A DNA stretch of 64,000 bases from Nitrospinota bacterium (GTDB taxonomy: Bacteria; Nitrospinota_A; UBA7883; JACRLM01), in contig JACQXA010000004.1 in assembly GCA_016208975.1 (NCBI GenBank), forward strand, positions 62,001 through 126,000. The letters are read 5' to 3'. Below the pieces are notes generated by a model. It was given only the letters and a program-made list of their open reading frames with translations. It was not told where the DNA came from and searched no databases. A program made the translations under genes and the position numbers. Below are positions 1 through 64,000 of this stretch, one piece after another (the stretch's first letter is position 1; each line of letters starts with the position of its first letter).

Positions 1-393
1 CTTGCCGCCGTTCACTGAAATGACCCTGACGATATACCGGACGCCTCTTGGGCGGGTTGAATCCAGTGATAGCACCTCTACAAGCGCGGTGAATTTGCCA
101 TCAGGCGACTGGGAGCGGATGTTTTCTTCAGGAATGGGGCGGTTATCGTTGGCCATGATGGCGTTAACGCCGCCTAGGAGCGCGATGAGGAAAAGGGCTT
201 TCAACTCCAGAGGCGCCCGCCACAGAAAGAAAAAGAGAATTGTGGCGGCAAGCGCCAACACAGGACCCTCTACCGCGCCGGACCGGCCAAAAAGGATTCC
301 GCCGGCGAAGAAAAGGGAGAAAATGAGAGCCGGAGGAAGGATTTCTCCGGCAGGTTGGTTTTTCGCCCCGTTATTTTCCTCCAAACACCCCAA
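1..393 (-). CDS. ComEC/Rec2-like protein, N-terminal fragment (cut by window edge)
   Basis: The minus strand stays open from just after the accA stop to the left edge, in the same frame as accA. The product starts polar, then has two hydrophobic stretches (from about PPALIFSLFFAGGILFG and from LALAATILFFFLW), a short third one, and then a soluble beta-rich part ending RYIVRVISVNGGK. This order matches the N-terminal region (DUF4131) of ComEC/Rec2 DNA-uptake channel proteins. There is no early ATG. TTG codons at 393 and 384 are the likeliest starts, and a GGAGG lies too close to serve the second. The gene lies directly downstream of accA and is probably cotranscribed. The family call rests on layout only, because the diagnostic channel and metallo-beta-lactamase domains lie outside the window. 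Confidence 0.5.
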   Translation of the reverse strand, partial: MGCLEENNGAKNQPAGEILPPALIFSLFFAGGILFGRSGAVEGPVLALAATILFFFLWRAPLELKALFLIALLGGVNAIMANDNRPIPEENIRSQSPDGKFTALVEVLSLDSTRPRGVRYIVRVISVNGGK

Positions 394-411
394 ATCCCCG
401 TTTAAAGAGGT

Positions 412-1374
412 TTAAATGGTGACGGCCAGATCCCCCATCCGGCGGAACCTTCCCCGGCGGTGCTCCACCAGTTCCCTTGGAGACATGCGGCCCAGTTCCA
501 TCAAGTGGCGGCGAAGGACCCGGCGCAATATATGGGCCGCCTTGTCGTGGTCCCTATGGGCCCCACCCAGCGGCTCTTTTACGATTTCGTCTATCAGCCC
601 TATATCCAGAAGATATTTGGGGGTTATACCTAAAGCCTCGGCGGCGTCTTCCACTTTTTCCGCGTTGCTCCAGAGAATCGCGGCGCACCCCTCGGGGCTT
701 ATTACCGAGTAAACCGAATTCTCCAGCATCAGAGTGCGGTTACCCACACCCAGCGCCAGCGCCCCGCCGGAGCCACCCTCACCGATAACCACGCAGATTA
801 TCGGGATTTTCAGGGAAGACATCTCGAAAAGGTTCCTGGCGATGGCTTCAGACTGGCCCCGCTCCTCCGCCCCCACGCCCGGATAAGCCCCGGGCGTGTC
901 CAGCAGGGTGATGACGGGCACACGGAATTTCTCCGCCATTTTCATAAGACGCAAAGCCTTCCGGTACCCTTCCGGCTGGCCCATGCCGAAATTGCGGTGG
1001 ATTTTTTCCCCGGTGGTACGCCCCTTCTGGTTGCCGATTACCATCACCGGCGACCCGTCGAACATTGTGAACCCGCCGACTATGGAATTGCAGTCCCCAA
1101 AAGCCCTGTCCCCATGTAACTCGATAAAACCCGTGGTCATGTTCCGGATATAGTCCAGGGTATAGGGCCGCAAAGGGTGCCTGGCCAGCCGGGTCCTTTG
1201 CCATGCGGTGAGCTTTGAGAATATGTCATGCCGAAGACGGTTGAGCTTCTTGTGTTTCTTCCTTATTTCCGGGGAGCGGTCCACCCCGTTAATAAGGCTC
1301 TCTTCCTTAATCCTCTCAATCTCGCCCTCAAGGGCAAGCATCGGGGACTCAAAATCAAGAATCTGAACGACCAT
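412..1374 (-). CDS. accA: Acetyl-CoA carboxylase carboxyltransferase subunit alpha
   Basis: AccA forms, with AccD, the carboxyltransferase that moves the carboxyl group from carboxybiotin to acetyl-CoA, the committed step of fatty acid synthesis in the cytoplasm. The 320-residue product has the expected length. It begins [15 protein letters not shown] like other AccA proteins and carries the crotonase-fold signatures [46 protein letters not shown] and [14 protein letters not shown]. The ATG at 1374 is chosen because family similarity starts there. The 49 codons that could be added upstream match nothing in AccA and would run through the putative promoter. accD is not nearby, and a ComEC-like gene follows. 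Confidence 0.97.
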
Positions 1375-1421
1375 TGGGATTTTTCTGATGTAGTAATTAC
1401 AATGACCTAACCAACTAATAA

Positions 1422-1449
1422 AGTATAACAGATATGGTTTCTGGTTAAA
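1422..1449 (-). promoter_or_regulatory. Putative sigma-70 promoter of accA
   Basis: On the minus strand TTTAAC and TATACT are separated by 16 bases, about 50 bases upstream of the chosen accA start. The -10 element is good and the -35 element is weak. The position agrees with the shorter accA start. Confidence 0.35.
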
Positions 1450-1629
1450 CCTATTTTCAAAACGCTCAAAGTTGGGTAGCTGTAACAATCGGGCACAAGG
1501 TTCCCCCGGCCCAAGGGCCAAGTCCTCCCGGAAATACCACTTTTAGAATTAACGCCTTTTGAGCTTGAACTTCGCGGGCGCGGCGAATATCATATTTTCT
1601 CATTTCATGTCCAACAGCTGGTTTAAATC

Positions 1630-2985
1630 ATGAATCTGGGAAAGATAAGCTCATATTTCGGGGAAGGCACCACACTCCGGGGTTCTTTGAAGTTTAAAGG
1701 CGTACTCCGTTTCGATGGTGATTTTGAAGGGGACGTGATCACCGAAGACACCTTCATCGTCGGTGAAACCGGGAAAGTGAAAGCCGGGCTGAAGGTGGGC
1801 AATCTTTATAACTTCGGCCGTATAGTTGGCGATGTGGACGCCGGGAAAGGCGTTTCCCTGCATTCCAACAGCAGTCTGGAAGGGAATGTGAAAACCCCAT
1901 CCCTGGTCACCGAGGAATGGGCTTTTTTCCAGGGTTCCTGCGCAATGCCGTTCCGTGAGCGGCCCGCGCCCCAGGAAAAACAGAGCGGCGGCGCCAAGAC
2001 CGTTACAGCTTCGGAGTTTACCTCGCCGCTGGAGACGGGATCGGCGCCAGAGGGGGAAATTTCCGCGCTGTCTTTCTTCCTGCCGGACAAAAAATGGTTG
2101 ATGGGCGGGGGTGTTATTTTTGTGATACTGGCCCTTTGGGTTATATTCAGCGGCGATGGCGGATCCAAAGAAGGCGATGTGGCTTCCCAGGCTGAAACGG
2201 AGCAATCAACCCAACCCCAACAGGCCGGAGTTGAACAGCAAGCCTCTGGCGCCATGAGCGCTGTATCCGAGCAGGACATAGCCAGGCTTAAAAAAGAAAT
2301 AGAGCGGGGCGCTAAAACCGCCGAGCCTTACCTTACCCTGTCCCGCATCTACTTGGACAAGAAGGGATATAAAGATTCCATCCAAACCCTTGAGCAGGGA
2401 GTGGCCTCTCTGCCGAACAACGAAGAAATAAGGCTGTTGCTAGCCCAAATCCTGCACAGGACGGGCCGGGAGAAAGATGCCCTGAAGCATTTTGTGACCG
2501 TAGCCCAGATAAACCCGAACTCGCCCGAAGCCCTGAACAACGTGGCGTTCCAGAAGGTGGATGGGGCGTCGCTGAACCAGGCTGGTGAGCTTTTCAGGAA
2601 GGCTTTAGATAAAGACCCGGCCAATTTCCGGGCCAGGCTTGGCATGGCCATCGTTTACAGCAAGCAGGAGGAGAACGAAAAGGCTGTCAACGAATGCCAG
2701 AACATATTAAAAGAGGCCGATGATTACGCCCCTGCGCAAAACCGGCTGGCCTGGATTTTCGCCAAACAGGGGATAAACCTGCCCGAGGCGTTGAAACTTT
2801 CGGAAAAATCGTTGTCCATTTTCGACAATATCCCGGAATACCTGGATACCCTGTCGGAGGTTCATTACCGGAACGGCAACTATGAAGAGGCCGTTAACAC
2901 CATCAAGAAGGCCATTGCGCTGGTGCCTAACGACCCTTATTACAAACGCCAGCTTTTCAAATTCCAGCGGTCTTTGAAAGGCTAG
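1630..2985 (+). CDS. Bactofilin - transmembrane - TPR fusion protein
   Basis: Residues about 1-105 are a bactofilin (DUF583) domain. It opens SSYFGEGTTLRGSLKFKG and has the repeating hydrophobic/glycine beta-helix pattern typical of these polymerising cytoskeletal proteins. A proline/serine-rich linker leads to one membrane helix at about 156-174 (WLMGGGVIFVILALWVIF). A glutamine-rich spacer then leads to a run of TPR-type helical repeats from about 215 to the C-terminus. Stand-alone bactofilins are usually 100-200 residues, so this 451-residue form is a fusion. The N-terminal bactofilin would be cytoplasmic and the TPR part probably periplasmic, which suggests a scaffold linking an inner-membrane polymer to an envelope complex. 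That role is inferred. A hairpin about 100 bases after the stop could end the transcript. Confidence 0.85.
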   Translation: MNLGKISSYFGEGTTLRGSLKFKGVLRFDGDFEGDVITEDTFIVGETGKVKAGLKVGNLYNFGRIVGDVDAGKGVSLHSNSSLEGNVKTPSLVTEEWAFFQGSCAMPFRERPAPQEKQSGGAKTVTASEFTSPLETGSAPEGEISALSFFLPDKKWLMGGGVIFVILALWVIFSGDGGSKEGDVASQAETEQSTQPQQAGVEQQASGAMSAVSEQDIARLKKEIERGAKTAEPYLTLSRIYLDKKGYKDSIQTLEQGVASLPNNEEIRLLLAQILHRTGREKDALKHFVTVAQINPNSPEALNNVAFQKVDGASLNQAGELFRKALDKDPANFRARLGMAIVYSKQEENEKAVNECQNILKEADDYAPAQNRLAWIFAKQGINLPEALKLSEKSLSIFDNIPEYLDTLSEVHYRNGNYEEAVNTIKKAIALVPNDPYYKRQLFKFQRSLKG

Positions 2986-3090
2986 CCGCCCAATAAGCGG
3001 GAATTGCGGGTTAACAGGGGTTAACCCTCCAGGGCTGGCGCCATTGCGCCAGAACCTATTTTTTCGTTCCTGAACCGCTGTCCACAATAA

Positions 3091-3130
3091 AAACTCCCGC
3101 CGGTAGTGGAAACAAGGCTGGCGGGAGTTT
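3091..3130. terminator. Hairpin terminator downstream of the bactofilin fusion gene
   Basis: Eleven-base arms AAACTCCCGCC (3091-3101) and GGCGGGAGTTT (3120-3130) pair perfectly around an 18-base loop. An A/T-rich stretch follows on the plus strand and a T-run follows on the minus strand, so it could act in either direction. The plus-strand gene ending at 2985 is the natural client. Confidence 0.6.
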
Positions 3131-3223
3131 ATAATTAATAAAAATGGGTTAAGTAACATAACCTTGTCCTATGCGACAGGGTGGATGGTTATTTGAGGCG
3201 ATTAAGCTATACCGTGGTGTGAT

Positions 3224-4498
3224 GTGCGGGTATTAAATAACATCCTACGGGTATTGAGGGAGAACGGGCAGTTATGGGTGATTCTGCTCATACCTGCCTT
3301 GGTGATTAGCGCGGCGGCCGCAGGCCATATTTATTATGAGCGGCATCGCCCCAAGAACGAAGTCATCGTCATTGATGAAGGCGCGGATGAAGGACTGTCC
3401 GCCCGCAACGGGCTGGTAGAACAACTGCGCAAGGCCCCTTTCAACGAGTTGCTCACCGTTTATAACGCCGAAATGTCCATCTTGCGGGACACTTACACCT
3501 ATTTCAACCTTCTACCCACGCTCAACGATGTCCGCCGGGAGATGGATGAGCTTTACGGCTCCGAGGACGAGAATGCCCTGCGGGAGTTTGTTATAGGCGG
3601 CTACTTTTTCTCCAGGGAGGAGTATCGCCAGGCGGCCCGTCATTACAAGCAGGCCGCAAAGACACTGGAAACCCCCTCCACTTACCTCATGCTTGGATTG
3701 GCGTTGCGCACCGTGGGGGAGGAGGTGGATTCATACTACTCCTATGTCCGCCTTATGGAACTGGGGGCCAAACTTAAAAGCAAATCAGTGATGACACGGG
3801 CTGAACAGCTTTTAGACCGGTCGGTGGGCAAGACCCAGGCCATGCTGATAGTCAGCATGATAATAGGAGCCATCATTTCAACGGGGATTGTGATAGTGAT
3901 GTACATAACCTACCGGCGCATCACAAACAAGGAGAAGCGCGGCGGAATGGTTATCCCCTATTCCCAGCGCCATTTCTTCACCATAAAGATCCGCGAGGCC
4001 GATGAGACGGCGCTGGATTTTATAGAGGAAGAAATAGAAAGTGTCCGCCTCAAGGTTGTGGACAGCTTGAACGGCCTTCCCCAGGCTGAAAAGCGATGCT
4101 CATTGCTGGCTCCGGTGCGCCGCCTTTCGGATGTGCGCCGTGAACTGGCTGTGGCCCGCGCCAACGGACTCAATGGGATAAACCAGACTTTGCTGGAAAG
4201 GGAATTCTTATTGGGCGGGTTCAATTTCGCGCTGGAAGACCATTCCGCGGCCCTCCGGCATTACAACACCGCCATTGGGCTATTAAACCTCCCTTCGTTC
4301 CACATAATGCTCGCCTTAGCCCTGATGGCCTGCAGGCGGTACGATGCGGCCTCCAGGGCGCTGGGAAGGGCTTCGGCGGCGGCGGCAAACCTGAATCTGC
4401 TGGAGGACGTGGAGCCGGATACAAAAGCCGTAATGGAATTGATCCCGGTAAATGGGGGACGGAATGTTTTTTGGAAGATGGATACCGGTACTGAGTGA
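3224..4498 (+). CDS. Two-TM protein of unknown function with internally duplicated TPR-like domain
   Basis: No known family was recognised in this 424-residue protein. It has membrane helices at about 17-36 and 206-229, with a helical domain after each. The two domains are copies. LNDVRREMDEL near 100 aligns with LSDVRRELAVA near 301, then GGYFFSREEYRQAARHY with GGFNFALEDHSAALRHY, then STYLMLGLALR with SFHIMLALALM. Each copy resembles a TPR pair. If the N-terminus is inside, the first copy is periplasmic and the second cytoplasmic. The start is GTG at 3224, since the ATG two bases earlier is out of frame and stops at once. It follows the bactofilin-TPR gene on the same strand and ends three bases from the convergent next gene. 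Confidence 0.75.
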   Translation: MRVLNNILRVLRENGQLWVILLIPALVISAAAAGHIYYERHRPKNEVIVIDEGADEGLSARNGLVEQLRKAPFNELLTVYNAEMSILRDTYTYFNLLPTLNDVRREMDELYGSEDENALREFVIGGYFFSREEYRQAARHYKQAAKTLETPSTYLMLGLALRTVGEEVDSYYSYVRLMELGAKLKSKSVMTRAEQLLDRSVGKTQAMLIVSMIIGAIISTGIVIVMYITYRRITNKEKRGGMVIPYSQRHFFTIKIREADETALDFIEEEIESVRLKVVDSLNGLPQAEKRCSLLAPVRRLSDVRRELAVARANGLNGINQTLLEREFLLGGFNFALEDHSAALRHYNTAIGLLNLPSFHIMLALALMACRRYDAASRALGRASAAAANLNLLEDVEPDTKAVMELIPVNGGRNVFWKMDTGTE

Positions 4499-4501
4499 CG
4501 G

Positions 4502-5218
4502 CTAACCGAGAAGGTCTTTAAGAAGAAGGGCGTATTCCTCATCCACCAAATCCCGCTTCATGCCCGAAAAATCCGAACCGGTGGTTATTTTGGTTAAAAT
4601 CCACCTCTTGCGATCCTCGGAGGATTTCTTATCCACCACGGCCCGGAACTGGCGAATCATTTTATCCACCAGCTGGCGCATCTCCTGATCCCCCAGGAAC
4701 GCCTTTAGGTCCACCAGGCGGTCTGTCTTGCGCCGGTGCTTGTCGGCCCGGGCGTTGGCCACTTTCTCATATTCCTCCAGCGTCTCGTCCCCATGGGAAA
4801 ACTTTATGGCGTCTATTAGCCCCGAGCTTATTTCCCTGGGAATGAAACCTGGCACCGGCTGTTTTAGGATGGTTTCGCAAGTTTCTGCGTCCACCGGGAA
4901 ATGACCCTCTACTCTGGAGATGATGGCCCGGCCAAGGAAGTCGGTGATCATTTTCTCCATTTCCTTGCGCTCGTTGAAATAGCGCACGGCGGCCTGGCAT
5001 TGCACGTTCACTTCGTCGGCCTGGGTGGCAAGCTGGGGTTTTACCACCGCCAGCGCGTCCATTATGGCCTGCTTGGCCACCCCTTTTTGCATGAGCGCCG
5101 AGGAAAAGGCCAGAAGAGCCTTGTTGATATTGCGGGAACAGAAAGGAACGGTGATATTTTTTATAATATCGCCAATAATTTCCTCTTCAAGCTTGCCGCT
5201 TTGGCTATCAACAGACAT
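4502..5218 (-). CDS. Hypothetical soluble helical protein, 238 aa
   Basis: The family was not recognised. The product is charged, almost entirely alpha-helical in appearance, and has no signal peptide or membrane segment. The C-terminal half is rich in K/R/E/D, with a possible coiled stretch around residues 145-215. It converges with the two-TM gene at 4498 and has its own AT-rich upstream region with a promoter-like sequence. No clear Shine-Dalgarno precedes the ATG at 5218, so the start is moderately certain. Confidence 0.7.
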   Translation of the reverse strand: MSVDSQSGKLEEEIIGDIIKNITVPFCSRNINKALLAFSSALMQKGVAKQAIMDALAVVKPQLATQADEVNVQCQAAVRYFNERKEMEKMITDFLGRAIISRVEGHFPVDAETCETILKQPVPGFIPREISSGLIDAIKFSHGDETLEEYEKVANARADKHRRKTDRLVDLKAFLGDQEMRQLVDKMIRQFRAVVDKKSSEDRKRWILTKITTGSDFSGMKRDLVDEEYALLLKDLLG

Positions 5219-5251
5219 GGTTATTGTAGATGACTTGGAAATTTAGACTAA

Positions 5252-5281
5252 AATATATCACAAAAATGGCCATATTGTAAA
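5252..5281 (-). promoter_or_regulatory. Putative sigma-70 promoter for the 238-aa protein gene
   Basis: On the minus strand TTTACA and TATATT are 18 bases apart, about 35 bases upstream of the ATG at 5218, inside the most AT-rich part of the local intergenic region. Confidence 0.45.
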
Positions 5282-5358
5282 AAATCATTACTTAGGCGAG
5301 ATTCCCCCGTTGGGGGTTCATTAGCGGTCAGGTCTTTACTGTGGTTATTCCATAGCGG

Positions 5359-5385
5359 AAAAAAACCGGGGTCAGCGACCCCGGT
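5359..5385 (-). terminator. Intrinsic terminator of the flavoprotein/CBS unit
   Basis: On the minus strand the arms ACCGGGGTC and GACCCCGGT (plus-strand 5365-5373 and 5377-5385) form a 9-bp stem with a 3-base loop, followed by seven T. It lies about 40 bases after the stop of the CBS gene. Confidence 0.85.
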
Positions 5386-5426
5386 GAAACAAATTAAAGC
5401 CAGGGATTTTCAGGAGGGCCTAAACC

Positions 5427-5816
5427 CTACCACCCTTCCCCATCGGTGAATTCCGGGTGGATAAGGTCTCGCACGGAAATAACCCCTTTTATCTCGCCGT
5501 CCTCTTCCACCGCAAGGTGCCGGATGTGGTGTTTGTCCATCACTTCGGCGGCTTCGAAAAGCTTCCGGGTGGACTCTATGGTCTTCAACGGGGCGCTCAT
5601 CACCTCGGAGCATTTCAGGGCGGCCGCGTCCAGCCCTTTGGCCATGATCTTGCGGACAAGGTCGGTCTCGGTGATAATTCCTGCCACTTTACCACCGTCT
5701 TCCACCAGCAGACTGCCGATTCGTTTTTCGGCCATCAGCTGGGCCACCGAGAGCGCCGATGCGCCGGTATTCACTTTTATCAGGTCAATGGCCATCCTGT
5801 CGCCAACAGTAAGCAT
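5427..5816 (-). CDS. Two-CBS-domain protein
   Basis: The 129-residue product is a tandem CBS pair (Bateman module) and little else. The first repeat spans about 1-60 (LSVAQLMAEKRIGSLLVEDGG, then GIITETDLVRKI). The second spans about 68-125 (EVMSAPLKTIES, RHLAVEEDGEIKGVISVRDLI). Such modules usually bind adenine nucleotides and control a partner. A strong AGGAGGGG Shine-Dalgarno precedes the ATG at 5816. It follows the Fe-S flavoprotein gene by about 35 bases and precedes a terminator, so the two form one unit. A role as energy-charge sensor for the flavoprotein is inference. Confidence 0.88.
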   Translation of the reverse strand: MLTVGDRMAIDLIKVNTGASALSVAQLMAEKRIGSLLVEDGGKVAGIITETDLVRKIMAKGLDAAALKCSEVMSAPLKTIESTRKLFEAAEVMDKHHIRHLAVEEDGEIKGVISVRDLIHPEFTDGEGW

Positions 5817-5853
5817 ATACCCCTCCTTAAAGTAAATCCGGCCCGTTTAAACG

Positions 5854-7599
5854 TCAGACCTTCAGTTTTTCGACGCTACCTTTATAACAGGAGAACGTGA
5901 TGGAGTCAGTGGGGCAAACGTCCCGGCAGAATCCGCACCGGATACACCTGTCACGCTCTATAACGATGCCGGTGACCCCCTGCTCTTTCAAACCGATCCC
6001 TTCGTTGAGCCAGCGCTGGTGCTGTAACTCCGTAAGCGGCGTGATGGAGAGGCAAGCCTGCGGGCAAACATCCACGCAGTTGGCGCACATGATGCAAAGC
6101 TCAGGCTTGTAAGTCCACAGGTAGTTGCATTTGAAACAACGGCTGGCCTCGGCTATGGCCTGTTCCTTCGTAAAGCCGGTCTCCACCTCCAGGAAGGTGC
6201 TGACCCGCTTGTTGATGGCGATGGCTCCGCTGGTCTGCCTTGCGATGTCGTCGTAATGGTATGCCTTGCTTCCCGGCTCGTCCATATCCACAAGATCGTA
6301 CTCCTCGCGGTTTTTCCGGGCGTAATCCCCCTTCTCCCCCCGCAGGAACGTGTCTATGGACACGGCGGCGTGATGCCCCTCGGCGATGACTTTAATGGCG
6401 TGCTGGGTGCCTGTGATAAAATCGCCCACGGCGAAAACGCCGGGGAGGTTGGTCATCCAGCTCTTCTCGTCCACAACGATGGAGCCCCAGTTAGTAAGCC
6501 GCACCCCTTTTAGACCATTGAGACAATCGCTCTCCGGCGCCTGGGAAACGGCGGGGGCCACAATATCACAATCCATGACATACTCTGAACCCTCAACGGG
6601 CACAGGTTTCCTTCTGCCGCTCCTGTCCGGTTCGCCCAGCTGGTTGCGGATAAGTTTAATGCCCGAAACGTTCTTCCCGTCGCTGGAGACAACTTCCACC
6701 GGGGCCACCAGGTAATGGAAAGTAACCCCTTCCTCCTCGGCCTCGATAATCTCCTGCTCCACCACCGGGATTTCGTCCCTGGTGCGGCGGTAAACTATAT
6801 GGACTTCCTTTGCGCCCATGCGGATGGAGGAGCGGGACACGTCCATGGCGGTAAAACCGCCGCCCACCACCACAACCTTCTTGCCCGTAAGCGACATGGA
6901 CTCGCCATTGTTTATCTTGTACATGAAAGTTGCGCCGTGGAATACGCCTTTCAAATCCTCGCCGGGCACGTTCAGCATGGCCGCTTTCCAGGCGCCAGCG
7001 GCGATGAGCACCGCGTTATATTCAGCCCGCAGGTCCTCCAGCATAACGTCTTTGCCGATCCGCACGCCGTAGCGTATATCCACGCCGGAGCGCCTTACGA
7101 ATTCTATTTCTTTGTCTATAACTTCCCGGGGCAAACGGTAGGCGGGAATCCCATAGCGCAACATGCCGCCGCCATGTTTTTCCGCTTCGAATACTGTTAC
7201 CCGGTAACCCAACTTCGCCAGGTCGTAGGCGGCTGTAAGCCCGGCGGGGCCAGCGCCTATCACCGCGATTTTTTCGCTTAACGTGGGATAGCTCGCGGCT
7301 GGCGGGTTAACCTCCCGTTCGGAATAATCGGTGGCGGCCCGTTTGAGGGTGCGGATAGCCACAGAATCGTCCACCCTCTGCCGGTTACACCCGGTTTCGC
7401 ATGGATGCTGACACACCCTGGCGCAAACCGATGGGAACGGGTTGGTCTCCCGGATAAGCATGTGCGCCTCGGACCAGCGCCCCTGGGAGATAAGCCTTAC
7501 GTATTCCTGTATATCCGTATGAACGGGACAATTCGTCTGACAGGGAATGTCCGCGTAGGTTTTCGGGTCGTAAAGAAAATCGTAATACCTTCTGGTCAT
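5854..7599 (-). CDS. GltD-like FAD/NAD(P) oxidoreductase with C-terminal ferredoxin domain
   Basis: The 581-residue protein has the layout of the glutamate synthase small-subunit/NfnB family. An N-terminal cysteine domain (CQTNCPVH near 20-27, CARVCQHPCETGCNRQ) should hold Fe-S clusters. An FAD-binding GAGPAGL follows, then an NAD(P)-binding fold with VVVGGGFTAMD, then the FAD closure motif GVFAVGDFITG. A C-terminal two-cluster ferredoxin domain carries CIMCANCVDVCPQAC and CIRCGFCRDVCPTD. No large GltB subunit is adjacent, so it is probably not an ordinary glutamate synthase. Its place beside the bc complex suggests electron transfer between NAD(P)H, ferredoxin and the quinone pool. The ATG at 7599 is chosen for its GGAGG five bases upstream. 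A terminator separates it from the cytochrome operon. Confidence 0.88.
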   Translation of the reverse strand: MTRRYYDFLYDPKTYADIPCQTNCPVHTDIQEYVRLISQGRWSEAHMLIRETNPFPSVCARVCQHPCETGCNRQRVDDSVAIRTLKRAATDYSEREVNPPAASYPTLSEKIAVIGAGPAGLTAAYDLAKLGYRVTVFEAEKHGGGMLRYGIPAYRLPREVIDKEIEFVRRSGVDIRYGVRIGKDVMLEDLRAEYNAVLIAAGAWKAAMLNVPGEDLKGVFHGATFMYKINNGESMSLTGKKVVVVGGGFTAMDVSRSSIRMGAKEVHIVYRRTRDEIPVVEQEIIEAEEEGVTFHYLVAPVEVVSSDGKNVSGIKLIRNQLGEPDRSGRRKPVPVEGSEYVMDCDIVAPAVSQAPESDCLNGLKGVRLTNWGSIVVDEKSWMTNLPGVFAVGDFITGTQHAIKVIAEGHHAAVSIDTFLRGEKGDYARKNREEYDLVDMDEPGSKAYHYDDIARQTSGAIAINKRVSTFLEVETGFTKEQAIAEASRCFKCNYLWTYKPELCIMCANCVDVCPQACLSITPLTELQHQRWLNEGIGLKEQGVTGIVIERDRCIRCGFCRDVCPTDSITFSCYKGSVEKLKV

Positions 7600-7646
7600 G
7601 GAGACCTCCACAAATAAAAAAAGCTCGGCTGGAGAGGGAACGCATC

Positions 7647-7667
7647 GGTTTATACTAAGTATAAACC
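7647..7667. promoter_or_regulatory. Perfect palindrome (operator candidate) upstream of the flavoprotein gene
   Basis: Ten-base arms GGTTTATACT and AGTATAAACC flank one central base. The site lies 48-68 bases upstream of the flavoprotein ATG and contains promoter-like TATACT. It has no T-run and is AT-rich, which fits a dimeric repressor site better than a terminator. Confidence 0.5.
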
Positions 7668-7740
7668 AAACAAATCCACTTAGCCAGCGGGCGTTCCGGT
7701 TCTGAACGGAACCTTCCGGTCCAGGATTCCAGCGCCCTTT

Positions 7741-7779
7741 AAAAATCCCCCGCGGAAGAAGTTTCCAGCTTCCGCGGGG
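7741..7779 (-). terminator. Intrinsic terminator of the bc complex operon
   Basis: On the minus strand CCCCGCGGAAG and CTTCCGCGGGG form an 11-bp stem around a 10-base loop, followed by GGATTTTTAAA. It begins 14 bases after the cytochrome c stop codon. Confidence 0.85.
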
Positions 7780-7792
7780 AACCGCCTCAAAT

Positions 7793-9073
7793 CTACTGCA
7801 AAGTTTTCAGGTAAGTCACCAACTCGGAAATCTGCTCATCCGAAAGGTTGAACTTCGGCATGAACGATTTCTGGGTGACAGACCTTGGATCCTTGAAGTG
7901 TTTCACCATCCACTCTTCTTTTCTGCGAGTGCCGACCTTGGTCAGGTCGGGCGCCAGTTTGCCGCCCTTGCCGTGGATGGTATGGCACACCCAGCAGTTA
8001 TACCGCAGAACAAGCTTTTCACCTTCCGCCAACTCGGCGTATTCCGCCGGGGTGTACAGGCCGGCTATTTCCTGGACCAGGCCGCCGTGTTTCTTTTCAC
8101 CCTCGGCGATCTGCAGGCGGTAACGATACTTCAACGGCACCTTGCTTTCCTTGTTGGAATAGACCCAGGTGGTAAGCATATGCGCCGTTTCTTTGGGCAT
8201 CTCGAAGTTGGGCATTATGGTTTCCTCAACCCCATGCTCCGGATCCGCCGGAGATATTTTCTGCGGGTTCAGGAAATGCTGTAACGTCCACTCGTATTTT
8301 TCCTTCGCGCCTTCCACATGCTTCATGTTGTGGGTGGCCTCGAACTCGTGCTCGGTGGACTCACCGTAACTGGTCAGGTCCGGCGCCACCACCTCGCCCA
8401 CGCCACGGATGGTATGACAGGACACGCATTCTATCTGGAGCGGGTTTTGGCCGGAGGCGTAATCCCTGGCGTCCAGCAACATCTCGGCGCCCTCAAGATC
8501 GGTACCCTGCCGGTAAACCTCTTCATGACACTGGGGGCACGAGGCCTGGACCATGCCAAACTGGCCGGTGGGATACATCGGTGTTTCCCAATGATGGATG
8601 TCCCGGGCATGCGCGTCAAGCTTGTTGGTGCCCAAACCTTGGCCCTGGTGACAGATCACACAACCTGTCTTGTTGAAATCGTGGACCGTGCGGCCATTCT
8701 CCAGTATGCGGGCCGCTTTATGATAGGTGAAAGGCTGGGGAGCGTCTTTCATATCCGGGTTTTCCCATCCCAAATGGCAGGATATGCACCGGTCGGCCAC
8801 GCCCAGTTCCTTGTTCCATATCTGGCGGATCTTGATCTCGAATTTGGCGGCCTCTTTCCGCATTTCCGGATCCTCTTCATGAGCCACCAGCATGTCCCTG
8901 TATTTGTACTGGTACTGTTTCCATTCCGGGGTCATGTCCTTATAGGTGGTAAGGCCGAAAAGGAAAAGTATGGAGACCGAGAATATGGCGTAAAGAAGGC
9001 TCTGTTCCCGCTTCCACAGGACTATGAACCCCAGGACGTTTATTATCAGTATGGCGGCTACTATGTAATTCAT
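7793..9073 (-). CDS. Membrane-anchored penta-heme cytochrome c of the bc complex
   Basis: The 426-residue product has two N-terminal membrane helices (about 3-20 and 28-42) and five CxxCH heme sites: CISCH, CVICH, CPQCH, CVSCH and CWVCH. The last two sit in mono-heme domains with distal methionine candidates (IMPNFEMP, FMPKFNLSDEQ). It follows the cytochrome b C-half by 16 bases behind a GAGGGGAG ribosome site. By position it replaces cytochrome c1 as electron acceptor from the Rieske protein. Multi-heme c subunits in this place are known for bc complexes of several anaerobic and nitrifying lineages. A terminator follows. Confidence 0.92.
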   Translation of the reverse strand: MNYIVAAILIINVLGFIVLWKREQSLLYAIFSVSILFLFGLTTYKDMTPEWKQYQYKYRDMLVAHEEDPEMRKEAAKFEIKIRQIWNKELGVADRCISCHLGWENPDMKDAPQPFTYHKAARILENGRTVHDFNKTGCVICHQGQGLGTNKLDAHARDIHHWETPMYPTGQFGMVQASCPQCHEEVYRQGTDLEGAEMLLDARDYASGQNPLQIECVSCHTIRGVGEVVAPDLTSYGESTEHEFEATHNMKHVEGAKEKYEWTLQHFLNPQKISPADPEHGVEETIMPNFEMPKETAHMLTTWVYSNKESKVPLKYRYRLQIAEGEKKHGGLVQEIAGLYTPAEYAELAEGEKLVLRYNCWVCHTIHGKGGKLAPDLTKVGTRRKEEWMVKHFKDPRSVTQKSFMPKFNLSDEQISELVTYLKTLQ

Positions 9074-9089
9074 CTTTTTTCTCCCCTCG

Positions 9090-9893
9090 CTATATGTTGA
9101 AGAAAGGGGTGGTGACTATATATTTGTAGCCGAACACCAAGCGTAATATCATTTTGCCCGCCACGCTCAAGGTAAGTAGCACGTGAACCTGGATGAGCAA
9201 ATAGCGGACAAGCCCTATACGGTCCAGATAATCCTTAAGCCTGGCGCAAAGAGCTGAAGCCTGGTGAAACCTGGCCACGATGTAAGGCGCAACCATCCCG
9301 CCACCAAAGAAGATGAAAAGGATGGGCCAGCCGATGGCGTTGGGCACGTTTACCGTTTGGGCTTCAGAGACTTTCAGCGGCACGTTGGGATATGTCCAGC
9401 TTTCTCCGCCTATCGGATAGTCTATAACCGGCCAGTAGAACTCCCATGACGGCCCGCGGAACCACTGGCCTATTGCTATAAGCAAGAACCAGAGGAACAG
9501 GCCGAAGGAGAAGTAAACCACCGCGAACTTCCTTTTCGAGAAGCTGTATTTGCCCTGCTCCGCAGGGGAAATGTCCACATATGGGATAAGCACCAGACCT
9601 ATTATTATCTGGGTGGGCAGTAACACCCCGGCTATCCACGGGTCAAAATAAACCAGCAGTTCCTGCAGGCCGATAAAGTACCACGGGGCCTTGGCGGGGT
9701 TTGGCGTTTTCGCCCAAGCCGCCACTTCCTCCAGCGGAGCGTCGAAAATAGCGGAGATGCCCCACAGCACCACCGTAACAAGAAGCATACTAAGGAAAAC
9801 TATCCACACGAAGTTCGGCCACGAAGGCTCGCGCGGATAATCCGGCTTGTTTGAGAGCATATAGCCCGACTTCGCCACGTTCAGCTCAGACAT
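9090..9893 (-). CDS. Cytochrome b C-terminal half (subunit IV-like)
   Basis: The protein has 267 residues with about four or five membrane helices. It contains TPNPAKAPWYFIGLQELL, the region that carries the quinol-oxidation PEWY-type motif, here with APWY. It matches the C-terminal domain of cytochrome b and is encoded separately, as subunit IV is in b6f complexes. An AGGTGG ribosome site precedes the ATG. The gene lies 82 bases after the heme-bearing half and 16 bases before the cytochrome c gene. Confidence 0.92.
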   Translation of the reverse strand: MSELNVAKSGYMLSNKPDYPREPSWPNFVWIVFLSMLLVTVVLWGISAIFDAPLEEVAAWAKTPNPAKAPWYFIGLQELLVYFDPWIAGVLLPTQIIIGLVLIPYVDISPAEQGKYSFSKRKFAVVYFSFGLFLWFLLIAIGQWFRGPSWEFYWPVIDYPIGGESWTYPNVPLKVSEAQTVNVPNAIGWPILFIFFGGGMVAPYIVARFHQASALCARLKDYLDRIGLVRYLLIQVHVLLTLSVAGKMILRLVFGYKYIVTTPFFNI

Positions 9894-9975
9894 CTGCCAC
9901 CTTTCCAGTTAAGGGACAACCAATGTTAACCATATCCACGATACCGAACTAAAAACTTCCCCTTAAGCCCGCCGT

Positions 9976-10782
9976 TTACAGAGGCCCGGAGAACCCGTCT
10001 TTCCTCACCCGCCAGAAATGGAACACCATAAGCGCCGAGGCTATGAGAGGCAACGCCACGCAGTGCCACACATAAGCCCGGATCAGCGCGTTGGCGCCGA
10101 TCCTGGTGCCGCCTATGATGGCAAACCTTATATCGTTATCGATTCGCACCCCAAGGAACTCGGAGAACGGCCCTTCAAACCCGATGAACGGCGTGGCCGA
10201 GGCCATGTTGGTGCCCACGGTAACCGCCCAGAAACCAAGTTGGTCCCACGGCAGAAGATATCCGGTGAAGGACAGCAGAAGGGTAAGCGTAAGTAGAAGC
10301 ACGCCCACCACCCAGTTGAACTGGCGCGGGGCCTTGTAAGAACCCGTATAGAACACCCTGGCCATGTGGACTATAACCGAGAACACCATGGCATGGGCCG
10401 CCCACCGGTGCATGTTCCTCAATATCATGCCGTAGGGAACCATGAACTTGAGGTCTTTCATGTCGGTGAAAGCCCTGCTTTCCTCTGGCACGTAGTAGAA
10501 CATCAATATGACGCCCGTCAGCGTCAGCATGAGGAAAAGGAAGAACGTGATGCCACCCATACACCAGGTGTACCCCAGCTTAAGCCCATGGGTACCAACC
10601 TTGGTGGGGAGAATGTGCATCACGAAGCTGGAGCGCATGACCGCCATGCGCTTCAACAGGGTGTCCGGATAACCGGTCCTGAAGAAAGACCGGTATATGT
10701 CGTTGTCGGTCAAAAGCCGGACAATTTTGCTTAGCAACCCCGGCTCCTGCTGTTTACCGTGTTCAGACGGCGTTTCAGCCAT
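9976..10782 (-). CDS. Cytochrome b N-terminal half (b6-like)
   Basis: The 268-residue product has four membrane helices carrying the two heme-b histidine pairs, one on [16 protein letters not shown] and one on [17 protein letters not shown]. It also has the conserved [14 protein letters not shown] segment of the quinol site. It ends after the fourth helix, so the protein is b6-like and works with the separate C-half. It starts 28 bases after the Rieske gene, behind AAGGGG. It should oxidise quinol and pass electrons to the Rieske cluster in the inner membrane. Confidence 0.95.
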
Positions 10783-10810
10783 ATCACAACCCCTTCTTAG
10801 TTATCAGGAT

Positions 10811-11407
10811 TTACGCCTTTATCTCAAGGAAATACGGCGCCTTGGCTATATCTATCTTCTCTTCGTCGGTCCACCTGGGCAGTAGCGTGGACTTCTTATA
10901 TTGAAGCTCGGGACGCTTGATGCCCAAAAGACCGGTAGTGATTATCATGGAACCGTCCGGGGCAAGCTTAATCTTCGCCCGGAACAGCGGCAATGGAGCG
11001 GGACCCGCCACCACTTCACCCTCCACATTGTAGTTGGAGCCGTGACAGGGGCATTTGAACCTCTGCTCGCCGGGAAACCAGTTGGGGGTGCATCCTAAAT
11101 GGGTGCAAACGCCCACCATGGCGTAAACCCCTTTGGAACTCCTTACAATCCAAACCCTTTGCGAGCTTTTAAACCGCTCATCCACCACCACTTCGGTGGG
11201 GTTGACCGGTTTTACATACTCTTCCGGCCGTCCGGCGTTGAACGTGGTCTGGGGCTCATAAAGCACACCGGGATAAAAATACCGGGCAAACGCCGCCCCG
11301 GCGCCCGACAAGAACAGGCCTAGCGACGACCAGCCCGTTATAAGAAAAAACTTTCTCCGCGAGGGCGCGCCTTTACCCCCGGACGATTCGGAGACATGCT
11401 CGGCCAT
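10811..11407 (-). CDS. Rieske 2Fe-2S protein of the bc complex
   Basis: The 198-residue product has a twin-arginine-like start (SRRKFF) before one hydrophobic helix, consistent with Tat export and membrane anchoring. The cluster ligands are in CTHLGC and CPCHGS, with GPAPLPLF after them. The ATG at 11407 is preferred because GGGGAG sits seven bases upstream. The extra ten codons upstream have no such site. It is the first gene of the operon, followed by both cytochrome b halves and cytochrome c. Confidence 0.95.
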
Positions 11408-11482
11408 AAAATTCTCCCCTAAGGTTGCCACTTCCAAGTAAAAGCTTCTTAAACTGCAAGGGTGGCTTTTGGAATCGAAATG

Positions 11483-11504
11483 CCTGCCCCTTGGAAGGGG
11501 CAGG
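11483..11504. promoter_or_regulatory. Perfect palindrome at the bc operon transcription start
   Basis: The arms CCTGCCCCTT and AAGGGGCAGG are exact inverted copies separated by two bases. The site sits just downstream of the putative -10 box, so the predicted RNA would begin at or within it. No T-run follows on the minus strand, so it is an operator or a 5-prime RNA hairpin rather than a terminator. Confidence 0.55.
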
Positions 11505-11511
11505 GTGTTAA

Positions 11512-11540
11512 TTTATAACATACACAAAACTTTATGGCAA
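11512..11540 (-). promoter_or_regulatory. Putative sigma-70 promoter of the bc complex operon
   Basis: On the minus strand TTGCCA and TATAAA are exactly 17 bases apart, about 105 bases upstream of the Rieske ATG. Confidence 0.6.
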
Positions 11541-11805
11541 ACTTTTTTTCAGGCTCGCCAAAAGCCCAAAACACATTGTTTTTTAAAGCGTATTTTAAGG
11601 CGCTGGCCTTGGTTCGGTGTGAAAAGCCTAAATTGCCCTGAATCCTTTGGAACAACGGCTCATCAAATTGGAACAGCTTATTTTTTGATTCTACCTAGTT
11701 TTTTCGAACAAGTCCATTTTTTCAATCTATAAATCCTCCTTTCGCCCTCCGGTACGATTATTGCCCCTTTATGTTTCACCGTCTCACGTTATAAAATGTC
11801 GCGTA
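11541..11805. other. AT-rich divergent intergenic region
   Basis: This stretch lies between the bc operon promoter (leftward) and mobB (rightward). It is rich in T-runs and probably holds the mobB promoter, but no convincing -35/-10 pair or coding sequence was found. Short open frames here lack codon bias and ribosome sites. Confidence 0.5.
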
Positions 11806-12357
11806 ATGAAACTGGAGAAAACACCGAACCATTCCCCTTTGGCCATAGCCTTCACGGGCCCTTCCGGTAGCGGTAAAACCACCCTTATAGAAAAACTGAT
11901 TCCAGAGCTTTCTTCTATGGGGGTTGGGGTGGGCGCGGTGAAACGAAGTCATCACAGGATAGAAGTGGACCACCCTGGCAAAGATTCTTACCGGTTTCGG
12001 GAGGCTGGGGCCAATCCGGTTCTGCTATTAAGCGACGACACGCTGTTTTACGCCGAGAAACTTTCCCTCCCGCTTACGCTGGGTGAAGCGCTGGCAATGT
12101 TCGCCGGAAAGGTGGATCTTGCGCTAGTGGAGGGATTCAAGCAAGAGGCGGCACTGAGGTTTGTTTTCGCTCCCCTTGCCGATATACAGTCAAAAAGCTT
12201 ACACTATGGCAATGACGTGGCCGGTTTTATAGTGGAAACCCCGGCCCCGCCGGGAACCGTGACGGATGATGGCCTGCCGGTGTTTTGCAGGGATAATCCC
12301 CGCGCCCTGGCCCAATGGATAATCCGGGATATCCTGCCGGAAAAGAAAAGGAACTAA
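11806..12357 (+). CDS. mobB: Molybdopterin-guanine dinucleotide biosynthesis adapter MobB
   Basis: The 183-residue GTP-binding protein has a P-loop GPSGSGKTT near its N-terminus, then VGAVKRSHH and LVEGFKQE, all typical of MobB. MobB assists MobA in attaching GMP to molybdopterin. The ATG at 11806 is preferred over one 45 bases upstream because family similarity begins just after it. It is followed by tatA (2-base gap) and moaC, which fits Tat export of molybdoenzymes. Confidence 0.93.
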   Translation: MKLEKTPNHSPLAIAFTGPSGSGKTTLIEKLIPELSSMGVGVGAVKRSHHRIEVDHPGKDSYRFREAGANPVLLLSDDTLFYAEKLSLPLTLGEALAMFAGKVDLALVEGFKQEAALRFVFAPLADIQSKSLHYGNDVAGFIVETPAPPGTVTDDGLPVFCRDNPRALAQWIIRDILPEKKRN

Positions 12358-12359
12358 AA

Positions 12360-12527
12360 ATGTTAAGCATGCCCAAACTTCTTCTGCTTCTGGTGGTGGT
12401 ACTGGTCCTTTTCGGGGCTTCCCGGCTCCCGGCCATTGGTTCCGGCCTGGGCAAAGGCATCCGCAATTTCCGCGACTCTTTTAAAGAGGATGAACCGGAA
12501 AAACTGAAAGACGGAAACGGCAAATAA
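12360..12527 (+). CDS. tatA: Small TatA/E-type twin-arginine translocase subunit
   Basis: The 55-residue protein has an N-terminal membrane helix ([20 protein letters not shown]), the hinge-type FGxxRLP, then an amphipathic helix with [12 protein letters not shown] and a charged tail. This is the TatA/TatE pattern, near the short end of family length. It forms the pore-like part of the Tat system for folded, cofactor-bearing proteins. The ATG at 12360 starts two bases after mobB. No tatC is nearby. Confidence 0.9.
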
Positions 12528-12532
12528 CGCCC

Positions 12533-13018
12533 ATGCCGCTAACCCATTTTGATAAACGGGGCTCCGCCTGGATGGTGGACGTGGGAGCAAAGTCCGACAC
12601 CGTGCGCGAGGCGGTGGCCGAAGGCCGGATAATCATGGGTGCGGCGACCCTTCGCCTCATAATGGAAGGCTCCGCCAAGAAGGGTGACGTATTGGGGGTG
12701 GCCCGGCTGGCGGGTATCATGGCGGCAAAAAAAACCCCCGAGATAATCCCCCTGTGCCATAACATTCCCCTTTCGTCTGTGGAGGTGGACTTCACCGTGG
12801 ACGAGACCCGCTCTTGCGTGGTGGCCCGGGCGCTTGTGCGCACCACGGGAAAAACCGGGGTAGAGATGGAGGCTATCACCGCGGTGTCGGCGGCGTTACT
12901 TACGGTTTACGACATGGTAAAGTCCGCCGGGAAAGATATGACCATAACGGACATATCACTGCTTGAAAAAAGCGGCGGTAAGAGCGGACATTATAAAAAG
13001 AACAATGCGGCGAAATAA
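12533..13018 (+). CDS. moaC: Cyclic pyranopterin monophosphate synthase MoaC
   Basis: MoaC converts the MoaA product into cyclic pyranopterin monophosphate in molybdenum cofactor synthesis. The 161-residue protein carries the family signatures [39 protein letters not shown] and [10 protein letters not shown]. It lies five bases after tatA. moaA is not in the window. Confidence 0.97.
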
Positions 13019-13036
13019 CGCGGGAAAGCGGTAAAA

Positions 13037-13768
13037 ATGACATTTGTAAAGTGGTTCAAAGCGTTTAAAACCCTGGTTCTGCCGATGACCATTTTGTGGA
13101 TCGGCGCTTGCGCCTCGCTTACCGATGATTTTTCGGGCAAACATGGCGTTACCGCCCCGGCCCACTCCGCTAGCGAGGGTTCCGAAAAGATACGAACCGT
13201 AGCCGTGCTGGATTTTATCGAGGAGAAAACCGCCAAACCCTCCAACGAACCGGCAATATGCCGCATAACGGGCTTGGCGTTTGCGCCCGGAACTGTGGAG
13301 GATGGCTCTGGCGAAGTTGTGGCGGACAATTTCCGTGGAGCCCTGGGCAAGCTGGGGTATGCGGCGTTGACCAGAGAGGAAACGCTGGAGGCTTTGAAGA
13401 AATTTCCCGCCCCGGGCGATGATAATTTCGTTGCAGTCGCCGCCGAGGTGGGCAAAGCCCTGGGGGTTGAGGCTGTTGTTGTGGGCTCCGTAATGCGGTA
13501 TGAAGACCGCGTTGGGGGCAAGTACATCGCTGATAAACCGGCGTCGGTAGCCTTTTCCGTGGCGGTGATAAACCCCGCGGACGGAAAGATAACCTGGAAG
13601 GCCAAGTTCGACAAAACCCAACAATCGCTGTTTTCAGACCTGACGGACTATAAAACCTTCTTCAAAGGCGGTATGGTGTGGCAAACCGCCTCCCAACTGG
13701 CCAGCCTTGGGGTGGAGAACATATTGAGCCAGTCCCCGTTCCATCCGGTGACGGAGAAGGGGCGGTAA
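13037..13768 (+). CDS. Lipoprotein with CsgG/GNA1162-like fold (putative)
   Basis: The N-terminus is a lipoprotein signal with WIGAC and the lipidated cysteine at residue 25. The mature part starts with a RTVAVLDF strand and has GEVVADNFRGAL and ALGVEAVVVGSVMRYED, ending with NPADGKITWKAKF. This order resembles CsgG/GNA1162/TolB-N-type outer-membrane lipoproteins, but the match is to pattern only. It probably faces the periplasm. It sits 18 bases after moaC and before the GlcF-like gene, and neither neighbour explains its role. Confidence 0.75.
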   Translation: MTFVKWFKAFKTLVLPMTILWIGACASLTDDFSGKHGVTAPAHSASEGSEKIRTVAVLDFIEEKTAKPSNEPAICRITGLAFAPGTVEDGSGEVVADNFRGALGKLGYAALTREETLEALKKFPAPGDDNFVAVAAEVGKALGVEAVVVGSVMRYEDRVGGKYIADKPASVAFSVAVINPADGKITWKAKFDKTQQSLFSDLTDYKTFFKGGMVWQTASQLASLGVENILSQSPFHPVTEKGR

Positions 13769-13839
13769 GACTTCTCAATAGAAGTTACCCCGATTACCAC
13801 CAGCTTAATCCCTCCTCCCTGTCTGCTATAATTTTAAAG

Positions 13840-15198
13840 ATGGAGAAGTTTAAGTACGATTTTCTGGAATCTGTCCGGGACGAGATAGATAAATGCACCA
13901 AATGCGCCTCTTGCCAGGCGGGGTGCCCCACCTATGAGAACTCCGGTTCGGAAACCCTGGTGGCCCGGGGCAAGATACGGCTGGCCAAGGGGGCTTTATC
14001 CGGCGAAACGGATATCACCGGCAGGATAGCCAACGATTTCTCGCAGTGTTTGTCGTGCATGAACTGTCTGGCGTCGTGCCCATCGGGGGTGGACACCATG
14101 AAGATATTCTCCGCCATGCGGGCGGAGATAAACCGGGAAAACGGCTCGGGCCCCATCGCGGGGTTCATTTTCAAATACCTGCTCCCCTACCCGGCCCGGT
14201 TGAACATTCTGGCCAAACTGGTAGGGTTTAGCTCCCTTTTCTATAAAATGGCCCCCCGGTTCATGGCGCGGTTTTTTCCATACTCCCACGGCGGGGTGAA
14301 ACGGGTCACGCCCGATTTTCTTAAAACGAACCTGCGGGCGCTGGCGGCGGAAATCAACAGCCCAAGCGCGGTGAAATCCACCGGCCCCATAAAACGGGTG
14401 GCGTTCTTCTCCGGATGCATGACAGACCTGGCCTTTCCGGAGACCGGGCTTAAAGTGATTGAAGGTCTGAAACGCGCCGGGGTGGAAGTAGTGTTCCCCA
14501 AAGAGCAGGTATGTTGCGGCGCTCCAGCCTATTACAATGGGGACCTTGCGACCACAAAGGCCCTGGCCCGGAAGAACATAGAGGTGTTAAACGCCCTCAA
14601 CGCCGACGCCATAGTGTATTCCTGCGCCACCTGCGGCTCGGTGCTGGGGGAAACCTATCACCAGCTTTTCCCCGGCGACAAAATGGTGGAGGAGCTTACA
14701 GCCAAAGTTGTGGACTACCAGAAGCTATTGATAGAGCTTTCTGTGGAATCCATCATCGCCCCCCAGAACGGCGCCGGACGGAAGATTAAGGTGACATATC
14801 ACGACCCCTGTCATTTAAAACGGGGCATGGGGGTGTTCCGCGAGCCGCGCAAACTGCTCAAGAGCCTGCCCAACGTGGAGTTTGTGGAGATGGAGGGGGC
14901 CGACAGGTGTTGCGGCGGCTCCGGAACCTTCGGGCTGAAGTTTTACGGCATGTCCATGGACATAGGCAAGTTCAAGGTGGACGCCATAAAGAAAAGCGGC
15001 GCGGACATGGTGGTAACCGCCTGCCCCTCGTGCCAGTTACAGTTGGCCGATTCGCTCCACCGCTTCGGGAGCGATATACCCGTGGTTCACACCGCCGATT
15101 TGGTGGACGTGGCCCTGGCCCGCGCCAGCGCCGCGCCACGGAACATAAACACCCATTCCAGCAACGAGACCAACAGCGCCGCCAGCGTAAGGGGTTGA
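13840..15198 (+). CDS. GlcF/LutA-like Fe-S oxidoreductase (two CCG domains)
   Basis: The 452-residue protein has two 4Fe-4S motifs near the N-terminus (CTKCASCQAGCP and CLSCMNCLASCP), followed by two cysteine-rich CCG domains (CCGAPAYYNG and CCGGSGTFG). This is the layout of the glycolate/lactate oxidase Fe-S subunits and heterodisulfide-reductase-like electron carriers. No GlcD/E flavin subunit is adjacent, so the substrate is unknown. The ATG at 13840 is chosen because the extension upstream would overlap the lipoprotein gene and lacks family features. Its 3-prime end overlaps the convergent batB-like gene by 112 bases. Confidence 0.88.
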   Translation: MEKFKYDFLESVRDEIDKCTKCASCQAGCPTYENSGSETLVARGKIRLAKGALSGETDITGRIANDFSQCLSCMNCLASCPSGVDTMKIFSAMRAEINRENGSGPIAGFIFKYLLPYPARLNILAKLVGFSSLFYKMAPRFMARFFPYSHGGVKRVTPDFLKTNLRALAAEINSPSAVKSTGPIKRVAFFSGCMTDLAFPETGLKVIEGLKRAGVEVVFPKEQVCCGAPAYYNGDLATTKALARKNIEVLNALNADAIVYSCATCGSVLGETYHQLFPGDKMVEELTAKVVDYQKLLIELSVESIIAPQNGAGRKIKVTYHDPCHLKRGMGVFREPRKLLKSLPNVEFVEMEGADRCCGGSGTFGLKFYGMSMDIGKFKVDAIKKSGADMVVTACPSCQLQLADSLHRFGSDIPVVHTADLVDVALARASAAPRNINTHSSNETNSAASVRG

Positions 15199-16142
15199 TA
15201 GCGGTCCTCGTACTCCGTAAACTCCTGCGAAGTGATGTCGGTTTTCTCCAACCCCTTTAGCGTATCCACCAGGCTGGTTAGATCCAGGCTTTCGCCGGTG
15301 GTGGCGTGGAACGCGCCGCCGGTGGCCCGGGCTATCTCTTTCAGCGAATCCGCGTCCAGCCGGGATATCACCGTGTCGCCGTTCTCATCGGTTTTATAAC
15401 CCGTCACGTTACCCTTGTCGTCCGTCTCCGGCACTGGCGCGCCAGATGGCGACCCTATACCAACCGGGAAAATGACTATCCCCGATTGAGCCGCGATTTT
15501 TGCCGCCTCCGCCGCCTCCCCCTCCAGGTCCTCGCCATCAGTCACCAATATCACGGCGCGGGTTTTGGCCTTGCTCTTGCCGAAGGCCGCCGATGCGCCC
15601 CTCACCGCTTCGCCGATGGCGGTGCCGGGCACGGGCACGGCGCTCAAGTCAACACTGTCCAGAAACAGCCGCAGGGTGGACACGTCGGTGGTCAAAGGGC
15701 ATTCCACAAAGCTTCTCCCGGCGAAAACCATCAGCCCCATGCGGTTCCCCTCCAGTTCGGAGATAAGCCGCGACACCTCGTGCCTGGCTCGTTCAAACCG
15801 GCTGGGCTTGATGTCTCTTGAGGCCATGCTTTGGGATGTGTCCAGCAGTATCATGATGTCTATCCCGGCCCGGGTTATCTCGGTGGGTTTCACGCCATAT
15901 TGCGGCCGCATGAGCGACACAACAACAAGCGCCGCCACAACGCAAAGCGTGGCCACGGTTAAATATCCCTTGCCGAAAGGCCCGCGCTCCACAATCCTGC
16001 CCATAAGTTTCGGCGTGAACATGCTCGATAATGCCCCGGCGTTTCTCCGAAGCCCCCAAACCGCCAGCCCAGCGGCCAGCGGGATGATTAGAAGCAGGAG
16101 GGCGAATTGGGGATCGTGAAATCTCATGGCGCCACCCTCCAA
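15087..16142 (-). CDS. VWA-domain membrane protein (BatB-like)
   Basis: The 351-residue product has two N-terminal membrane helices, a von Willebrand A domain with the MIDAS motif DTSQS followed by TDGED, and a C-terminal membrane helix near LAALLVSLLEWVFMF. It is the second of two paralogous VWA proteins at the end of a moxR operon, matching BatB of the Bacteroides aerotolerance (Bat) set. Its start overlaps the preceding batA-like gene by 19 bases. Its 3-prime end overlaps the GlcF-like gene on the other strand. Confidence 0.9.
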   Translation of the reverse strand: MEGGAMRFHDPQFALLLLIIPLAAGLAVWGLRRNAGALSSMFTPKLMGRIVERGPFGKGYLTVATLCVVAALVVVSLMRPQYGVKPTEITRAGIDIMILLDTSQSMASRDIKPSRFERARHEVSRLISELEGNRMGLMVFAGRSFVECPLTTDVSTLRLFLDSVDLSAVPVPGTAIGEAVRGASAAFGKSKAKTRAVILVTDGEDLEGEAAEAAKIAAQSGIVIFPVGIGSPSGAPVPETDDKGNVTGYKTDENGDTVISRLDADSLKEIARATGGAFHATTGESLDLTSLVDTLKGLEKTDITSQEFTEYEDRYQPLTLAALLVSLLEWVFMFRGAALARARATSTKSAV

Positions 16143-17107
16143 CGCGTGAGGGGAAGCGACAGCTCCGCCAATAGAAGACCCAGGGCTGGAATCAGCATAT
16201 ACATGAACCAGTCCGTATGCCGCACGTACACTTTCACGCGGATGTCGGTTTTCTCCAGGCTGTCTATCTCCTGGTATATCTTCGCCAGGGCGGTTTCATC
16301 CTCGGCTCGGAAATAGCGCCCCCCGGTAGTCCTGGCGATATTTACAAGCAACTGCTCGTCTATCTCCGTGCGCACCTTCACCCGGCGGGGGCCAAACTGC
16401 GGGTCGTTCACGGTCTGGTAATAAAGCCCCTCGCGCCCCACGCCGATGGTGTAAACCTTAACCCCCACGGCCTTGGCCAATTGCGCGGCGGTGAGGGGGT
16501 CTATGGCCCCCCGGTTATTCATTCCGTCGGTGAGCAATATGACTATCCTGCTTTTGGCGGGGGAATCTTTCATCCGGTTGGCGGCGGTGGCCAGGGCCAT
16601 GCCGATGGCGGTGCCGTCCTCTATCAACCCTATGTTGGAGCTTTCAAGGAAGCTTGTGAGCGTGCCGTAATCCAGCGTGAGCGGGCACTGGGTGAACCCC
16701 TGCGCCGCGAAAACCACCAGCCCCATCCGGTCGTTCACCCTTCCCTTGATGAACTCGGCGATGACGGCCTTGGCGGCGCCCAGCCTGTCGGGTTTAAAGT
16801 CCGATGCGGTCATGGACGATGAGATGTCCAGCGTGAGCATTATATCTATCCCCTGGGAGGTTATTTCCTCCTCCCGGTAGCCGGTCTGGGGCCGGGCCAG
16901 GGCCACTATCATAAGAATCGCCGCCGTGAACCTGAAAATGAACGGCAGATGAGGCGCAACCCTGGGGGCGCGGTAAACCAGCAGACGGGTGACAAGGCGG
17001 GTGTCCGAAAACCTGATGGCCTTTTCGGGCCTGCGTTTTACATATAGCCACAACCATGGCGGCAACAGGAGCAGAAGAAGCAGGTAAACAGGGTCGGCCA
17101 GCCTCAC
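16124..17107 (-). CDS. VWA-domain membrane protein (BatA-like)
   Basis: The 327-residue product has N-terminal hydrophobic helices, a VWA domain with MIDAS residues DISSS and TDGMN, and a C-terminal helix (DWFMYMLIPALGLLLAELSL). Proteins of this type sit in the inner membrane with the VWA domain outside and partner a MoxR ATPase, probably in metal-dependent assembly or envelope stress. Its start overlaps the BatD-like gene by four bases, so translation is coupled. Confidence 0.92.
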   Translation of the reverse strand: MRLADPVYLLLLLLLPPWLWLYVKRRPEKAIRFSDTRLVTRLLVYRAPRVAPHLPFIFRFTAAILMIVALARPQTGYREEEITSQGIDIMLTLDISSSMTASDFKPDRLGAAKAVIAEFIKGRVNDRMGLVVFAAQGFTQCPLTLDYGTLTSFLESSNIGLIEDGTAIGMALATAANRMKDSPAKSRIVILLTDGMNNRGAIDPLTAAQLAKAVGVKVYTIGVGREGLYYQTVNDPQFGPRRVKVRTEIDEQLLVNIARTTGGRYFRAEDETALAKIYQEIDSLEKTDIRVKVYVRHTDWFMYMLIPALGLLLAELSLPLTRWRVAP

Positions 17108-18051
17108 GCCGTCTCCCCTTCCAGAATCTTCGGCGCCGTCTCCATCACAAATTTTGTGGCATTGTCCAGCGTCTCGTCCGCCAGCTTTAACTCGGGCTCG
17201 CTCTTGGCGAACTTCACCATGTCGCAGGTTTGAAGGATGCTAATGAACGCGGTTTTGCGCTTGAAATCCACATACCGTCCATCGAACCGCTCCTCCAGCT
17301 CCATGGTGGTGCTTTCCAGCGCCAGAACACCGTAACGCTCCTCCACATATTCCCTGAGGATGCTGGAGACCCGGAAGAAATGGTCCCTCCTCAGCCCCAT
17401 GGCGAACAGGTCTTCGCTTTTCAGCTCCCTCAGTTTCGCCAAAGCCGTCTCGTGGGGCGGCCTTGATGGAACGGGTGGAGGGGCCACGGCGGGCGCGGCT
17501 GTTTTGTTGCGCCCCTTGAACCGGCGATACAGAAGATAGGCTATGGCCGCCAATAAAGTAACCACGATGATTGGAACCGCGATATCCCAAAAGGTCAAAG
17601 AGGTCACGGCGGGTTCTTTTATTGAGGCCTTTTTCACCTCTTCCATAACGTTTGCCCCGGCTGGGGTGACAGGCTCCACCGCGAAATTTACCGGGCCAGC
17701 GCTCTCCTCCCGTTCGGCTCCATCAGGCGATTGGATGACGTACTTCACCGGCCCCAACTCCACCGGGCCGGTGTCATACATCACTATCTCGTAGGCCACT
17801 ATATGGGTTTCCATCCCGTCTGGTTCTTTCGCAGGCTCCGGCCGGGCGGTGGCGCGCAGTTCGGCGTTGGCGGGAAGCTTTATGGACGCTGGCGCCACAA
17901 GCGTCTCGCCCGGCAGGAGTTTTACGGCCAGCGTAACCTTAACCGGCAAGCCCACCTTGGTTTTCGCGGGCCCGGCGGTCAGTGAACCATCCGCATAGGC
18001 GTTCCCAGCCCACAGAATGGAAATAAGCGCAACCAGAGGGGAAAGCCTCAT
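17104..18051 (-). CDS. BatD-like membrane protein of the Bat operon
   Basis: The 315-residue product has a signal peptide (MRLSPLVALISILWAGNAYA), a beta-rich periplasmic part, one membrane helix at about 180-198 (PIIVVTLLAAIAYLLYRRF), a proline-rich linker and a cytoplasmic helical domain with VEERYGVLALESTTMELEE. This resembles BatD/DUF4381 proteins of moxR operons. It overlaps both neighbours by four bases. The assignment depends on operon position as much as on sequence. Confidence 0.8.
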   Translation of the reverse strand: MRLSPLVALISILWAGNAYADGSLTAGPAKTKVGLPVKVTLAVKLLPGETLVAPASIKLPANAELRATARPEPAKEPDGMETHIVAYEIVMYDTGPVELGPVKYVIQSPDGAEREESAGPVNFAVEPVTPAGANVMEEVKKASIKEPAVTSLTFWDIAVPIIVVTLLAAIAYLLYRRFKGRNKTAAPAVAPPPVPSRPPHETALAKLRELKSEDLFAMGLRRDHFFRVSSILREYVEERYGVLALESTTMELEERFDGRYVDFKRKTAFISILQTCDMVKFAKSEPELKLADETLDNATKFVMETAPKILEGETA

Positions 18052-18983
18052 CGTCCTCTCCTGCGCTTTTCCCGTTGGCGGAAGAATTTCACCAGCGGTT
18101 CGATGTAAGACTCTCCGGTATCCACCGTCACATGGTCCACTCCCACCATGTTCAGGAACTTTGAAAGCTCCTCTTCCTCCACGCGCACGGCCCGGGCATA
18201 CTCATCCAGAAACATTTTGTTCGAGGTGTCCACGTAAACCGCGCGCCCGGTCTCCGCGTCGCGCAGGGACAGAATGCCCGCCGGGGCCATGGTTTTCTCC
18301 ATGGGATCCGTCATGCGGATGGCGATTAGGTCATGTTTTCTGGCGGTGGCTTTCACCGCTTTTTCGTACCCCTCGGCGCGGAAGTCCGACACCAGAAAGG
18401 CTATCAATTTTTTCCTTGCCACGAGGTTCATGTAATCCAGCGCTGACCCGATGTTGGTGGTGGCGCCCCGGGGCCTGAAAAACAGGATTTCGCGGATGAT
18501 GCGTAAAACGTGGCTCCGCCCTTTACGGGGAGGAACGTAAAGCTCCACCTCGCCGGTGAAGACTATCAGCCCAACCTTGTCGTTATTGCGGATAGCCGAA
18601 AACGCCAGCGACGCGCAAAGCTCGGCGGCGGTTTCGGATTTGAAATTCTCTTTCGACCCGAACGCCCCTGATGCCGACAGGTCGAAAAGGATCATCAGCG
18701 TAAGCTCCCGCTCTTCGCGGAACACTTTCACGAAAGGCTCTCCCACCCGGGCGGTAACGTTCCAGTCCATGGTCCTGATGTCGTCGCCGGGCTGGTATGG
18801 GCGCGACTCGTGGAACTCCATGCCGCGCCCCTTGAAGGCGGAATGGTACTCCCCCGAGAAAAGCGTGTTCACCACTTTCCGGGCGCGGATTTCCACCTCG
18901 CGGATCTTGCGAAGCATCTCCCGGGTTACAGCGGCCTCATCCTGTCCCAAACCGGATGAATGTCTTTCAGGCGAAGGGTTCAT
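18048..18983 (-). CDS. DUF58 domain protein
   Basis: The 311-residue soluble protein carries the DUF58 core GMEFHESRPYQPGDDIRTMDW, followed by a degenerate VWA-like fold with LFDLSASG. It always accompanies MoxR ATPases and is thought to be their partner. The ATG at 18983 is preferred to an in-frame TTG 18 bases upstream. It begins 24 bases after moxR. Confidence 0.92.
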   Translation of the reverse strand: MNPSPERHSSGLGQDEAAVTREMLRKIREVEIRARKVVNTLFSGEYHSAFKGRGMEFHESRPYQPGDDIRTMDWNVTARVGEPFVKVFREERELTLMILFDLSASGAFGSKENFKSETAAELCASLAFSAIRNNDKVGLIVFTGEVELYVPPRKGRSHVLRIIREILFFRPRGATTNIGSALDYMNLVARKKLIAFLVSDFRAEGYEKAVKATARKHDLIAIRMTDPMEKTMAPAGILSLRDAETGRAVYVDTSNKMFLDEYARAVRVEEEELSKFLNMVGVDHVTVDTGESYIEPLVKFFRQREKRRRGR

Positions 18984-19007
18984 CGCGGAATAACGCCCCA
19001 ACGGCCT

Positions 19008-19997
19008 TTAAGGCACTTCAACGGTGTTGAATATTTTGGAGACGATATCGTCCGGCGTCACGTTCTCCGCATCCGCCTCGTAAGTGGGGATAACCCGGTG
19101 GCGCAGAACGGCGGGCCCCGCTTTCTTCACGTCGTCAGGCAAGACGTACCCCCGGTGGTTCAAAAATGCGTAGGCCCGGGCCAGCTTGGCCAGGTATATG
19201 GAAGCCCTGGGGGAAGCGCCGTATTCGATGAGATGGGCCATGTCCAGCCCATAATCCGCCGGGCGGCGGGTGGCGCTGACAACGTTTATGATGTACTGGA
19301 TTATCTTCTCGTCCATGTATATCTGCTCGATGGCCTTCTTGGCCGCCAGAATCTCGCCGTGGCTTATCACCGGGGTCACCTCCGGCATAAGCCCGGTGGT
19401 GTTGCGTTTGACTATCATCAGCTCGTCTTCCTTGGTGGGGTAGTCCACCAGTATCTTGAGCATGAACCGGTCCACCTGCGCCTCGGGCAGGGCGTAGGTG
19501 CCCTCCTGCTCGATGGGGTTTTGCGTGGCCAGCACAATGAAAGGCTCCGGCAGGCGGAAGGTTTCCGAGCCGATGGTGACCTGCCGCTCCTGCATGGCCT
19601 CCAGCAAGGCGCTTTGCACCTTGGCGGGGGCGCGGTTTATCTCGTCGGCCAGGATTATATTGGTGAACAGCGGACCTTTTCGTATGGTGAAGGATGCCTC
19701 CCGGACGTTGTAGATCTCGGCCCCGGTCAGGTCCGCCGGCAAAAGGTCCGGCGTGAACTGTATTCTTTTAAACCCAAGCTGTATGGCGCGGGCCAGCGTC
19801 TGGATGGACATGGTCTTGGCGAGCCCCGGCACCCCTTCCAGCAGGATATGCCCGTCGCACAGAAGGGCCGTGAGCATTCCCTCAATCATGCCCCGCTGGC
19901 CCACAATGACCCGTTCCACCTCGCCCAACAACCTGTCAACGAACAGGGATTTTTCCTTAACCATCTCGTTGACGGCCTGAATATCAACGCTTGCCAT
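19008..19997 (-). CDS. MoxR-family AAA+ ATPase
   Basis: The 329-residue ATPase has Walker A GVPGLAKT, Walker B ILADEINRAP and a sensor region ATQNPIEQEGTYALPEAQ, all typical of the MoxR/RavA clade. It is the first gene of the Bat-type operon and probably acts as a chaperone-like ATPase with the DUF58 and VWA partners. The ATG at 19997 is chosen over the adjacent in-frame GTG because of the GGAGG spacing. Confidence 0.95.
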   Translation of the reverse strand: MASVDIQAVNEMVKEKSLFVDRLLGEVERVIVGQRGMIEGMLTALLCDGHILLEGVPGLAKTMSIQTLARAIQLGFKRIQFTPDLLPADLTGAEIYNVREASFTIRKGPLFTNIILADEINRAPAKVQSALLEAMQERQVTIGSETFRLPEPFIVLATQNPIEQEGTYALPEAQVDRFMLKILVDYPTKEDELMIVKRNTTGLMPEVTPVISHGEILAAKKAIEQIYMDEKIIQYIINVVSATRRPADYGLDMAHLIEYGASPRASIYLAKLARAYAFLNHRGYVLPDDVKKAGPAVLRHRVIPTYEADAENVTPDDIVSKIFNTVEVP

Positions 19998-20113
19998 CAC
20001 GCCTCCATGAAATGCCCGAAGCCGGTTTTAAAACAAAATCGCCAATGCATTTTAAATTATGCGCCGCGCGGGTGTAAAATCATTACTTTAATCCGTTTTT
20101 TCAAGGTCAGCCA

Positions 20114-21454
20114 ATGTATTGTATCGCCATTGTGGGAAGGCCCAATGTGGGCAAATCCACCCTTTTCAACCGTATCGTGGGCGGCAGGCCGGCCATAGTG
20201 GACGACACCCCCGGCGTCACCCGCGACAGGAACATATCCCGGGCCACATGGCGGGGCAGGTCTTTTCTGGTTATAGACTCCGGCGGGTTCGAGCCCGAAG
20301 CCGAAGACGAGATAATGGCCCAGATCCGCGAACAGGCCATTGTGGCCATCGAGGAGGCCGACACCATTTTCCTGGTGGTGGACGCCATGGCGGGCATAAC
20401 CCCGGTGGACGCGGACGTGGCCATGCGGCTACGCTCCAGCGGAAAACCGGTTACCGTGGTGGTTAACAAGGCCGACGACCCCGGCAAGAACATCTATGCC
20501 CACGAGTTCTCCCGCATGGGGTTCGAAAGGATACGCCCAGTAAGCGCGGAGCACAACCTGGGTGTGGAAGACCTGTTAAGAGAGGCATTGGCGGACGTTC
20601 CCCCCGATCCGGAGGTTACCGGCGAAGAGCCCGTAGATAACGTCATCCGCCTGGCGGTGGCGGGCAAGCCCAACGTGGGCAAATCGTCCTTGATAAACCG
20701 CCTGCTGGGCTCCCGCAGGATGATGGTTAGCGATGTGCCCGGCACCACCCGCGACGCCATAGACTCCGAGTTTGAAGCCGATGGGCGCAAGTGGGTGATA
20801 ATAGACACGGCCGGTATCCGCCGCAAAGCCAAGGTCACGATGAAGCTTGAAAAATACTCCGTGATCATGGCCATGAAAGCCATCGAACGGGCGGACGTGG
20901 CCCTGCTGGTAGTGGACGGGCAGGAAGGAGCCGCCATGCAGGAGGCGAAAATAGCCGGGCTCGTTGAGGATGCCGGAAAAGCATGCGTGATAGTGGTTAA
21001 CAAGTGGGACGTGGTGGAGAAAGACCACAAGACCGCCATCCAGGCCGAGGAGGCCCTCCGGCGTCAATTGAAATTCCTCGCCTACGCCCCGGCGCTGTTT
21101 GTTTCGGCAAAGTCGGGCCAGAGAGTTACGAAAATACTCAAGAAAGCGGAAGAGGTTTACACCCAGTACACCAAACGGCTACCCACCTCCAAGCTCAATG
21201 AGATAGTGCGGCGGGCCGTGGAGCAAAAAGAGCCGCCGGTGGCTTCGGGCAAGAGGCTGAAGATATATTTCGCCACCCAGCCCACGGTGAAACCTCCCAC
21301 GTTCGTGCTGATGACCAACATGCCCGATGACGTGCATTTCTCCTACCAGCGCTACCTTATAAACAGGATCAGGGAAGAGGGAGGGTTCGACCTCTCGCCC
21401 ATCAGGATCCTTTTCCGGCGCCCGTCGGGAAGAAGGACTGGCGAGCAGAGATAG
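20114..21454 (+). CDS. der: Ribosome biogenesis GTPase Der (EngA)
   Basis: Der has two consecutive GTPase domains and matures the 50S subunit. The 446-residue protein shows both: GRPNVGKSTLFNR, DTPG and NKAD in the first, and GKPNVGKSSLINR, DVPGTTRD and NKWD in the second, with the C-terminal KH-like domain (VLMTNMPDDVHFSYQRYL). AAGG precedes the ATG. The histidine kinase gene starts three bases after its stop. Confidence 0.98.
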   Translation: MYCIAIVGRPNVGKSTLFNRIVGGRPAIVDDTPGVTRDRNISRATWRGRSFLVIDSGGFEPEAEDEIMAQIREQAIVAIEEADTIFLVVDAMAGITPVDADVAMRLRSSGKPVTVVVNKADDPGKNIYAHEFSRMGFERIRPVSAEHNLGVEDLLREALADVPPDPEVTGEEPVDNVIRLAVAGKPNVGKSSLINRLLGSRRMMVSDVPGTTRDAIDSEFEADGRKWVIIDTAGIRRKAKVTMKLEKYSVIMAMKAIERADVALLVVDGQEGAAMQEAKIAGLVEDAGKACVIVVNKWDVVEKDHKTAIQAEEALRRQLKFLAYAPALFVSAKSGQRVTKILKKAEEVYTQYTKRLPTSKLNEIVRRAVEQKEPPVASGKRLKIYFATQPTVKPPTFVLMTNMPDDVHFSYQRYLINRIREEGGFDLSPIRILFRRPSGRRTGEQR

Positions 21455-21457
21455 GTA

Positions 21458-23317
21458 ATGGCGGAAAAACCGGGCCTGGCAATGGAAAGGAACGAAAAGC
21501 TATACATAGCTTTCGTGTGGCTTGGGGCCCTGTTACTGCTTTGCTTCGTCATCTGGATGGGTTACAGCCTTAACAGCTCCGTGAAGGCCGAGAACGAGCG
21601 CTCTTTCGTGCGGAACATGGGCTACCTGGCGGAGTCTTCCGCCAAATCCATCCAGATCCATTTCGAGAACATCACATCCGAACTGGTCCTGCTAACCCAA
21701 CTGGACGTGATAAAGCGGAACGACCTTCAATGGGCGGACATAGTGTTCCAGCAGGAGATCAAGAAATACCATGAGCGCATAAGCCACATGATATTGCTCA
21801 ACGGCCTTGGGCAGGTGTCGCTTATGATAACCAAAGACCCTGCCCCGGCTACGCTGATGCCCCACGTTAAGGAGTTTTTCGACAAAACCATGCCCGGCAA
21901 AGGCAAACAGCCGGTGTTGGTGAACATAAGCGAGAACCTTATCGTCACCCCCACGTTCCGTGGGCTGGGTGTTGGCACTCCCATATTCCAGAAGGTGGAA
22001 GCCCAGGCCCCCGGCCGCGCCCGGCCCAGCTCCATTTTCGCCACGGGAATGATTATGGCCCTGTTGGGGGCCGACGACCTGGTGGGCGAACTGCTGGAGC
22101 CAGTGCGGCTGGAGGAAAGCGGGTTCGCGTGGCTTGCGGTGGGGGGTGGAGACATCCTCGCCAACAAGAAACGGATGGAGACATTCCTGCGGGGCGCCTA
22201 TGGCCCCCAAGGGACCACGGCCAAACTCCAGGCGGATTTCTCCAAGGTTATAAAAGGCGCGGCGGCGCCAGGCTGGACACGCCTTGAAGGGGAAAAACTT
22301 TCGTTCCGCACCGCCCTGGGCGGGGATGAATGGTTCGTGTCTGTGGCGCAAACTGAAATCCGCGACCAGAAATGGACCGTGGCGGTGGCGGCCCCGTCTT
22401 CCGAGGCGGCGCGCCTGTTAAACCAGAGCTTCTGGCAATCCGTGCTTCTGCTGGCGCTGGTGGCCCTTATCCTTTTTCTTGGCGGATCACTGATAACCCA
22501 GGCGGAGCGGCGGCTTATTCGCGCCGAGGAGCGGGCCTTGCACGCGGCGGAACTGGAGCGTAAAAACATCGCCCTTGAAGAGCTTAACAGGAGGATGGAC
22601 GAGTTTGTGGCCGTGGTCTCCCACGACATCCGGTCGCCCCTGAACGTCATCCGGGGGTTCATAAAGCTCATCCGCTCGGCGCCGGAAGGGTCGGCTTTCG
22701 AAAGGGAGACATCTACAATGTTGCGCTCCAGCAACCGCTTGCTCCAACTGGTTAACGACATACTGGACGTGTCCAAGCTGGAACAGGGGGCGGCCCGGCT
22801 GGCGTATGACCCTATAACGCTGGACAATATCATAGAGGAAAGCGTGAAGACCATGGAGTTCGCCGCGCTGGAGAAGGAGCAGGACATCCGCATGGACCTG
22901 GGGGAGAAAACCGCCATGGACGCGGACGAGGCCAAGCTTTTACAGGTGATGAACAACCTCATCGGCAACGCCATAAAGTTCACGCCTCGCGGAGGGAATA
23001 TCACCGTCACCAAACGGACCGAAAACGGCGCCGCCATAATCATGGTGTCCGACACAGGCCCTGGCATCCCGCCAGAGGAACAGAGCGCGGTTTTCGAGAA
23101 GTTCGAACAGCTGAAGATGAGCCAACAGGGTGTGGAGCCGGGCTCCGGGCTGGGACTGGCCATCTGCAAGGGTTATGTTGAACTTCACAGGGGAAACATA
23201 CGGGTTACCTCCAACGCCGGGCAAGGCTCCACTTTCCATGTAAGCCTTCCGTTAAAAAGGCCGGGAAGGGAGGAAAAAAACGCTCCCGGTAGCACGTCCG
23301 CCAGCGGCGTGTCATAA
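21458..23317 (+). CDS. Membrane sensor histidine kinase with periplasmic sensor domain
   Basis: The 619-residue protein has a membrane helix at about 15-35, a roughly 280-residue periplasmic domain of the Cache-like kind, and a second helix at about 325-345 (SVLLLALVALILFLGGSLI). A short coiled linker, the HisKA box SHDIRSPLNVIRGF and an ATPase domain follow (NNLIGNAIKF, DTGPGIPPEEQ, GSGLGLAI). It autophosphorylates on histidine. No receiver gene is directly adjacent. The HD-GYP response regulator two genes downstream is a possible partner. Confidence 0.93.
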   Translation: MAEKPGLAMERNEKLYIAFVWLGALLLLCFVIWMGYSLNSSVKAENERSFVRNMGYLAESSAKSIQIHFENITSELVLLTQLDVIKRNDLQWADIVFQQEIKKYHERISHMILLNGLGQVSLMITKDPAPATLMPHVKEFFDKTMPGKGKQPVLVNISENLIVTPTFRGLGVGTPIFQKVEAQAPGRARPSSIFATGMIMALLGADDLVGELLEPVRLEESGFAWLAVGGGDILANKKRMETFLRGAYGPQGTTAKLQADFSKVIKGAAAPGWTRLEGEKLSFRTALGGDEWFVSVAQTEIRDQKWTVAVAAPSSEAARLLNQSFWQSVLLLALVALILFLGGSLITQAERRLIRAEERALHAAELERKNIALEELNRRMDEFVAVVSHDIRSPLNVIRGFIKLIRSAPEGSAFERETSTMLRSSNRLLQLVNDILDVSKLEQGAARLAYDPITLDNIIEESVKTMEFAALEKEQDIRMDLGEKTAMDADEAKLLQVMNNLIGNAIKFTPRGGNITVTKRTENGAAIIMVSDTGPGIPPEEQSAVFEKFEQLKMSQQGVEPGSGLGLAICKGYVELHRGNIRVTSNAGQGSTFHVSLPLKRPGREEKNAPGSTSASGVS

Positions 23318-23327
23318 CGCAAGCTCC

Positions 23328-25256
23328 ATGGCCGAAAAATCAGTCCATCTCATCATAGGCGCCGCCGGGCACATAGACCATGGCAAGACCAGCCTCATAA
23401 AAACCCTCACCGGCATAGACTGCGACCGGCTGGAGGAGGAAAAACGCCGGGGTATAACCATAGACCTGGGTTTTGCCATGCTACCCCTGCCCGATGGCCG
23501 CGTGGCCGGGATAGTGGACGCGCCGGGACATCAGCGGTTCGTCCACAACATGCTGGCCGGGGCCACGGGGATAGACATCGCCCTCATCGTAGTGGCCGCC
23601 GATGACGCGGTGATGCCCCAGACCATTGAGCACCTTTCGATAATGGAGCTGTTAAATATCAAACGGGGCGTGGTGGCCATTACCAAGGCGGACCTTGTGG
23701 ACGCAGAAACCCTGGAACTGGCGCGGGCCGATGTGGCGGGGCTTTTAGAAAGCTCATCCTTCGCCGGATCGAGAATAATCCCATGCTCCACGGTTACGGG
23801 GCTCGGTGTGGAAGAGATACGGCAGGAGTTGTTCCGGCTCGCCTCCGAGCCTTCGGAAAAGCCGGTGAACGCGTTTTTCCGGCTACCCATAGACCGCGTG
23901 TTTACGATAAAAGGACACGGCCTGGTGGTAACCGGCTCCGTATATAGCGGGTCGGCCTCGGCTGATGACTGGCTGGAGGTGATTCCCGGGAATATAAAGT
24001 CGCGGGTACGAAGGGTTCAAAGCCACGGGAAAACCGTTGAATCGGTAAGCGCGGGAACCCGGGCCGCCATAAACATAACCGGCCCGGAGAAAGACGACCT
24101 GAAACGGGGAATGGCGCTGTGCCACCCTGCCATCGCGGCCGGATACACCATTTTCAATGGTGAAATAACCTGTCACCGGCTCTCCCCCCTTCCCATCGTT
24201 CATGGCCGCTCGTATTTCCTTCACGTCCACACCGCCGAGACGTTGTGCAGGGTGTTCCTGGGGTGTGAGGCGCGGGAGCTGAAACCGGGTGAAAGGTGTT
24301 TTGGCCAGGTTAGGTTCGAAAAGCCAATCCACTTGCTCCATGGTGACCGGTTCGTGCTCCGTTCATCCTCGGCGATGGAGACGGTGGGTGGAGGAACGGT
24401 TCTGCTACCCGGTGGAAAACCGTTGGGAAAAAGGAAACTGGGCGGGATGAAAAGCCTGTGGGAATCCCTCGCCCGAAAAGATTCCGGCATGAGAGCCATG
24501 ATAGCCTCCACCAAAGGCGGGATGGGCGCCGGTGAGGTTGCGCGATTGTTCAACATTCCGCCAAAAGACATTCCCGGCGTCATCGGGAACACGCAGGGAA
24601 TCTCCAGCTTTGAATGGAAAGGCTCCACATGGTTTTATGATGACGCCGACGGAGAACGGATAGTTTCATCGGTGGTTTCCGCCGTAGAACGGTTCCATAA
24701 ACAAAACCCGGCCCTGCTGGGGATGGAGGAATCGCTGTTATACAAAACGGCGCTGGCTGGCATGGATGAATCGCTGGCGGCCTACTGGGTGCGCCGGGCG
24801 GCGCGGGATAAAAAGCTGGAGTTTGACGGCCCCTTGTTAAAGCTTGCGGGGCGTAGCGCCGTGTTCGAGGGGGAGAATGAAACGGCGCGGTTAAAATTCA
24901 CCGCAGTGTTTCAGGACGCTGGGCTTGCGCCTCCCAAGCCGGAGGCGGTCTTCGAAAAACTTGGGCTAAAAAAAAGCGAGGGCTCCAAGCTGTTAAAGTC
25001 CATCCTGCAACGGGGGGACATCGTTTCCGTGGCTCCGGATTTCATGCTGGCCGGCAACGTTTACAGTAACGCCAGGGAAAAACTTGTGGCCGAGCTTAAA
25101 CTGGAGGGGAAGGCGGATACGGCCCGGTACCGCGACATTCTGGGTTGCGGACGAAAGACCGCCATAGACCTGCTGGAGCATTTCGACAAGACCGGCCTTA
25201 CCAAACGGGTGGACAACAAGGGAACCAGGATTCTACTGACCTTGGAAAAAGGGTAG
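23328..25256 (+). CDS. selB: Selenocysteine-specific elongation factor SelB
   Basis: SelB carries Sec-tRNA to UGA codons marked by a SECIS hairpin. The 642-residue protein has the GTPase motifs GHIDHGKTSL, DAPGHQRF and TKAD, the SelB-specific start IIGAAGHIDHGKTSLIKTLT, and a long C-terminal region of winged-helix repeats ending CGRKTAIDLLEHFDKTGLTKR. selA, selC and any selenoprotein gene must lie elsewhere. The stop codon coincides with the left arm of an inverted-repeat element. Confidence 0.97.
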   Translation: MAEKSVHLIIGAAGHIDHGKTSLIKTLTGIDCDRLEEEKRRGITIDLGFAMLPLPDGRVAGIVDAPGHQRFVHNMLAGATGIDIALIVVAADDAVMPQTIEHLSIMELLNIKRGVVAITKADLVDAETLELARADVAGLLESSSFAGSRIIPCSTVTGLGVEEIRQELFRLASEPSEKPVNAFFRLPIDRVFTIKGHGLVVTGSVYSGSASADDWLEVIPGNIKSRVRRVQSHGKTVESVSAGTRAAINITGPEKDDLKRGMALCHPAIAAGYTIFNGEITCHRLSPLPIVHGRSYFLHVHTAETLCRVFLGCEARELKPGERCFGQVRFEKPIHLLHGDRFVLRSSSAMETVGGGTVLLPGGKPLGKRKLGGMKSLWESLARKDSGMRAMIASTKGGMGAGEVARLFNIPPKDIPGVIGNTQGISSFEWKGSTWFYDDADGERIVSSVVSAVERFHKQNPALLGMEESLLYKTALAGMDESLAAYWVRRAARDKKLEFDGPLLKLAGRSAVFEGENETARLKFTAVFQDAGLAPPKPEAVFEKLGLKKSEGSKLLKSILQRGDIVSVAPDFMLAGNVYSNAREKLVAELKLEGKADTARYRDILGCGRKTAIDLLEHFDKTGLTKRVDNKGTRILLTLEKG

Positions 25257-25398
25257 TGTCCCGGTTTGAAAGTACAGGGGAGATTCTTCACTTACGCTCA
25301 GAGTGACAATATAAAAGCCGTTGATAACATTGTCATCCTGGGCGAAGAGCAAGCGAAGTGAAGGATCTGTCTGTTATTTGAGATTCAAACCGGGACAC
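25256..25398. repeat. Small inverted-repeat (MITE-like) element
   Basis: The perfect 15-base ends GTGTCCCGGTTTGAA (25256-25270) and TTCAAACCGGGACAC (25384-25398) enclose imperfect inner arms (AGATTCTTCACTT against AAGTGAAGGATCT, and GTGACAAT against ATTGTCAT). The whole 143 bases can fold into one long hairpin. The inner sequence belongs to the common bacterial repeat type containing variants of TTCGCTTCGCTCAGAATGACA. It codes for nothing. It lies between selB and the response regulator gene and supplies the last base of the selB stop. Confidence 0.75.
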
Positions 25399-25485
25399 CA
25401 CCGGAAAAAGGTAACCCTTGAAAACCTTGCAAATAATGAAATAATAGCTTTTCTTAAACTTTTAACAAACTTGCAAACCTTACAG

Positions 25486-26628
25486 ATGGCCGAAGAGAAG
25501 GAAATCAAGCAGACGATACTTGTTGTTGACGACAACGAAGACAACGTTTTTCTGCTGGAACACCTGCTGACCGCCCAGGGTTACGCCGTCATACCCGCAT
25601 ACGGCGGGGAAGAGGCGATGAAAATCATCGAAACCCGGCAAACGGGGGTGGACCTGATCGTCCTGGACATCATGATGCCGGGGATGGACGGGCTGGAGGT
25701 GACCCGCCGGGTGAAACAGTCGGCGGAGCTTCGGATAATACCCATCATGCTCCTTACCGCGGGCCGGTCCAACAACGAGGATGTGGCCAAGGGGTTGGAC
25801 ATAGGCGCCGACGATTACCTTATAAAACCTGCGGAGAGGGTGGAGCTGATGGCCCGGGTACGGTCGTTATTGCGCTCCAAACGGCTCCAGGACGAGTTGA
25901 CCGAGAAAAGACGGAAGCTGGAGGAAATGAACGACCATCTCCAGCAGTTGGTGGAGGAGCGGACCATAGAGATTCTCCTCACGCGGGACGCGGCCATTTT
26001 TGGCCTGGCCAAACTTGCGGAGAATCGCGATCCTGAAACCGGGGCCCATCTGGAGCGGATAAGGAACTATACCCGCGCGCTGGCCCAGCGGTTAAAGAAA
26101 AACCCGAAATTCGAACCGGTGGTAAACGATGAGTTCGTAGGCAAAATATACCAGTCCAGCCCCCTTCACGATATCGGCAAGGTGGGCATTCCCGATCACA
26201 TATTGTTAAAACCGGGAAAGCTTACGCCGGAAGAGTTCGAGGTGATGAAAAGGCACTCGGCTATCGGAGGGGATTCGCTCGCCGCCGCCCAGCGGGGGGA
26301 CGATTCAGCCGAGAACTTCCTTTCCATGGGGCGCGACATAGCCTATTACCATCACGAAAAATGGAACGGCACTGGCTATCCGAAGGGGCTGAAAGGGGAG
26401 GAAATCCCGTTGTCCGCCCGCATAATGGCGTTGGCAGACGTTTATGACGCCCTGGTGAGCAAAAGGGTTTATAAAGAACCCATGACCCACGAGGACGCCC
26501 GGGAGATAATCATGCACGGGTCAGGAACCCATTTCGACCCTGACATAGCCCAGACTTTCTTTGCCATCGAAAAAGAGTTTAAAAATATCAGGGCCGATTT
26601 CGAGGACGAACCAGTCCTGCGGCATTGA
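25486..26628 (+). CDS. Response regulator with HD-GYP cyclic-di-GMP phosphodiesterase output
   Basis: The 380-residue protein has an N-terminal receiver domain (LVVDDNEDN, phospho-acceptor in LIVLDIMMPGMDG, LLTAG, IKPAE), a coiled-coil linker and an HD-GYP domain (HDIGKVGIPD, YHHEKWNGTGYP, ADVYDAL). It probably degrades cyclic di-GMP when phosphorylated. The ATG at 25486 is used because the receiver starts just after it. An earlier in-frame ATG would translate through the inverted-repeat element. Confidence 0.93.
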   Translation: MAEEKEIKQTILVVDDNEDNVFLLEHLLTAQGYAVIPAYGGEEAMKIIETRQTGVDLIVLDIMMPGMDGLEVTRRVKQSAELRIIPIMLLTAGRSNNEDVAKGLDIGADDYLIKPAERVELMARVRSLLRSKRLQDELTEKRRKLEEMNDHLQQLVEERTIEILLTRDAAIFGLAKLAENRDPETGAHLERIRNYTRALAQRLKKNPKFEPVVNDEFVGKIYQSSPLHDIGKVGIPDHILLKPGKLTPEEFEVMKRHSAIGGDSLAAAQRGDDSAENFLSMGRDIAYYHHEKWNGTGYPKGLKGEEIPLSARIMALADVYDALVSKRVYKEPMTHEDAREIIMHGSGTHFDPDIAQTFFAIEKEFKNIRADFEDEPVLRH

Positions 26629-26646
26629 GCGTGGAGGCTCTTCTAA

Positions 26647-27612
26647 ATGCCCAAGGAAATAACCCACTGGAGCCTGGCAAGGATAGCCGCCAAAGCCCTT
26701 GGCGAGGGAAGGGCCCGAAAGGCTATGGAGGCCAACCCTAACCTGTACCTTATCGGCGCAATCACGCCGGACACCCCTTATTACGCGCTATTTGGCGTGA
26801 AAGGGATTTTCACGCCGGTGGGAGACAATGTACACTCGGTTAACGGCGGAAACAGTTTTGAGCATGTGGGCCGGATCCTGGCCGCGAAACCCTCCGGCGC
26901 GGATGAAAACCTTGCGCTGGCCCTGGGCATAAGCACCCACATTCTCGCCGACGCGGTTTTCCACCCCATGGTCTATTATTTCACCGGCGATTACGCCGAC
27001 CCGGATCCGGAACGCAGGAAAAAAGCGGTGGCGAGGCACAGAAGGCTGGAGTCGCTCATGGACATTTATTACGTCAACAAGCTTACGCCGCCCCTGGACG
27101 GTCTGCTGAAAAATATGGTAAACGCCAAGGAAGCGGCGGATTCCAACGTTGGCCGCATGCTGTCCCGTTATTTCTTCGGCGCGGAATCCAACGCGGCCCA
27201 GGCGCTGGAAGCCCTATCGCATCATTCATGGATACAACGGTCATTCTTTAGCCAGGCGGTCTCAACGCTAATTGGCGCCGCTGGTGTTTTCGGCGGACTG
27301 GACGAATACAAAGCCCTTTTTTATCCCCCTAAAGGCTCCGCGACGCACGAATTCTTCCTGACGCCCATCAGTTATCTGCACCCCGTAACCGGGGATAGGG
27401 ATGAAGTGACCATGGATCAGCTTGAGCAAAGGTTCGTCAACAAGGTTTTGGATTTCTTTAGCGGCGTTGAAACAGCTTTAAGCGATGGGACAATAATGGA
27501 CTTCATGGCCCATACGCGTGGCCCATCGCTGGAAACCGGTATGGCGGAAACCGTCAGACCTCCCTTCAAACATTTCGCGGATCCTTCCATAATGGCGATG
27601 TTCGACATCTGA
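26647..27612 (+). CDS. Zinc-dependent phospholipase C family protein
   Basis: The 321-residue protein has the family start PKEITHWSLA, then LYLIGAITPDTPYYALFG and the helix LALALGISTHILADAVFHPMVYY, with conserved His/Asp residues expected to bind zinc. No signal peptide is visible, so it may be cytoplasmic, and the true substrate is unknown. GGAGG lies nine bases before the ATG. It follows the HD-GYP gene by 18 bases. Confidence 0.8.
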   Translation: MPKEITHWSLARIAAKALGEGRARKAMEANPNLYLIGAITPDTPYYALFGVKGIFTPVGDNVHSVNGGNSFEHVGRILAAKPSGADENLALALGISTHILADAVFHPMVYYFTGDYADPDPERRKKAVARHRRLESLMDIYYVNKLTPPLDGLLKNMVNAKEAADSNVGRMLSRYFFGAESNAAQALEALSHHSWIQRSFFSQAVSTLIGAAGVFGGLDEYKALFYPPKGSATHEFFLTPISYLHPVTGDRDEVTMDQLEQRFVNKVLDFFSGVETALSDGTIMDFMAHTRGPSLETGMAETVRPPFKHFADPSIMAMFDI

Positions 27613-27681
27613 GCATCTTCCCTCATCGTCTGTTTTCGCTACGCCAGTTGTGTCCTGAAAGAGGACTGCATTTCCCGGAAA

Positions 27682-27699
27682 AGTGGCCATTTGGCCACT
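27682..27699. promoter_or_regulatory. Perfect palindrome upstream of the sigma-54-like promoter
   Basis: AGTGGCCA and TGGCCACT are exact inverted copies separated by two bases. The centre is about 30 bases upstream of the -24 element, closer than a typical enhancer-binding site, and no T-run follows. Confidence 0.45.
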
Positions 27700-27718
27700 A
27701 ATAGGCCCGTTTTCCACG

Positions 27719-27735
27719 TTGGCGCGATGTATGCA
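27719..27735 (+). promoter_or_regulatory. Putative sigma-54 promoter
   Basis: TTGGCGCGATGTATGCA matches the -24/-12 consensus with the invariant GG and GC exactly ten bases apart. Two positions differ from TGGCACG-N4-TTGCA. It lies about 55 bases before the small peptide gene. Confidence 0.45.
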
Positions 27736-27788
27736 CCTTTTCATGTAAAAGGTAGTTGGGATAACCATATTGCCGGAAGGAATGGAAC

Positions 27789-27881
27789 ATGTCACGCACT
27801 ACCGTGGAAACAGTAACAAACATAGTGATGGGGGCGCTGGCGCTGTTTTTCGTATGGGCGCTGACGGGGAGTTTGAACTGA
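27789..27881 (+). CDS. Small single-TM peptide, 30 aa
   Basis: ATG at 27789 begins a 30-codon frame whose product has a polar start (MSRTTVETVTN) and one membrane helix (IVMGALALFFVWALTG). GGAAGG lies nine bases upstream. It is flanked by a sigma-54-like promoter and a terminator-like hairpin, so it looks like a self-contained unit. No family was recognised. Short membrane peptides of this kind often modify transporters or respiratory enzymes. Confidence 0.4.
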   Translation: MSRTTVETVTNIVMGALALFFVWALTGSLN

Positions 27882-27885
27882 ACAG

Positions 27886-27907
27886 ACGCCGTTAGAGGCG
27901 TTTATTT
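27886..27907 (+). terminator. Hairpin terminator after the small peptide gene
   Basis: ACGCC and GGCGT pair around six bases and are followed by TTTATTT. The stem is short. It overlaps the stop codon of the convergent DUF523 gene. Confidence 0.4.
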
Positions 27908-28422
27908 CCCGGGGGTAGATTTAACACCTGGGCGATGAACGTCTCCAGGATTTCCTGTTTGTCCAAGGCCGAATCCTCCGCCACTGGCACGCCGGGAGCT
28001 ATCTCCATAAATACCCGGGCAAAGATGCCTTTGCCCATCACCGTGGAACCGTCTTCGGCAAGTATCTCCACATTCTCCACCCCGCAACTAGGTGACCTGC
28101 TTTTCAGCACGAGCCCCTTAAGGCTCCCACCGGTTTGGGACCATACCATGCGGGCGTAGTTTTCCAGAGGACCTGTGTATCCTACGTTGAAATTGTCCGC
28201 CAACACCGCCCTGGTTTTTTCCACCGTCCCTACCAGGCGAATTGGGGAGCGTGGCGTTGGGAGGCCTATCCCGGTTTCGGGGCACAACGGGACTAGTGTG
28301 AAGAACTCCTCCAGCCTCGCCATGAGCGGGACGTTCAGTTTATGCCCGCCATCGTAACGCACGAATTGGCCCACAAGGCAGGCGCTGACGCCTACCTTTG
28401 GTTTTTCTTTTCTAGTTTCCAT
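27892..28422 (-). CDS. DUF523 domain protein
   Basis: The 176-residue protein has the family start KVGVSACLVGQFVRYDGGHK, PLCPETGIGLPTPR and LKSRSPSCG, with conserved cysteines in SACL and SPSCG. Function is unknown. The ATG at 28422 is preferred over an upstream in-frame TTG. Its start overlaps the end of the histidine kinase gene by 11 bases, making it the last gene of the SHP/two-component operon. Confidence 0.88.
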   Translation of the reverse strand: METRKEKPKVGVSACLVGQFVRYDGGHKLNVPLMARLEEFFTLVPLCPETGIGLPTPRSPIRLVGTVEKTRAVLADNFNVGYTGPLENYARMVWSQTGGSLKGLVLKSRSPSCGVENVEILAEDGSTVMGKGIFARVFMEIAPGVPVAEDSALDKQEILETFIAQVLNLPPGNKRL

Positions 28423-29764
28423 CGCCAACCTTCATGCCGGAGCCGGGAATCATCGCATCGGCGCGGAAGCCCTTGAGTTTACCGGAGCGGCCAAAGCTTA
28501 GAGCGCCGGAATAGCTTTCCACGATGTCAGAGGCGATGGACAACCCCAGGCCGTGCCCTACCACCGATTCATCCAGCCTGGCGCCCCGTTTCGCGAGTTT
28601 CTCCATAAGCTCTGCCGGGCAGCCGGGCCCGTCATCCTCCACGATGATGTGAGTGCCCTCGCTAATTTCAATCGAAAGCTCCACCCCTGCCCGGGCCCAT
28701 TTACAGGCGTTGTCCATCAGGGCGCCTATAAGCTCAACCATGTCCTCCCTGTCCGCCGGGGCCATTTTCTTATCGCCATTTAAGCGCCATAAAATCCTGA
28801 GGTCCTTTTCCCGGTACATTTTTTCCAGCGTGGACACAAGCTCGGGGATCTCTTTTTCAGGCTCGAACATCCCTCCCGGTGAAATGGAACCGGCCAGCCT
28901 CGCTTTCGCCAGGTTTCTTTCCACCAGTTCATGGATAACCCTTATGTTCCTGTCAACCTCCTCTCTCGCCGAAGGGCTTTGCGGGGTGGTTTGCCCATCT
29001 GAAATCTGGCTAAGAATTGAAAGAGGCGTTTTGATGGCGTGGGAGAGGTTCCCTAAAGCCTTGCGCGAACGCTCCAGCCGGGCGCTCATGATAGCGAGAA
29101 GACGGTTGATTTCCATCACCAGTGGTTTGGCCTCGGCTGGCACATCCTCACCGATGGCGGGAACCAAACCACGTTCGAGCCGCAACACGTCATCCCTGGC
29201 CCGGAACAAAGGTTTTAAACCCATGCCAACCAATATGTACTGGGCGAAGATAATGATTGCCAGCGCCCCGGCGGACATAAGGGCGTACTCCCGCCTGAAA
29301 GCCGAAAGACCCGCTTCCATGGAAGTTACATCCTCGGCTACGGCTATCCTCACTACCCTGCCCTGTTTTTGAAATGATGCGGTGAAGGTTATAAGTGTTT
29401 GCCCCTGTGGGCCTGGGGCGCGGCCTATGGACTTACCGCCCACAGGCTGGGTTTCATCGGGCAATTCCTCATCCCACAAAGAGCGGGACCGGGCCACAAA
29501 GCCATCAGACCAGATGCGGTAATAATGGCCGGAAAATGGGCGCTGATACACAGTATTTACAAGGCCGCCATTTATGGACATGGAGCCCCGCCCATCGAAA
29601 GACACCGCAGTTAGCAAGGTTTCCACGTCATGCTCCAGCCGGGACCGGGCGTAGTCTTCCGCCACCTTCCGGATGGCCCCCGCCACCACCACCCATTGGA
29701 GGGCGAACAGAATGACAAGTCCCAGCGAAAGCCCGGCGGTGAGTCTTGCCTTCAGCGACCCCAT
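28412..29764 (-). CDS. Two-component sensor histidine kinase (PhoQ/QseC-like)
   Basis: The 450-residue protein has a membrane helix at about 8-30, a periplasmic part of about 130 residues, and a second helix near 155-178. The HisKA box NLSHAIKTPLSIL and ATPase motifs (MDNACKWA, DDGPGCP, GHGLGLSI) follow. It overlaps the response regulator stop by one base (TGATG), which couples their translation. It should phosphorylate that regulator. Confidence 0.94.
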   Translation of the reverse strand: MGSLKARLTAGLSLGLVILFALQWVVVAGAIRKVAEDYARSRLEHDVETLLTAVSFDGRGSMSINGGLVNTVYQRPFSGHYYRIWSDGFVARSRSLWDEELPDETQPVGGKSIGRAPGPQGQTLITFTASFQKQGRVVRIAVAEDVTSMEAGLSAFRREYALMSAGALAIIIFAQYILVGMGLKPLFRARDDVLRLERGLVPAIGEDVPAEAKPLVMEINRLLAIMSARLERSRKALGNLSHAIKTPLSILSQISDGQTTPQSPSAREEVDRNIRVIHELVERNLAKARLAGSISPGGMFEPEKEIPELVSTLEKMYREKDLRILWRLNGDKKMAPADREDMVELIGALMDNACKWARAGVELSIEISEGTHIIVEDDGPGCPAELMEKLAKRGARLDESVVGHGLGLSIASDIVESYSGALSFGRSGKLKGFRADAMIPGSGMKVGDGN

Positions 29765-30432
29765 CAGGCCGCCTCACCAAAAACGTACCCCTGGCCCCGG
29801 CGGGTGGTTATCATCCCCTCGCCTATCTTGAGCCGGAGCCTTCGTATGTAAACCTCCAGCACGTTGGAGTCTTTCTCCGAATCCGCGTCATAAACCCGCT
29901 CGATAAGCGAGGAGCGCGCCAGAACCTTGCCGGGGTTGAGCATGAAATACCGTAACAGCCGGAACTCCACTCCTGTTAAAGTCTCGGTCGAGCCGTCGGC
30001 CATGGTGACACATTGGCGTTCTTCATCAAGCGTCAATCCAGCCGCTGAAAGCTTTTCGCCAGGCGTGGTGGAGTGGGACCGGCGGATAACGGCCTTTATC
30101 CTTTCCACCAGCTCCTCCACATGGAATGGTTTGCCCAGGTAATCGTCCGCCCCGTGTTTGAATCCTTCAACCCGTTCGTTCCAGGCGTTTCTGGCGGTAA
30201 GAATCAGCACCGGAACCCGGGCCCCGCGACGGCGCCAGTCCGCCAGCGCCGAAAGGCCCGGCTTGCCAGGCAAACCCAGGTCCAGGATCACCGCGTCATA
30301 AATTCCATCGGGGTCAATTTGCGCGGCGTCGGCGCCGTTGTCTATGATATCCACGGTGAAACCCTCCGCAGCGAGACGGTCCTTGAGCTTCCGGCCCAAA
30401 GATGGGTCGTCCTCCACCAGAAGGAGTTTCAT
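29764..30432 (-). CDS. OmpR/QseB-family response regulator
   Basis: The 222-residue protein has a receiver domain (LLVEDDPSLG, acceptor in VILDLGLPGKPG, LTARN, GKPF) and a winged-helix DNA-binding domain (TGVEFRLLRYFMLNPGKVL, VYIRRLRLKIG). It probably controls the upstream heme-protein genes of its own operon, as similar pairs do beside PepSY and cytochrome b genes elsewhere. Confidence 0.95.
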   Translation of the reverse strand: MKLLLVEDDPSLGRKLKDRLAAEGFTVDIIDNGADAAQIDPDGIYDAVILDLGLPGKPGLSALADWRRRGARVPVLILTARNAWNERVEGFKHGADDYLGKPFHVEELVERIKAVIRRSHSTTPGEKLSAAGLTLDEERQCVTMADGSTETLTGVEFRLLRYFMLNPGKVLARSSLIERVYDADSEKDSNVLEVYIRRLRLKIGEGMITTRRGQGYVFGEAA

Positions 30433-30439
30433 TCAGCCG

Positions 30440-30766
30440 TCAGTCCTCTTTTTCTATGGATAAAACCGCGCCCGTTTTGGCGTCCAGCCGCATTTCCCAT
30501 ACCACGCCCGCCTTGTCCAGAATCTCGGCCTCGTAAACGTATCCGCCCCGCTCTTTTTCCAGCTCAACCTCTAAAGCCCTACCGGGCTTTTTCGCCAGGG
30601 CTTTCTTTAATATAGCCTCCAGTGGCAGGATGTCCCCAGCCTGTTTGAGTTTCCTGGCTTTTTCGTGCCCCTCGCCGGCCCAACTCCGCCCGGCTGGAAG
30701 GAAAATAACGGCGGCTGTTAAAACCACAACCGCCGTTAGGTTCATAATGCTTTTCAATCGTCCCAT
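30440..30766 (-). CDS. Secreted PepSY-domain protein
   Basis: The 108-residue product has a signal peptide (VVVLTAAVIFLPAGRSWA) followed by one PepSY domain with ILPLEAILKKAL and VYEAEILDKAG, ending VLSIEKED. PepSY proteins are periplasmic and often accompany two-component systems and cytochrome b561 genes. It overlaps the diheme cytochrome gene by 13 bases. Confidence 0.9.
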   Translation of the reverse strand: MGRLKSIMNLTAVVVLTAAVIFLPAGRSWAGEGHEKARKLKQAGDILPLEAILKKALAKKPGRALEVELEKERGGYVYEAEILDKAGVVWEMRLDAKTGAVLSIEKED

Positions 30767-31374
30767 CTTCCTACGCCCGGGATGTTCACCTCATGCTCGT
30801 TGTACGAGCCTTCGTCCGCCTGCACATGGCACCGGTTGCAATGGCTGAGCGATTTCACTTTCGTGCCCGGCGAGTAGAATTTCCTGGGGATCTCGTCATG
30901 CTCATGGGTAAAGTACGGCGTTTGGCTGATACGCAACAGCGGCTCCTTGCCCCTAAGCGACTTCGTGATCCGCACAGATGTTTTATACTCTGATTTATCC
31001 GAGGCGTTGTCCGCCAGGTATTTCATTATAGCCTTGGCTTCCTCCGGCGGCAGTTCCGCGTCTTCACCAAAATGGTCCGTAAGGCCGTCCATCACCTTCC
31101 GCCAGGATTCAACAGGTAGCAGGCCAGGCTGATAGGCGAAATGGCACGAGCCGCACTCCCTTTTATAAAGGCCGCTGGTGGTTCTGGCCACATCATGCGC
31201 TCCCCGCATATTCTTTCGTGTCTCAAACGGCCCATGACCGTCATCATCTTCATGGCCGTCTCTTTCCAAACGCCCGTTAAAATCCCGCTCGGCCAGGGCC
31301 AGGCCACCGGCCAACATGAAAATCCCGCCGCAAACGGCCAGGATTATCATCGCCGTTATACCTTTTCCGCCCAT
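30754..31374 (-). CDS. Diheme cytochrome c (DHC-like)
   Basis: The 206-residue product has an N-terminal hydrophobic helix and two heme sites, CGSCH and CNRCH. It matches the diheme cytochromes that partner the oxygen-binding SHP cytochrome in Rhodobacter and Shewanella. AAGGA sits seven bases before the ATG at 31374; an ATG 18 bases earlier lacks such a site. It probably passes electrons to SHP in the periplasm. Confidence 0.88.
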   Translation of the reverse strand: MGGKGITAMIILAVCGGIFMLAGGLALAERDFNGRLERDGHEDDDGHGPFETRKNMRGAHDVARTTSGLYKRECGSCHFAYQPGLLPVESWRKVMDGLTDHFGEDAELPPEEAKAIMKYLADNASDKSEYKTSVRITKSLRGKEPLLRISQTPYFTHEHDEIPRKFYSPGTKVKSLSHCNRCHVQADEGSYNEHEVNIPGVGRWDD

Positions 31375-31393
31375 TCCACTATCCTTTCCCATT

Positions 31394-31804
31394 TTACTGT
31401 TTCTTTATATACAGAAGTAAATCGCCCTTCTCCTGCGGCGTGCATTCCCTGCCAAGGGTCCCTTTGCAGTTTCGCTTCAGCCATTTCTCAATGAAGGCCG
31501 TATCTGTCAGCCGCTTGCGGTTCACCGACGGGGCCAAAGGCTCGATGTTTTCCCCTGTCTCCTTATGCTTGCCGGATTTTTTAAACTCCGCGTTGTGGCA
31601 GGATACGCAGGAGACCGGTTTTCCCGTGGATTTGCTTGTGAACTCCGTATTCCAGAGCTTTTCGCCGCGCCCGGCGTTGAAACTTTTCGCGCCCTCGGTT
31701 TTGTACTTGTCCAACAGGACATCCGCGGCGGCGGCCAGCGCGTATCCGGCGCCGGCGGTGAAAGTGGCCGCGACGATTAACAGACATGCCAGTAACAATC
31801 TCAT
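31394..31804 (-). CDS. SHP-type monoheme cytochrome c (DUF1924)
   Basis: The 136-residue product has a cleavable signal peptide, one heme site CVSCH and the family features VLLDKYKTEGA, FNAGRGEKLW and RNCKGTLGRECTPQEKGDLLLYI with an extra cysteine pair. The Rhodobacter sphaeroides homologue (SHP) binds oxygen and nitric oxide at a heme with an asparagine ligand. It lies between the cytochrome b and diheme genes, the known SHP operon order. Confidence 0.88.
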   Translation of the reverse strand: MRLLLACLLIVAATFTAGAGYALAAAADVLLDKYKTEGAKSFNAGRGEKLWNTEFTSKSTGKPVSCVSCHNAEFKKSGKHKETGENIEPLAPSVNRKRLTDTAFIEKWLKRNCKGTLGRECTPQEKGDLLLYIKKQ

Positions 31805-31811
31805 AATACGT

Positions 31812-32387
31812 TCACTCCTTCTGAAATCCAGTTTTGTAACCGGTGATCATTGACCAAACCAGGTTCTCCCGGTGAATAACGCTTTCCAGCGCCGCCCCGG
31901 CCAAGTGGATAAAAGCCATGGCCAGCGTTGTGTTTGCGAAAAACCCGTGAATATCCTCCAGTTCGTCCTCCCAGCCCCTGCCCCGGCTGAACAGGAAGCC
32001 TAGAGGCCCGGCCATCTCCTCCGCTCCGTATGCCAGAACGCCAGAGCCCGCAGTGGCCAGAATCAGCGCCATCAGCGCTACCGCCATGGCCGCGGCGGCG
32101 GGATTGTGCCCCAGATACCGGTTATGCGTGGCCGTGAGCATCGCCGAAAGATGGGCCATCACATCGGCCGGTTTGTGCAGAAATGCCTTTATCGAACCGA
32201 ACCCGTCATCCACGAATCCCCAGGCCAGACGGAAAAACACAAGCCCCGCGGCGGCGTATCCCGCGGCGGCGTGAACGTTTATAGACCCGTCCTCCGTGAC
32301 GAACGCCAGAAGGAACAGGGCCGCCAGGCCCCAATGAAATAGCCTCACCGGAAGGCGCCATACTTTCACCCGTTCCGCTTTGCCCAT
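31812..32387 (-). CDS. Cytochrome b561-type membrane subunit
   Basis: The protein has about 191 residues and four membrane helices. It starts VKVWRLPVRLFHWGLAALF, typical of Ni/Fe-hydrogenase-type and SHP-linked cytochrome b proteins, with heme histidines on FHW, NVHAAAGY and MAFIHLAG. It should take electrons from quinol and give them to the diheme cytochrome. The ATG at 32387 has GGAG ten bases upstream; an ATG at 32417 is possible but lacks a ribosome site. Confidence 0.88.
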   Translation of the reverse strand: MGKAERVKVWRLPVRLFHWGLAALFLLAFVTEDGSINVHAAAGYAAAGLVFFRLAWGFVDDGFGSIKAFLHKPADVMAHLSAMLTATHNRYLGHNPAAAAMAVALMALILATAGSGVLAYGAEEMAGPLGFLFSRGRGWEDELEDIHGFFANTTLAMAFIHLAGAALESVIHRENLVWSMITGYKTGFQKE

Positions 32388-32463
32388 GACTTGCCAACTC
32401 CATGGTGGATTGATCATGGTTAGAGGTTAACGGGTGAAGCTTAAGCGAATATGAAAGGAGTGT

Positions 32464-34122
32464 TTAGAAATTAAGGAAGGAATTGGCCAGCAGAAGCTGG
32501 GCCAGCAAAATCTTCGTGATGGTGGCGGCGGGATATACCGACGAATAACCAAGGTTGGGAATGTCGCTTCTGGCCTGTTCCAGCGCGAATCCCAGCGCGG
32601 CTGGCTGGGTGTGGATGCCCGCAACCATGCCTGTAAGGGCCCCGAAAGGTATTTTTAACAGCTTGTACCCAACAGTAAGCGCCAGCATGGACGTTGTGAA
32701 TGTTATAACGGCCCCGGCGAAAAAGATTACAAGCCCGCCGCCGTCCATAAACGTGTTCACAAAACCGTATCCGGCGCGGGTGCCCACCCCCGCCAGGAAC
32801 ATTACAAGGCCTATCTGCCGCAATGTCATGTTGGCGCTGTACGGGATGTTCCACACCATGGGGCCAGTACGCCCCAACGCCCCCAAAACAAGACCTGCCA
32901 CAAGCGGCCCGCCAGCGAAACCAAGTTTCACCTCGGTTCCGCCCGGCAACGTAATGGGTAGTATTCCCGCCAGAAGGCCCATGGCAAGCCCCAGGCTGAA
33001 GGTCATTATGTCCACCTCGCTGACGGCCCGGTAAGAATCCCCGAAAAAGGCGCTCACCTCGGCCATCCTGTCCCGCCGGGCCACCACGCGCACCCTGTCG
33101 CCAAGCTCCAGAATTGTGGAGCCAGACACCACCTCGTCGGAATCCCCCCGGCGAAGGCGCGTCACCACGGCGCAATATTTTTCGTCCACCTTCAGCTCTT
33201 TTAACTTTCTTCCCGCCACTTTCGGGTTGGAGACGAAAATGCGCCGCACCTCCAGGTCGCCCTTCTCCTGCTCTATATGCTCCGCGGAAGGCTCACCGAG
33301 GTAATGGGATATTTTTTCCAGTTCATCGTGGGGGCCAACAACCGCAACCAAATCGCCCAGCATAAGTTTGGTTTCCCCCACGGCCACGAAAAAATCGTCA
33401 CTCCGTTTAACCCTGCCGAACGCGGCGTTCCACTGGTAAAGGATGAACATCTCGCGGATGGTGAGGTATGTGGCTTCGTTACGGGTGACGAGAAACGTGC
33501 GGGTGATAAGCGGCTCTTTGCCTGATATCACGTCTTTCATCTTCGCCGCCTCGGCTTCGTAATCCACCTTCCATATCCGCTGTGCCAGCGTTATGGCCAG
33601 AAGTATGCCCACCACCCCCATGGGATAGGTGATGGAATAGGCTATCACCGGTTCGGAGAGGGCCTTTTCCACCACTTCTTTTGGCGCTATGCTCTTAAGC
33701 GTCTCCAGCATTGCCGCCAGCGCCGGGGTATTGGTCAAACTCCCGGCGAACATGCCGCTGGCCAGGGTGGACTTGATGTTGAGAGCCCATGCGGCCAGTA
33801 CCGTGGCCACGGTGGCGAAAAATATGGCGCCAAGGGCTAAAGCGTTGTTCCTCACCCCCTCTTTGCGGAACGACGAGGCGAAGGATGGGCCTGAAGACAG
33901 CCCGATGGTGTAAACGAAAAGCGCCAGCCCGAGGATATAAATTATCTCCGGCAGTTTCAACTCCGGGTGGAGCGACCCGAAAAGAAGCCCGGCGAAAAGC
34001 ACCGCGGCCACGCCCAGGCTACAGCCAAATATTTTAATGCGCCCTAGCGGATACCCCACGGCGGCTACGATGAAAAGGTATAAAAGGGGATTGTGGGCGA
34101 GAACTTCATAAATTCCGGTCAT
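32464..34122 (-). CDS. AspT/YidE-family transporter with two TrkA-C domains
   Basis: The 552-residue protein has two membrane halves, each with about five helices and related AGL(V/L)xG motifs. They flank two cytoplasmic TrkA-C (RCK_C) domains, seen as VGPHDELEKISHYLG and LGDRVRVVARRDRM. This is the aspartate:alanine exchanger layout (AspT, YidE, YbjL). The substrate is not predictable. The ATG at 34122 is chosen because GGGGGAAG lies just upstream. Confidence 0.9.
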   Translation of the reverse strand: MTGIYEVLAHNPLLYLFIVAAVGYPLGRIKIFGCSLGVAAVLFAGLLFGSLHPELKLPEIIYILGLALFVYTIGLSSGPSFASSFRKEGVRNNALALGAIFFATVATVLAAWALNIKSTLASGMFAGSLTNTPALAAMLETLKSIAPKEVVEKALSEPVIAYSITYPMGVVGILLAITLAQRIWKVDYEAEAAKMKDVISGKEPLITRTFLVTRNEATYLTIREMFILYQWNAAFGRVKRSDDFFVAVGETKLMLGDLVAVVGPHDELEKISHYLGEPSAEHIEQEKGDLEVRRIFVSNPKVAGRKLKELKVDEKYCAVVTRLRRGDSDEVVSGSTILELGDRVRVVARRDRMAEVSAFFGDSYRAVSEVDIMTFSLGLAMGLLAGILPITLPGGTEVKLGFAGGPLVAGLVLGALGRTGPMVWNIPYSANMTLRQIGLVMFLAGVGTRAGYGFVNTFMDGGGLVIFFAGAVITFTTSMLALTVGYKLLKIPFGALTGMVAGIHTQPAALGFALEQARSDIPNLGYSSVYPAATITKILLAQLLLANSFLNF

Positions 34123-34226
34123 TCTAACTTCCCCCATTCAGTGGCGGCTGTAAACTTGATTATATTCCACTATAATGGCTCCATGCGGCAATTTGAAACC
34201 TTACGCTGGTTTATATTTGGTTAATT

Positions 34227-34478
34227 ATGGCGACACTTAAATTCTTCGCGTCCGTAAAAGACAGGGCTGGAAGAGAGGGGATGGAGGTTATCGTCTCGGC
34301 CCCCACCCCTCTAAAAACGTTCCTTGCAGACGCGGCCCGGGCTATTGGGGTGGACTCGGCCATATTGACACACCCCTCACTCTTGTTCGCCATAAACCAG
34401 GAAATGCAGGGGCTGGATGCGATGGTGACGAACGGTGACGAGGTGGCCGTCCTTCCGCCTCTTTCAGGGGGGTTATAG
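34227..34478 (+). CDS. moaD: Molybdopterin synthase small subunit MoaD
   Basis: The 83-residue ubiquitin-like protein starts ATLKFFASVKDRAG and ends VAVLPPLSGGL. MoaD donates sulfur as a C-terminal thiocarboxylate. Here one leucine follows the normal Gly-Gly end, so trimming or an unusual tail must be assumed. moaE follows by three bases and mobA is next. Confidence 0.92.
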   Translation: MATLKFFASVKDRAGREGMEVIVSAPTPLKTFLADAARAIGVDSAILTHPSLLFAINQEMQGLDAMVTNGDEVAVLPPLSGGL

Positions 34479-34481
34479 GCC

Positions 34482-34898
34482 GTGGCCAGGCTCCAGCGGG
34501 AAAATTTCGACATTGGCGCCGAGACTTCGGCGCTTATCGCAAAGAATGGAGCCTCCGGAGGAACGGTGGCTTTCATAGGGACCGCTCGGGATTTTTCCCG
34601 GGGCGAGAAGGTTGTAGCGCTGGAGTTCGAACATTACCAGGGCATGGCCCAAAAAGAGATGGAAAAACTTGAGGCCGATGCGAAGAACAGGTTCGGCGTG
34701 CTGGACTGCCTTATAATCCACCGGTTGGGCAGGATTCCCGCCGGAGAGAACATCGTTCTGATTATCGCCGTGGGCGCCCACCGCCCCGAGGCGTTCGACG
34801 CTTGTGAATGGCTGATAGACGAGTTGAAAAACCGTGTGCCCATCTGGAAAAAAGAGATCTTCGTAAACGGCTCCCATTGGGTGGAACCCCACCCTTAA
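34482..34898 (+). CDS. moaE: Molybdopterin synthase catalytic subunit MoaE
   Basis: MoaE uses MoaD thiocarboxylate to make the dithiolene of molybdopterin. The 138-residue protein has GTVAFIGTARDFSRG, LEFEHYQGMA, HRLGRIPAGENIV and VPIWKKEIFVNGSHWV, including the conserved catalytic lysines. The start is GTG at 34482. Confidence 0.96.
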   Translation: MARLQRENFDIGAETSALIAKNGASGGTVAFIGTARDFSRGEKVVALEFEHYQGMAQKEMEKLEADAKNRFGVLDCLIIHRLGRIPAGENIVLIIAVGAHRPEAFDACEWLIDELKNRVPIWKKEIFVNGSHWVEPHP

Positions 34899-34916
34899 CC
34901 CGGCACGGCGCCGCAT

Positions 34917-35513
34917 ATGACCCAACACATAAAGACAATAGCCGCCATTCTGGCCGGCGGGGCCAGCCGCAGAATGGGACGCGACAAGTCGTTTATCGAG
35001 GTGGATGGGGTGATGATGATCGAAAGGGTAATCGGAGCGGTCAAGCCGGTTTGTAGCGACATCGTGATAATCGCCAACCAGCCGGAAGGTTTTCACCACC
35101 TAAACCTCCCTATATATCCGGACATCATCACCGGCATGGGGCCTCTATCTGGACTTCATTCGGCTTTCGCCAACACCGGCGCGGACGAAATTTTTCTTGC
35201 CGCCTGCGACATGCCTTATATAAGCCCGGCGGTGGCCGAAAAAATCCTCGCATATCCCATGAACGGTTTCGATGCGGCGATTCCTTTCGTGAACGGCCTT
35301 GAACAGGGCTTGCTGGCCCGCTACTCCACCAAGGCAATGGAACGGTTCAATGACCGCATCGCCGAGGGATCCATCAAGTTCGATGAGTTTCGCAAGGGAC
35401 TACATAAAACGCTGATCGGCGAAGAGGTGTTTAAAACTGTGGATTCCGAGCTACGGTCGTTCATCAACCTCAACAGCCCGGAGGATATGGAACAACTCTC
35501 CCGAAGAAATTAG
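34917..35513 (+). CDS. mobA: Molybdenum cofactor guanylyltransferase MobA
   Basis: The 198-residue nucleotidyltransferase has AAILAGGASRRMGRDKS, GPLSGLHSAF and AACDMPYIS. MobA transfers GMP to molybdopterin for the bis-MGD enzymes. It closes the moaD-moaE-mobA unit and overlaps the convergent acetyltransferase gene by four bases. Confidence 0.95.
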   Translation: MTQHIKTIAAILAGGASRRMGRDKSFIEVDGVMMIERVIGAVKPVCSDIVIIANQPEGFHHLNLPIYPDIITGMGPLSGLHSAFANTGADEIFLAACDMPYISPAVAEKILAYPMNGFDAAIPFVNGLEQGLLARYSTKAMERFNDRIAEGSIKFDEFRKGLHKTLIGEEVFKTVDSELRSFINLNSPEDMEQLSRRN

Positions 35514-35992
35514 GCTAGGGTTTTTCGCATTTCCCAGGCGTCGGCTCCGTTGGGGTAATAGCCCTTGTGGATCCGCGTTTTCGTGTAACCGTGTTTCTCG
35601 TAAAACTTTGTGGCCCGCAAGTTGCCTGTGTCCACCTCCAGAACAACCTGGGACGCGCCCCAGGTTGCCGCCGCCATGTGGGCCATGGATAAGAGCAATG
35701 AGCCGACCCCCCTCCCCTGCCTGGATTGCTCCACGTCTATGGTCACAAGGTTTGCGCGGGTTTTGGACTCTTTTTTGATTATCGAAAAACCGGCCAGCCC
35801 GGCGGAATCCCCGGCCATTATCACCTCGGAGCTCTTGTCCAGCAGGTAGAAAAGGAACGTCTCCGGGTCATAAGCTATATCGGGAGGGAAAAGCGCGTTG
35901 TCCAGCTTGTGCAGGGCCGCCAGATCCGCCAGGCCGGCTTTGCGGGTAAAAACGCCTTCTGGCGCGCCACCTGGTGGAAATTCATCTCCCAT
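35510..35992 (-). CDS. GNAT-family N-acetyltransferase (RimI-like)
   Basis: The 160-residue protein has the acetyl-CoA loop QSRQGRGVGSLLL, preceded by NLVTIDVE and followed by LEVDTGNLRATKFYEKHGY. It resembles RimI, which acetylates ribosomal protein N-termini, but the substrate is not certain. It lies upstream of a convergent mobA and follows ychF on the same strand. Confidence 0.88.
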   Translation of the reverse strand: MGDEFPPGGAPEGVFTRKAGLADLAALHKLDNALFPPDIAYDPETFLFYLLDKSSEVIMAGDSAGLAGFSIIKKESKTRANLVTIDVEQSRQGRGVGSLLLSMAHMAAATWGASQVVLEVDTGNLRATKFYEKHGYTKTRIHKGYYPNGADAWEMRKTLA

Positions 35993-36009
35993 GGCGCGCC
36001 GCCAGACTA

Positions 36010-37101
36010 CTAAACGTTGAACCGGAAATGGGCCACATCCCCATCCTTGAACACGTAATCCTTGCCTTCTATGCGAAGGAGCCCCTTCTCCTTCACCGCC
36101 TGTTCAGAGCCCAGCCTGTCCAGATCATCGAAGGAAATAACCTCGGCCCGTATGAAACCCCGTTCGAAATCCGAATGGATGACCCCCGCCGCCTGAGGCG
36201 CCTTGGTACCGCGCTTGATGGTCCATGCCCGGGTCTCTTTAGGCCCGGTGGTGAAGTAGGTGATAAGATCCAGTATCCTGTACCCCTCGCGGATGAACCG
36301 TTCCAGGCCGGACTCTTCCAGCCCCAGGTCCGCCAGGAACGCTTTCCTGTCCTCGCCGGAAAGTTCCGCCAGCTCGCTCTCTATTTTTCCGCAGATGGCC
36401 ACAACCGAGGCTCCGTCCTTTTGAGCCACTCCGCGCACGGCGGAAAGCGTGTCCGTCTCCCGGTTCAAATCATTTTCCATCACGTTGCAAACGTAGATGA
36501 GCGGTTTGGCGGTTATAAGGAACAGGTCGCGGTAAAGCTCCTCATCGCCCGGCTCCATAACCATCCGCGCCAGATGCCCCTCGTCCATGCTCTGGCGGAG
36601 CGCCTGGTATTTGGGAAGCCCCTCCAGCAATTTCTTGTCGCCGCTTTTCTTGCCCTTCTCCACTGCGGCTATGCGCTTGTCTATGGTCTCTATGTCCGAC
36701 AGCAGAAGTTCCGTGCGGATGACCTCTATGTCCGACGCCGGATTTACCGAACCGGCCACATGGGCTATGTTCTCATCCTCGAAACATCGCACCACGTGGG
36801 CCACGGCGTCCACCTGCCGGATATGACCCAGGAACTTGTTGCCCAAACCCTCTCCCTTGGAGGCCCCGGCCACAAGCCCGGCGATGTCCACCACCTCCAG
36901 GGTTGTAGGGAGTATTTTTTCGGAGCCGGAAATCTCGGCCAGCCGGTTCTGCCGCCTGTCCGGCACGGGAACTATGCCCACGTTGGGCTCTATGGTGCAA
37001 AACGGAAAGTTCTCCGCCGCCGCCCCCGCCGCGGTAAGGGCGTTAAATATGGTGGACTTGCCCACGTTGGGCAAACCTACGATGCCACAGTTGAAACCCA
37101 C
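36010..37101 (-). CDS. ychF: Redox-responsive ATPase YchF (Ola1)
   Basis: The 363-residue protein has [28 protein letters not shown] and, in place of the GTP-specific NKxD, the variant NVME that gives YchF its ATP preference. A TGS domain ends it ([25 protein letters not shown]). The start is GTG at 37101 with AAGGAA before it. Confidence 0.97.
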
Positions 37102-37187
37102 TTCCTTTAAAACCTCGTATGTGTCGTTTACGGATAAAATGGTTTATTCTATCCGCTCATGACATGTTACGCAAAGAAAGTTGGCAT

Positions 37188-38123
37188 ATGAACGCCATGA
37201 TACTGGCCGCGGGATTGGGCACAAGGCTTCTGCCCCACACACTAAAAAGGCCCAAGCCATTGTTTCCAGTGCTGGAACGGGATCTATTGAGGATCGCCGT
37301 GGAGACGGTTTTGAAGCTGAACCCGCACAAGATTGTCATTAACGCCCATCATCTGGCCCCCATGATAGAAGAGCGGGTGGCAAAAATGGATTACGGGGTG
37401 GAGATCATCGTTTCGCGGGAAACAGAGATTCTCGGAACCGCCGGGGGTATCAAAAACGCCCAGCGTTGGCTGGATAGTGACAACTTCGCCGTTTTGAACT
37501 CCGACGTTATCATGGAGCCGGACTGGGCCAACCTGATGGCCGCCCATGAAAAATCCGGCGCAGTCGCCACGCTGGCCTTGCGTAAAAACCCAGACCCGGT
37601 GAAATACGGCCCATTGGCGGTAAACGGCCAGGGGCTTATCACCCGCTATCTTTCCGCCACGGGGCCGGGCCATGACGGCTCTGCCGGGCTTTTAATGTTC
37701 ACCGGTTGCTCCATTTTATCCCCATCCATTTTTCAGGGGATTCCCGCTGGCCGGGCTGTGGACATTTCCAAAGAGGTTTATATGCCCATGACCATGATGG
37801 GCGAGGGGCTATACGGCGTGGCGATGGAAACGCCCTGGACAGACGTGGGCACGGCGCAAGATTACCACAAGACCGTCATGGGCCTTCTTGACCGGAGAGA
37901 ATCATCCCGGGACGCCGGGATAAATATGGAGCCCGGCGCGCGGATAATACCCCCTGTTTATCTAGAGCCCGGAGCGCAAATAGGGGCCAATGCCATCATC
38001 GGCCCCAGCGCGGCCATTCACGCCGGGGCGGTTATAGGCGATGGCGCCCAGGTGAAAAACAGCGTTGTGTTGCCCGGCTCTTCTCTTCCATCCGGAGCAG
38101 TGGCTGATGGAGTAATCGTTTAA
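37188..38123 (+). CDS. Sugar-1-phosphate nucleotidyltransferase (MurU/ManC-like)
   Basis: The 311-residue protein has the NTP-transferase start MNAMILAAGLGTRLLPHT and KPKPLFPV-type motif, FAVLNSDVI and ETPWTDVGTAQDYH. A short left-handed beta-helix tail of hexapeptide repeats follows (IGANAIIGPSAAIHAGAVIG). It could make NDP-mannose, NDP-glucose or UDP-MurNAc. The 23-codon upstream extension is rejected because the fold begins at MNAM. It overlaps the convergent ABC permease gene by four bases. Confidence 0.88.
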   Translation: MNAMILAAGLGTRLLPHTLKRPKPLFPVLERDLLRIAVETVLKLNPHKIVINAHHLAPMIEERVAKMDYGVEIIVSRETEILGTAGGIKNAQRWLDSDNFAVLNSDVIMEPDWANLMAAHEKSGAVATLALRKNPDPVKYGPLAVNGQGLITRYLSATGPGHDGSAGLLMFTGCSILSPSIFQGIPAGRAVDISKEVYMPMTMMGEGLYGVAMETPWTDVGTAQDYHKTVMGLLDRRESSRDAGINMEPGARIIPPVYLEPGAQIGANAIIGPSAAIHAGAVIGDGAQVKNSVVLPGSSLPSGAVADGVIV

Positions 38124-38881
38124 ACGATAATCCGGCGGCGCACCAACCGCTCGGCCAGAACGCCGAACACCGCTGTGGCCGTAACCAGGAACAGCGCGGC
38201 CATTAAAAGCCCGTTGCCGTCGCCGCCATGGAAAAAGTGGCGGATAAGGTTCACCGAGTGGGTGGCGGGCATCGCCAGCGAAAGCCATTGCACCGCTGGC
38301 GGGAACGGGTCCAGCGGGAAGAACACCCCGGACAGAAAGAACATGGGGGCGATGAACAGCGTGAAGAAGTAATTGAAAAACTCGTAGCTTGGCGCCAGCG
38401 CCGAGAAACACATGGCCCCGCCGGCGAAAACCAGCCCCGTGAAAGCCACGGTCACCATTATCCCCACAATGGAAACCGATGGAGTGTATAACCCGAACAG
38501 GGTCATTATGAATATCATCACCGCGGCGGATATTACCGATTTTGTCATGCCCCACAATATCTCCCCCGCCACCAGGTCCTGCAAGGAAACCGGGGTGGAA
38601 ATGATGGATTCATAAGTGCGCTGGATGGTCATGCGGGTGTAGGAGCCGAAGGTACACTCAAACACGGCGCTGTACATGGACGAGGTGACAATCAAACCCG
38701 GCGCGATGAACTCCATGTACCGCATACCCTTGATGTCGGTGATATACGCCCCTATGCCGAACCCCATGGCGAAGAGGTACAGCAATGGCTCACCCAAGTT
38801 GCCCACGAGGCTGGGCTTGTAATATGAGCGGTACACCGCGAAATTGCGTAGCCACACATGAAACGCCCGGCGTGTCACCAT
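38120..38881 (-). CDS. ABC-2 type permease (NodJ-like)
   Basis: The 253-residue protein has six membrane helices and family features such as YLFAMGFGIGAYI, MRYMEFIAPGLI and SGVFFPLDPFPPAVQWL. It is typical of exporters of lipo-sugars or drugs. It pairs with the ATPase gene one base upstream. Confidence 0.9.
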   Translation of the reverse strand: MVTRRAFHVWLRNFAVYRSYYKPSLVGNLGEPLLYLFAMGFGIGAYITDIKGMRYMEFIAPGLIVTSSMYSAVFECTFGSYTRMTIQRTYESIISTPVSLQDLVAGEILWGMTKSVISAAVMIFIMTLFGLYTPSVSIVGIMVTVAFTGLVFAGGAMCFSALAPSYEFFNYFFTLFIAPMFFLSGVFFPLDPFPPAVQWLSLAMPATHSVNLIRHFFHGGDGNGLLMAALFLVTATAVFGVLAERLVRRRIIV

Positions 38882-38882
38882 T

Positions 38883-39800
38883 TCACATACCTCCCGGATG
38901 GCGCCCGGCGATTTTCATGAACAGGTCTTCCATGGAGGCGGGCCTTGTGGAGATAAGGCTGGCCTCCGCCAGTTCCGCAGGTATAGCGCCTGGCGCCGTC
39001 TTGAACACCAGGTAAACATCCCCGGCCCTGACAAAAGCCGCTCCCAGCCTTTTCAGGGATGGTTCCAGCTTGTCTTCCATGCCGGGCCGGGGGCGGGCCT
39101 CCACAACCGTCTCCCCCAAGTGGTCGCGCATGAGCGCATCCGGGGCTCCGGTGGCCATTATCTTGCCCATGTTCATGATCGCCAGCCGGTCGCAAAGCCT
39201 GCGGGCTTCTTCCATGTAATGGGTGGTGAGGATCATGGTCACCCCTTCGGCTTTCAGGTTTTCTATCTTGCGCCATATAACTATGCGCGCCTGTGGGTCT
39301 AACCCTGTGGTGGGCTCGTCGAGTATCAATAACTTCGGGTCGTTCACCAGCGCCCGGGCTATCACCAGCCGTCGGCGCATGCCGCCGGAAAGAACGCGGA
39401 TCTTCTCCGCCCGTTTTTCCTCCAGGTGGAAGAATTTTAGAAGCTCATCGGCTTTCCGTTCCGCCTGACGGCGGGGGATGTCAAAATAACCGGCGTAGAT
39501 CACCAGGTTCTGGAACACCGTAAGGTCCGGATCCAGGCTGTCTTCCTGGGGCGCCACACCGATGATGGATTTTATTTTGCGGTCGTCTTGCCCAGCCTCC
39601 ATCCCGTCCACCGTCACCCGGCCAGAGGTTAAAGGCGCAAGGCACTGGATCATTTTAAGCAGGGTGGTTTTTCCGGCCCCGTTGGGCCCAAGAAAGCCAA
39701 AACACTCCCCCCGCAGGATGGAAAACGACACCCCGTCCACGGCGGCGTAGGGGCCATACCGTTTCACCACATCCCCACCCGCCACCAGCGCGTCGGCCAT
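38883..39800 (-). CDS. ABC transporter ATPase (NodI-like)
   Basis: The 305-residue ATPase has Walker A GPNGAGKTT, signature LSGGMRRRL, Walker B LLILDEPTTGLD and the switch TTHYMEEA. It energises the adjacent permease. The substrate is unknown. Confidence 0.94.
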   Translation of the reverse strand: MADALVAGGDVVKRYGPYAAVDGVSFSILRGECFGFLGPNGAGKTTLLKMIQCLAPLTSGRVTVDGMEAGQDDRKIKSIIGVAPQEDSLDPDLTVFQNLVIYAGYFDIPRRQAERKADELLKFFHLEEKRAEKIRVLSGGMRRRLVIARALVNDPKLLILDEPTTGLDPQARIVIWRKIENLKAEGVTMILTTHYMEEARRLCDRLAIMNMGKIMATGAPDALMRDHLGETVVEARPRPGMEDKLEPSLKRLGAAFVRAGDVYLVFKTAPGAIPAELAEASLISTRPASMEDLFMKIAGRHPGGM

Positions 39801-39824
39801 GATCCGCTCTAAAACCGCGCTGGG

Positions 39825-40472
39825 CTATTTCTTCGGGACCTTTTCCCAGTCTTTCAGAAAACGCTCGATGCCGATGTCTGTAAGGGGGTGTTTGGCGAGC
39901 TGGCCGATAACGGAGAACGGCACCGTGGCCACGTCCGCCCCCATCCGGGCCGATTCCAGCGCATGAAGGGGGTTGCGTATGGAGGCCACAATCACCTCGG
40001 TGTCGTAACCGTAGTTGGTGAATATCTCCAGTATCTGGGCGACTATCTCCATGCCGTTGTGGGAAATGTCGTCCAGCCGGCCAACGAAGGGAGACACGTA
40101 GGTCGCCCCGGCCTTGGCCGCCAGCAGAGCCTGGTTGGCGGAAAACACCAGCGTGACGTTGGTCTTTATCCCCTCGCCGGAGAGTATCTTCACGGCTTTC
40201 AAGCCCTCGGTGGTCATGGGGATTTTCACAACCACGTTTTCGCTGATCTTGGCCAGTTCGCGCCCTTCAGCCACCATACCGTCTGCCTGCAACGAGATGA
40301 CCTCCAGGTTTATGGGGCCGTCCACCTCGGCCAATATCTCCCGGATCACGGTTTTAAAGTCCTTACCGGTCTTGGAGACAAGGCTTGGGTTGGTGGTAAC
40401 GCCATCGATGACCCCGAGGGAGTTGGCCTCGCGGATCTCGTTAATATCAGCGGAATCGATAAATAGCTTCAT
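39825..40472 (-). CDS. fsa: Fructose-6-phosphate aldolase / transaldolase-like protein
   Basis: The 215-residue protein is the short, FSA/TalC type: [26 protein letters not shown], the Schiff-base lysine in VVKIPMT, and [31 protein letters not shown]. It should cleave fructose 6-phosphate or act as transaldolase. AAGGAGA lies upstream of the ATG at 40472. Confidence 0.94.
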
Positions 40473-40594
40473 TTAGGGAAATATCTCCTTGGCGCCTGTT
40501 GGAATTTAAGACGCCGGAACAGCGGCGCCAGTCATGTTTCCTGTCGTGAGTTATTATAAGAAATGCCCGGGCCCCGCTCAACTATAATGGCAGG

Positions 40595-41500
40595 CTAGTT
40601 GAACTGGTTTTTGGGGCGGGAAAATAGCGTTACCCGGTCTCGCCCGGCGTTTTTGGACTGGTACAAGGCTGAATCAGCCGATTTTATTATCTCCTCCGCG
40701 TCGCACCCATCGGCCGGAAACTCTGAAATTCCTATGCTCACACGGGTTTTCAGCGGCTGGCCGCATGCCTGGCCCATAACCATTTCAGATATGGAGACCT
40801 TTAGCCTCTCCATGGCCGAAAAAGCGCTATCTTTTCCTGTTTCGGGCATGATTACGACAAACTCCTCCCCACCATACCGGGCCACCACGTCTATGTCCCT
40901 TACCGCTTCCTGGATGGCCTGGGTAACGCCGCGTAAAACTTCGTCCCCGGCCAGATGGCCGCAGGTGTCGTTGAGTTTCTTGAAATGGTCTATGTCCAGC
41001 ATGGCAACGGAAAACACCCGGTTAAACCTCTGGCTACGGTGTATCTCCATGGCCAGCCGGTTCTCCAGCGCCCGCCGGTTTAAGGCGCCGGTGAGATAGT
41101 CCGTGGAAGTGTCCCGCTTCAATTTGGCCACCTTGCCCAGGTTCACCCGGATGCGGGCCACCAGCTCTTCCACCTGGAAAGGCTTGGTTATATAATCGTC
41201 CCCCCCAAGCTTGAAACCCATAAGCTTGTCTTCGATGGAGGATTTGGCGGAAAGGAAAATGAACGGTATGCCAGCCCACCATCTCTCGGCCCGGATCTTT
41301 TGCAACAGCGAGAACCCGTCCATATCATTCATCATGATGTCGGAGATTATCAGGTCCGGCGTATGCTCATACATCCGGTCCACCGCTTCAAGGCCGCTGG
41401 CGGCGGTTATGACGGAATAACCCTCCTTAAGCAGGTGAAGCTCGATTAACTTGAGGGTAACGGCGGAGTCCTCCACCACAAGAATTTTTTCAACCGCCAT
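40595..41500 (-). CDS. Response regulator diguanylate cyclase (REC-GGDEF)
   Basis: The 301-residue protein has a receiver (LVVEDSAVTLK, LIISDIMMNDMDG, ITKPF) and a GGDEF domain with active-site YGGEEF and an inhibitory RxxD site just upstream (RDIDVVARYGGEEF). It should make cyclic di-GMP when phosphorylated, opposing the HD-GYP protein at 25.5 kb. The ATG at 41500 is used; TTG and GTG codons lie slightly upstream. Confidence 0.94.
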   Translation of the reverse strand: MAVEKILVVEDSAVTLKLIELHLLKEGYSVITAASGLEAVDRMYEHTPDLIISDIMMNDMDGFSLLQKIRAERWWAGIPFIFLSAKSSIEDKLMGFKLGGDDYITKPFQVEELVARIRVNLGKVAKLKRDTSTDYLTGALNRRALENRLAMEIHRSQRFNRVFSVAMLDIDHFKKLNDTCGHLAGDEVLRGVTQAIQEAVRDIDVVARYGGEEFVVIMPETGKDSAFSAMERLKVSISEMVMGQACGQPLKTRVSIGISEFPADGCDAEEIIKSADSALYQSKNAGRDRVTLFSRPKNQFN

Positions 41501-41625
41501 ATCAGCCACGGAAAGTATGGAATTCAAACCTAGCCCTTTTTAAGCAAGTCTGAATATTGGCTTAAAATAAATTATTAATCAAGTTAATATTTATGCCATT
41601 TAATTGCAACTTTTCGATACATTCC

Positions 41626-42570
41626 TCAAAGCGGTTCCATCTCCTTGAAATCCTTGCGGGCAGGCTTCCCTACGATGCTATCCAGCATATTGAGTGGCGT
41701 TACTTCCGGGCGGACAAGTTTTAACTTCTCCAGTGTCACTACATCCCCCTTGTTTATGGCGCAAGCGGCGTATATACCCCTGCGCATAAGGTGGACCTTG
41801 TTTGAGTCCGGCCGGTTTTGCGCTCCGGGTAGAGGAGCTTTTATGGCATTTTCCGCCTCTTTAATGGACTTTTTCAGCATGGAAAGCTCCTCTGGATTTG
41901 CGGAAATCTTGTGGTCGGGGCCGGGCAGGTTTTTATCTATGGTGAAATGTTTCTCTATTACCTCCGCCCCCAAGGCCACCGCCGCCGTGGCAACCGCCGT
42001 ACCCAAGGTATGGTCGGAAAAACCCACCCTAACGCCCATCTCTTTTTTCAACTCAGGAATCATACCCAGCATAGCCTCCTCCGGCATGGTGGGATAATTC
42101 GATACACAATGAAAAACGCATATTTCCGCCGCGCCGTTCTTCCGCAGGAGGGCCACGGCTTGCCGCGCCTCCTCCAGTTCTCCACCGCCGGTGGAAAGAT
42201 AAACTTTCCCTCCCTTCCGGGCCACGGCCGCAAGCAGAACCGGATTGTTCAGATCCATGGAGGCTATTTTGTATCCCGCCGGGTTCAGCTTCGAAAGCTC
42301 ATCCACCCAGTAAACGCTGAAGGGAGTTGAAAGAAAATCCACCCCATTGGAGTCTGCGGCGTTTTTTAACATACGGTGGGCATCGGGTGAAATTTCACCA
42401 GCCTTGAAGATGGGGTACAGCTCATGGTTGGGGAAATACAGGTCATCGGCGAAGAAGGACTGGAACTTAACCGCATCCGCGCCGGATCTGGCGGCGGACT
42501 CGATCATCCTCAACGCCAGGTCCAAGTCCCCGGAATGGGAGAAACCTATTTCAGCGATAAGGTAGGCCAT
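41626..42570 (-). CDS. NeuB-family sialic-acid-type synthase (SpsE-like)
   Basis: The 314-residue protein has the NeuB barrel (IAEIGFSHSGDLDLALRMI, SGADAVKFQSF, FLSTPF, KIASMDLNN, VYLSTGGGE, GFSDHTLGTAVATAAVALGAEVIEKHFT) and a C-terminal SAF domain (RRGIYAACAINKGDVV). The family joins phosphoenolpyruvate to an amino sugar, giving nonulosonic acids. No CMP-transferase is nearby. The ATG at 42570 is chosen because upstream codons overlap the preceding gene. Confidence 0.9.
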   Translation of the reverse strand: MAYLIAEIGFSHSGDLDLALRMIESAARSGADAVKFQSFFADDLYFPNHELYPIFKAGEISPDAHRMLKNAADSNGVDFLSTPFSVYWVDELSKLNPAGYKIASMDLNNPVLLAAVARKGGKVYLSTGGGELEEARQAVALLRKNGAAEICVFHCVSNYPTMPEEAMLGMIPELKKEMGVRVGFSDHTLGTAVATAAVALGAEVIEKHFTIDKNLPGPDHKISANPEELSMLKKSIKEAENAIKAPLPGAQNRPDSNKVHLMRRGIYAACAINKGDVVTLEKLKLVRPEVTPLNMLDSIVGKPARKDFKEMEPL

Positions 42571-42580
42571 AACTTGCTTT

Positions 42581-45193
42581 TCACCTGTTTTTTGGAGCTT
42601 CGTATGCCCCGGCGCCCCTGCCGTCGGAAATGAACAGCGCACCCCGGTCTTCATTGTAAAAAATCACCGGTTCTCCATCGAAATCGGCTATTTCAGCGAC
42701 CTTTATCCTGGTGAATGGGTGATCCAGGGTGATGAGCCTTGTTTTCACCCAATCTCCCTGTACGCTGGACGTGGCGGCCAGATGATACCCCTCCTGGTCC
42801 TCCCAAAGCAGTTTCACCCTGTCCAGACGGGGGATGCCGTAAAACTCCCCTAGCGTCCTGCCCCGGGCGTTGTCCACCACCATGAGTTTCCTTTCCGCCG
42901 GGCAGGTTAACGCGGGCATTTTCCCTATCATTCCCGCGCAAACGCACCCCTCAGGATATTTGAACGCCATGGCCCCGGTGGTTTTGTCCACCGCCGCCTG
43001 CCGGGCGAATAAGGTATTCCCCCCATAGGTTTCTTCAGTGGCGAAACTCAACGGCTCTTCATATTTCCACACCGCCGCGCCGGTGGAGGGGATCAGCGTC
43101 ATGGAGTTGAACCTGCCGGAAAAAAGGTAAGCCCCCTCCGCCCCCGGCGCCACGGGTTTTAATCCCGCCGCCCGGGACAACGGCGCGCCATCCCTCTGGC
43201 TTATCACCCGTGAGCCATGGCCAGTAACCGAAATTATCAGCGTGTCTCTGGCGGTGGTGATAGCGGTAATCCGCCCATCCGCCGGAACGCTCCACATTTT
43301 CTTGCCGGCCTTATCGAAGGCCGTTACCTGATCGCCGCCAGCCACGGCCAGTCCGTTAGGCGTAAAAGCCCATGCCGTGGCCGGGTAGCCGGGAAGCTTG
43401 GCCGTCCACGCCAGGGAACCGTTCTTCCAGGAAACAGCCCCTATAAAACCGGAGCCGTCCTTTTTGCCGATGACAAAATATAGGCTGGAGCCTGGATCCG
43501 CCAGTATCCTCTCAACCCCCTGGGCGGCGGATATCCACAACGGTTTGCCTGTGGCGACATCAAAGGCCGTCAGTTCCCCTCCAATCAATACGGCGGCCAT
43601 GTTGGGCCCGTTGAGCGTGGCTACGCTATCCGCCTTAACGCGCCATTTGGCCGGAAGTGAAACATACCCCGGCGCCGTCACACCCCCCAAAGCCGTGGCG
43701 GCCACCCGCAACGCCTCCCCTTTCAACTGATACCCGGCCAGCGACAACATGCCAGCCATAACAATCAGGGAGGCGGCTCCGATTTTCTCTTTTTGCCCCC
43801 CGTTCAGCGTAACCACCAGCGTTCCCGCCAGCCTGTCATGTACGCCGCGCCGCAGAGGGTCTTTAAACGCCGCGAGGTAGCCTATGAACGGGAATAAAGC
43901 TACTAGTGAAAGCAACAGGTATCCTGTCCGCGCCAAAGACGAGGCTGGCTTTGGCGGCTCCCCGCTCTCCGAATCCACCACAGCCACGCCGCACAAACGC
44001 TGAATTGGTGTCGCTCCCCATTTCGTTACCGGGTAATAAAAATAGCCGATGAACAAGACCGACGCCATGGTGGAGTAAACAATCTTTGAGGCTGGATACG
44101 CTTCCCACGGAAACAGGACGGTGAGAAGCGCGGCGAACATTAGGAACTCGAAAACCTTGATGGATCCCCGCAGGGCCAAACCTGCGGGCATAAGCCCTTC
44201 CGCCGGGGAATCTAGCGATGGTGTTTCCCCCGCTTTGGCCTCTTTGGGCAGGCATTCGGGGCAATAAACCCTCCCGTCGAACCGGTTATGGCAGGAAAGG
44301 CATACCGCTTTGGCGCATGCCGCGCAAACTGCCACCGCCGGAGTGTCTTTATGATTCTCGCAGACCGGAGCCGAAGGGACTATCAACGCCTCGTCCTTTT
44401 TCATCTCGCGGATTTTGAGCAGAATCTTGTTTTTCACAGCCAGGTCGAACCGGCGCTCATGGATGTCCGCCATGCGCGCCACGAAATCTTTCATGGAGAA
44501 TTTCATTAAAGACCGGTCTTGCCCCGCTGTTTTATAATCGGCGGCGGCCAATAGCTCCTCCACGGGCGCGCCGGGGAAAAACTGCGCCTCGCCCATGGGG
44601 TCGGCCAATATCCACGGAGAATGGTTCGAGGCTATCGCGAACTTCTCGCCGGTTTCCCCCATGGGGGCTATCACCATTATCTCCGCCCGCTCCGATGGCG
44701 GCTCGAAAAGCGCCAAGGCGTATAATTTTCGTTCTTTGTTGGCGAAAAGCCGCTCGAACCGGCGAGGTATCAACGAATCAACCACCCGGTCCATCACGGG
44801 GATGAACCCATGGCCCCGCAAGGATGAAGTGACCCCGTTAAGCAGTTTCTTATCAATCTCCGGAGCCTTTGGAAGGCTGGTTCTGGAGTATTTCAACAAC
44901 CGTCCTTTGAACGCGGGCTTTACCAGCGGCCGCCTGGTGGCGCGGCCGATGAACCATCCCGCGGCCAGGGACGCGGCGGCGGTGGCCCGGCCCCAGCCCG
45001 TTTTATCCCCGGTTTCCGCGAGGATAACATCTTTTAACTGGAAAGCGTTGAGGTTTACGCCGAACAGCTTGTTGTCGTATGGATCTTCCCGCCGTTCCTT
45101 CACTACTGTTCCGCAGGCGGAGCATTTAGCGCCAAGGACGCCTTCCGGATCCATTAATCCGCACCGGACGCAAACAATCCCCTGCCCCGTCAT
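42581..45193 (-). CDS. Zinc-ribbon / RDD membrane / PQQ-propeller multidomain protein
   Basis: This 870-residue protein is a mosaic. Residues 8-27 form a zinc ribbon (CVRC, CSAC). After a soluble region of about 200 residues comes a B-box-like cysteine cluster at 278-314 (CENH, CAAC, CLSC, CPEC). An RDD-type membrane module follows at about 345-465 (QRLCGVAVVD, then DPLRRGVHDRLAG). From about 470 there is another helix and then a long beta-propeller of PQQ-like repeats to the end. The start ATG at 45193 overlaps the preceding gene stop (ATGA), so translation is coupled. The propeller would be periplasmic and the ribbons cytoplasmic. Function is unknown. Confidence 0.88.
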   Translation of the reverse strand: MTGQGIVCVRCGLMDPEGVLGAKCSACGTVVKERREDPYDNKLFGVNLNAFQLKDVILAETGDKTGWGRATAAASLAAGWFIGRATRRPLVKPAFKGRLLKYSRTSLPKAPEIDKKLLNGVTSSLRGHGFIPVMDRVVDSLIPRRFERLFANKERKLYALALFEPPSERAEIMVIAPMGETGEKFAIASNHSPWILADPMGEAQFFPGAPVEELLAAADYKTAGQDRSLMKFSMKDFVARMADIHERRFDLAVKNKILLKIREMKKDEALIVPSAPVCENHKDTPAVAVCAACAKAVCLSCHNRFDGRVYCPECLPKEAKAGETPSLDSPAEGLMPAGLALRGSIKVFEFLMFAALLTVLFPWEAYPASKIVYSTMASVLFIGYFYYPVTKWGATPIQRLCGVAVVDSESGEPPKPASSLARTGYLLLSLVALFPFIGYLAAFKDPLRRGVHDRLAGTLVVTLNGGQKEKIGAASLIVMAGMLSLAGYQLKGEALRVAATALGGVTAPGYVSLPAKWRVKADSVATLNGPNMAAVLIGGELTAFDVATGKPLWISAAQGVERILADPGSSLYFVIGKKDGSGFIGAVSWKNGSLAWTAKLPGYPATAWAFTPNGLAVAGGDQVTAFDKAGKKMWSVPADGRITAITTARDTLIISVTGHGSRVISQRDGAPLSRAAGLKPVAPGAEGAYLFSGRFNSMTLIPSTGAAVWKYEEPLSFATEETYGGNTLFARQAAVDKTTGAMAFKYPEGCVCAGMIGKMPALTCPAERKLMVVDNARGRTLGEFYGIPRLDRVKLLWEDQEGYHLAATSSVQGDWVKTRLITLDHPFTRIKVAEIADFDGEPVIFYNEDRGALFISDGRGAGAYEAPKNR

Positions 45194-46686
45194 AGCGCCG
45201 CTCCGGACACGAAATAATAAAACGACAGGGCCACATAAGCCGGATACAAGAACAAAGGAGCAAATCCTGTGGCCACCGCCACCGCCAACGCCAGAACGCC
45301 CCCTAACGTGGCTTTTCGCTCCACCCGGGGGGTAAGAAGCCGGGGCGCGGCGGCTTTTAATATCCACCAACCGTCCAGGGGGGGGAAGGGAAGCAGGTTG
45401 AAGGCCCCCACCAGAAGGTTTATAACCGCGCCCAGGGCCGTAAGCTCCAACGCGACGAACCAGAAAGGCTCCAGGTATCCGGCCCCGGCTTTGATCGGGT
45501 CGGAAAGAGCGGCGGTGAACCACACATGGCTTTCAGGGTGGATGGAGTTATGGGCCGCCGCCAGGACCATAAACAGGATGAACATGGCGTAAGAGACCAT
45601 AAAACTTGTGAACGGCCCCATACCCGCCGTTAACACCGCTCCCAAAGGCTGGCGTTTCATGTTAACCGGGTTAAAGGGAGCGGATTTCGCCCAGCCGAAC
45701 ACCACACCCCCGGCAAGATATGCAAATAGCGGGACAACCGCGCTACCTATCGTGGAGAAATGGCTCAAAGGGTTCAACGTCACCCTGCCGGATTTCAATG
45801 CGGTGTCGTCCCCCAGAAATAGGGCGCACACTCCATGCCCCAGTTCGTGAAGGCTCAACGCCAGCCAAACCGTATAGAAAAGCGAAAGGTACAGAAGCCA
45901 CGGGGTTGCCGCCGAGTCCGGCCCGGCCACCCCCCTTATCGCTATAAGAAACAGTGGGAACGCAACCCACCCGGACGCGTAGATTTTCGTTTTCCGCCCG
46001 GCGGCCCCAATCAATCCGGTGATGATCTCGATGGGAGATGTCGTTTCCACCTGCGCCTCATGGGCGCGTTTCATGGCCGCTACGCTTTCTTCGAGCCGCT
46101 TGTTGTCTTCGGCGATCTTGAGCATAAGCGCGGCCTGCGCGTTTCCTGGCTCCAGCTCAATGAGCTTCTTCAAAAACCCTTCCCCCTGGGCGTACCGTTT
46201 ACGCTGTATATGGAGCATGGAGGCCTTTAACAGGGATTCCCTGTGGGACGGGTCTATCTCCAGTATTTTTGTATAGGCCGCCAGAGCCTCGTATAAAAGG
46301 TTTTGTCTGGAGCAGGCGGTAGCCAAAGCCTGGAGGATATCAATGTTCCGCGGGACTTTATCCGAAGCGGCCCGGAATTTTATGACGGCGGCAGGATATT
46401 TCTTATCGTTAAAAAGCGCGGCTCCTTCAATGAGAAGTTCCTTGGCCTGTAAATTCGCTTCCCTTTCATCGCCGGCTCCGGCCTTTAATTCAACCTTGGG
46501 AGAGGCGCCAACGGCCTTGCTATCCTTTTGTGGAGCCCCTATTGTTCCGGCGGCCGGCTGTGGAGGGAATATCAAAGAGTTGCCGCATTTGACGCAACGG
46601 GCCCTAATTGAACCATCCGGAGACTTCACGCCGCCGGAGAAGCTCTTGCTTCCGCAATAAGGGCACTTGCTTTCTGACCCCGCCAA
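45190..46686 (-). CDS. Zinc-ribbon / TPR / site-2 protease (M50) fusion
   Basis: The 498-residue protein has a zinc ribbon at 8-34 (CPYC, CVKC), a linker, about three TPR repeats at 80-200, and an M50 membrane protease domain from about 235. The protease has HELGH at 280-284 and the second metal motif NLLPFPPLDGWW at 430-441, so it should be active. Site-2 proteases cut membrane-bound regulators. An attached ribbon and TPR is an unusual front end. The start is TTG at 46686 with AAGTGG before it; no ATG is available. It is the first gene of a coupled pair. Confidence 0.9.
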   Translation of the reverse strand: MAGSESKCPYCGSKSFSGGVKSPDGSIRARCVKCGNSLIFPPQPAAGTIGAPQKDSKAVGASPKVELKAGAGDEREANLQAKELLIEGAALFNDKKYPAAVIKFRAASDKVPRNIDILQALATACSRQNLLYEALAAYTKILEIDPSHRESLLKASMLHIQRKRYAQGEGFLKKLIELEPGNAQAALMLKIAEDNKRLEESVAAMKRAHEAQVETTSPIEIITGLIGAAGRKTKIYASGWVAFPLFLIAIRGVAGPDSAATPWLLYLSLFYTVWLALSLHELGHGVCALFLGDDTALKSGRVTLNPLSHFSTIGSAVVPLFAYLAGGVVFGWAKSAPFNPVNMKRQPLGAVLTAGMGPFTSFMVSYAMFILFMVLAAAHNSIHPESHVWFTAALSDPIKAGAGYLEPFWFVALELTALGAVINLLVGAFNLLPFPPLDGWWILKAAAPRLLTPRVERKATLGGVLALAVAVATGFAPLFLYPAYVALSFYYFVSGAAL

Positions 46687-46770
46687 ACCACTTAACCCGT
46701 TAAAGTTTTCAGGCTAGGTTATCGTATGCCATAAGGCATTGGGATTCAAGCGCCAGCGGTCCACCAGGCG

Positions 46771-46804
46771 CAAAAAAACCGGGCCGTCTAAAAAGACGGC
46801 CCGG
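46771..46804 (-). terminator. Strong intrinsic terminator of the ribosomal protein/rpoA cluster
   Basis: On the minus strand CCGGGCCGTCT and AGACGGCCCGG form an 11-bp stem with a 4-base loop, followed by seven T. It lies about 25 bases after the rplQ stop. Confidence 0.92.
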
Positions 46805-46829
46805 CGCGTTATGGCGTGGGGAAAACCCC

Positions 46830-47246
46830 TTATTGGGCGGGCTGGGCCTCCGCCGCCTTGCGGGTGCGTTTCTTCGGAGCGGCGGACTCGTCTCTGTCTA
46901 CAAGCTCCACGATGGCCATGGGAGCCGAATCGCCTACCCTGAAGCCCAGCTTGTAAATGCGGGTATAGCCGCCGGGCCTGTCTTTGTAGCGCTCTGCCAG
47001 CGGGCCGAACAGCTTGGCCACCACGTCTTTGCCGCGGACGAAAGACAGCGCCTTGCGCCGGTGGGCCAGAGAGCCCTTCTTGCCCAAAGTGACCATCTGC
47101 TCGGCCACACGGCGAAGCTCTTTGGCTTTGGGCAGGGTGGTGGTTATCCTCTCGAACGCCAGCAGGGAGCTAACCATGTTGCGGAACATGGACACCCTGT
47201 GGCTCGTTGTCCTGCTGAAATGCTTTTTCTGCTTTAAATGACGCAT
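46830..47246 (-). CDS. rplQ: 50S ribosomal protein L17
   Basis: The 138-residue protein begins [17 protein letters not shown] and has [23 protein letters not shown]-type L17 features and [20 protein letters not shown]. An alanine/lysine-rich tail follows. It is the last gene of the cluster, after rpoA. Confidence 0.97.
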
Positions 47247-47280
47247 CCTAAACCTCTATTCTGTTCACCAGGGCGGGCCG

Positions 47281-48294
47281 TTACAGGCTAACCGAACCCT
47301 GTTCGAGCATTACCAGCTCTTCCCTGTACTCATCGATGTTCATGCCAAGGTGGAGCCCCATCCCTTCAAGGATTTCCTTTATCTCGTTGAGGGACTTGCG
47401 CCCGAAGTTCCGGGTCTTGAGCATTTCCTGGTCGGTCTTGCCCACAAGCTCCATAATGGTCTTTATGCTCGCGTTCTTCAGGCAGTTATATGAACGCACC
47501 GAAAGCTCCAGTTCCTCCACGCTTTTGCGCAGATTTATGGCCACGCGCAACCTGTCCTGGTTGAGCACTTTCGTGGGCAGTTCCTCCTGCTCCTCGAAAT
47601 TTATGAAAATCTGCAGATGATCCTTAAGGGTCTTGGCGGCTTGGGCCAAAGCGTCCTCCGGCTTTATGGAGCCGTTGGTGGTGACCTCCAGGATCAGCTT
47701 GTCGTAATCGGAAGACTGCTCCACGCGGGTTTTTTCCACGCGGAAGGCCACTTTAAGCACGGGGGAGAACACGGAGTCCACCGGGATCACGGAGATGTCC
47801 CAGTTGGGGTTCTGGTTCCGCTCGGCCGGGGCGTAACCCCTGCCGCGCCGCACTATCATCTCAATCTTGAGCTTCGCCTTATCCTCGGTAAGGGTTGCGA
47901 TGTGCAGATCCTTGTTGAGGATAGTAACGCCGGCCGGAGCCTCGATATTACCCGCTTTCACCTCTCCTTTTCCGCTGGCGGAAAGGATAAGCGTTGCGTC
48001 GTCATCGGTGTCTTTGTGGAGCACCAGCTGTTTAAGGTTGAGGATGATGTCGGAGACATCCTCCACCACCCCGTCAATGTTGGAGAACTCGTGATGCACC
48101 CCCTCAAACTTCACCGCCACCACGGCCGTCCCCGGGATAGAGGAAAGCAGAAGCCGACGCAAAGAATTGCCTATGGTGGTGCCGAAACCGCGTTCAAATG
48201 GCTCGGCCACGAAAAGGGAATAGTTTGTCTGTTTGGTTTTTGGATCGATCTCCAGCTTTTTAGGCTTAACCAATCCCTGCCAGGCCGTTTTCAT
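47281..48294 (-). CDS. rpoA: RNA polymerase subunit alpha
   Basis: The 337-residue protein has the dimerisation domain (AEPFERGFGTTIGNSLRRLLLSS) and the C-terminal DNA-binding domain (LELSVRSYNCLKNASI, TRNFGRKSLNEIKEIL). AGGAGG lies just before the ATG. It sits between rpsD and rplQ as in most bacteria. Confidence 0.98.
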   Translation of the reverse strand: MKTAWQGLVKPKKLEIDPKTKQTNYSLFVAEPFERGFGTTIGNSLRRLLLSSIPGTAVVAVKFEGVHHEFSNIDGVVEDVSDIILNLKQLVLHKDTDDDATLILSASGKGEVKAGNIEAPAGVTILNKDLHIATLTEDKAKLKIEMIVRRGRGYAPAERNQNPNWDISVIPVDSVFSPVLKVAFRVEKTRVEQSSDYDKLILEVTTNGSIKPEDALAQAAKTLKDHLQIFINFEEQEELPTKVLNQDRLRVAINLRKSVEELELSVRSYNCLKNASIKTIMELVGKTDQEMLKTRNFGRKSLNEIKEILEGMGLHLGMNIDEYREELVMLEQGSVSL

Positions 48295-48334
48295 GCCACC
48301 TCCTAGTGGGTAATATATCTTCCAAAGAGTCCGA

Positions 48335-48961
48335 CTACTTGGAGTACAACTCCACTATCAACTGCTCTTGTATGGGCAGTTGCACGCTATCTCTCGAAGG
48401 CATGTCGCTCACCACGCCGCGAAGCGCCGCCCTGTCCAGCGATAGCCAGTCAGGCACCTGGCTGTCCGACTTTTTCTCCAGGTTCGAGGCGATAACAATA
48501 AGCTTGTCGCTCCCGGCGCAAACGGTGATCTGATCACCTTTTTTCACGCGGAAAGAGGGTATGTCCACCTTCCGGCCGTTCACCATGAAATGCCCATGGC
48601 GCGCCATCTGCCGGGCCTGGGACGGGCTGGAGGCGAAGCCCAGCTTCACCAGCACGCTGTCCAGCCTGGTCTCAAGAAGCCGAAGAAGGTTCTCGCCGGT
48701 AACGCCGCGAATCCGCTCCGCCTTCTCAAAATAGCCCCGGAACTGACGCTCCAGGACACCGTATATCCTCTTGACCTTCTGCTTTTCGCGAAGCTGAAGG
48801 CCGTATTCTTTCATTTTGCCCCTCATCTGGCCGGCCATGCCAGGCGGATAGGCGCGCCTCTCTACGGCGCACTTCTTGGACAGGCAACGCTCTCCCTTCA
48901 AGAAAAGCTTCATACCCTCGCGCCGGCACATGCGGCAAACGGGGCCAACGTATTTTCCCAA
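48335..48961 (-). CDS. rpsD: 30S ribosomal protein S4
   Basis: The 208-residue protein has the four-cysteine zinc form near the N-terminus (CRMC, then C26 and C31), followed by KRIYGVLERQFRGYF and the S4 domain (LDSVLVKLGFASSPSQARQMARHGHF). The start appears to be TTG at 48961, supported by AAGGAG six bases upstream. Confidence 0.97.
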   Translation of the reverse strand: MGKYVGPVCRMCRREGMKLFLKGERCLSKKCAVERRAYPPGMAGQMRGKMKEYGLQLREKQKVKRIYGVLERQFRGYFEKAERIRGVTGENLLRLLETRLDSVLVKLGFASSPSQARQMARHGHFMVNGRKVDIPSFRVKKGDQITVCAGSDKLIVIASNLEKKSDSQVPDWLSLDRAALRGVVSDMPSRDSVQLPIQEQLIVELYSK

Positions 48962-49001
48962 AACCTTCTCCTTCCAGACTCCAGTAAAACCTGTCCGAGC
49001 G

Positions 49002-49403
49002 TCAGACCCTGCGGCGCTTGGACGGCCTGCAACCGTTATGCGGGATAGGGGTGACGTCTTTTATAAGATCCACCTCAAGACCGGCGGCCTGCAAGGCCCG
49101 AACCGCCGCCTCGCGCCCAGCGCCGGGCCCGTTAATGAACACCTCCACCTTCCGCATCCCCATTTCTATGGCTTTGCGGGCGGCGTTCTCCGCCGCCATC
49201 TGCGCGGCGAAGGGGGTGCTCTTCCGGGAGCCCTTGAACCCCTGCGCGCCGGATGACGACCAGGCCACCACGTTCCCCGTAGGGTCGGTGATGGTGATTA
49301 TGGTGTTGTTGAACGTGGACCGCACATGGGCCACGCCCACGGCGCCAACCTTCTTAAGCCGCTTTTTAGGCGCGGCCGCCTTCACCTGCTTTTTCTCTGC
49401 CAT
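49002..49403 (-). CDS. rpsK: 30S ribosomal protein S11
   Basis: The 133-residue protein has [36 protein letters not shown], and ends [16 protein letters not shown]. It lies between rpsM and rpsD. Confidence 0.98.
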
Positions 49404-49465
49404 ATCCCGTTTTTTCGCTAAACCGTTAACCGGCCCGCCGCCATATGGCGGCCATCAGCCGAAAG

Positions 49466-49849
49466 CTACTTCTTCGCTTCCTTGCGCCGCCCAGACCCGG
49501 CGGTTTTCACAGGGCCCTTGCGGGTGCGAGCGTTTGTCCTGGTGCGCTGGCCCCGTACCGGAAGCCCCTTGCGGTGCCTCAGGCCACGGTAACAACCTAT
49601 GTCCATCAGGCGCTTTATGTTCATCTGCACGTCGCGGCGCAGATCGCCCTCAACCTGGTGCTGTTTCTCTATGATGCTCCTCAGGTTGTTCACGTCGTTC
49701 TCGGTCAGGTCTTTAACCCTGATGTCGCCGTTCACGTTGGCGTCTTTCAATATCTTCTTGGCCGTAGCGGGGCCTATCCCATAGATGTAGGTCAACGCCA
49801 CCTCAACCCTTTTGTCCCTCGGGATGTCGATCCCAGCGATGCGGGCCAT
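49466..49849 (-). CDS. rpsM: 30S ribosomal protein S13
   Basis: The 127-residue protein begins [20 protein letters not shown] and has [11 protein letters not shown] and [25 protein letters not shown]. It lies between rpmJ and rpsK. Confidence 0.98.
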
Positions 49850-49881
49850 ATACTCTCCTTACCTCGTTCCCTCTGGAAAAA

Positions 49882-49995
49882 CTAACCCTGTCTTTGCTTG
49901 TGCTTCGGATTTTCGCATATCACGCGTATCTTGCCGTTGCGCTTTATTACCTTGCACTTGTCGCAAATGGTCTTTACAGACGATCTTACCTTCAT
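49882..49995 (-). CDS. rpmJ: 50S ribosomal protein L36
   Basis: The 37-residue product starts [19 protein letters not shown] and ends [12 protein letters not shown]. It has the zinc ligands C11, C14, C27 and H32. It lies between map and rpsM. Confidence 0.96.
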
Positions 49996-50077
49996 AAAAT
50001 CACCGCCTCTTGGCTTACTGATATTATCCGCGTCGAAAAAGGGTTATTTTAACAGACATAAATTAAATTACACAACA

Positions 50078-50833
50078 TTATTTTTGTGAAATACTTAAAA
50101 TCTCGTATCCTTCGGCGGTTACGGCCACGGAATGCTCAAAATGGGCCGATAAAGCGCCGTCGGAGGTCTTCACCGTCCACCCGTCCCGCAATATAACCAC
50201 TTCCGCCGTTCCGGCGTTTATCATGGGCTCTATGGCCAGCACCATCCCTTTTCTTAAGGCCGGGCCGCGCCCGGGCCGCCCGAAATTGGGCACCTGCGGG
50301 TCCTCATGGGGCTGGGAGCCTATCCCATGCCCCACAAATGATGTGACCACGGAAAAACCCTGGCTCTCCGCGTGGGTCTGCACGGCGTTGGAAATGTCTG
50401 AAACATGGCCGCCGGGCCGTATCTGGGAGATGCCTTTCATCAGCGCGTCCCTGGTGACTTTTATAATCTTCCCGGCCTCCGGGCTTACGGCGCCCACGGG
50501 AAGGGTGCGGGCGGAGTCGCCATAATAGCCATCCTTCTCGGCTCCCAGGTCCAGCCCTATTATGTCCCCTTCCTTCAGCGCATAACTGCCCGGGATGCCA
50601 TGCACCACCCCCTCGTTCACCGCCACGCAAAGGGCGTTGGGAAAACCGCGATAACCTTTAAACGAGGGTCTGCCCCCCATTTTTTTTATTATTTTTTCGG
50701 CTTCCCTGTCCAACTCCGCGGTGGTGACGCCCGGGCGGACAATCTCTTCGAGCCTGTCCAGCGCCGCGGAAACGATCTGGTTGGCGGCGCGAATCTTGTC
50801 TATCTCTTCGTCTGTCCTGTAATTTATGGCCAT
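50078..50833 (-). CDS. map: Type I methionine aminopeptidase
   Basis: The 251-residue enzyme removes initiator methionine. The metal ligands are visible in GLDLGAEKDGYYGDSART, GHGIGSQPHEDPQVPNFG, AIEPMIN and HFEHSVAVT. Its ATG overlaps the adk stop by one base (TGATG). Confidence 0.97.
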   Translation of the reverse strand: MAINYRTDEEIDKIRAANQIVSAALDRLEEIVRPGVTTAELDREAEKIIKKMGGRPSFKGYRGFPNALCVAVNEGVVHGIPGSYALKEGDIIGLDLGAEKDGYYGDSARTLPVGAVSPEAGKIIKVTRDALMKGISQIRPGGHVSDISNAVQTHAESQGFSVVTSFVGHGIGSQPHEDPQVPNFGRPGRGPALRKGMVLAIEPMINAGTAEVVILRDGWTVKTSDGALSAHFEHSVAVTAEGYEILSISQK

Positions 50834-51477
50834 CAGGACGAAAGCGTTTCCATCACCTGCCTGCTCACTTCATCAATGGCGGCGGCTCCGTCGAACATTT
50901 TGTATTTTCCACGCCCCTCGTAAAACGACCGGAGCGCCTGGGCCTGCTGGCGGTAAACCTCGAACCGTTTGAGGATGGTCTCTTCCTTGTCGTCGTCCCG
51001 CTGATACAGCTGGCCGCCGCACCTGTCGCACACGCCTTCGCTTTTCGGCGGGTTGTGGGTTATGTGGAACATCTGGCCGCACTGTTTGCACACCCTCCGG
51101 CCGGTGAGCCTGTCCAAAAGCAAAGACGGCTCCACGTTGAAGTCGAGCACGTAGTCCATCTCCGCGCCTAGCTCGTTGAGGGCCACGCACAGGGCCTCCG
51201 CCTGTTTTACCGTGCGGGGGAACCCGTCCAGTATGAAACCTTCCAGGCAGTCCGGCTGGGTGATACGGTCGTTTATTATGCCTATCACCACCTCGTCGGG
51301 CACAAGCTCCCCGGCGTCCATATACTTCTTTGCGGTCAGGCCCATGGGGGTCCTGTCCTTGATTGCCTGACGGAGAATGTCCCCTGTGGATATCTGGGGA
51401 ATGCCGAACCTGTCCGTGATGATCTTGGCCTGCGTGCCCTTGCCCGCCCCCGGCGGACCCAGCAATATCAATCGCAT
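50833..51477 (-). CDS. adk: Adenylate kinase
   Basis: The 214-residue enzyme (ATP + AMP = 2 ADP) has GPPGAGKGTQA, DGFPRTVKQAE and a zinc-type LID with CKQC and CDRC, typical of non-enteric bacteria. It lies between secY and map. Confidence 0.98.
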   Translation of the reverse strand: MRLILLGPPGAGKGTQAKIITDRFGIPQISTGDILRQAIKDRTPMGLTAKKYMDAGELVPDEVVIGIINDRITQPDCLEGFILDGFPRTVKQAEALCVALNELGAEMDYVLDFNVEPSLLLDRLTGRRVCKQCGQMFHITHNPPKSEGVCDRCGGQLYQRDDDKEETILKRFEVYRQQAQALRSFYEGRGKYKMFDGAAAIDEVSRQVMETLSS

Positions 51478-51505
51478 TTCAAGCGCCTCCGCCTGAAGTG
51501 AATAA

Positions 51506-52825
51506 TTACCTGCGGCTCCTTATCGCGCCCTTTTTGACGAACCCCTCATAGTTCCTCATAACAAGGTGCGACTCCACCTGCGCCATCGTGTCCATCCCCA
51601 CGCCAACCACTATCAAAAGCCCGGTGCCGCCGAAATAGAACGGCACGTTAAGCTGTGATATTAGCACGTCGGGGATAATGCAGACGACCGACAGGTATAT
51701 TGCGCCGGCGAACGTAAGCCGGGAAAGCACTTTGTCTATATACTCGGAGGTGGGCTGGCCGGGCCGGATGCCGGGGATGAACCCGCCCCATTTTTTCAGG
51801 TTTTCCGCCACATCCGCCGGGTTGAATATCACCGCGGTGTAGAAGTAGCAGAAGAAGAATATGGCGCCGATGTATATCATCTCGTAAACCAGGTGGCCCG
51901 GGCGGAGCATGTCCGTCACGCCGGCGAGCCAGGGAGCGGCCGAGGCGCTGATGAAATTGCCCAGGGTCGCCGGGAACATGATGATAGACGACGCGAAAAT
52001 CGGGGGAATGACCCCGGAGGTGTTAAGCTTCAGCGGCAGGTGGCTCTGCGTGCCAGCCACCATCCTGCGGCCCACCTGGCGCTTTGCGTATTGTATGGTG
52101 AGCCTGCGCTGGGAAGACTCCATGTAAACGATACCGGCGATAACCACGGCCATCATCGCCACAAGCCCCACCATCACCACCGCGTTCAGCTGGCCGATGC
52201 TGATAAGCTGGAACGTCTGGATCAAGGCGGTGGGCATGTCCGCCACTATGCCGGAGAATATTATCAGCGATATGCCGTTGCCTATGCCCCGCTCGGTTAT
52301 CTGCTCGCCAAGCCACATAAGGAACGCCGTCCCAGCGGCGAGGGTGACCACCGTCAAGATCCTGAAACCCCAGCCTGGGTTTGCTATAACAAGCTGGCCC
52401 GCCGGGGATTTTAACGATTCAAGCCAAAGGCAGATGCCAAAACCCTGTATGCTGGCCAGCGCAACGGCGCCGTACCTGGTGTACTGGGTGATTTTTTTCT
52501 GCCCCTGCTCCCCTTCCTTCTTCAGCTTTTCCAGGGTGGGTACAACCACCGTTAGAAGCTGGATGATGATGGAGGAGCTGATGTACGGCATGATACCCAA
52601 CGCGAATATGGTGGCGTTGGAGAAGTTTGAGCCGGTGAACATGTCGAAAAACTGGAACATGGTCCCGGACATGTTGCGGAAGAAGTCCGCCAAGGCGGCG
52701 GTCTCCACCCCCGGAACGGGGATGTGGGAGCCGATGCGGTAAACCGCCAACATCCCAAGGGTGAAAAGGACCCGGTTCTTAAGCTCCGGGATGTTGACTA
52801 TGGCGGCCAGGCCCTGACCCAGCAC
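51506..52825 (-). CDS. secY: Protein translocase subunit SecY
   Basis: The 439-residue channel protein has ten membrane helices. It shows the start IPELKNRVLFTLGMLAVYRIGSHIPVPG, the plug and pore region, GTQSHLPLKLNTSGVIPPIFA, and GGFIPGIRPGQPTSEYI. The start is GTG at 52825, four bases after the rplO stop. Confidence 0.98.
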   Translation of the reverse strand: MLGQGLAAIVNIPELKNRVLFTLGMLAVYRIGSHIPVPGVETAALADFFRNMSGTMFQFFDMFTGSNFSNATIFALGIMPYISSSIIIQLLTVVVPTLEKLKKEGEQGQKKITQYTRYGAVALASIQGFGICLWLESLKSPAGQLVIANPGWGFRILTVVTLAAGTAFLMWLGEQITERGIGNGISLIIFSGIVADMPTALIQTFQLISIGQLNAVVMVGLVAMMAVVIAGIVYMESSQRRLTIQYAKRQVGRRMVAGTQSHLPLKLNTSGVIPPIFASSIIMFPATLGNFISASAAPWLAGVTDMLRPGHLVYEMIYIGAIFFFCYFYTAVIFNPADVAENLKKWGGFIPGIRPGQPTSEYIDKVLSRLTFAGAIYLSVVCIIPDVLISQLNVPFYFGGTGLLIVVGVGMDTMAQVESHLVMRNYEGFVKKGAIRSRR

Positions 52826-52828
52826 GGC

Positions 52829-53272
52829 CTACCCTACGGAGGTCTTGCCGCCCGCCTTCTCTATCTTGGCGGCGGCGGATTTAGAAAACACCGCGGCTGT
52901 TACGGCGACGGGCTTGGTTATCTCGCCCCGGCCCAGCACTTTCACTTTACCCTTCTCGGAAGCTTTTATAACGCCCTTCTCCACCAGGGTGTCGGGCGTA
53001 ACTTCGCCGGAAAGGCCAAGCTTTTCGATGGTGTCCAGGTTGATCACCACATAATCTTTTTTAAAGATGTTGGTGAAACCGAACTTGGGGAGCCGCCTGG
53101 AAAGGGGCATCTGCCCGCCTTCAAACCAAGGCGGAACAGTTCCGCCGGAACGGGCCTTTTGACCCTTGTGACCTTTGCCGGAAGTGCCGCCGTGACCGGA
53201 GCCACAGCCCCTTCCAACCCTTTTCCTACTCTTTCGAGAGCCGTTTGGGCTTTTTAGATTATGCAGTTTCAT
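52829..53272 (-). CDS. rplO: 50S ribosomal protein L15
   Basis: The 147-residue protein begins [22 protein letters not shown] and has [11 protein letters not shown] and [15 protein letters not shown]. Its ATG lies inside the rpsE 3-prime end (14-base overlap), which leaves no room for rpmD. Confidence 0.97.
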
Positions 53273-53813
53273 TGCCACCCGCCATGGAAGACTCGGCCCT
53301 GGAGAGCCGTATTTCTTTGATTACGCTCGGGCTGTACAGAAGCTTCAAAGCCTCCATTGCCGCCCTGGCCATGTTGTTCTGGTTGGAGGAGCCCAAAGAC
53401 TTGGTGAGGATGTCTTTCACACCCGCCGCCTCCAGTATGGCGCGCACGGCGCCGCCGGCTATAACGCCGGTACCGCGGGAGGCCGGTTTCATCAAAACCT
53501 TGCCAGCCCCGAAATTACCCGTAACTTCATAGGGGATGGTGGAGTCGTGGATATACACCTTGACCATCCTCTTCTTGGCGCTGGCCACCGCCTTGCGGAT
53601 AGCCTCCGGCACTTCGTTGGCCTTGCCGGTGCCAAGCCCCACACGGCCGGCCCTGTCGCCCACCACCACCAGGGCGGAGAACGAGAAGCGCCTGCCGCCC
53701 TTGACCACTTTGGCCACGCGGTTTATGTGGATGACCTTGTCAATGAACTCTTTGTCACGCCCGTCGGACGCTTCATCGCCGCGTGTCCTGCGGCCAGCCC
53801 TGGCTCCGTTCAC
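53259..53813 (-). CDS. rpsE: 30S ribosomal protein S5
   Basis: The 184-residue protein has [41 protein letters not shown] and [18 protein letters not shown]. The start is GTG at 53813, overlapping the rplR stop. Confidence 0.97.
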
Positions 53814-54172
53814 ATCAATATCCCTTTTTCTCGTATTGCGTCCGCCAGATCCTTAACCCGGCCGTGGTAGATATACCCGTTCCGGTCGAACACAGCTTTT
53901 TGAACGCCAATCTTGGACGCCCGCTCCGCCAAGGTAGCCCCGGCCCACTTGGCCGCGGCGGCGCTTTTGCCTTTTACGGCCGCGTCCTTCTCCTGGGAAG
54001 ACGCCGCTACCAGAGTTTTCCCCGCCACGTCATCTATCAGCTGAGCGGAAACGTACTTGTTGCTGAAAGTGATTGAAACCCTCGGCCGCTCCGCGGTGCC
54101 ACTGATTCTTTTGCGAATCCGCGCTTTCCTGGCGGCTCTCCTGTCGTTCTTCTCTCTTAAAACGCTGTCCAT
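53810..54172 (-). CDS. rplR: 50S ribosomal protein L18
   Basis: The 120-residue protein has [33 protein letters not shown], and ends [21 protein letters not shown]. It lies between rplF and rpsE. Confidence 0.97.
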
Positions 54173-54209
54173 CGCGTGAACCTTAAAAACCTGCTTTTAT
54201 GTTACGTGG

Positions 54210-54749
54210 TTACTTGGACGCGGCCTTGCCGGCTTTGCGCCGGATGGTCTCGTCCGAGTACCTTATGCCTTTACCTTTGTACGGCTCCGGCTTCCTTAAC
54301 TTCCGGATGTTGGCGGCTATGAGCCCCACAGCCTCTTTGTCCACGCCCACCACCGTAAGCTCGGTGGGTTTGGGGACGTTGAAGGTTATCCCTTCGATAG
54401 GCTCTATGTCTATCGGATGGGAGTAACCCAGCGTGAACTCCAGCCCTTTGCCCTTGGCCGCCACGCGGTAACCCACGCCCTCTATGAGGAGGGTTTTGGA
54501 GAAACCTTTGGAGACGCCCTCAACCATGTTGTTGATTAACGCCCTGGTGAGGCCGTGCAAAGAGCGGTTCTCCCGCTGGTCGTTCGGACGCTCAACGCTG
54601 AGCTTGCCGTCAGCCAGAGAGACCTTCATGTTGGGGTGGACCTGCCTTGAAAGCTGGCCCAGCTTACCCTTTACGGTCACATTCCCGCCGTCGATCTTCA
54701 CATCGACACCCGCCGGGACATCTATCGGTTTTTTGCCAATCCGTGACAT
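54210..54749 (-). CDS. rplF: 50S ribosomal protein L6
   Basis: The 179-residue protein begins [14 protein letters not shown] and has [20 protein letters not shown] and [21 protein letters not shown]. It lies between rpsH and rplR. Confidence 0.98.
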
Positions 54750-54768
54750 TTGCTTATTAAGCCTCTAA

Positions 54769-55164
54769 CTACCACACACAACAGAGGACTTCGCCGCCCA
54801 CACGGGCTTCTTTGGCCTCTCTGTCTGTCATGATTCCCTTGTTCGTGGAGAGGATGGACGTGCCCAGCCCCTTCTGCACCACCGGTATGTCGTCCACCCC
54901 GGAATAAACCCTCATGCCGGGCCTGGACACCCTCTTGATCCCGCGGATGGCGGGGATGTCTCCGGAGTACTTGAGATAAATCCTCAGCTCACCCTGCTTG
55001 TTGTCGCGGATGATCTTGAACCCGCGGATGTAACCCTCCTGCCTGAGCACCGCGGCAAGCTCCGCCTTCAGGCCGGAGGAAGGGAGCGACAGTTTGTCGT
55101 GCCGCGCCATAACCGCGTTGCGTATGCGGGTCAGCATGTCCGCCACTGGATCAGTAATGTTCAT
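54769..55164 (-). CDS. rpsH: 30S ribosomal protein S8
   Basis: The 131-residue protein has DPVADMLTRIRNAVMARHD, RVSRPGMRVYSGVDDIP and GTSILSTNKGIMTDREA. It lies between rpsN and rplF. Confidence 0.98.
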   Translation of the reverse strand: MNITDPVADMLTRIRNAVMARHDKLSLPSSGLKAELAAVLRQEGYIRGFKIIRDNKQGELRIYLKYSGDIPAIRGIKRVSRPGMRVYSGVDDIPVVQKGLGTSILSTNKGIMTDREAKEARVGGEVLCCVW

Positions 55165-55179
55165 TTTTTCGCCCTACCT

Positions 55180-55365
55180 TTACCAACTGCTCTTTGTGAC
55201 GCCGGGAATCTTACCCTCCAGCGACAACTTGCGGAAACACAGCCTGCACAAGGCGAACTTGCGCAGGTACGCGCGCGGCCTGCCGCAACACTTGCACCGG
55301 GTGTATGCGCGCACCGCGAACTTGGGCGTCCGCGACTGCTTGGCTATCATGCTTTTCTTGGCCAT
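55180..55365 (-). CDS. rpsN: 30S ribosomal protein S14, zinc type
   Basis: The 61-residue short form has CKCC and CRLC zinc ligands and [18 protein letters not shown]. The ATG at 55365 gives the family length; the upstream extension overlaps rplE and is rejected. Confidence 0.96.
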
Positions 55366-55381
55366 TTTATAAAAAACCTCG

Positions 55382-55921
55382 TCAGTTGCGGAACGGCATG
55401 CCAAGGCTCCGCAAAAGGCTCTTGCCCTCGGCGTCGGTCCTGGCGGTCGTTATTATGGATATGTTCATCCCTTTTATCTTCTCCACCTTGTCGTATTCGA
55501 CCTCGGGGAAGATCAATTGCTCTTTTACGCCCAGGGTGTAGTTGCCATGGCCGTCGAAAGCCTTGCCGGAAACCCCCTTGAAGTCCCTTATCCTGGGGAT
55601 GGCCGCCACTATGAGCCTTTCCAGGAACTCGTACATCCTTTCCCCGCGGAGGGTAACCATCACGCCGATCCCAAGCCCCTCGCGGAGCTTGAAGTTGCTT
55701 ATCGCCTTCTTGGCGGAAGTCACCATCGGCTTCTGGCCGCTTATGCGGGTGAGGGTGTAAACCCCGGTCTCGATGATCTTGGGGTTGGCCGTAGCCTCGC
55801 CCAGGCCCATGTTGATGACGATTTTCGCCACCCTGGGGGCCTGCATTACGTTCTTGTACCCGAACTCCTTTATCAGGGCGGGCGCCACTTCTTTCTTGTA
55901 TCTGTCTTTTAGCGCGGCCAT
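55382..55921 (-). CDS. rplE: 50S ribosomal protein L5
   Basis: The 179-residue protein begins [20 protein letters not shown] and has [16 protein letters not shown] and [19 protein letters not shown]. The ATG at 55921 matches the family; an extension into rplX is rejected. Confidence 0.97.
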
Positions 55922-55931
55922 ATCCTGCTCT

Positions 55932-56255
55932 TTACACCAGGTCCAGCATCTCACCGCACTTGCGGCAGACGCGGACTTTTTTGCCGTTGTCGAGTATCTT
56001 GTGGCCAATCCTCACAGGCTTTTGGCATTTCGCGCAGAATATCTGCACGTTGCTGGCCTGCATCTTGGCCTCTTTCTCAATGATTCCGCCCTGGCGCTGG
56101 CGCTGGGTGGGCTTCTGGTGACGTTTTACAACGTTCAGCTTCTCCACTATCACGCGCCCTTCTTCGGGAAAAGACTCGAGGATGCGCCCCTTCTTGCCCT
56201 TCTCCTTGCCAGCGATAACCATCACCACGTCGTCTTTCTTCAGTCTCAGCTTCAC
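55932..56255 (-). CDS. rplX: 50S ribosomal protein L24
   Basis: The 107-residue protein starts (V)[22 protein letters not shown] and ends with a zinc-ribbon-like tail (CAKC, CRKC). The GTG at 56255 is chosen because GGAGG lies seven bases upstream and the product then begins as L24 normally does. ATGs just upstream overlap rplN. Confidence 0.95.
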
Positions 56256-56272
56256 GCTCTTACCTCCGGTCA

Positions 56273-56641
56273 TCACAGCACCTCCGGAGCCAGAGAAATG
56301 ACCTTCATGAACTGCTTGGCCCTAAGCTCCCGGCCCACGGGGCCGAAAATGCGGGTGCCGATCATCTCATGGTTGTCGTCCACAAGCACCGCCGCGTTGT
56401 TGTCGAACTTCACGTATGTGCCGTTCTCGCGCCGCAACTCTTTCTTAACCCGCACAACCACCGCGTTCTTCACCACGCCTTTTTTTATGTTGCTCTCCGG
56501 CATGGACTCTATCACCGCAACCTTGATGACATCCCCTATGCTGGCGTAGCGGCGGTGGGAACCGCCGGCCACCTTAATGAGCCGCACTCTGCGGGCGCCT
56601 GAATTGTCGGCGACCTCAAGCACGGTATGCAACTGAACCAT
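56273..56641 (-). CDS. rplN: 50S ribosomal protein L14
   Basis: The 122-residue protein has [38 protein letters not shown] and ISLAPEVL at the end. Confidence 0.98.
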
Positions 56642-56656
56642 CGCTCTACGTCTCCT

Positions 56657-56923
56657 CTAACCTACGCTACGCTCAAGGATGGCGCCAAGCCTCCACCGCT
56701 TATTCTTGCTCAGGGGCCTCGTCTCGACGATTCGCACCTTGTCGCCTATTTTCAGCTCGTTCTTCTCGTCGTGAACGTGATACCTGCTGGACATGGTGAC
56801 TATCTTCTTGAACTTGGGGTGCGCCACGCGCCGCTCCACTTTCACCACGGCAGTCTTGTCCATCTTGTCGCTCACCACGACGCCGACCCTAACCTTCCGG
56901 TAGCCTCGCTTGTTCTCTTCCAT
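56657..56923 (-). CDS. rpsQ: 30S ribosomal protein S17
   Basis: The 88-residue protein has [38 protein letters not shown] and [11 protein letters not shown]. Confidence 0.97.
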
Positions 56924-56959
56924 ACCTTCTTTTTAAATCCGCTAACGCCCCTAAGGCGG

Positions 56960-57157
56960 TTAACCTTTGGCCAGGCTCTTTTGCCGGAGCGCGGTTAGCG
57001 CCCTGGCTATATCTTTTCGCGCGCCCCTAATCTTGGCCGAGCTGTCCAGCTGGGCCGTGGCGTGTTGAAACCTCAGTTTCATGTAGGACTGCCTGAGATC
57101 CTCAAGCTTCCTGCCAAGCTCTTCGTTTGAAAGCTCCTTAAATTCGACAGCCTTCAC
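56960..57157 (-). CDS. rpmC: 50S ribosomal protein L29
   Basis: The 65-residue helical protein starts [20 protein letters not shown] and ends with a [11 protein letters not shown] segment. Its start overlaps the rplP stop (ATGA). Confidence 0.96.
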
Positions 57158-57579
57158 AGCGCAAAGCTCCTTTCTTCCTTGTTAAGATACCGCGTGGCCA
57201 TGGGCAGTTTGTGCGCCGCCAGCCGCATGGCCTCTTTGGCCACCTCAGCCTCCACCCCGTCCAGCTCGAACAGTATCCTTCCCTGCTTGATCCTGGCCAC
57301 CCAGAACTCCGGCGCGCCTTTACCTTTACCCATCCTCACTTCGAGGGGCTTCTTGGTCAGCGGCTTGTCCGGGAAAATGCGTATCCATATGCGCCCGCCA
57401 CGCTTCACATGGCGGCTTATGGCGATACGGGCCGCCTCTATCTGCCGGTTGCTTATGAAACCGGGCTCCACGGCCTGAAGGGCGAACTTGCCGAAGCTTA
57501 TGGACGAGCCGCGCCAAGCGGTGCCCCTGTTCCGCCCTTTCTGGCGTTTGCGGTATTTTACTTTTTTAGGCGTCAACAT
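57154..57579 (-). CDS. rplP: 50S ribosomal protein L16
   Basis: The 141-residue protein begins [19 protein letters not shown] and has [21 protein letters not shown] and a [14 protein letters not shown] segment. Confidence 0.98.
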
Positions 57580-57584
57580 GGCGG

Positions 57585-58361
57585 TTACTCCTCAAAATCT
57601 TCGCCTGCCGCCGCTTCATCTTCTGCGACAGCTTCGCCTATGCCCATCTCCGCCTTGGCGGCCTCAACGGCTTCCTCAATCTGCCGCTGGCTCCTCAGCT
57701 TCCTCTGCTCCTCCAGCCTCCGGGCGTCCTTGCCGAAGTAAACCTCGCCGCGGAACAACCACACCTTCACGCCAATGATGCCGTAGGTGGTTTTCGCCTC
57801 GGCGAAACCGAAATCGATGTCGGCCCGGATGGTGTGAAGGGGAACGCGCCCCTCGCGGTACCATTCCATCCTGGCTATCTCGGCGCCCGCAAGCCTGCCC
57901 GAGGCGTTAACCCGGATGCCTTTGGCGCCAAACCGCATCGCGGTGGACACGGCCTTTTTCATGGCCCGGCGGAACGCCACGCGCCGCTCCAGCTGGAGGG
58001 CTATGTTCTCCGCCACAAGCTGGGCGTTTATCTCCGGCTTGCGCTCTTCTTTTATGTTAAGGAACACCTCACTGCCGGCCAGCATCTTCTGGACCTGGCT
58101 CTTGAGCTTGTCAACCTCCTGGCCCTTTTTCCCGATGATGATGCCGGGCCTGGCGGCGAATATGTTCACCTTCACCTGCTTGCCCTTGCGCTCCAGTTGC
58201 ACGCTGGACACGCCGGCGTGATAAAGCTCTTTCTTTATGAAAGCGCGCAATTTAAGGTCGCTATGCAGGTTGTCGGCGTAGGAACCCTCGGCGTACCAGT
58301 TGGATTCCCACTTCTTGATGATGCCGAGCCTAAACCCCAGCGGATGCGTTTTCTGACCCAT
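57585..58361 (-). CDS. rpsC: 30S ribosomal protein S3
   Basis: The 258-residue protein has [20 protein letters not shown], the KH-type [20 protein letters not shown] and [22 protein letters not shown]. It has an acidic, alanine-rich C-terminal tail of about 40 residues. Confidence 0.98.
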
Positions 58362-58398
58362 TTTTTTTCCTGTTCTCCTAAGACAGAGCCGACTTTCG

Positions 58399-58920
58399 TC
58401 AGCTCTCCTTTTTCTTACGGGGCTTTTTTGGTTTGGCCTCGGCGGCCGCGGGCTCTTCAGCTTTAGGGGCCTTAGCAGCTTTCGGGGCCTTTGGAGCCGC
58501 TTCCTTCTTCACCTTCTTGGCGGCCTTCTTGGCCTTCATGGCCTCAAGCTTGGCCCTGGCTTCTTCCTTGGCCTTGAGGTTCTCGCGAACCACAATGGTC
58601 ATGTGGGCGGTGGGGCGGCGGATAACGTCCGCCCGGCCGCGGGCGCGCTGTATCTGCCTGCGAAGGGCAGGGCCCTGGTTCACCCATACCCGCCAAACTT
58701 CGAGGACATCTATGTCCTCCACCTTCTTGTTGTTCTCGGCGTTGGCCACGGCGGAGTCTAAAAGTTTCAGCAGAAGGGCCGCGCTCTTCTGGGGCGAAAA
58801 GCTCAAAAGGCTTTTCGCGTCCGCCACGCTTTTGCCGCGGATCATGTCCGCCGCTAGCCTGGCCTTCTGGGCCGACACCCTTGTAAACCGCAGGGTGGCG
58901 CTGGCTTCTATCGCTTCCAT
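58399..58920 (-). CDS. rplV: 50S ribosomal protein L22 with lysine/alanine-rich tail
   Basis: The 173-residue protein has the L22 core in its first 115 residues ([40 protein letters not shown]). About 55 extra residues follow, mostly K, A, E and P, longer than the usual 110-residue protein. It is the first gene of the cluster here; rpsS is not upstream. Confidence 0.96.
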
Positions 58921-58955
58921 AAGGCTTTTGTCTAAATCCCGTTAAAACCTAAATT

Positions 58956-59000
58956 CAAAACTCTATGCAGGCCGGAAAGTTACCGGCCCCGGCGTCGTTT
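58956..59000. promoter_or_regulatory. Leader hairpin upstream of rplV
   Basis: GGCCGG and CCGGCC pair around seven bases within the predicted 5-prime leader of the rplV transcript. No T-run follows on the minus strand, so it may be a regulatory leader structure. Support is limited to the pairing. Confidence 0.3.
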
Positions 59001-59034
59001 TCGCCATGGCCGCCTGCCAACCGGAAAAATAGTA

Positions 59035-59063
59035 AGTTTATTTTTGCGGCGAGGCATTGTCAA
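59035..59063 (-). promoter_or_regulatory. Sigma-70 promoter of the ribosomal protein cluster
   Basis: On the minus strand a perfect TTGACA and a TAAACT box are exactly 17 bases apart, about 115 bases upstream of the rplV ATG. An AT-rich stretch lies upstream of the -35 box like an UP element. Confidence 0.65.
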
Positions 59064-59117
59064 TAATTTTTTCAAGCTTTTTTAACAGACGGGGGCTTGC
59101 GGCTTGAAAAACATGGC

Positions 59118-61235
59118 TCAGCCCTCGCCCCCGGCGGTGAAGAACGACACGGCGTAAAAGGCGATGGCCAGGATAATCAGCCCGGAAAGGCCCGTTACAA
59201 AGCTTAAGCTTTCGGAAAGCCCCCCGAAGAGCGCCCCGAAAAGGTTATACGCCAGCGCCCTGGAGGCGGCGGCGGCCCCGTTGAACGATTTGGCGAAAAG
59301 ATACCCGATAACCACAAACGGCGCCATGTACAGCGCCACCACCCAGTTGCTGGTAAGCGGCAGGAAATACAGCCCGGCAAGCGCCACGAAAAGAACGCCG
59401 TACAGGACAGGATAGCCCACCCTGCCCGCGCTCTTTATGAATGTGGCGTTGGCGGCCAGGATGGCCGCCAGGATGAGCGATATCACTATGGAGCTTACCA
59501 GCCATGTGGTTCCCCAAAAGAGGGCGAAACGGCTTATAACGGAAACCTCCAGCAGGAGGAACCCGGCGCCCAGGGCCGCAAAATGGATGTCATTCCTGCG
59601 GGGCTTGCCGAAATAAAACCCGTAAATTAAAAGGAATATGGATATCAGCAGGGCCGAAACCAGAAGGTGCAGTTTTGGTATGGAGCGGGACTGGACGTAT
59701 AAATAAGGCCAGTCGTCGGTCTGGGGCTTGGCGTCCAGGTTCTTGTAAACTTCCACGGCTTTTGCGCCGAACTCCACCCGCCTGGAAAGCATCGGATCCG
59801 CCTTAACCTTGTCCATTACCAGCTTCTCATCCTCGCTGGCCAGGAAATATGTCCCACCCGTCCCCTGGATGAAATGCCTGGAATAGGCCTGTATCACCAC
59901 AGGCGGCCTTCCGAACTGCTGATTGATCATCTTGTATATCTTGGAGCCTATCCATGGGTAATTCACCTGGAACGACAGGGCCAGGACGCCGTCCGGCTTC
60001 AGGTGGCGGCGCATATCGCCCACGCTTTCGGTGGTGTACATGAAGCTGTCCAGGTTCGTGTTGGAGAAGCTGGAGGTGAGGGTGTGGGAGTCCAGCAGAC
60101 CCAGGATTATCAGGTCGTATTTCCTGTCGGTGTCGCGCAGGAAATTCCTGGCGTCGTTGTTCACCACCGTCACCCTCTCGGAGCCATAAGGGTTTTCGGG
60201 GTGGTATTTCCTGCCCAGGGAAATGATGGTGGGGTCTATCTCCACGGCGGTGACCCTTTTGGCTCCGGCCCGCAGGGCCCCAGCCACGTCGTTGCCGCCG
60301 CCGGAGCCAAGCACCAGCACGTCGTCCAGCCGGTTCGGGAAATTATATGGCAGGTCGTAATAGTGATACCTGTCCAGGGCCGGGGGGAACGGGTCCGGAT
60401 GGGCTTTCCTGTTCTTGTCCGAAAGGTCGAGCATGTAAAGGTAGAGCGTGTTATTGGTCTGAAGCTTTTTGTACTCGATTATTTTTGTATCCCCGCTGGA
60501 GGCGTTGTACCTTACGCCAAACTGGTGAAGGGAGATTTTCTGGTATGGCGACCATATCTGCTCCAGCGGCGCCAAGGCGGGGACATGGTTTAGCGCCATG
60601 ATCATTATCATGGCCGAAACGGCGACGGCCAGGCTCTTCTGCGTGTCCCACCGCCAGAGGGCGAAAATTATCGCGGTGGCTATCAAATACCAGAGAGTCG
60701 GCGGGGTGGTCTCGAAACTCAGGCCCGCGAAGAACCACACCCCTATCAGCGACCCTGCGATGTTGATGGAGTAGTCCAGTATCCTGTTCTGCGACCGGTC
60801 GAATATGTCCGACAGCGCCTGCCCCAGGGGGGCCATGGATATTATCACCGCGAAGAACAGGGTGGTGAGCATCAGCAGGCCAGCCATAGCCCGTATAACA
60901 TCATTGTGGGCCATTTCCCACATGTTGAAATCGCCCAGGTTCAGGAAGTCGGAAATCTGGTAAAAACCGGTGATCGGATGGGTGGTGACTGCGATGAACG
61001 TTATGCACCCCAGGGTAACAAGCGGGCTGAGCCTTGGTTTGTAAAGGTAGCCCACCCCAAGCCCGAGGAACGCGCCTATGAGGGTGAGGTTCTTAAAATA
61101 GGCGAAGATCCGTATCTCACTGCCCAGATGGCGGATGAGCATCACTTCGATATAGAGGCTCAAGAGGCTGATGATGAACAGCGCAACCCTGTCATTGGAG
61201 AAGAGTTTCCTCAACTCGACTTCGCTTCTGAACAA
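59118..61235 (-). CDS. Membrane-embedded spermidine-synthase-like protein
   Basis: The 705-residue protein has about seven N-terminal membrane helices, a central SAM-binding domain of the spermidine synthase type (DVLVLGSGGGNDVAGALRAG, VTAVEIDPTIISLGRKYHP, NNDARNFLRDTDRKYDLIIL) and about seven C-terminal helices. It may make polyamines or another aminopropyl or methyl product at the membrane; the substrate is unknown. It is encoded upstream of, and on the same strand as, the ribosomal cluster, which has its own promoter. Confidence 0.85.
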   Translation of the reverse strand: MFRSEVELRKLFSNDRVALFIISLLSLYIEVMLIRHLGSEIRIFAYFKNLTLIGAFLGLGVGYLYKPRLSPLVTLGCITFIAVTTHPITGFYQISDFLNLGDFNMWEMAHNDVIRAMAGLLMLTTLFFAVIISMAPLGQALSDIFDRSQNRILDYSINIAGSLIGVWFFAGLSFETTPPTLWYLIATAIIFALWRWDTQKSLAVAVSAMIMIMALNHVPALAPLEQIWSPYQKISLHQFGVRYNASSGDTKIIEYKKLQTNNTLYLYMLDLSDKNRKAHPDPFPPALDRYHYYDLPYNFPNRLDDVLVLGSGGGNDVAGALRAGAKRVTAVEIDPTIISLGRKYHPENPYGSERVTVVNNDARNFLRDTDRKYDLIILGLLDSHTLTSSFSNTNLDSFMYTTESVGDMRRHLKPDGVLALSFQVNYPWIGSKIYKMINQQFGRPPVVIQAYSRHFIQGTGGTYFLASEDEKLVMDKVKADPMLSRRVEFGAKAVEVYKNLDAKPQTDDWPYLYVQSRSIPKLHLLVSALLISIFLLIYGFYFGKPRRNDIHFAALGAGFLLLEVSVISRFALFWGTTWLVSSIVISLILAAILAANATFIKSAGRVGYPVLYGVLFVALAGLYFLPLTSNWVVALYMAPFVVIGYLFAKSFNGAAAASRALAYNLFGALFGGLSESLSFVTGLSGLIILAIAFYAVSFFTAGGEG

Positions 61236-61360
61236 TTGAACCTCCCTTTTACGCTAGTATGCCCCGCCCTTTTTGGGCAAAGTTACTTTTATAAACCAAC
61301 ATTGCGCCCATATAAAGATATTTCTGGCCCTGGTTCCCGGATAAATCTGTGGAAAAACCG

Positions 61361-61396
61361 TGTCATGCCGAGCCCCTCGGCAAGCTCGGGGTGACA
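61361..61396. repeat. Inverted repeat of the GTCATxCxGAGC family
   Basis: The arms TGTCATGCCGAGC and GCTCGGGGTGACA pair with two mismatches around a 10-base loop. The ends resemble the inner arms of the element at 25.3 kb. Confidence 0.55.
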
Positions 61397-61442
61397 ATCC
61401 ACCTCTTGTCATGGTGCGCCTGCCGAACCATGGCTCTTGAAT

Positions 61443-61492
61443 GCTTCCCCGTGGTCGCCCTTTAACCGCTTCCCCGTGGTCGCTGACCACGG
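61443..61492. repeat. Direct repeat pair with hairpin
   Basis: GCTTCCCCGTGGTCGC occurs at 61443-61458 and again at 61468-61483. The second copy also forms a perfect 8-bp hairpin, CCGTGGTC with GACCACGG (61474-61492), around a 3-base loop. Confidence 0.6.
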
Positions 61493-61786
61493 TTTCCTTC
61501 CCCCCTAGAATCTCAGGGTGACATTTCTCAAGCCTCTTTAAATCTTACCCGGAAATTATGGATCTCAAATCCAGACAAGAGCATGGAGGATGTTTGTCAG
61601 GCGCCCCATCCGGTTTTATACTGGCGCATAGCGCCCTGATGGAAGGCAGGCGCTCCTGATAACCGCCATCCATTACAATGGTTATGGATTTTTTATCTAC
61701 GCCGTATTTTGATGGGGTAACCAGGCGCTGAAAATGATATTATGTTTTGACATATTCTGATTCAACCACGCTGGCTTTTTTAATAC

Positions 61787-63319
61787 ATGGAACTCTGGAG
61801 TTTTTATTTTTTCGCCAAACTGTTCCTTTATTACAAGGAATACATAAAGTTTGACGTCACCTATAACCTGCTTTTCGCACTTTTCCTGACCATCCCCATT
61901 CCGGAGAAAATCAGGTTCAGGGGGGTCATTGTTACCGGCCGGGTGGCGCTGGGAATCATACTGGCCATATCCCTTCTCTGGCACGATTCGTGGCTCCCGC
62001 CGCCTACCGAGGGCGCCAGCTTTTTGATGTCCCAGGGAATTCCATCCACCGAATACATCTACAGCTTCCTCATGAGGTTTTATAACCCCAAGGTGTTCAT
62101 GCTTATCGGGGCGATTTTTTCCTTCTGCTGGCTGGCCAACAAGTTCCTGAAAATGTCCACGCTGGTGCTTATTTGCATCATGTCGCTGATCCCGCTAAAG
62201 GTTTTCGGTGAGCCTAACAGCCAGGAGCTTACCCAAACGGTGGACGCGTTTTTCGATTCGGAGACCACCCGGGTGACAAGATATGAAAAGCCCGAGGCTG
62301 GCCATCCGGATTTTGACCTGGTAATTCTCCATGTATGCTCCCTGGCATGGGCGGACATGGTGGACGTGGGGATGGACAAAGATCCCTTCTTCCGGCAGTT
62401 CAATTACCTTTTCACAAACTTCAACACGGTCACCACCTATTCCGGCCCGTCGGTGATCCGTCTGCTCCGGGGCAATTGCGGCCAGCAACGGCATGGGGAT
62501 ATCTATTCGGAAGCGCCCAGGGAGTGTTACATATTAGAAACTTTCTCCGACGTGGGTTTTAAGAATTACGTTACCCTCAACCACGATGGCAAATACGGCT
62601 CATTCGCCGAGGAGATAACGAATAACCACGGCCGCCCCGGCCCGATGAACCTTGCGGGTCTGCCCGTACAGCAGAACATGTTCGACAACTCTCCCATATA
62701 CGACGACTATTTCACCCTGAGCCGGTGGTGGGAGAACAGGCTGGTATCCGGCGAGAAGGCGGCGGCGGTATATTACAACACCGTCACCTTGCACGACGGC
62801 TCCCACTGGGTGGGCCAGAAGGAATGGTGGAAGGGGGATAGGAAAGCCCAATACCAGGAGTTCCTCACAAAACTCTTCAAGGATGTCACCCGTTTCATAA
62901 ACCTGCTTTCCTCCTCCGGGCGCAACGTGGTGGTGGTGTTCGTGCCGGAGCACGGCATGGCGCTGAAAGGGAGCGTTATACAGGCCCCCGGATTAAGGGA
63001 CATACCCCTGCCACCCATCACAAACACCCCTGTGGCCATTAAACTTATCGGCAAACAGTTTAACGGCGAAAAGGTCCACCAACAGGTAATAGACGCGCCA
63101 ACCAGCTACCTGGCCATTACAAATATAATTTCCAGGTTCGTGGAGAAAAGCCCCTTCACTCCGGAGGGTATGCCCGGCAAGACCTTTACCCACACCATCC
63201 CGCAAACCGATTATGTGGCGGAAAACCAGAGCGCCATGGTGGTAAAAAGTGAAATGAAACATTTCTTTTTCGGAAAAGAGAAAAAGTGGATTGAACTCTC
63301 GGACTATGAGATAAAATAG
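61787..63319 (+). CDS. bcsG: Cellulose phosphoethanolamine transferase BcsG
   Basis: BcsG adds phosphoethanolamine to cellulose in the periplasm. The 510-residue protein has about four N-terminal membrane helices with the family segment LLWHDSWLPPP, then an alkaline-phosphatase-type domain. Residues matching the known zinc and nucleophile positions are present: C184 (LHVCSLAW), S219 (TYSGPSVIRLLRG) and E388-H389 (FVPEHG). LNHDGKYG and GLRDIPLPPITNTPV also match. Length is slightly below the enteric protein. It is followed 35 bases later by a secreted repeat protein. No bcsA/B/E is visible to its left, so any cellulose synthase genes must be to the right or elsewhere. Confidence 0.93.
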   Translation: MELWSFYFFAKLFLYYKEYIKFDVTYNLLFALFLTIPIPEKIRFRGVIVTGRVALGIILAISLLWHDSWLPPPTEGASFLMSQGIPSTEYIYSFLMRFYNPKVFMLIGAIFSFCWLANKFLKMSTLVLICIMSLIPLKVFGEPNSQELTQTVDAFFDSETTRVTRYEKPEAGHPDFDLVILHVCSLAWADMVDVGMDKDPFFRQFNYLFTNFNTVTTYSGPSVIRLLRGNCGQQRHGDIYSEAPRECYILETFSDVGFKNYVTLNHDGKYGSFAEEITNNHGRPGPMNLAGLPVQQNMFDNSPIYDDYFTLSRWWENRLVSGEKAAAVYYNTVTLHDGSHWVGQKEWWKGDRKAQYQEFLTKLFKDVTRFINLLSSSGRNVVVVFVPEHGMALKGSVIQAPGLRDIPLPPITNTPVAIKLIGKQFNGEKVHQQVIDAPTSYLAITNIISRFVEKSPFTPEGMPGKTFTHTIPQTDYVAENQSAMVVKSEMKHFFFGKEKKWIELSDYEIK

Positions 63320-63354
63320 GCCCGTCTTCCAAACCCCTGTATTTTCTTTTACGG

Positions 63355-64000
63355 ATGAACCTTATGATTGCGCGCCCTGTTCGCTGGCTAGTCACGCTAC
63401 TTGCGGTAGTCCTCTCCTCCCCCCAGGCTTACGCCTATGAGATTCACGGCCTGCCCGGCTCCAGCTGGGGTCTTTTAAGTTACGACAACGACCAGATCAG
63501 CGGTTCTGGTGTCCAGGGCTTTGTAAACCAGGGGGTGGACTGGTTCGTTCTGCCAGGCGATATAACAGTTAACACCTTCGTGGAATACCGCCACCGTTCC
63601 CGCACCCACAACCAGAGATATTACGACGCAGGCGGCCCGGCCGTGGGGCTGGATCTGCATATATCCGTAGTGCATGTGGGGGTGGACTATTACTGGGAGA
63701 ACCTGCCGGTTTTAGGCGAAAAGTCTGAACGGGCGCAGGCGTACGCCACCACTTTTATCGAGTGGGACCTGGCTCAGGAAAATCATCCAACGTGGTTCGC
63801 CGCGCTACCGGGCTCTTTCTGGGGCGCGATAAGCTACGATAACGACAAAATCAGCGGCTCCGGCGTTATGGGCTTTATCAACCAGGGGATAGACTGGATA
63901 ATCCTGCCGGGAGATATCGCCGTGAACACCTATGCGGAATACCGGCACCGCTCCCGCAACGAAAACCAGAAGTATTATGACGCCGGCGGCCCTGCCGTGG
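63355..64000 (+). CDS. Secreted tandem-repeat protein (cut by window edge)
   Basis: The frame opens at ATG 63355 (or ATG 63364) and runs off the right edge. A signal peptide ends near VVLSSPQAYA. The mature part contains two copies of a roughly 66-residue unit at about 33-98 and 151-216, spaced 118 residues. Each has LPGSxWG, SYDNDxISGSG, GFxNQGxDW, LPGDIxVNT, EYRHRSR and YYDAGGPAVG. A less similar spacer with IEWDLA lies between. It resembles a repeated beta-rich outer-envelope domain. No family was recognised. Its place after bcsG suggests a role in cellulose or exopolysaccharide handling, which is inference. Confidence 0.75.
   Translation, partial: MNLMIARPVRWLVTLLAVVLSSPQAYAYEIHGLPGSSWGLLSYDNDQISGSGVQGFVNQGVDWFVLPGDITVNTFVEYRHRSRTHNQRYYDAGGPAVGLDLHISVVHVGVDYYWENLPVLGEKSERAQAYATTFIEWDLAQENHPTWFAALPGSFWGAISYDNDKISGSGVMGFINQGIDWIILPGDIAVNTYAEYRHRSRNENQKYYDAGGPAV

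What the first reader, a model, noticed from the sequence alone, without database searches (positions are those of the whole stretch)
41626..46686. Zinc-ribbon/TPR/site-2 protease coupled to a zinc-ribbon/RDD/PQQ-propeller membrane protein and a NeuB-type synthase
Two large mosaic membrane proteins share a start-stop overlap, so they are made together. One is an apparently complete M50 protease (HELGH plus NLLPFPPLDG) fused to a zinc ribbon and TPRs. The other has two cysteine clusters, an RDD membrane module and a long beta-propeller that would face the periplasm. Both begin with a CxxC...CxxC ribbon. The NeuB-like gene follows 10 bases later. A possible reading is a sensing device: the propeller detects an envelope or glycan state and the protease cuts a partner. 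No standard system has this set of domains that I know of.
Basis: partly seen in the sequence, partly recalled or inferred. Interest (0 to 1): 0.7.

Follow-up and report, generated by a model that had tools for sequence, protein, structure and literature searches.

The report
Membrane protease with dedicated propeller-bearing partner
Two neighbouring genes in a little-studied bacterial phylum make an unusual membrane-cutting enzyme and a membrane partner carrying a propeller-shaped domain; the two always travel together, probably as an undescribed envelope-sensing protease, while the sugar-synthesis gene beside them is only a neighbour.

Summary
A (45190-46686, minus) is a zinc ribbon-TPR-M50 site-2 protease with intact HELGH and LDG motifs. 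B (42581-45193), overlapping it by ATGA, is a zinc ribbon, a domain of unknown fold, a B-box-like zinc finger, RDD, one more TM helix and a BamB-like propeller. NeuB follows 10 bases later.

The genome is Nitrospinota. A homology scan of 84,980 species with B found only three other loci, all relatives in the same order. Profiles over 385 genomes found ribbon-TPR-M50 in five genomes, all of that order. Wherever both sides of A are assembled (4 genomes, 3 families), B is the next gene, in several chromosomal contexts. A is one well-supported clade (100/99).

NeuB is not part of the system. In G001 A-B sits beside acpS and dnaX while NeuB is elsewhere. In G009 rplQ-NfeD-NeuB-talC is intact without A-B. 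In G003 and G005 an opposite-strand NfeD gene separates NeuB from B.

Best mechanism, inferred: a PDZ-less S2P gated by a dedicated membrane partner whose propeller faces the periplasm (the only cysteines shared by all four propellers are one pair, C750/C764). Works-like analogue: SpoIVFB with BofA/SpoIVFA. Substrate and signal are unknown.

The parts
45190..46686 (-). Protein A: zinc ribbon - TPR - M50 site-2 protease, 498 aa, TTG start
46585..46665 (-). A zinc ribbon C8xxC11...C31xxC34, all four Cys invariant in five homologues
46072..46449 (-). A tetratricopeptide repeats (about residues 80-205)
   Evidence: Pfam TPR_2, TPR_19, TPR_14 over cut-off
45295..45870 (-). A M50 catalytic domain (residues 273-464)
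   Evidence: Pfam PF02163, 46 bits
45835..45849 (-). HELGH zinc-binding/catalytic motif (280-284)
45370..45399 (-). NLLPFPPLDG motif (430-439), third zinc ligand
45190..45193 (-). ATGA overlap: stop of A and start of B
42581..45193 (-). Protein B: zinc ribbon - unknown domain - B-box-like - RDD - TM - propeller, 870 aa
45113..45172 (-). B N-terminal zinc ribbon C8xxC11...C24xxC27 (absent from the G005 homologue)
44414..45076 (-). B domain of unknown fold (about 40-260), no PDB fold match with E below 0.25; absent from the G005 homologue
44252..44362 (-). B-box-like zinc cluster, eight invariant ligands C278 H281 C290 C293 C298 C301 C311 C314
43808..44188 (-). RDD membrane module (336-462); R342 and D453 invariant, first Asp replaced by invariant E349
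43727..43795 (-). Additional TM helix (467-489) that leads into the propeller
42596..43654 (-). BamB-like beta-propeller (514-866), about seven blades, pLDDT mostly 75-91 apart from a weaker stretch
42902..42946 (-). Cys pair C750/C764, the only cysteines shared by all four propellers (C752 in two)
46778..46805 (-). Intrinsic terminator between rplQ and A, 12-bp stem
41626..42570 (-). NeuB-like synthase: adjacent here but judged not part of the A-B system

Best explanation
A and B are two subunits of one regulated intramembrane protease. A is a PDZ-less site-2 protease whose zinc ribbon and TPRs lie in the cytoplasm and recruit a substrate or effector. B is its dedicated membrane partner: the B-box-like finger (and usually the N-terminal ribbon and unknown domain) in the cytoplasm, the RDD module packing in the membrane, and a BamB-like propeller in the periplasm that detects an envelope state and gates access of a membrane substrate to A. 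Shown: the sequence features, co-inheritance, start-stop overlap and catalytic motifs. Inferred: the physical complex, the gating, the direction of signalling. Unknown: substrate and signal. NeuB is a chromosomal neighbour.
For: In all four genomes where both sides of A are assembled (G000, G001, G003, G005; three families), B follows A directly on the same strand: ATGA overlap in the window, start codon of B within the stop of A in G001, a 4-base gap in G003, about 100 bases in G005. The contexts differ: after the spc operon (window, G005), beside acpS/dnaX (G001), beside a TPR gene and NTP-transferase/YchF (G003). Neither was found without the other in 385 genomes, except in G004, where A is cut by a contig end. 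A is one clade, 100/99, on a long stem, with HExxH and LDG intact. The genome also has RseP and a standalone YwhC-like S2P, so A is not the housekeeping enzyme. Periplasmic propeller: the only cysteines shared by all four propellers are the invariant pair C750/C764; the loop before the last TM is net positive in three of four; best folds are BamB (E 8e-16). PDZ-less SpoIVFB is controlled by two membrane proteins that complex with it and needs no site-1 protease (PMC10202637).
Against: No complex was modelled. The RDD part of the model is low confidence (pLDDT mostly 50 or below), so the topology is not settled: a plain count of four TM helices from a cytoplasmic N-terminus would put the propeller in the cytoplasm. 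No substrate, anti-sigma factor or transcription regulator is linked to the pair. B-box-RDD proteins elsewhere (G162, G250, G041) have no S2P beside them. Only four complete pairs exist in these data. All four A proteins carry GPxxS where the standalone relatives carry GPxxN, with unknown effect on activity.
Confidence: 0.45

Rival explanations
1. Constitutive quality control: A removes leftover or misassembled membrane segments, and B (BamB-like propeller plus zinc fingers) is a substrate-catching adaptor for envelope proteins, without a signalling output.
For: The propeller is closest to BamB, an assembly factor of outer-membrane proteins. TPRs commonly recruit clients. No sigma or anti-sigma gene was recognised next to the pair in any of the four genomes.
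Against: Absence from most genera of the order and from the rest of the phylum argues against a core quality-control job. Genomes with and without B both lack a BamB over the NCBIfam cut-off, so B does not look like a BamB replacement.
Confidence: 0.28
2. A-B and NeuB form one envelope-glycan system: the propeller reads a glycan state and the protease controls production or export of the nonulosonate-type sugar made by NeuB.
For: NeuB starts 10 bases after B in the window. NeuB orthologues of 57-65% identity lie within a few kb of B in G003 and G005. An ABC-2 exporter and an NTP-transferase lie nearby.
Against: In G001, of the same family, B is followed by about 420 bases without NeuB, and NeuB sits elsewhere next to toxin-antitoxin-like genes and tpx. 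G009 keeps rplQ-NfeD-NeuB-talC with no A-B. G002 has NeuB and no detected A-B, although its contig is cut just upstream. In G003 and G005 an NfeD gene of opposite strand lies between B and NeuB.
Confidence: 0.07
3. RDD transporter with proteolytic control: B is primarily an ion or lipid carrier (RDD antiporter-like) whose stability A controls by cleaving it.
For: One RDD protein has Na+(Li+,K+)/H+ antiport activity (PMC5996927), and RDD is proposed to hold a membrane binding site facing the cytoplasm (PMC12419801). Here R342 and D453 are invariant and the first Asp is an invariant Glu.
Against: B is a substrate candidate only by proximity. The RDD module is a small part of an 870-residue protein, and transport does not explain a conserved propeller and zinc cluster.
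Confidence: 0.12
4. No functional link: two lineage-specific membrane proteins that happen to stay adjacent.
For: Only four complete pairs are known, all in one order, and three of them share parts of the same chromosomal neighbourhood.
Against: Adjacency and order survive a change of chromosomal context in G001, with the start of B kept inside the stop of A, while other neighbours (NeuB, rplQ) did not move with them.
Confidence: 0.08

Closest known systems
SpoIVFB with BofA/SpoIVFA (Bacillus subtilis PDZ-less site-2 protease with membrane partners)
   Same: PDZ-less S2P controlled by membrane partner proteins rather than by a site-1 cut of the substrate (PMC10202637)
   Different: BofA and SpoIVFA are not RDD or propeller proteins (own knowledge); A has no CBS domain and carries a ribbon and TPRs instead; substrate unknown here
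Standalone YwhC-like M50 proteases (nearest sequence relatives of A; mostly 220-290 aa)
   Same: Same M50 core with HExxH, NPxxH and DG motifs
   Different: No ribbon or TPR region aligned, no B partner; GPxxN instead of GPxxS; A is a separate long-stemmed clade
RseP/RasP group I site-2 proteases
   Same: M50 catalytic chemistry
   Different: A has no PDZ domain; a separate RseP is present in the same genome
BamB (YfgL)
   Same: Closest propeller by sequence and by fold
   Different: BamB is an outer-membrane lipoprotein without RDD, zinc fingers or TM helices (own knowledge); B scores 23 bits against the 285-bit BamB cut-off
B-box/zinc-ribbon RDD proteins and VanZ-RDD signalling fusions
   Same: A cytoplasmic zinc finger next to RDD recurs elsewhere (G041, G162, G250); RDD is fused to signalling parts (PMC12419801)
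   Different: None of those examined carries a propeller or has a site-2 protease beside it

Membership tests
M50 site-2 protease | Pfam PF02163 above gathering score | tested here: met
   46 bits against 27.2; three homologues also above
M50 site-2 protease | HExxH and LDG zinc motifs in separate TM segments | tested here: met
   HELGH 280-284, LDG 437-439, present in all four complete A proteins; hydrophobic segments around both
M50 site-2 protease | GPxxN motif of the nearest relatives (not a zinc ligand; not a defining feature of M50 as a whole) | tested here: not met
   GPxxS in all four A proteins, N in all standalone relatives read
M50 site-2 protease | Proteolytic activity | not testable with these tools
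   needs biochemistry
RseP group I | PDZ domain | tested here: not met
   no PDZ hit in Pfam
SpoIVFB-type group III | CBS domain | tested here: not met
   no CBS hit; the comparison is works-like only
RDD family (PF06271) | Pfam score above cut-off | tested here: met
   48.2 bits against 24.1; homologues 36-53 bits
RDD family (PF06271) | Conserved Arg, Asp, Asp | tested here: inconclusive
   R342 and D453 invariant; the first Asp is replaced by invariant Glu349
BamB | NCBIfam TIGR03300 cut-off | tested here: not met
   23 bits against 285
B-box zinc finger | Pfam zf-B_box score and eight ligands | tested here: inconclusive
   17.8 bits, below 24.1, but all eight ligands invariant
NeuB/PseI synthase (41626-42570) | NCBIfam equivalog cut-offs | tested here: not met
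   277.5 of 399.65 (NeuB) and 245.3 of 340.25 (PseI); PF03102 met with 243 bits; sugar product unassigned
Known anti-phage defence systems (PADLOC) | model match | tested here: not met
   no match for A, B or NeuB

The most novel reading that the evidence does not exclude
A and B are an undescribed class of transmembrane sensor-protease: a site-2 protease that dispenses with PDZ domains and a site-1 protease and is switched by a dedicated RDD-propeller receptor, so that RDD acts as a signalling coupler between a periplasmic ligand and intramembrane proteolysis.
Probability: 0.25. Interest if true: 0.75.

Novelty: new variant of a known kind. Interest (0 to 1): 0.46.

Why it matters
A review states that two of the four site-2 protease subgroups carry no extra domains (PMC10202637), and the role of RDD is called unknown in recent work (PMC12419801). 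A fixed pair that couples an S2P to an RDD-propeller protein gives both open questions one compact, testable object. It would also be a way to control intramembrane proteolysis with a receptor subunit instead of PDZ domains and a site-1 cut.

Tried and rejected
NeuB as a third member: rejected by G001 and G009. NfeD protease as an alternative partner: it adjoins the pair only in G003 and G005 and stays in place without the pair in G009; in the window genome NfeD is about 250 kb away. B as a BamB replacement: no correlation, since no class member has a BamB over cut-off. Phage or defence origin: no PADLOC match, and a scan of viral contigs with A found no relative. Fold of B residues 40-260: no PDB match with E below 0.25. 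RDD topology from the model: low confidence there, and no solved RDD relative found. B-box-RDD genes elsewhere beside an S2P: not seen in the loci examined. RNA elements near the pair: none at gathering score. Papers with this architecture: none found.

Full report
1. What is there. The window has three consecutive minus-strand genes after the spc ribosomal operon. A (45190-46686) reads ribbon-TPR-M50; B (42581-45193) reads ribbon - unknown domain - B-box-like finger - RDD - TM - propeller; NeuB (41626-42570) follows. A's stop and B's start overlap as ATGA. Pfam puts M50, several TPRs, RDD and PQQ_2/BamB over their cut-offs; the B-box match is below its cut-off, yet all eight ligands are invariant in the four homologues. 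An intrinsic terminator with a 12-bp stem (46778-46805) lies between rplQ and A, and its stretch folds 3.8 sd better than shuffles, so I infer that A-B-NeuB is transcribed apart from the ribosomal operon in this genome; no promoter was identified.

2. Where it occurs. The window genome is a 2.97-Mb assembly in four contigs, 100% complete. That scan used two short patterns and could miss distant relatives. Profile searches of 385 genomes, including 23 of the same class, agree: B only in G000, G001, G003 and G005; ribbon-TPR-M50 only there and, cut by a contig end, in G004. The other M50 hits listed align only over the catalytic part. G005's B lacks the N-terminal ribbon and unknown domain, so the constant core of B is finger-RDD-TM-propeller.

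3. The pair is inseparable in these data, NeuB is not. In all four genomes B follows A on the same strand (ATGA overlap; start codon within the stop of A in G001; 4-base gap in G003; about 100 bases in G005). In the window and G005 the pair lies behind the spc operon; in G003 beside a TPR gene, an NTP-transferase and YchF; in G001 beside acpS and dnaX. NeuB belongs to an orthologue group at 57-65% identity in G000, G001, G002, G003, G005 and G009, against 38% or less for most other NeuB-like genes. In G001 it is on another contig with 1.4 kb upstream that holds no B, while the 420 bases after B hold no NeuB. G009 has an unbroken rplQ-NfeD-NeuB-talC order without A-B (its NeuB reads as two frames). 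In G003 and G005 an opposite-strand NfeD gene sits between B and NeuB. NeuB adjacency is therefore best read as inherited gene order, tightened to 10 bases here.

4. The protease. A keeps HExxH and the LDG motif. All four complete A proteins have GPxxS where the standalone relatives read have GPxxN. In a tree of 42 M50 cores A is one clade (100/99) on a stem of 2.63 changes per site; its deeper placement is unsure because long branches meet. The same genome has a separate RseP and a separate YwhC-like S2P.

5. The partner. AlphaFold2 with four sequences gives a propeller of about 30 strands at pLDDT mostly 75-91, with a weaker stretch near model residues 360-410; BamB is the best PDB match by fold (E 8e-16) and by sequence. 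The RDD part is low confidence. Topology rests on three points: (i) the only cysteines shared by the four propellers are C750 and C764, invariant, with C752 added in two of them, as expected for a disulfide in an oxidising compartment; (ii) the loop before the last TM carries more Lys/Arg than Asp/Glu in three of four and equal numbers in G005; (iii) zinc ribbon and B-box-like finger, expected in the cytoplasm, precede the first TM. A cytoplasmic propeller is not excluded, because a simple count of four TM helices would give it; a periplasmic one requires the third RDD segment, which has an invariant Pro435 in its middle, to re-enter rather than cross. The RDD Arg and last Asp are invariant; the first Asp is an invariant Glu. 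B-box-RDD proteins without propeller exist in other phyla.

6. Mechanism. Established: PDZ-less SpoIVFB is held by BofA and SpoIVFA and needs no site-1 cut (PMC10202637). One RDD protein shows cation/proton antiport (PMC5996927), and RDD has been proposed to hold a cytoplasm-facing membrane site and is fused to signalling domains (PMC12419801). From these and the co-inheritance I infer that B gates A: propeller as periplasmic detector, RDD/TM as membrane contact, zinc fingers and TPRs as cytoplasmic docking. Shown: architecture, motifs, co-inheritance, overlap. Not shown: complex, signal, substrate.

7. Verdict. A real, lineage-restricted two-gene module with no described counterpart in the libraries and papers searched; a new variant of a PDZ-less S2P with a dedicated partner. 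The NeuB part of the reading fails.

Noticed in passing
L002 354-1770 (G000:C3); L082 824-2475 (G002); L014 46-1920 (G058): A second, more widespread ribbon-RDD pair: a protein with an N-terminal ribbon (MRCPYCSYVSFEFLDTCKKCSKDL) and a long acidic tail lies directly upstream of a small RDD protein, and in G058 (another phylum) ribbon and RDD are one protein. The ribbon was found in 22 of 97 genomes; in at least ten its match lies about 1.0-1.5 kb from the RDD match.
   Followed up: partly
41626-42570: The NeuB group (57-65% identical in six genomes) is below both the NeuB and PseI equivalog cut-offs; its sugar product is unassigned.
   Followed up: partly
40595-41527: A response regulator-GGDEF gene follows NeuB on the same strand after about 100 bases.
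   Followed up: no
38120-40472: ABC-2 exporter pair and a transaldolase-like gene stay together in order in G002 and G003.
   Followed up: no
L079 97-1305 (G001:C60): NeuB in G001 is preceded by genes resembling RelE/RelB-type toxin-antitoxin modules (by eye) and followed by tpx.
   Followed up: no
L077 8480-9514 (G005): A MauG/di-haem cytochrome c peroxidase gene sits between rplQ and A in G005.
   Followed up: no
23328-25256: A SelB-like elongation factor, suggesting selenocysteine use; judged by eye from its N-terminus only.
   Followed up: no
L081 4927-5945 (G009): The NeuB orthologue of G009 reads as two overlapping frames, a possible frameshift or assembly error.
   Followed up: no
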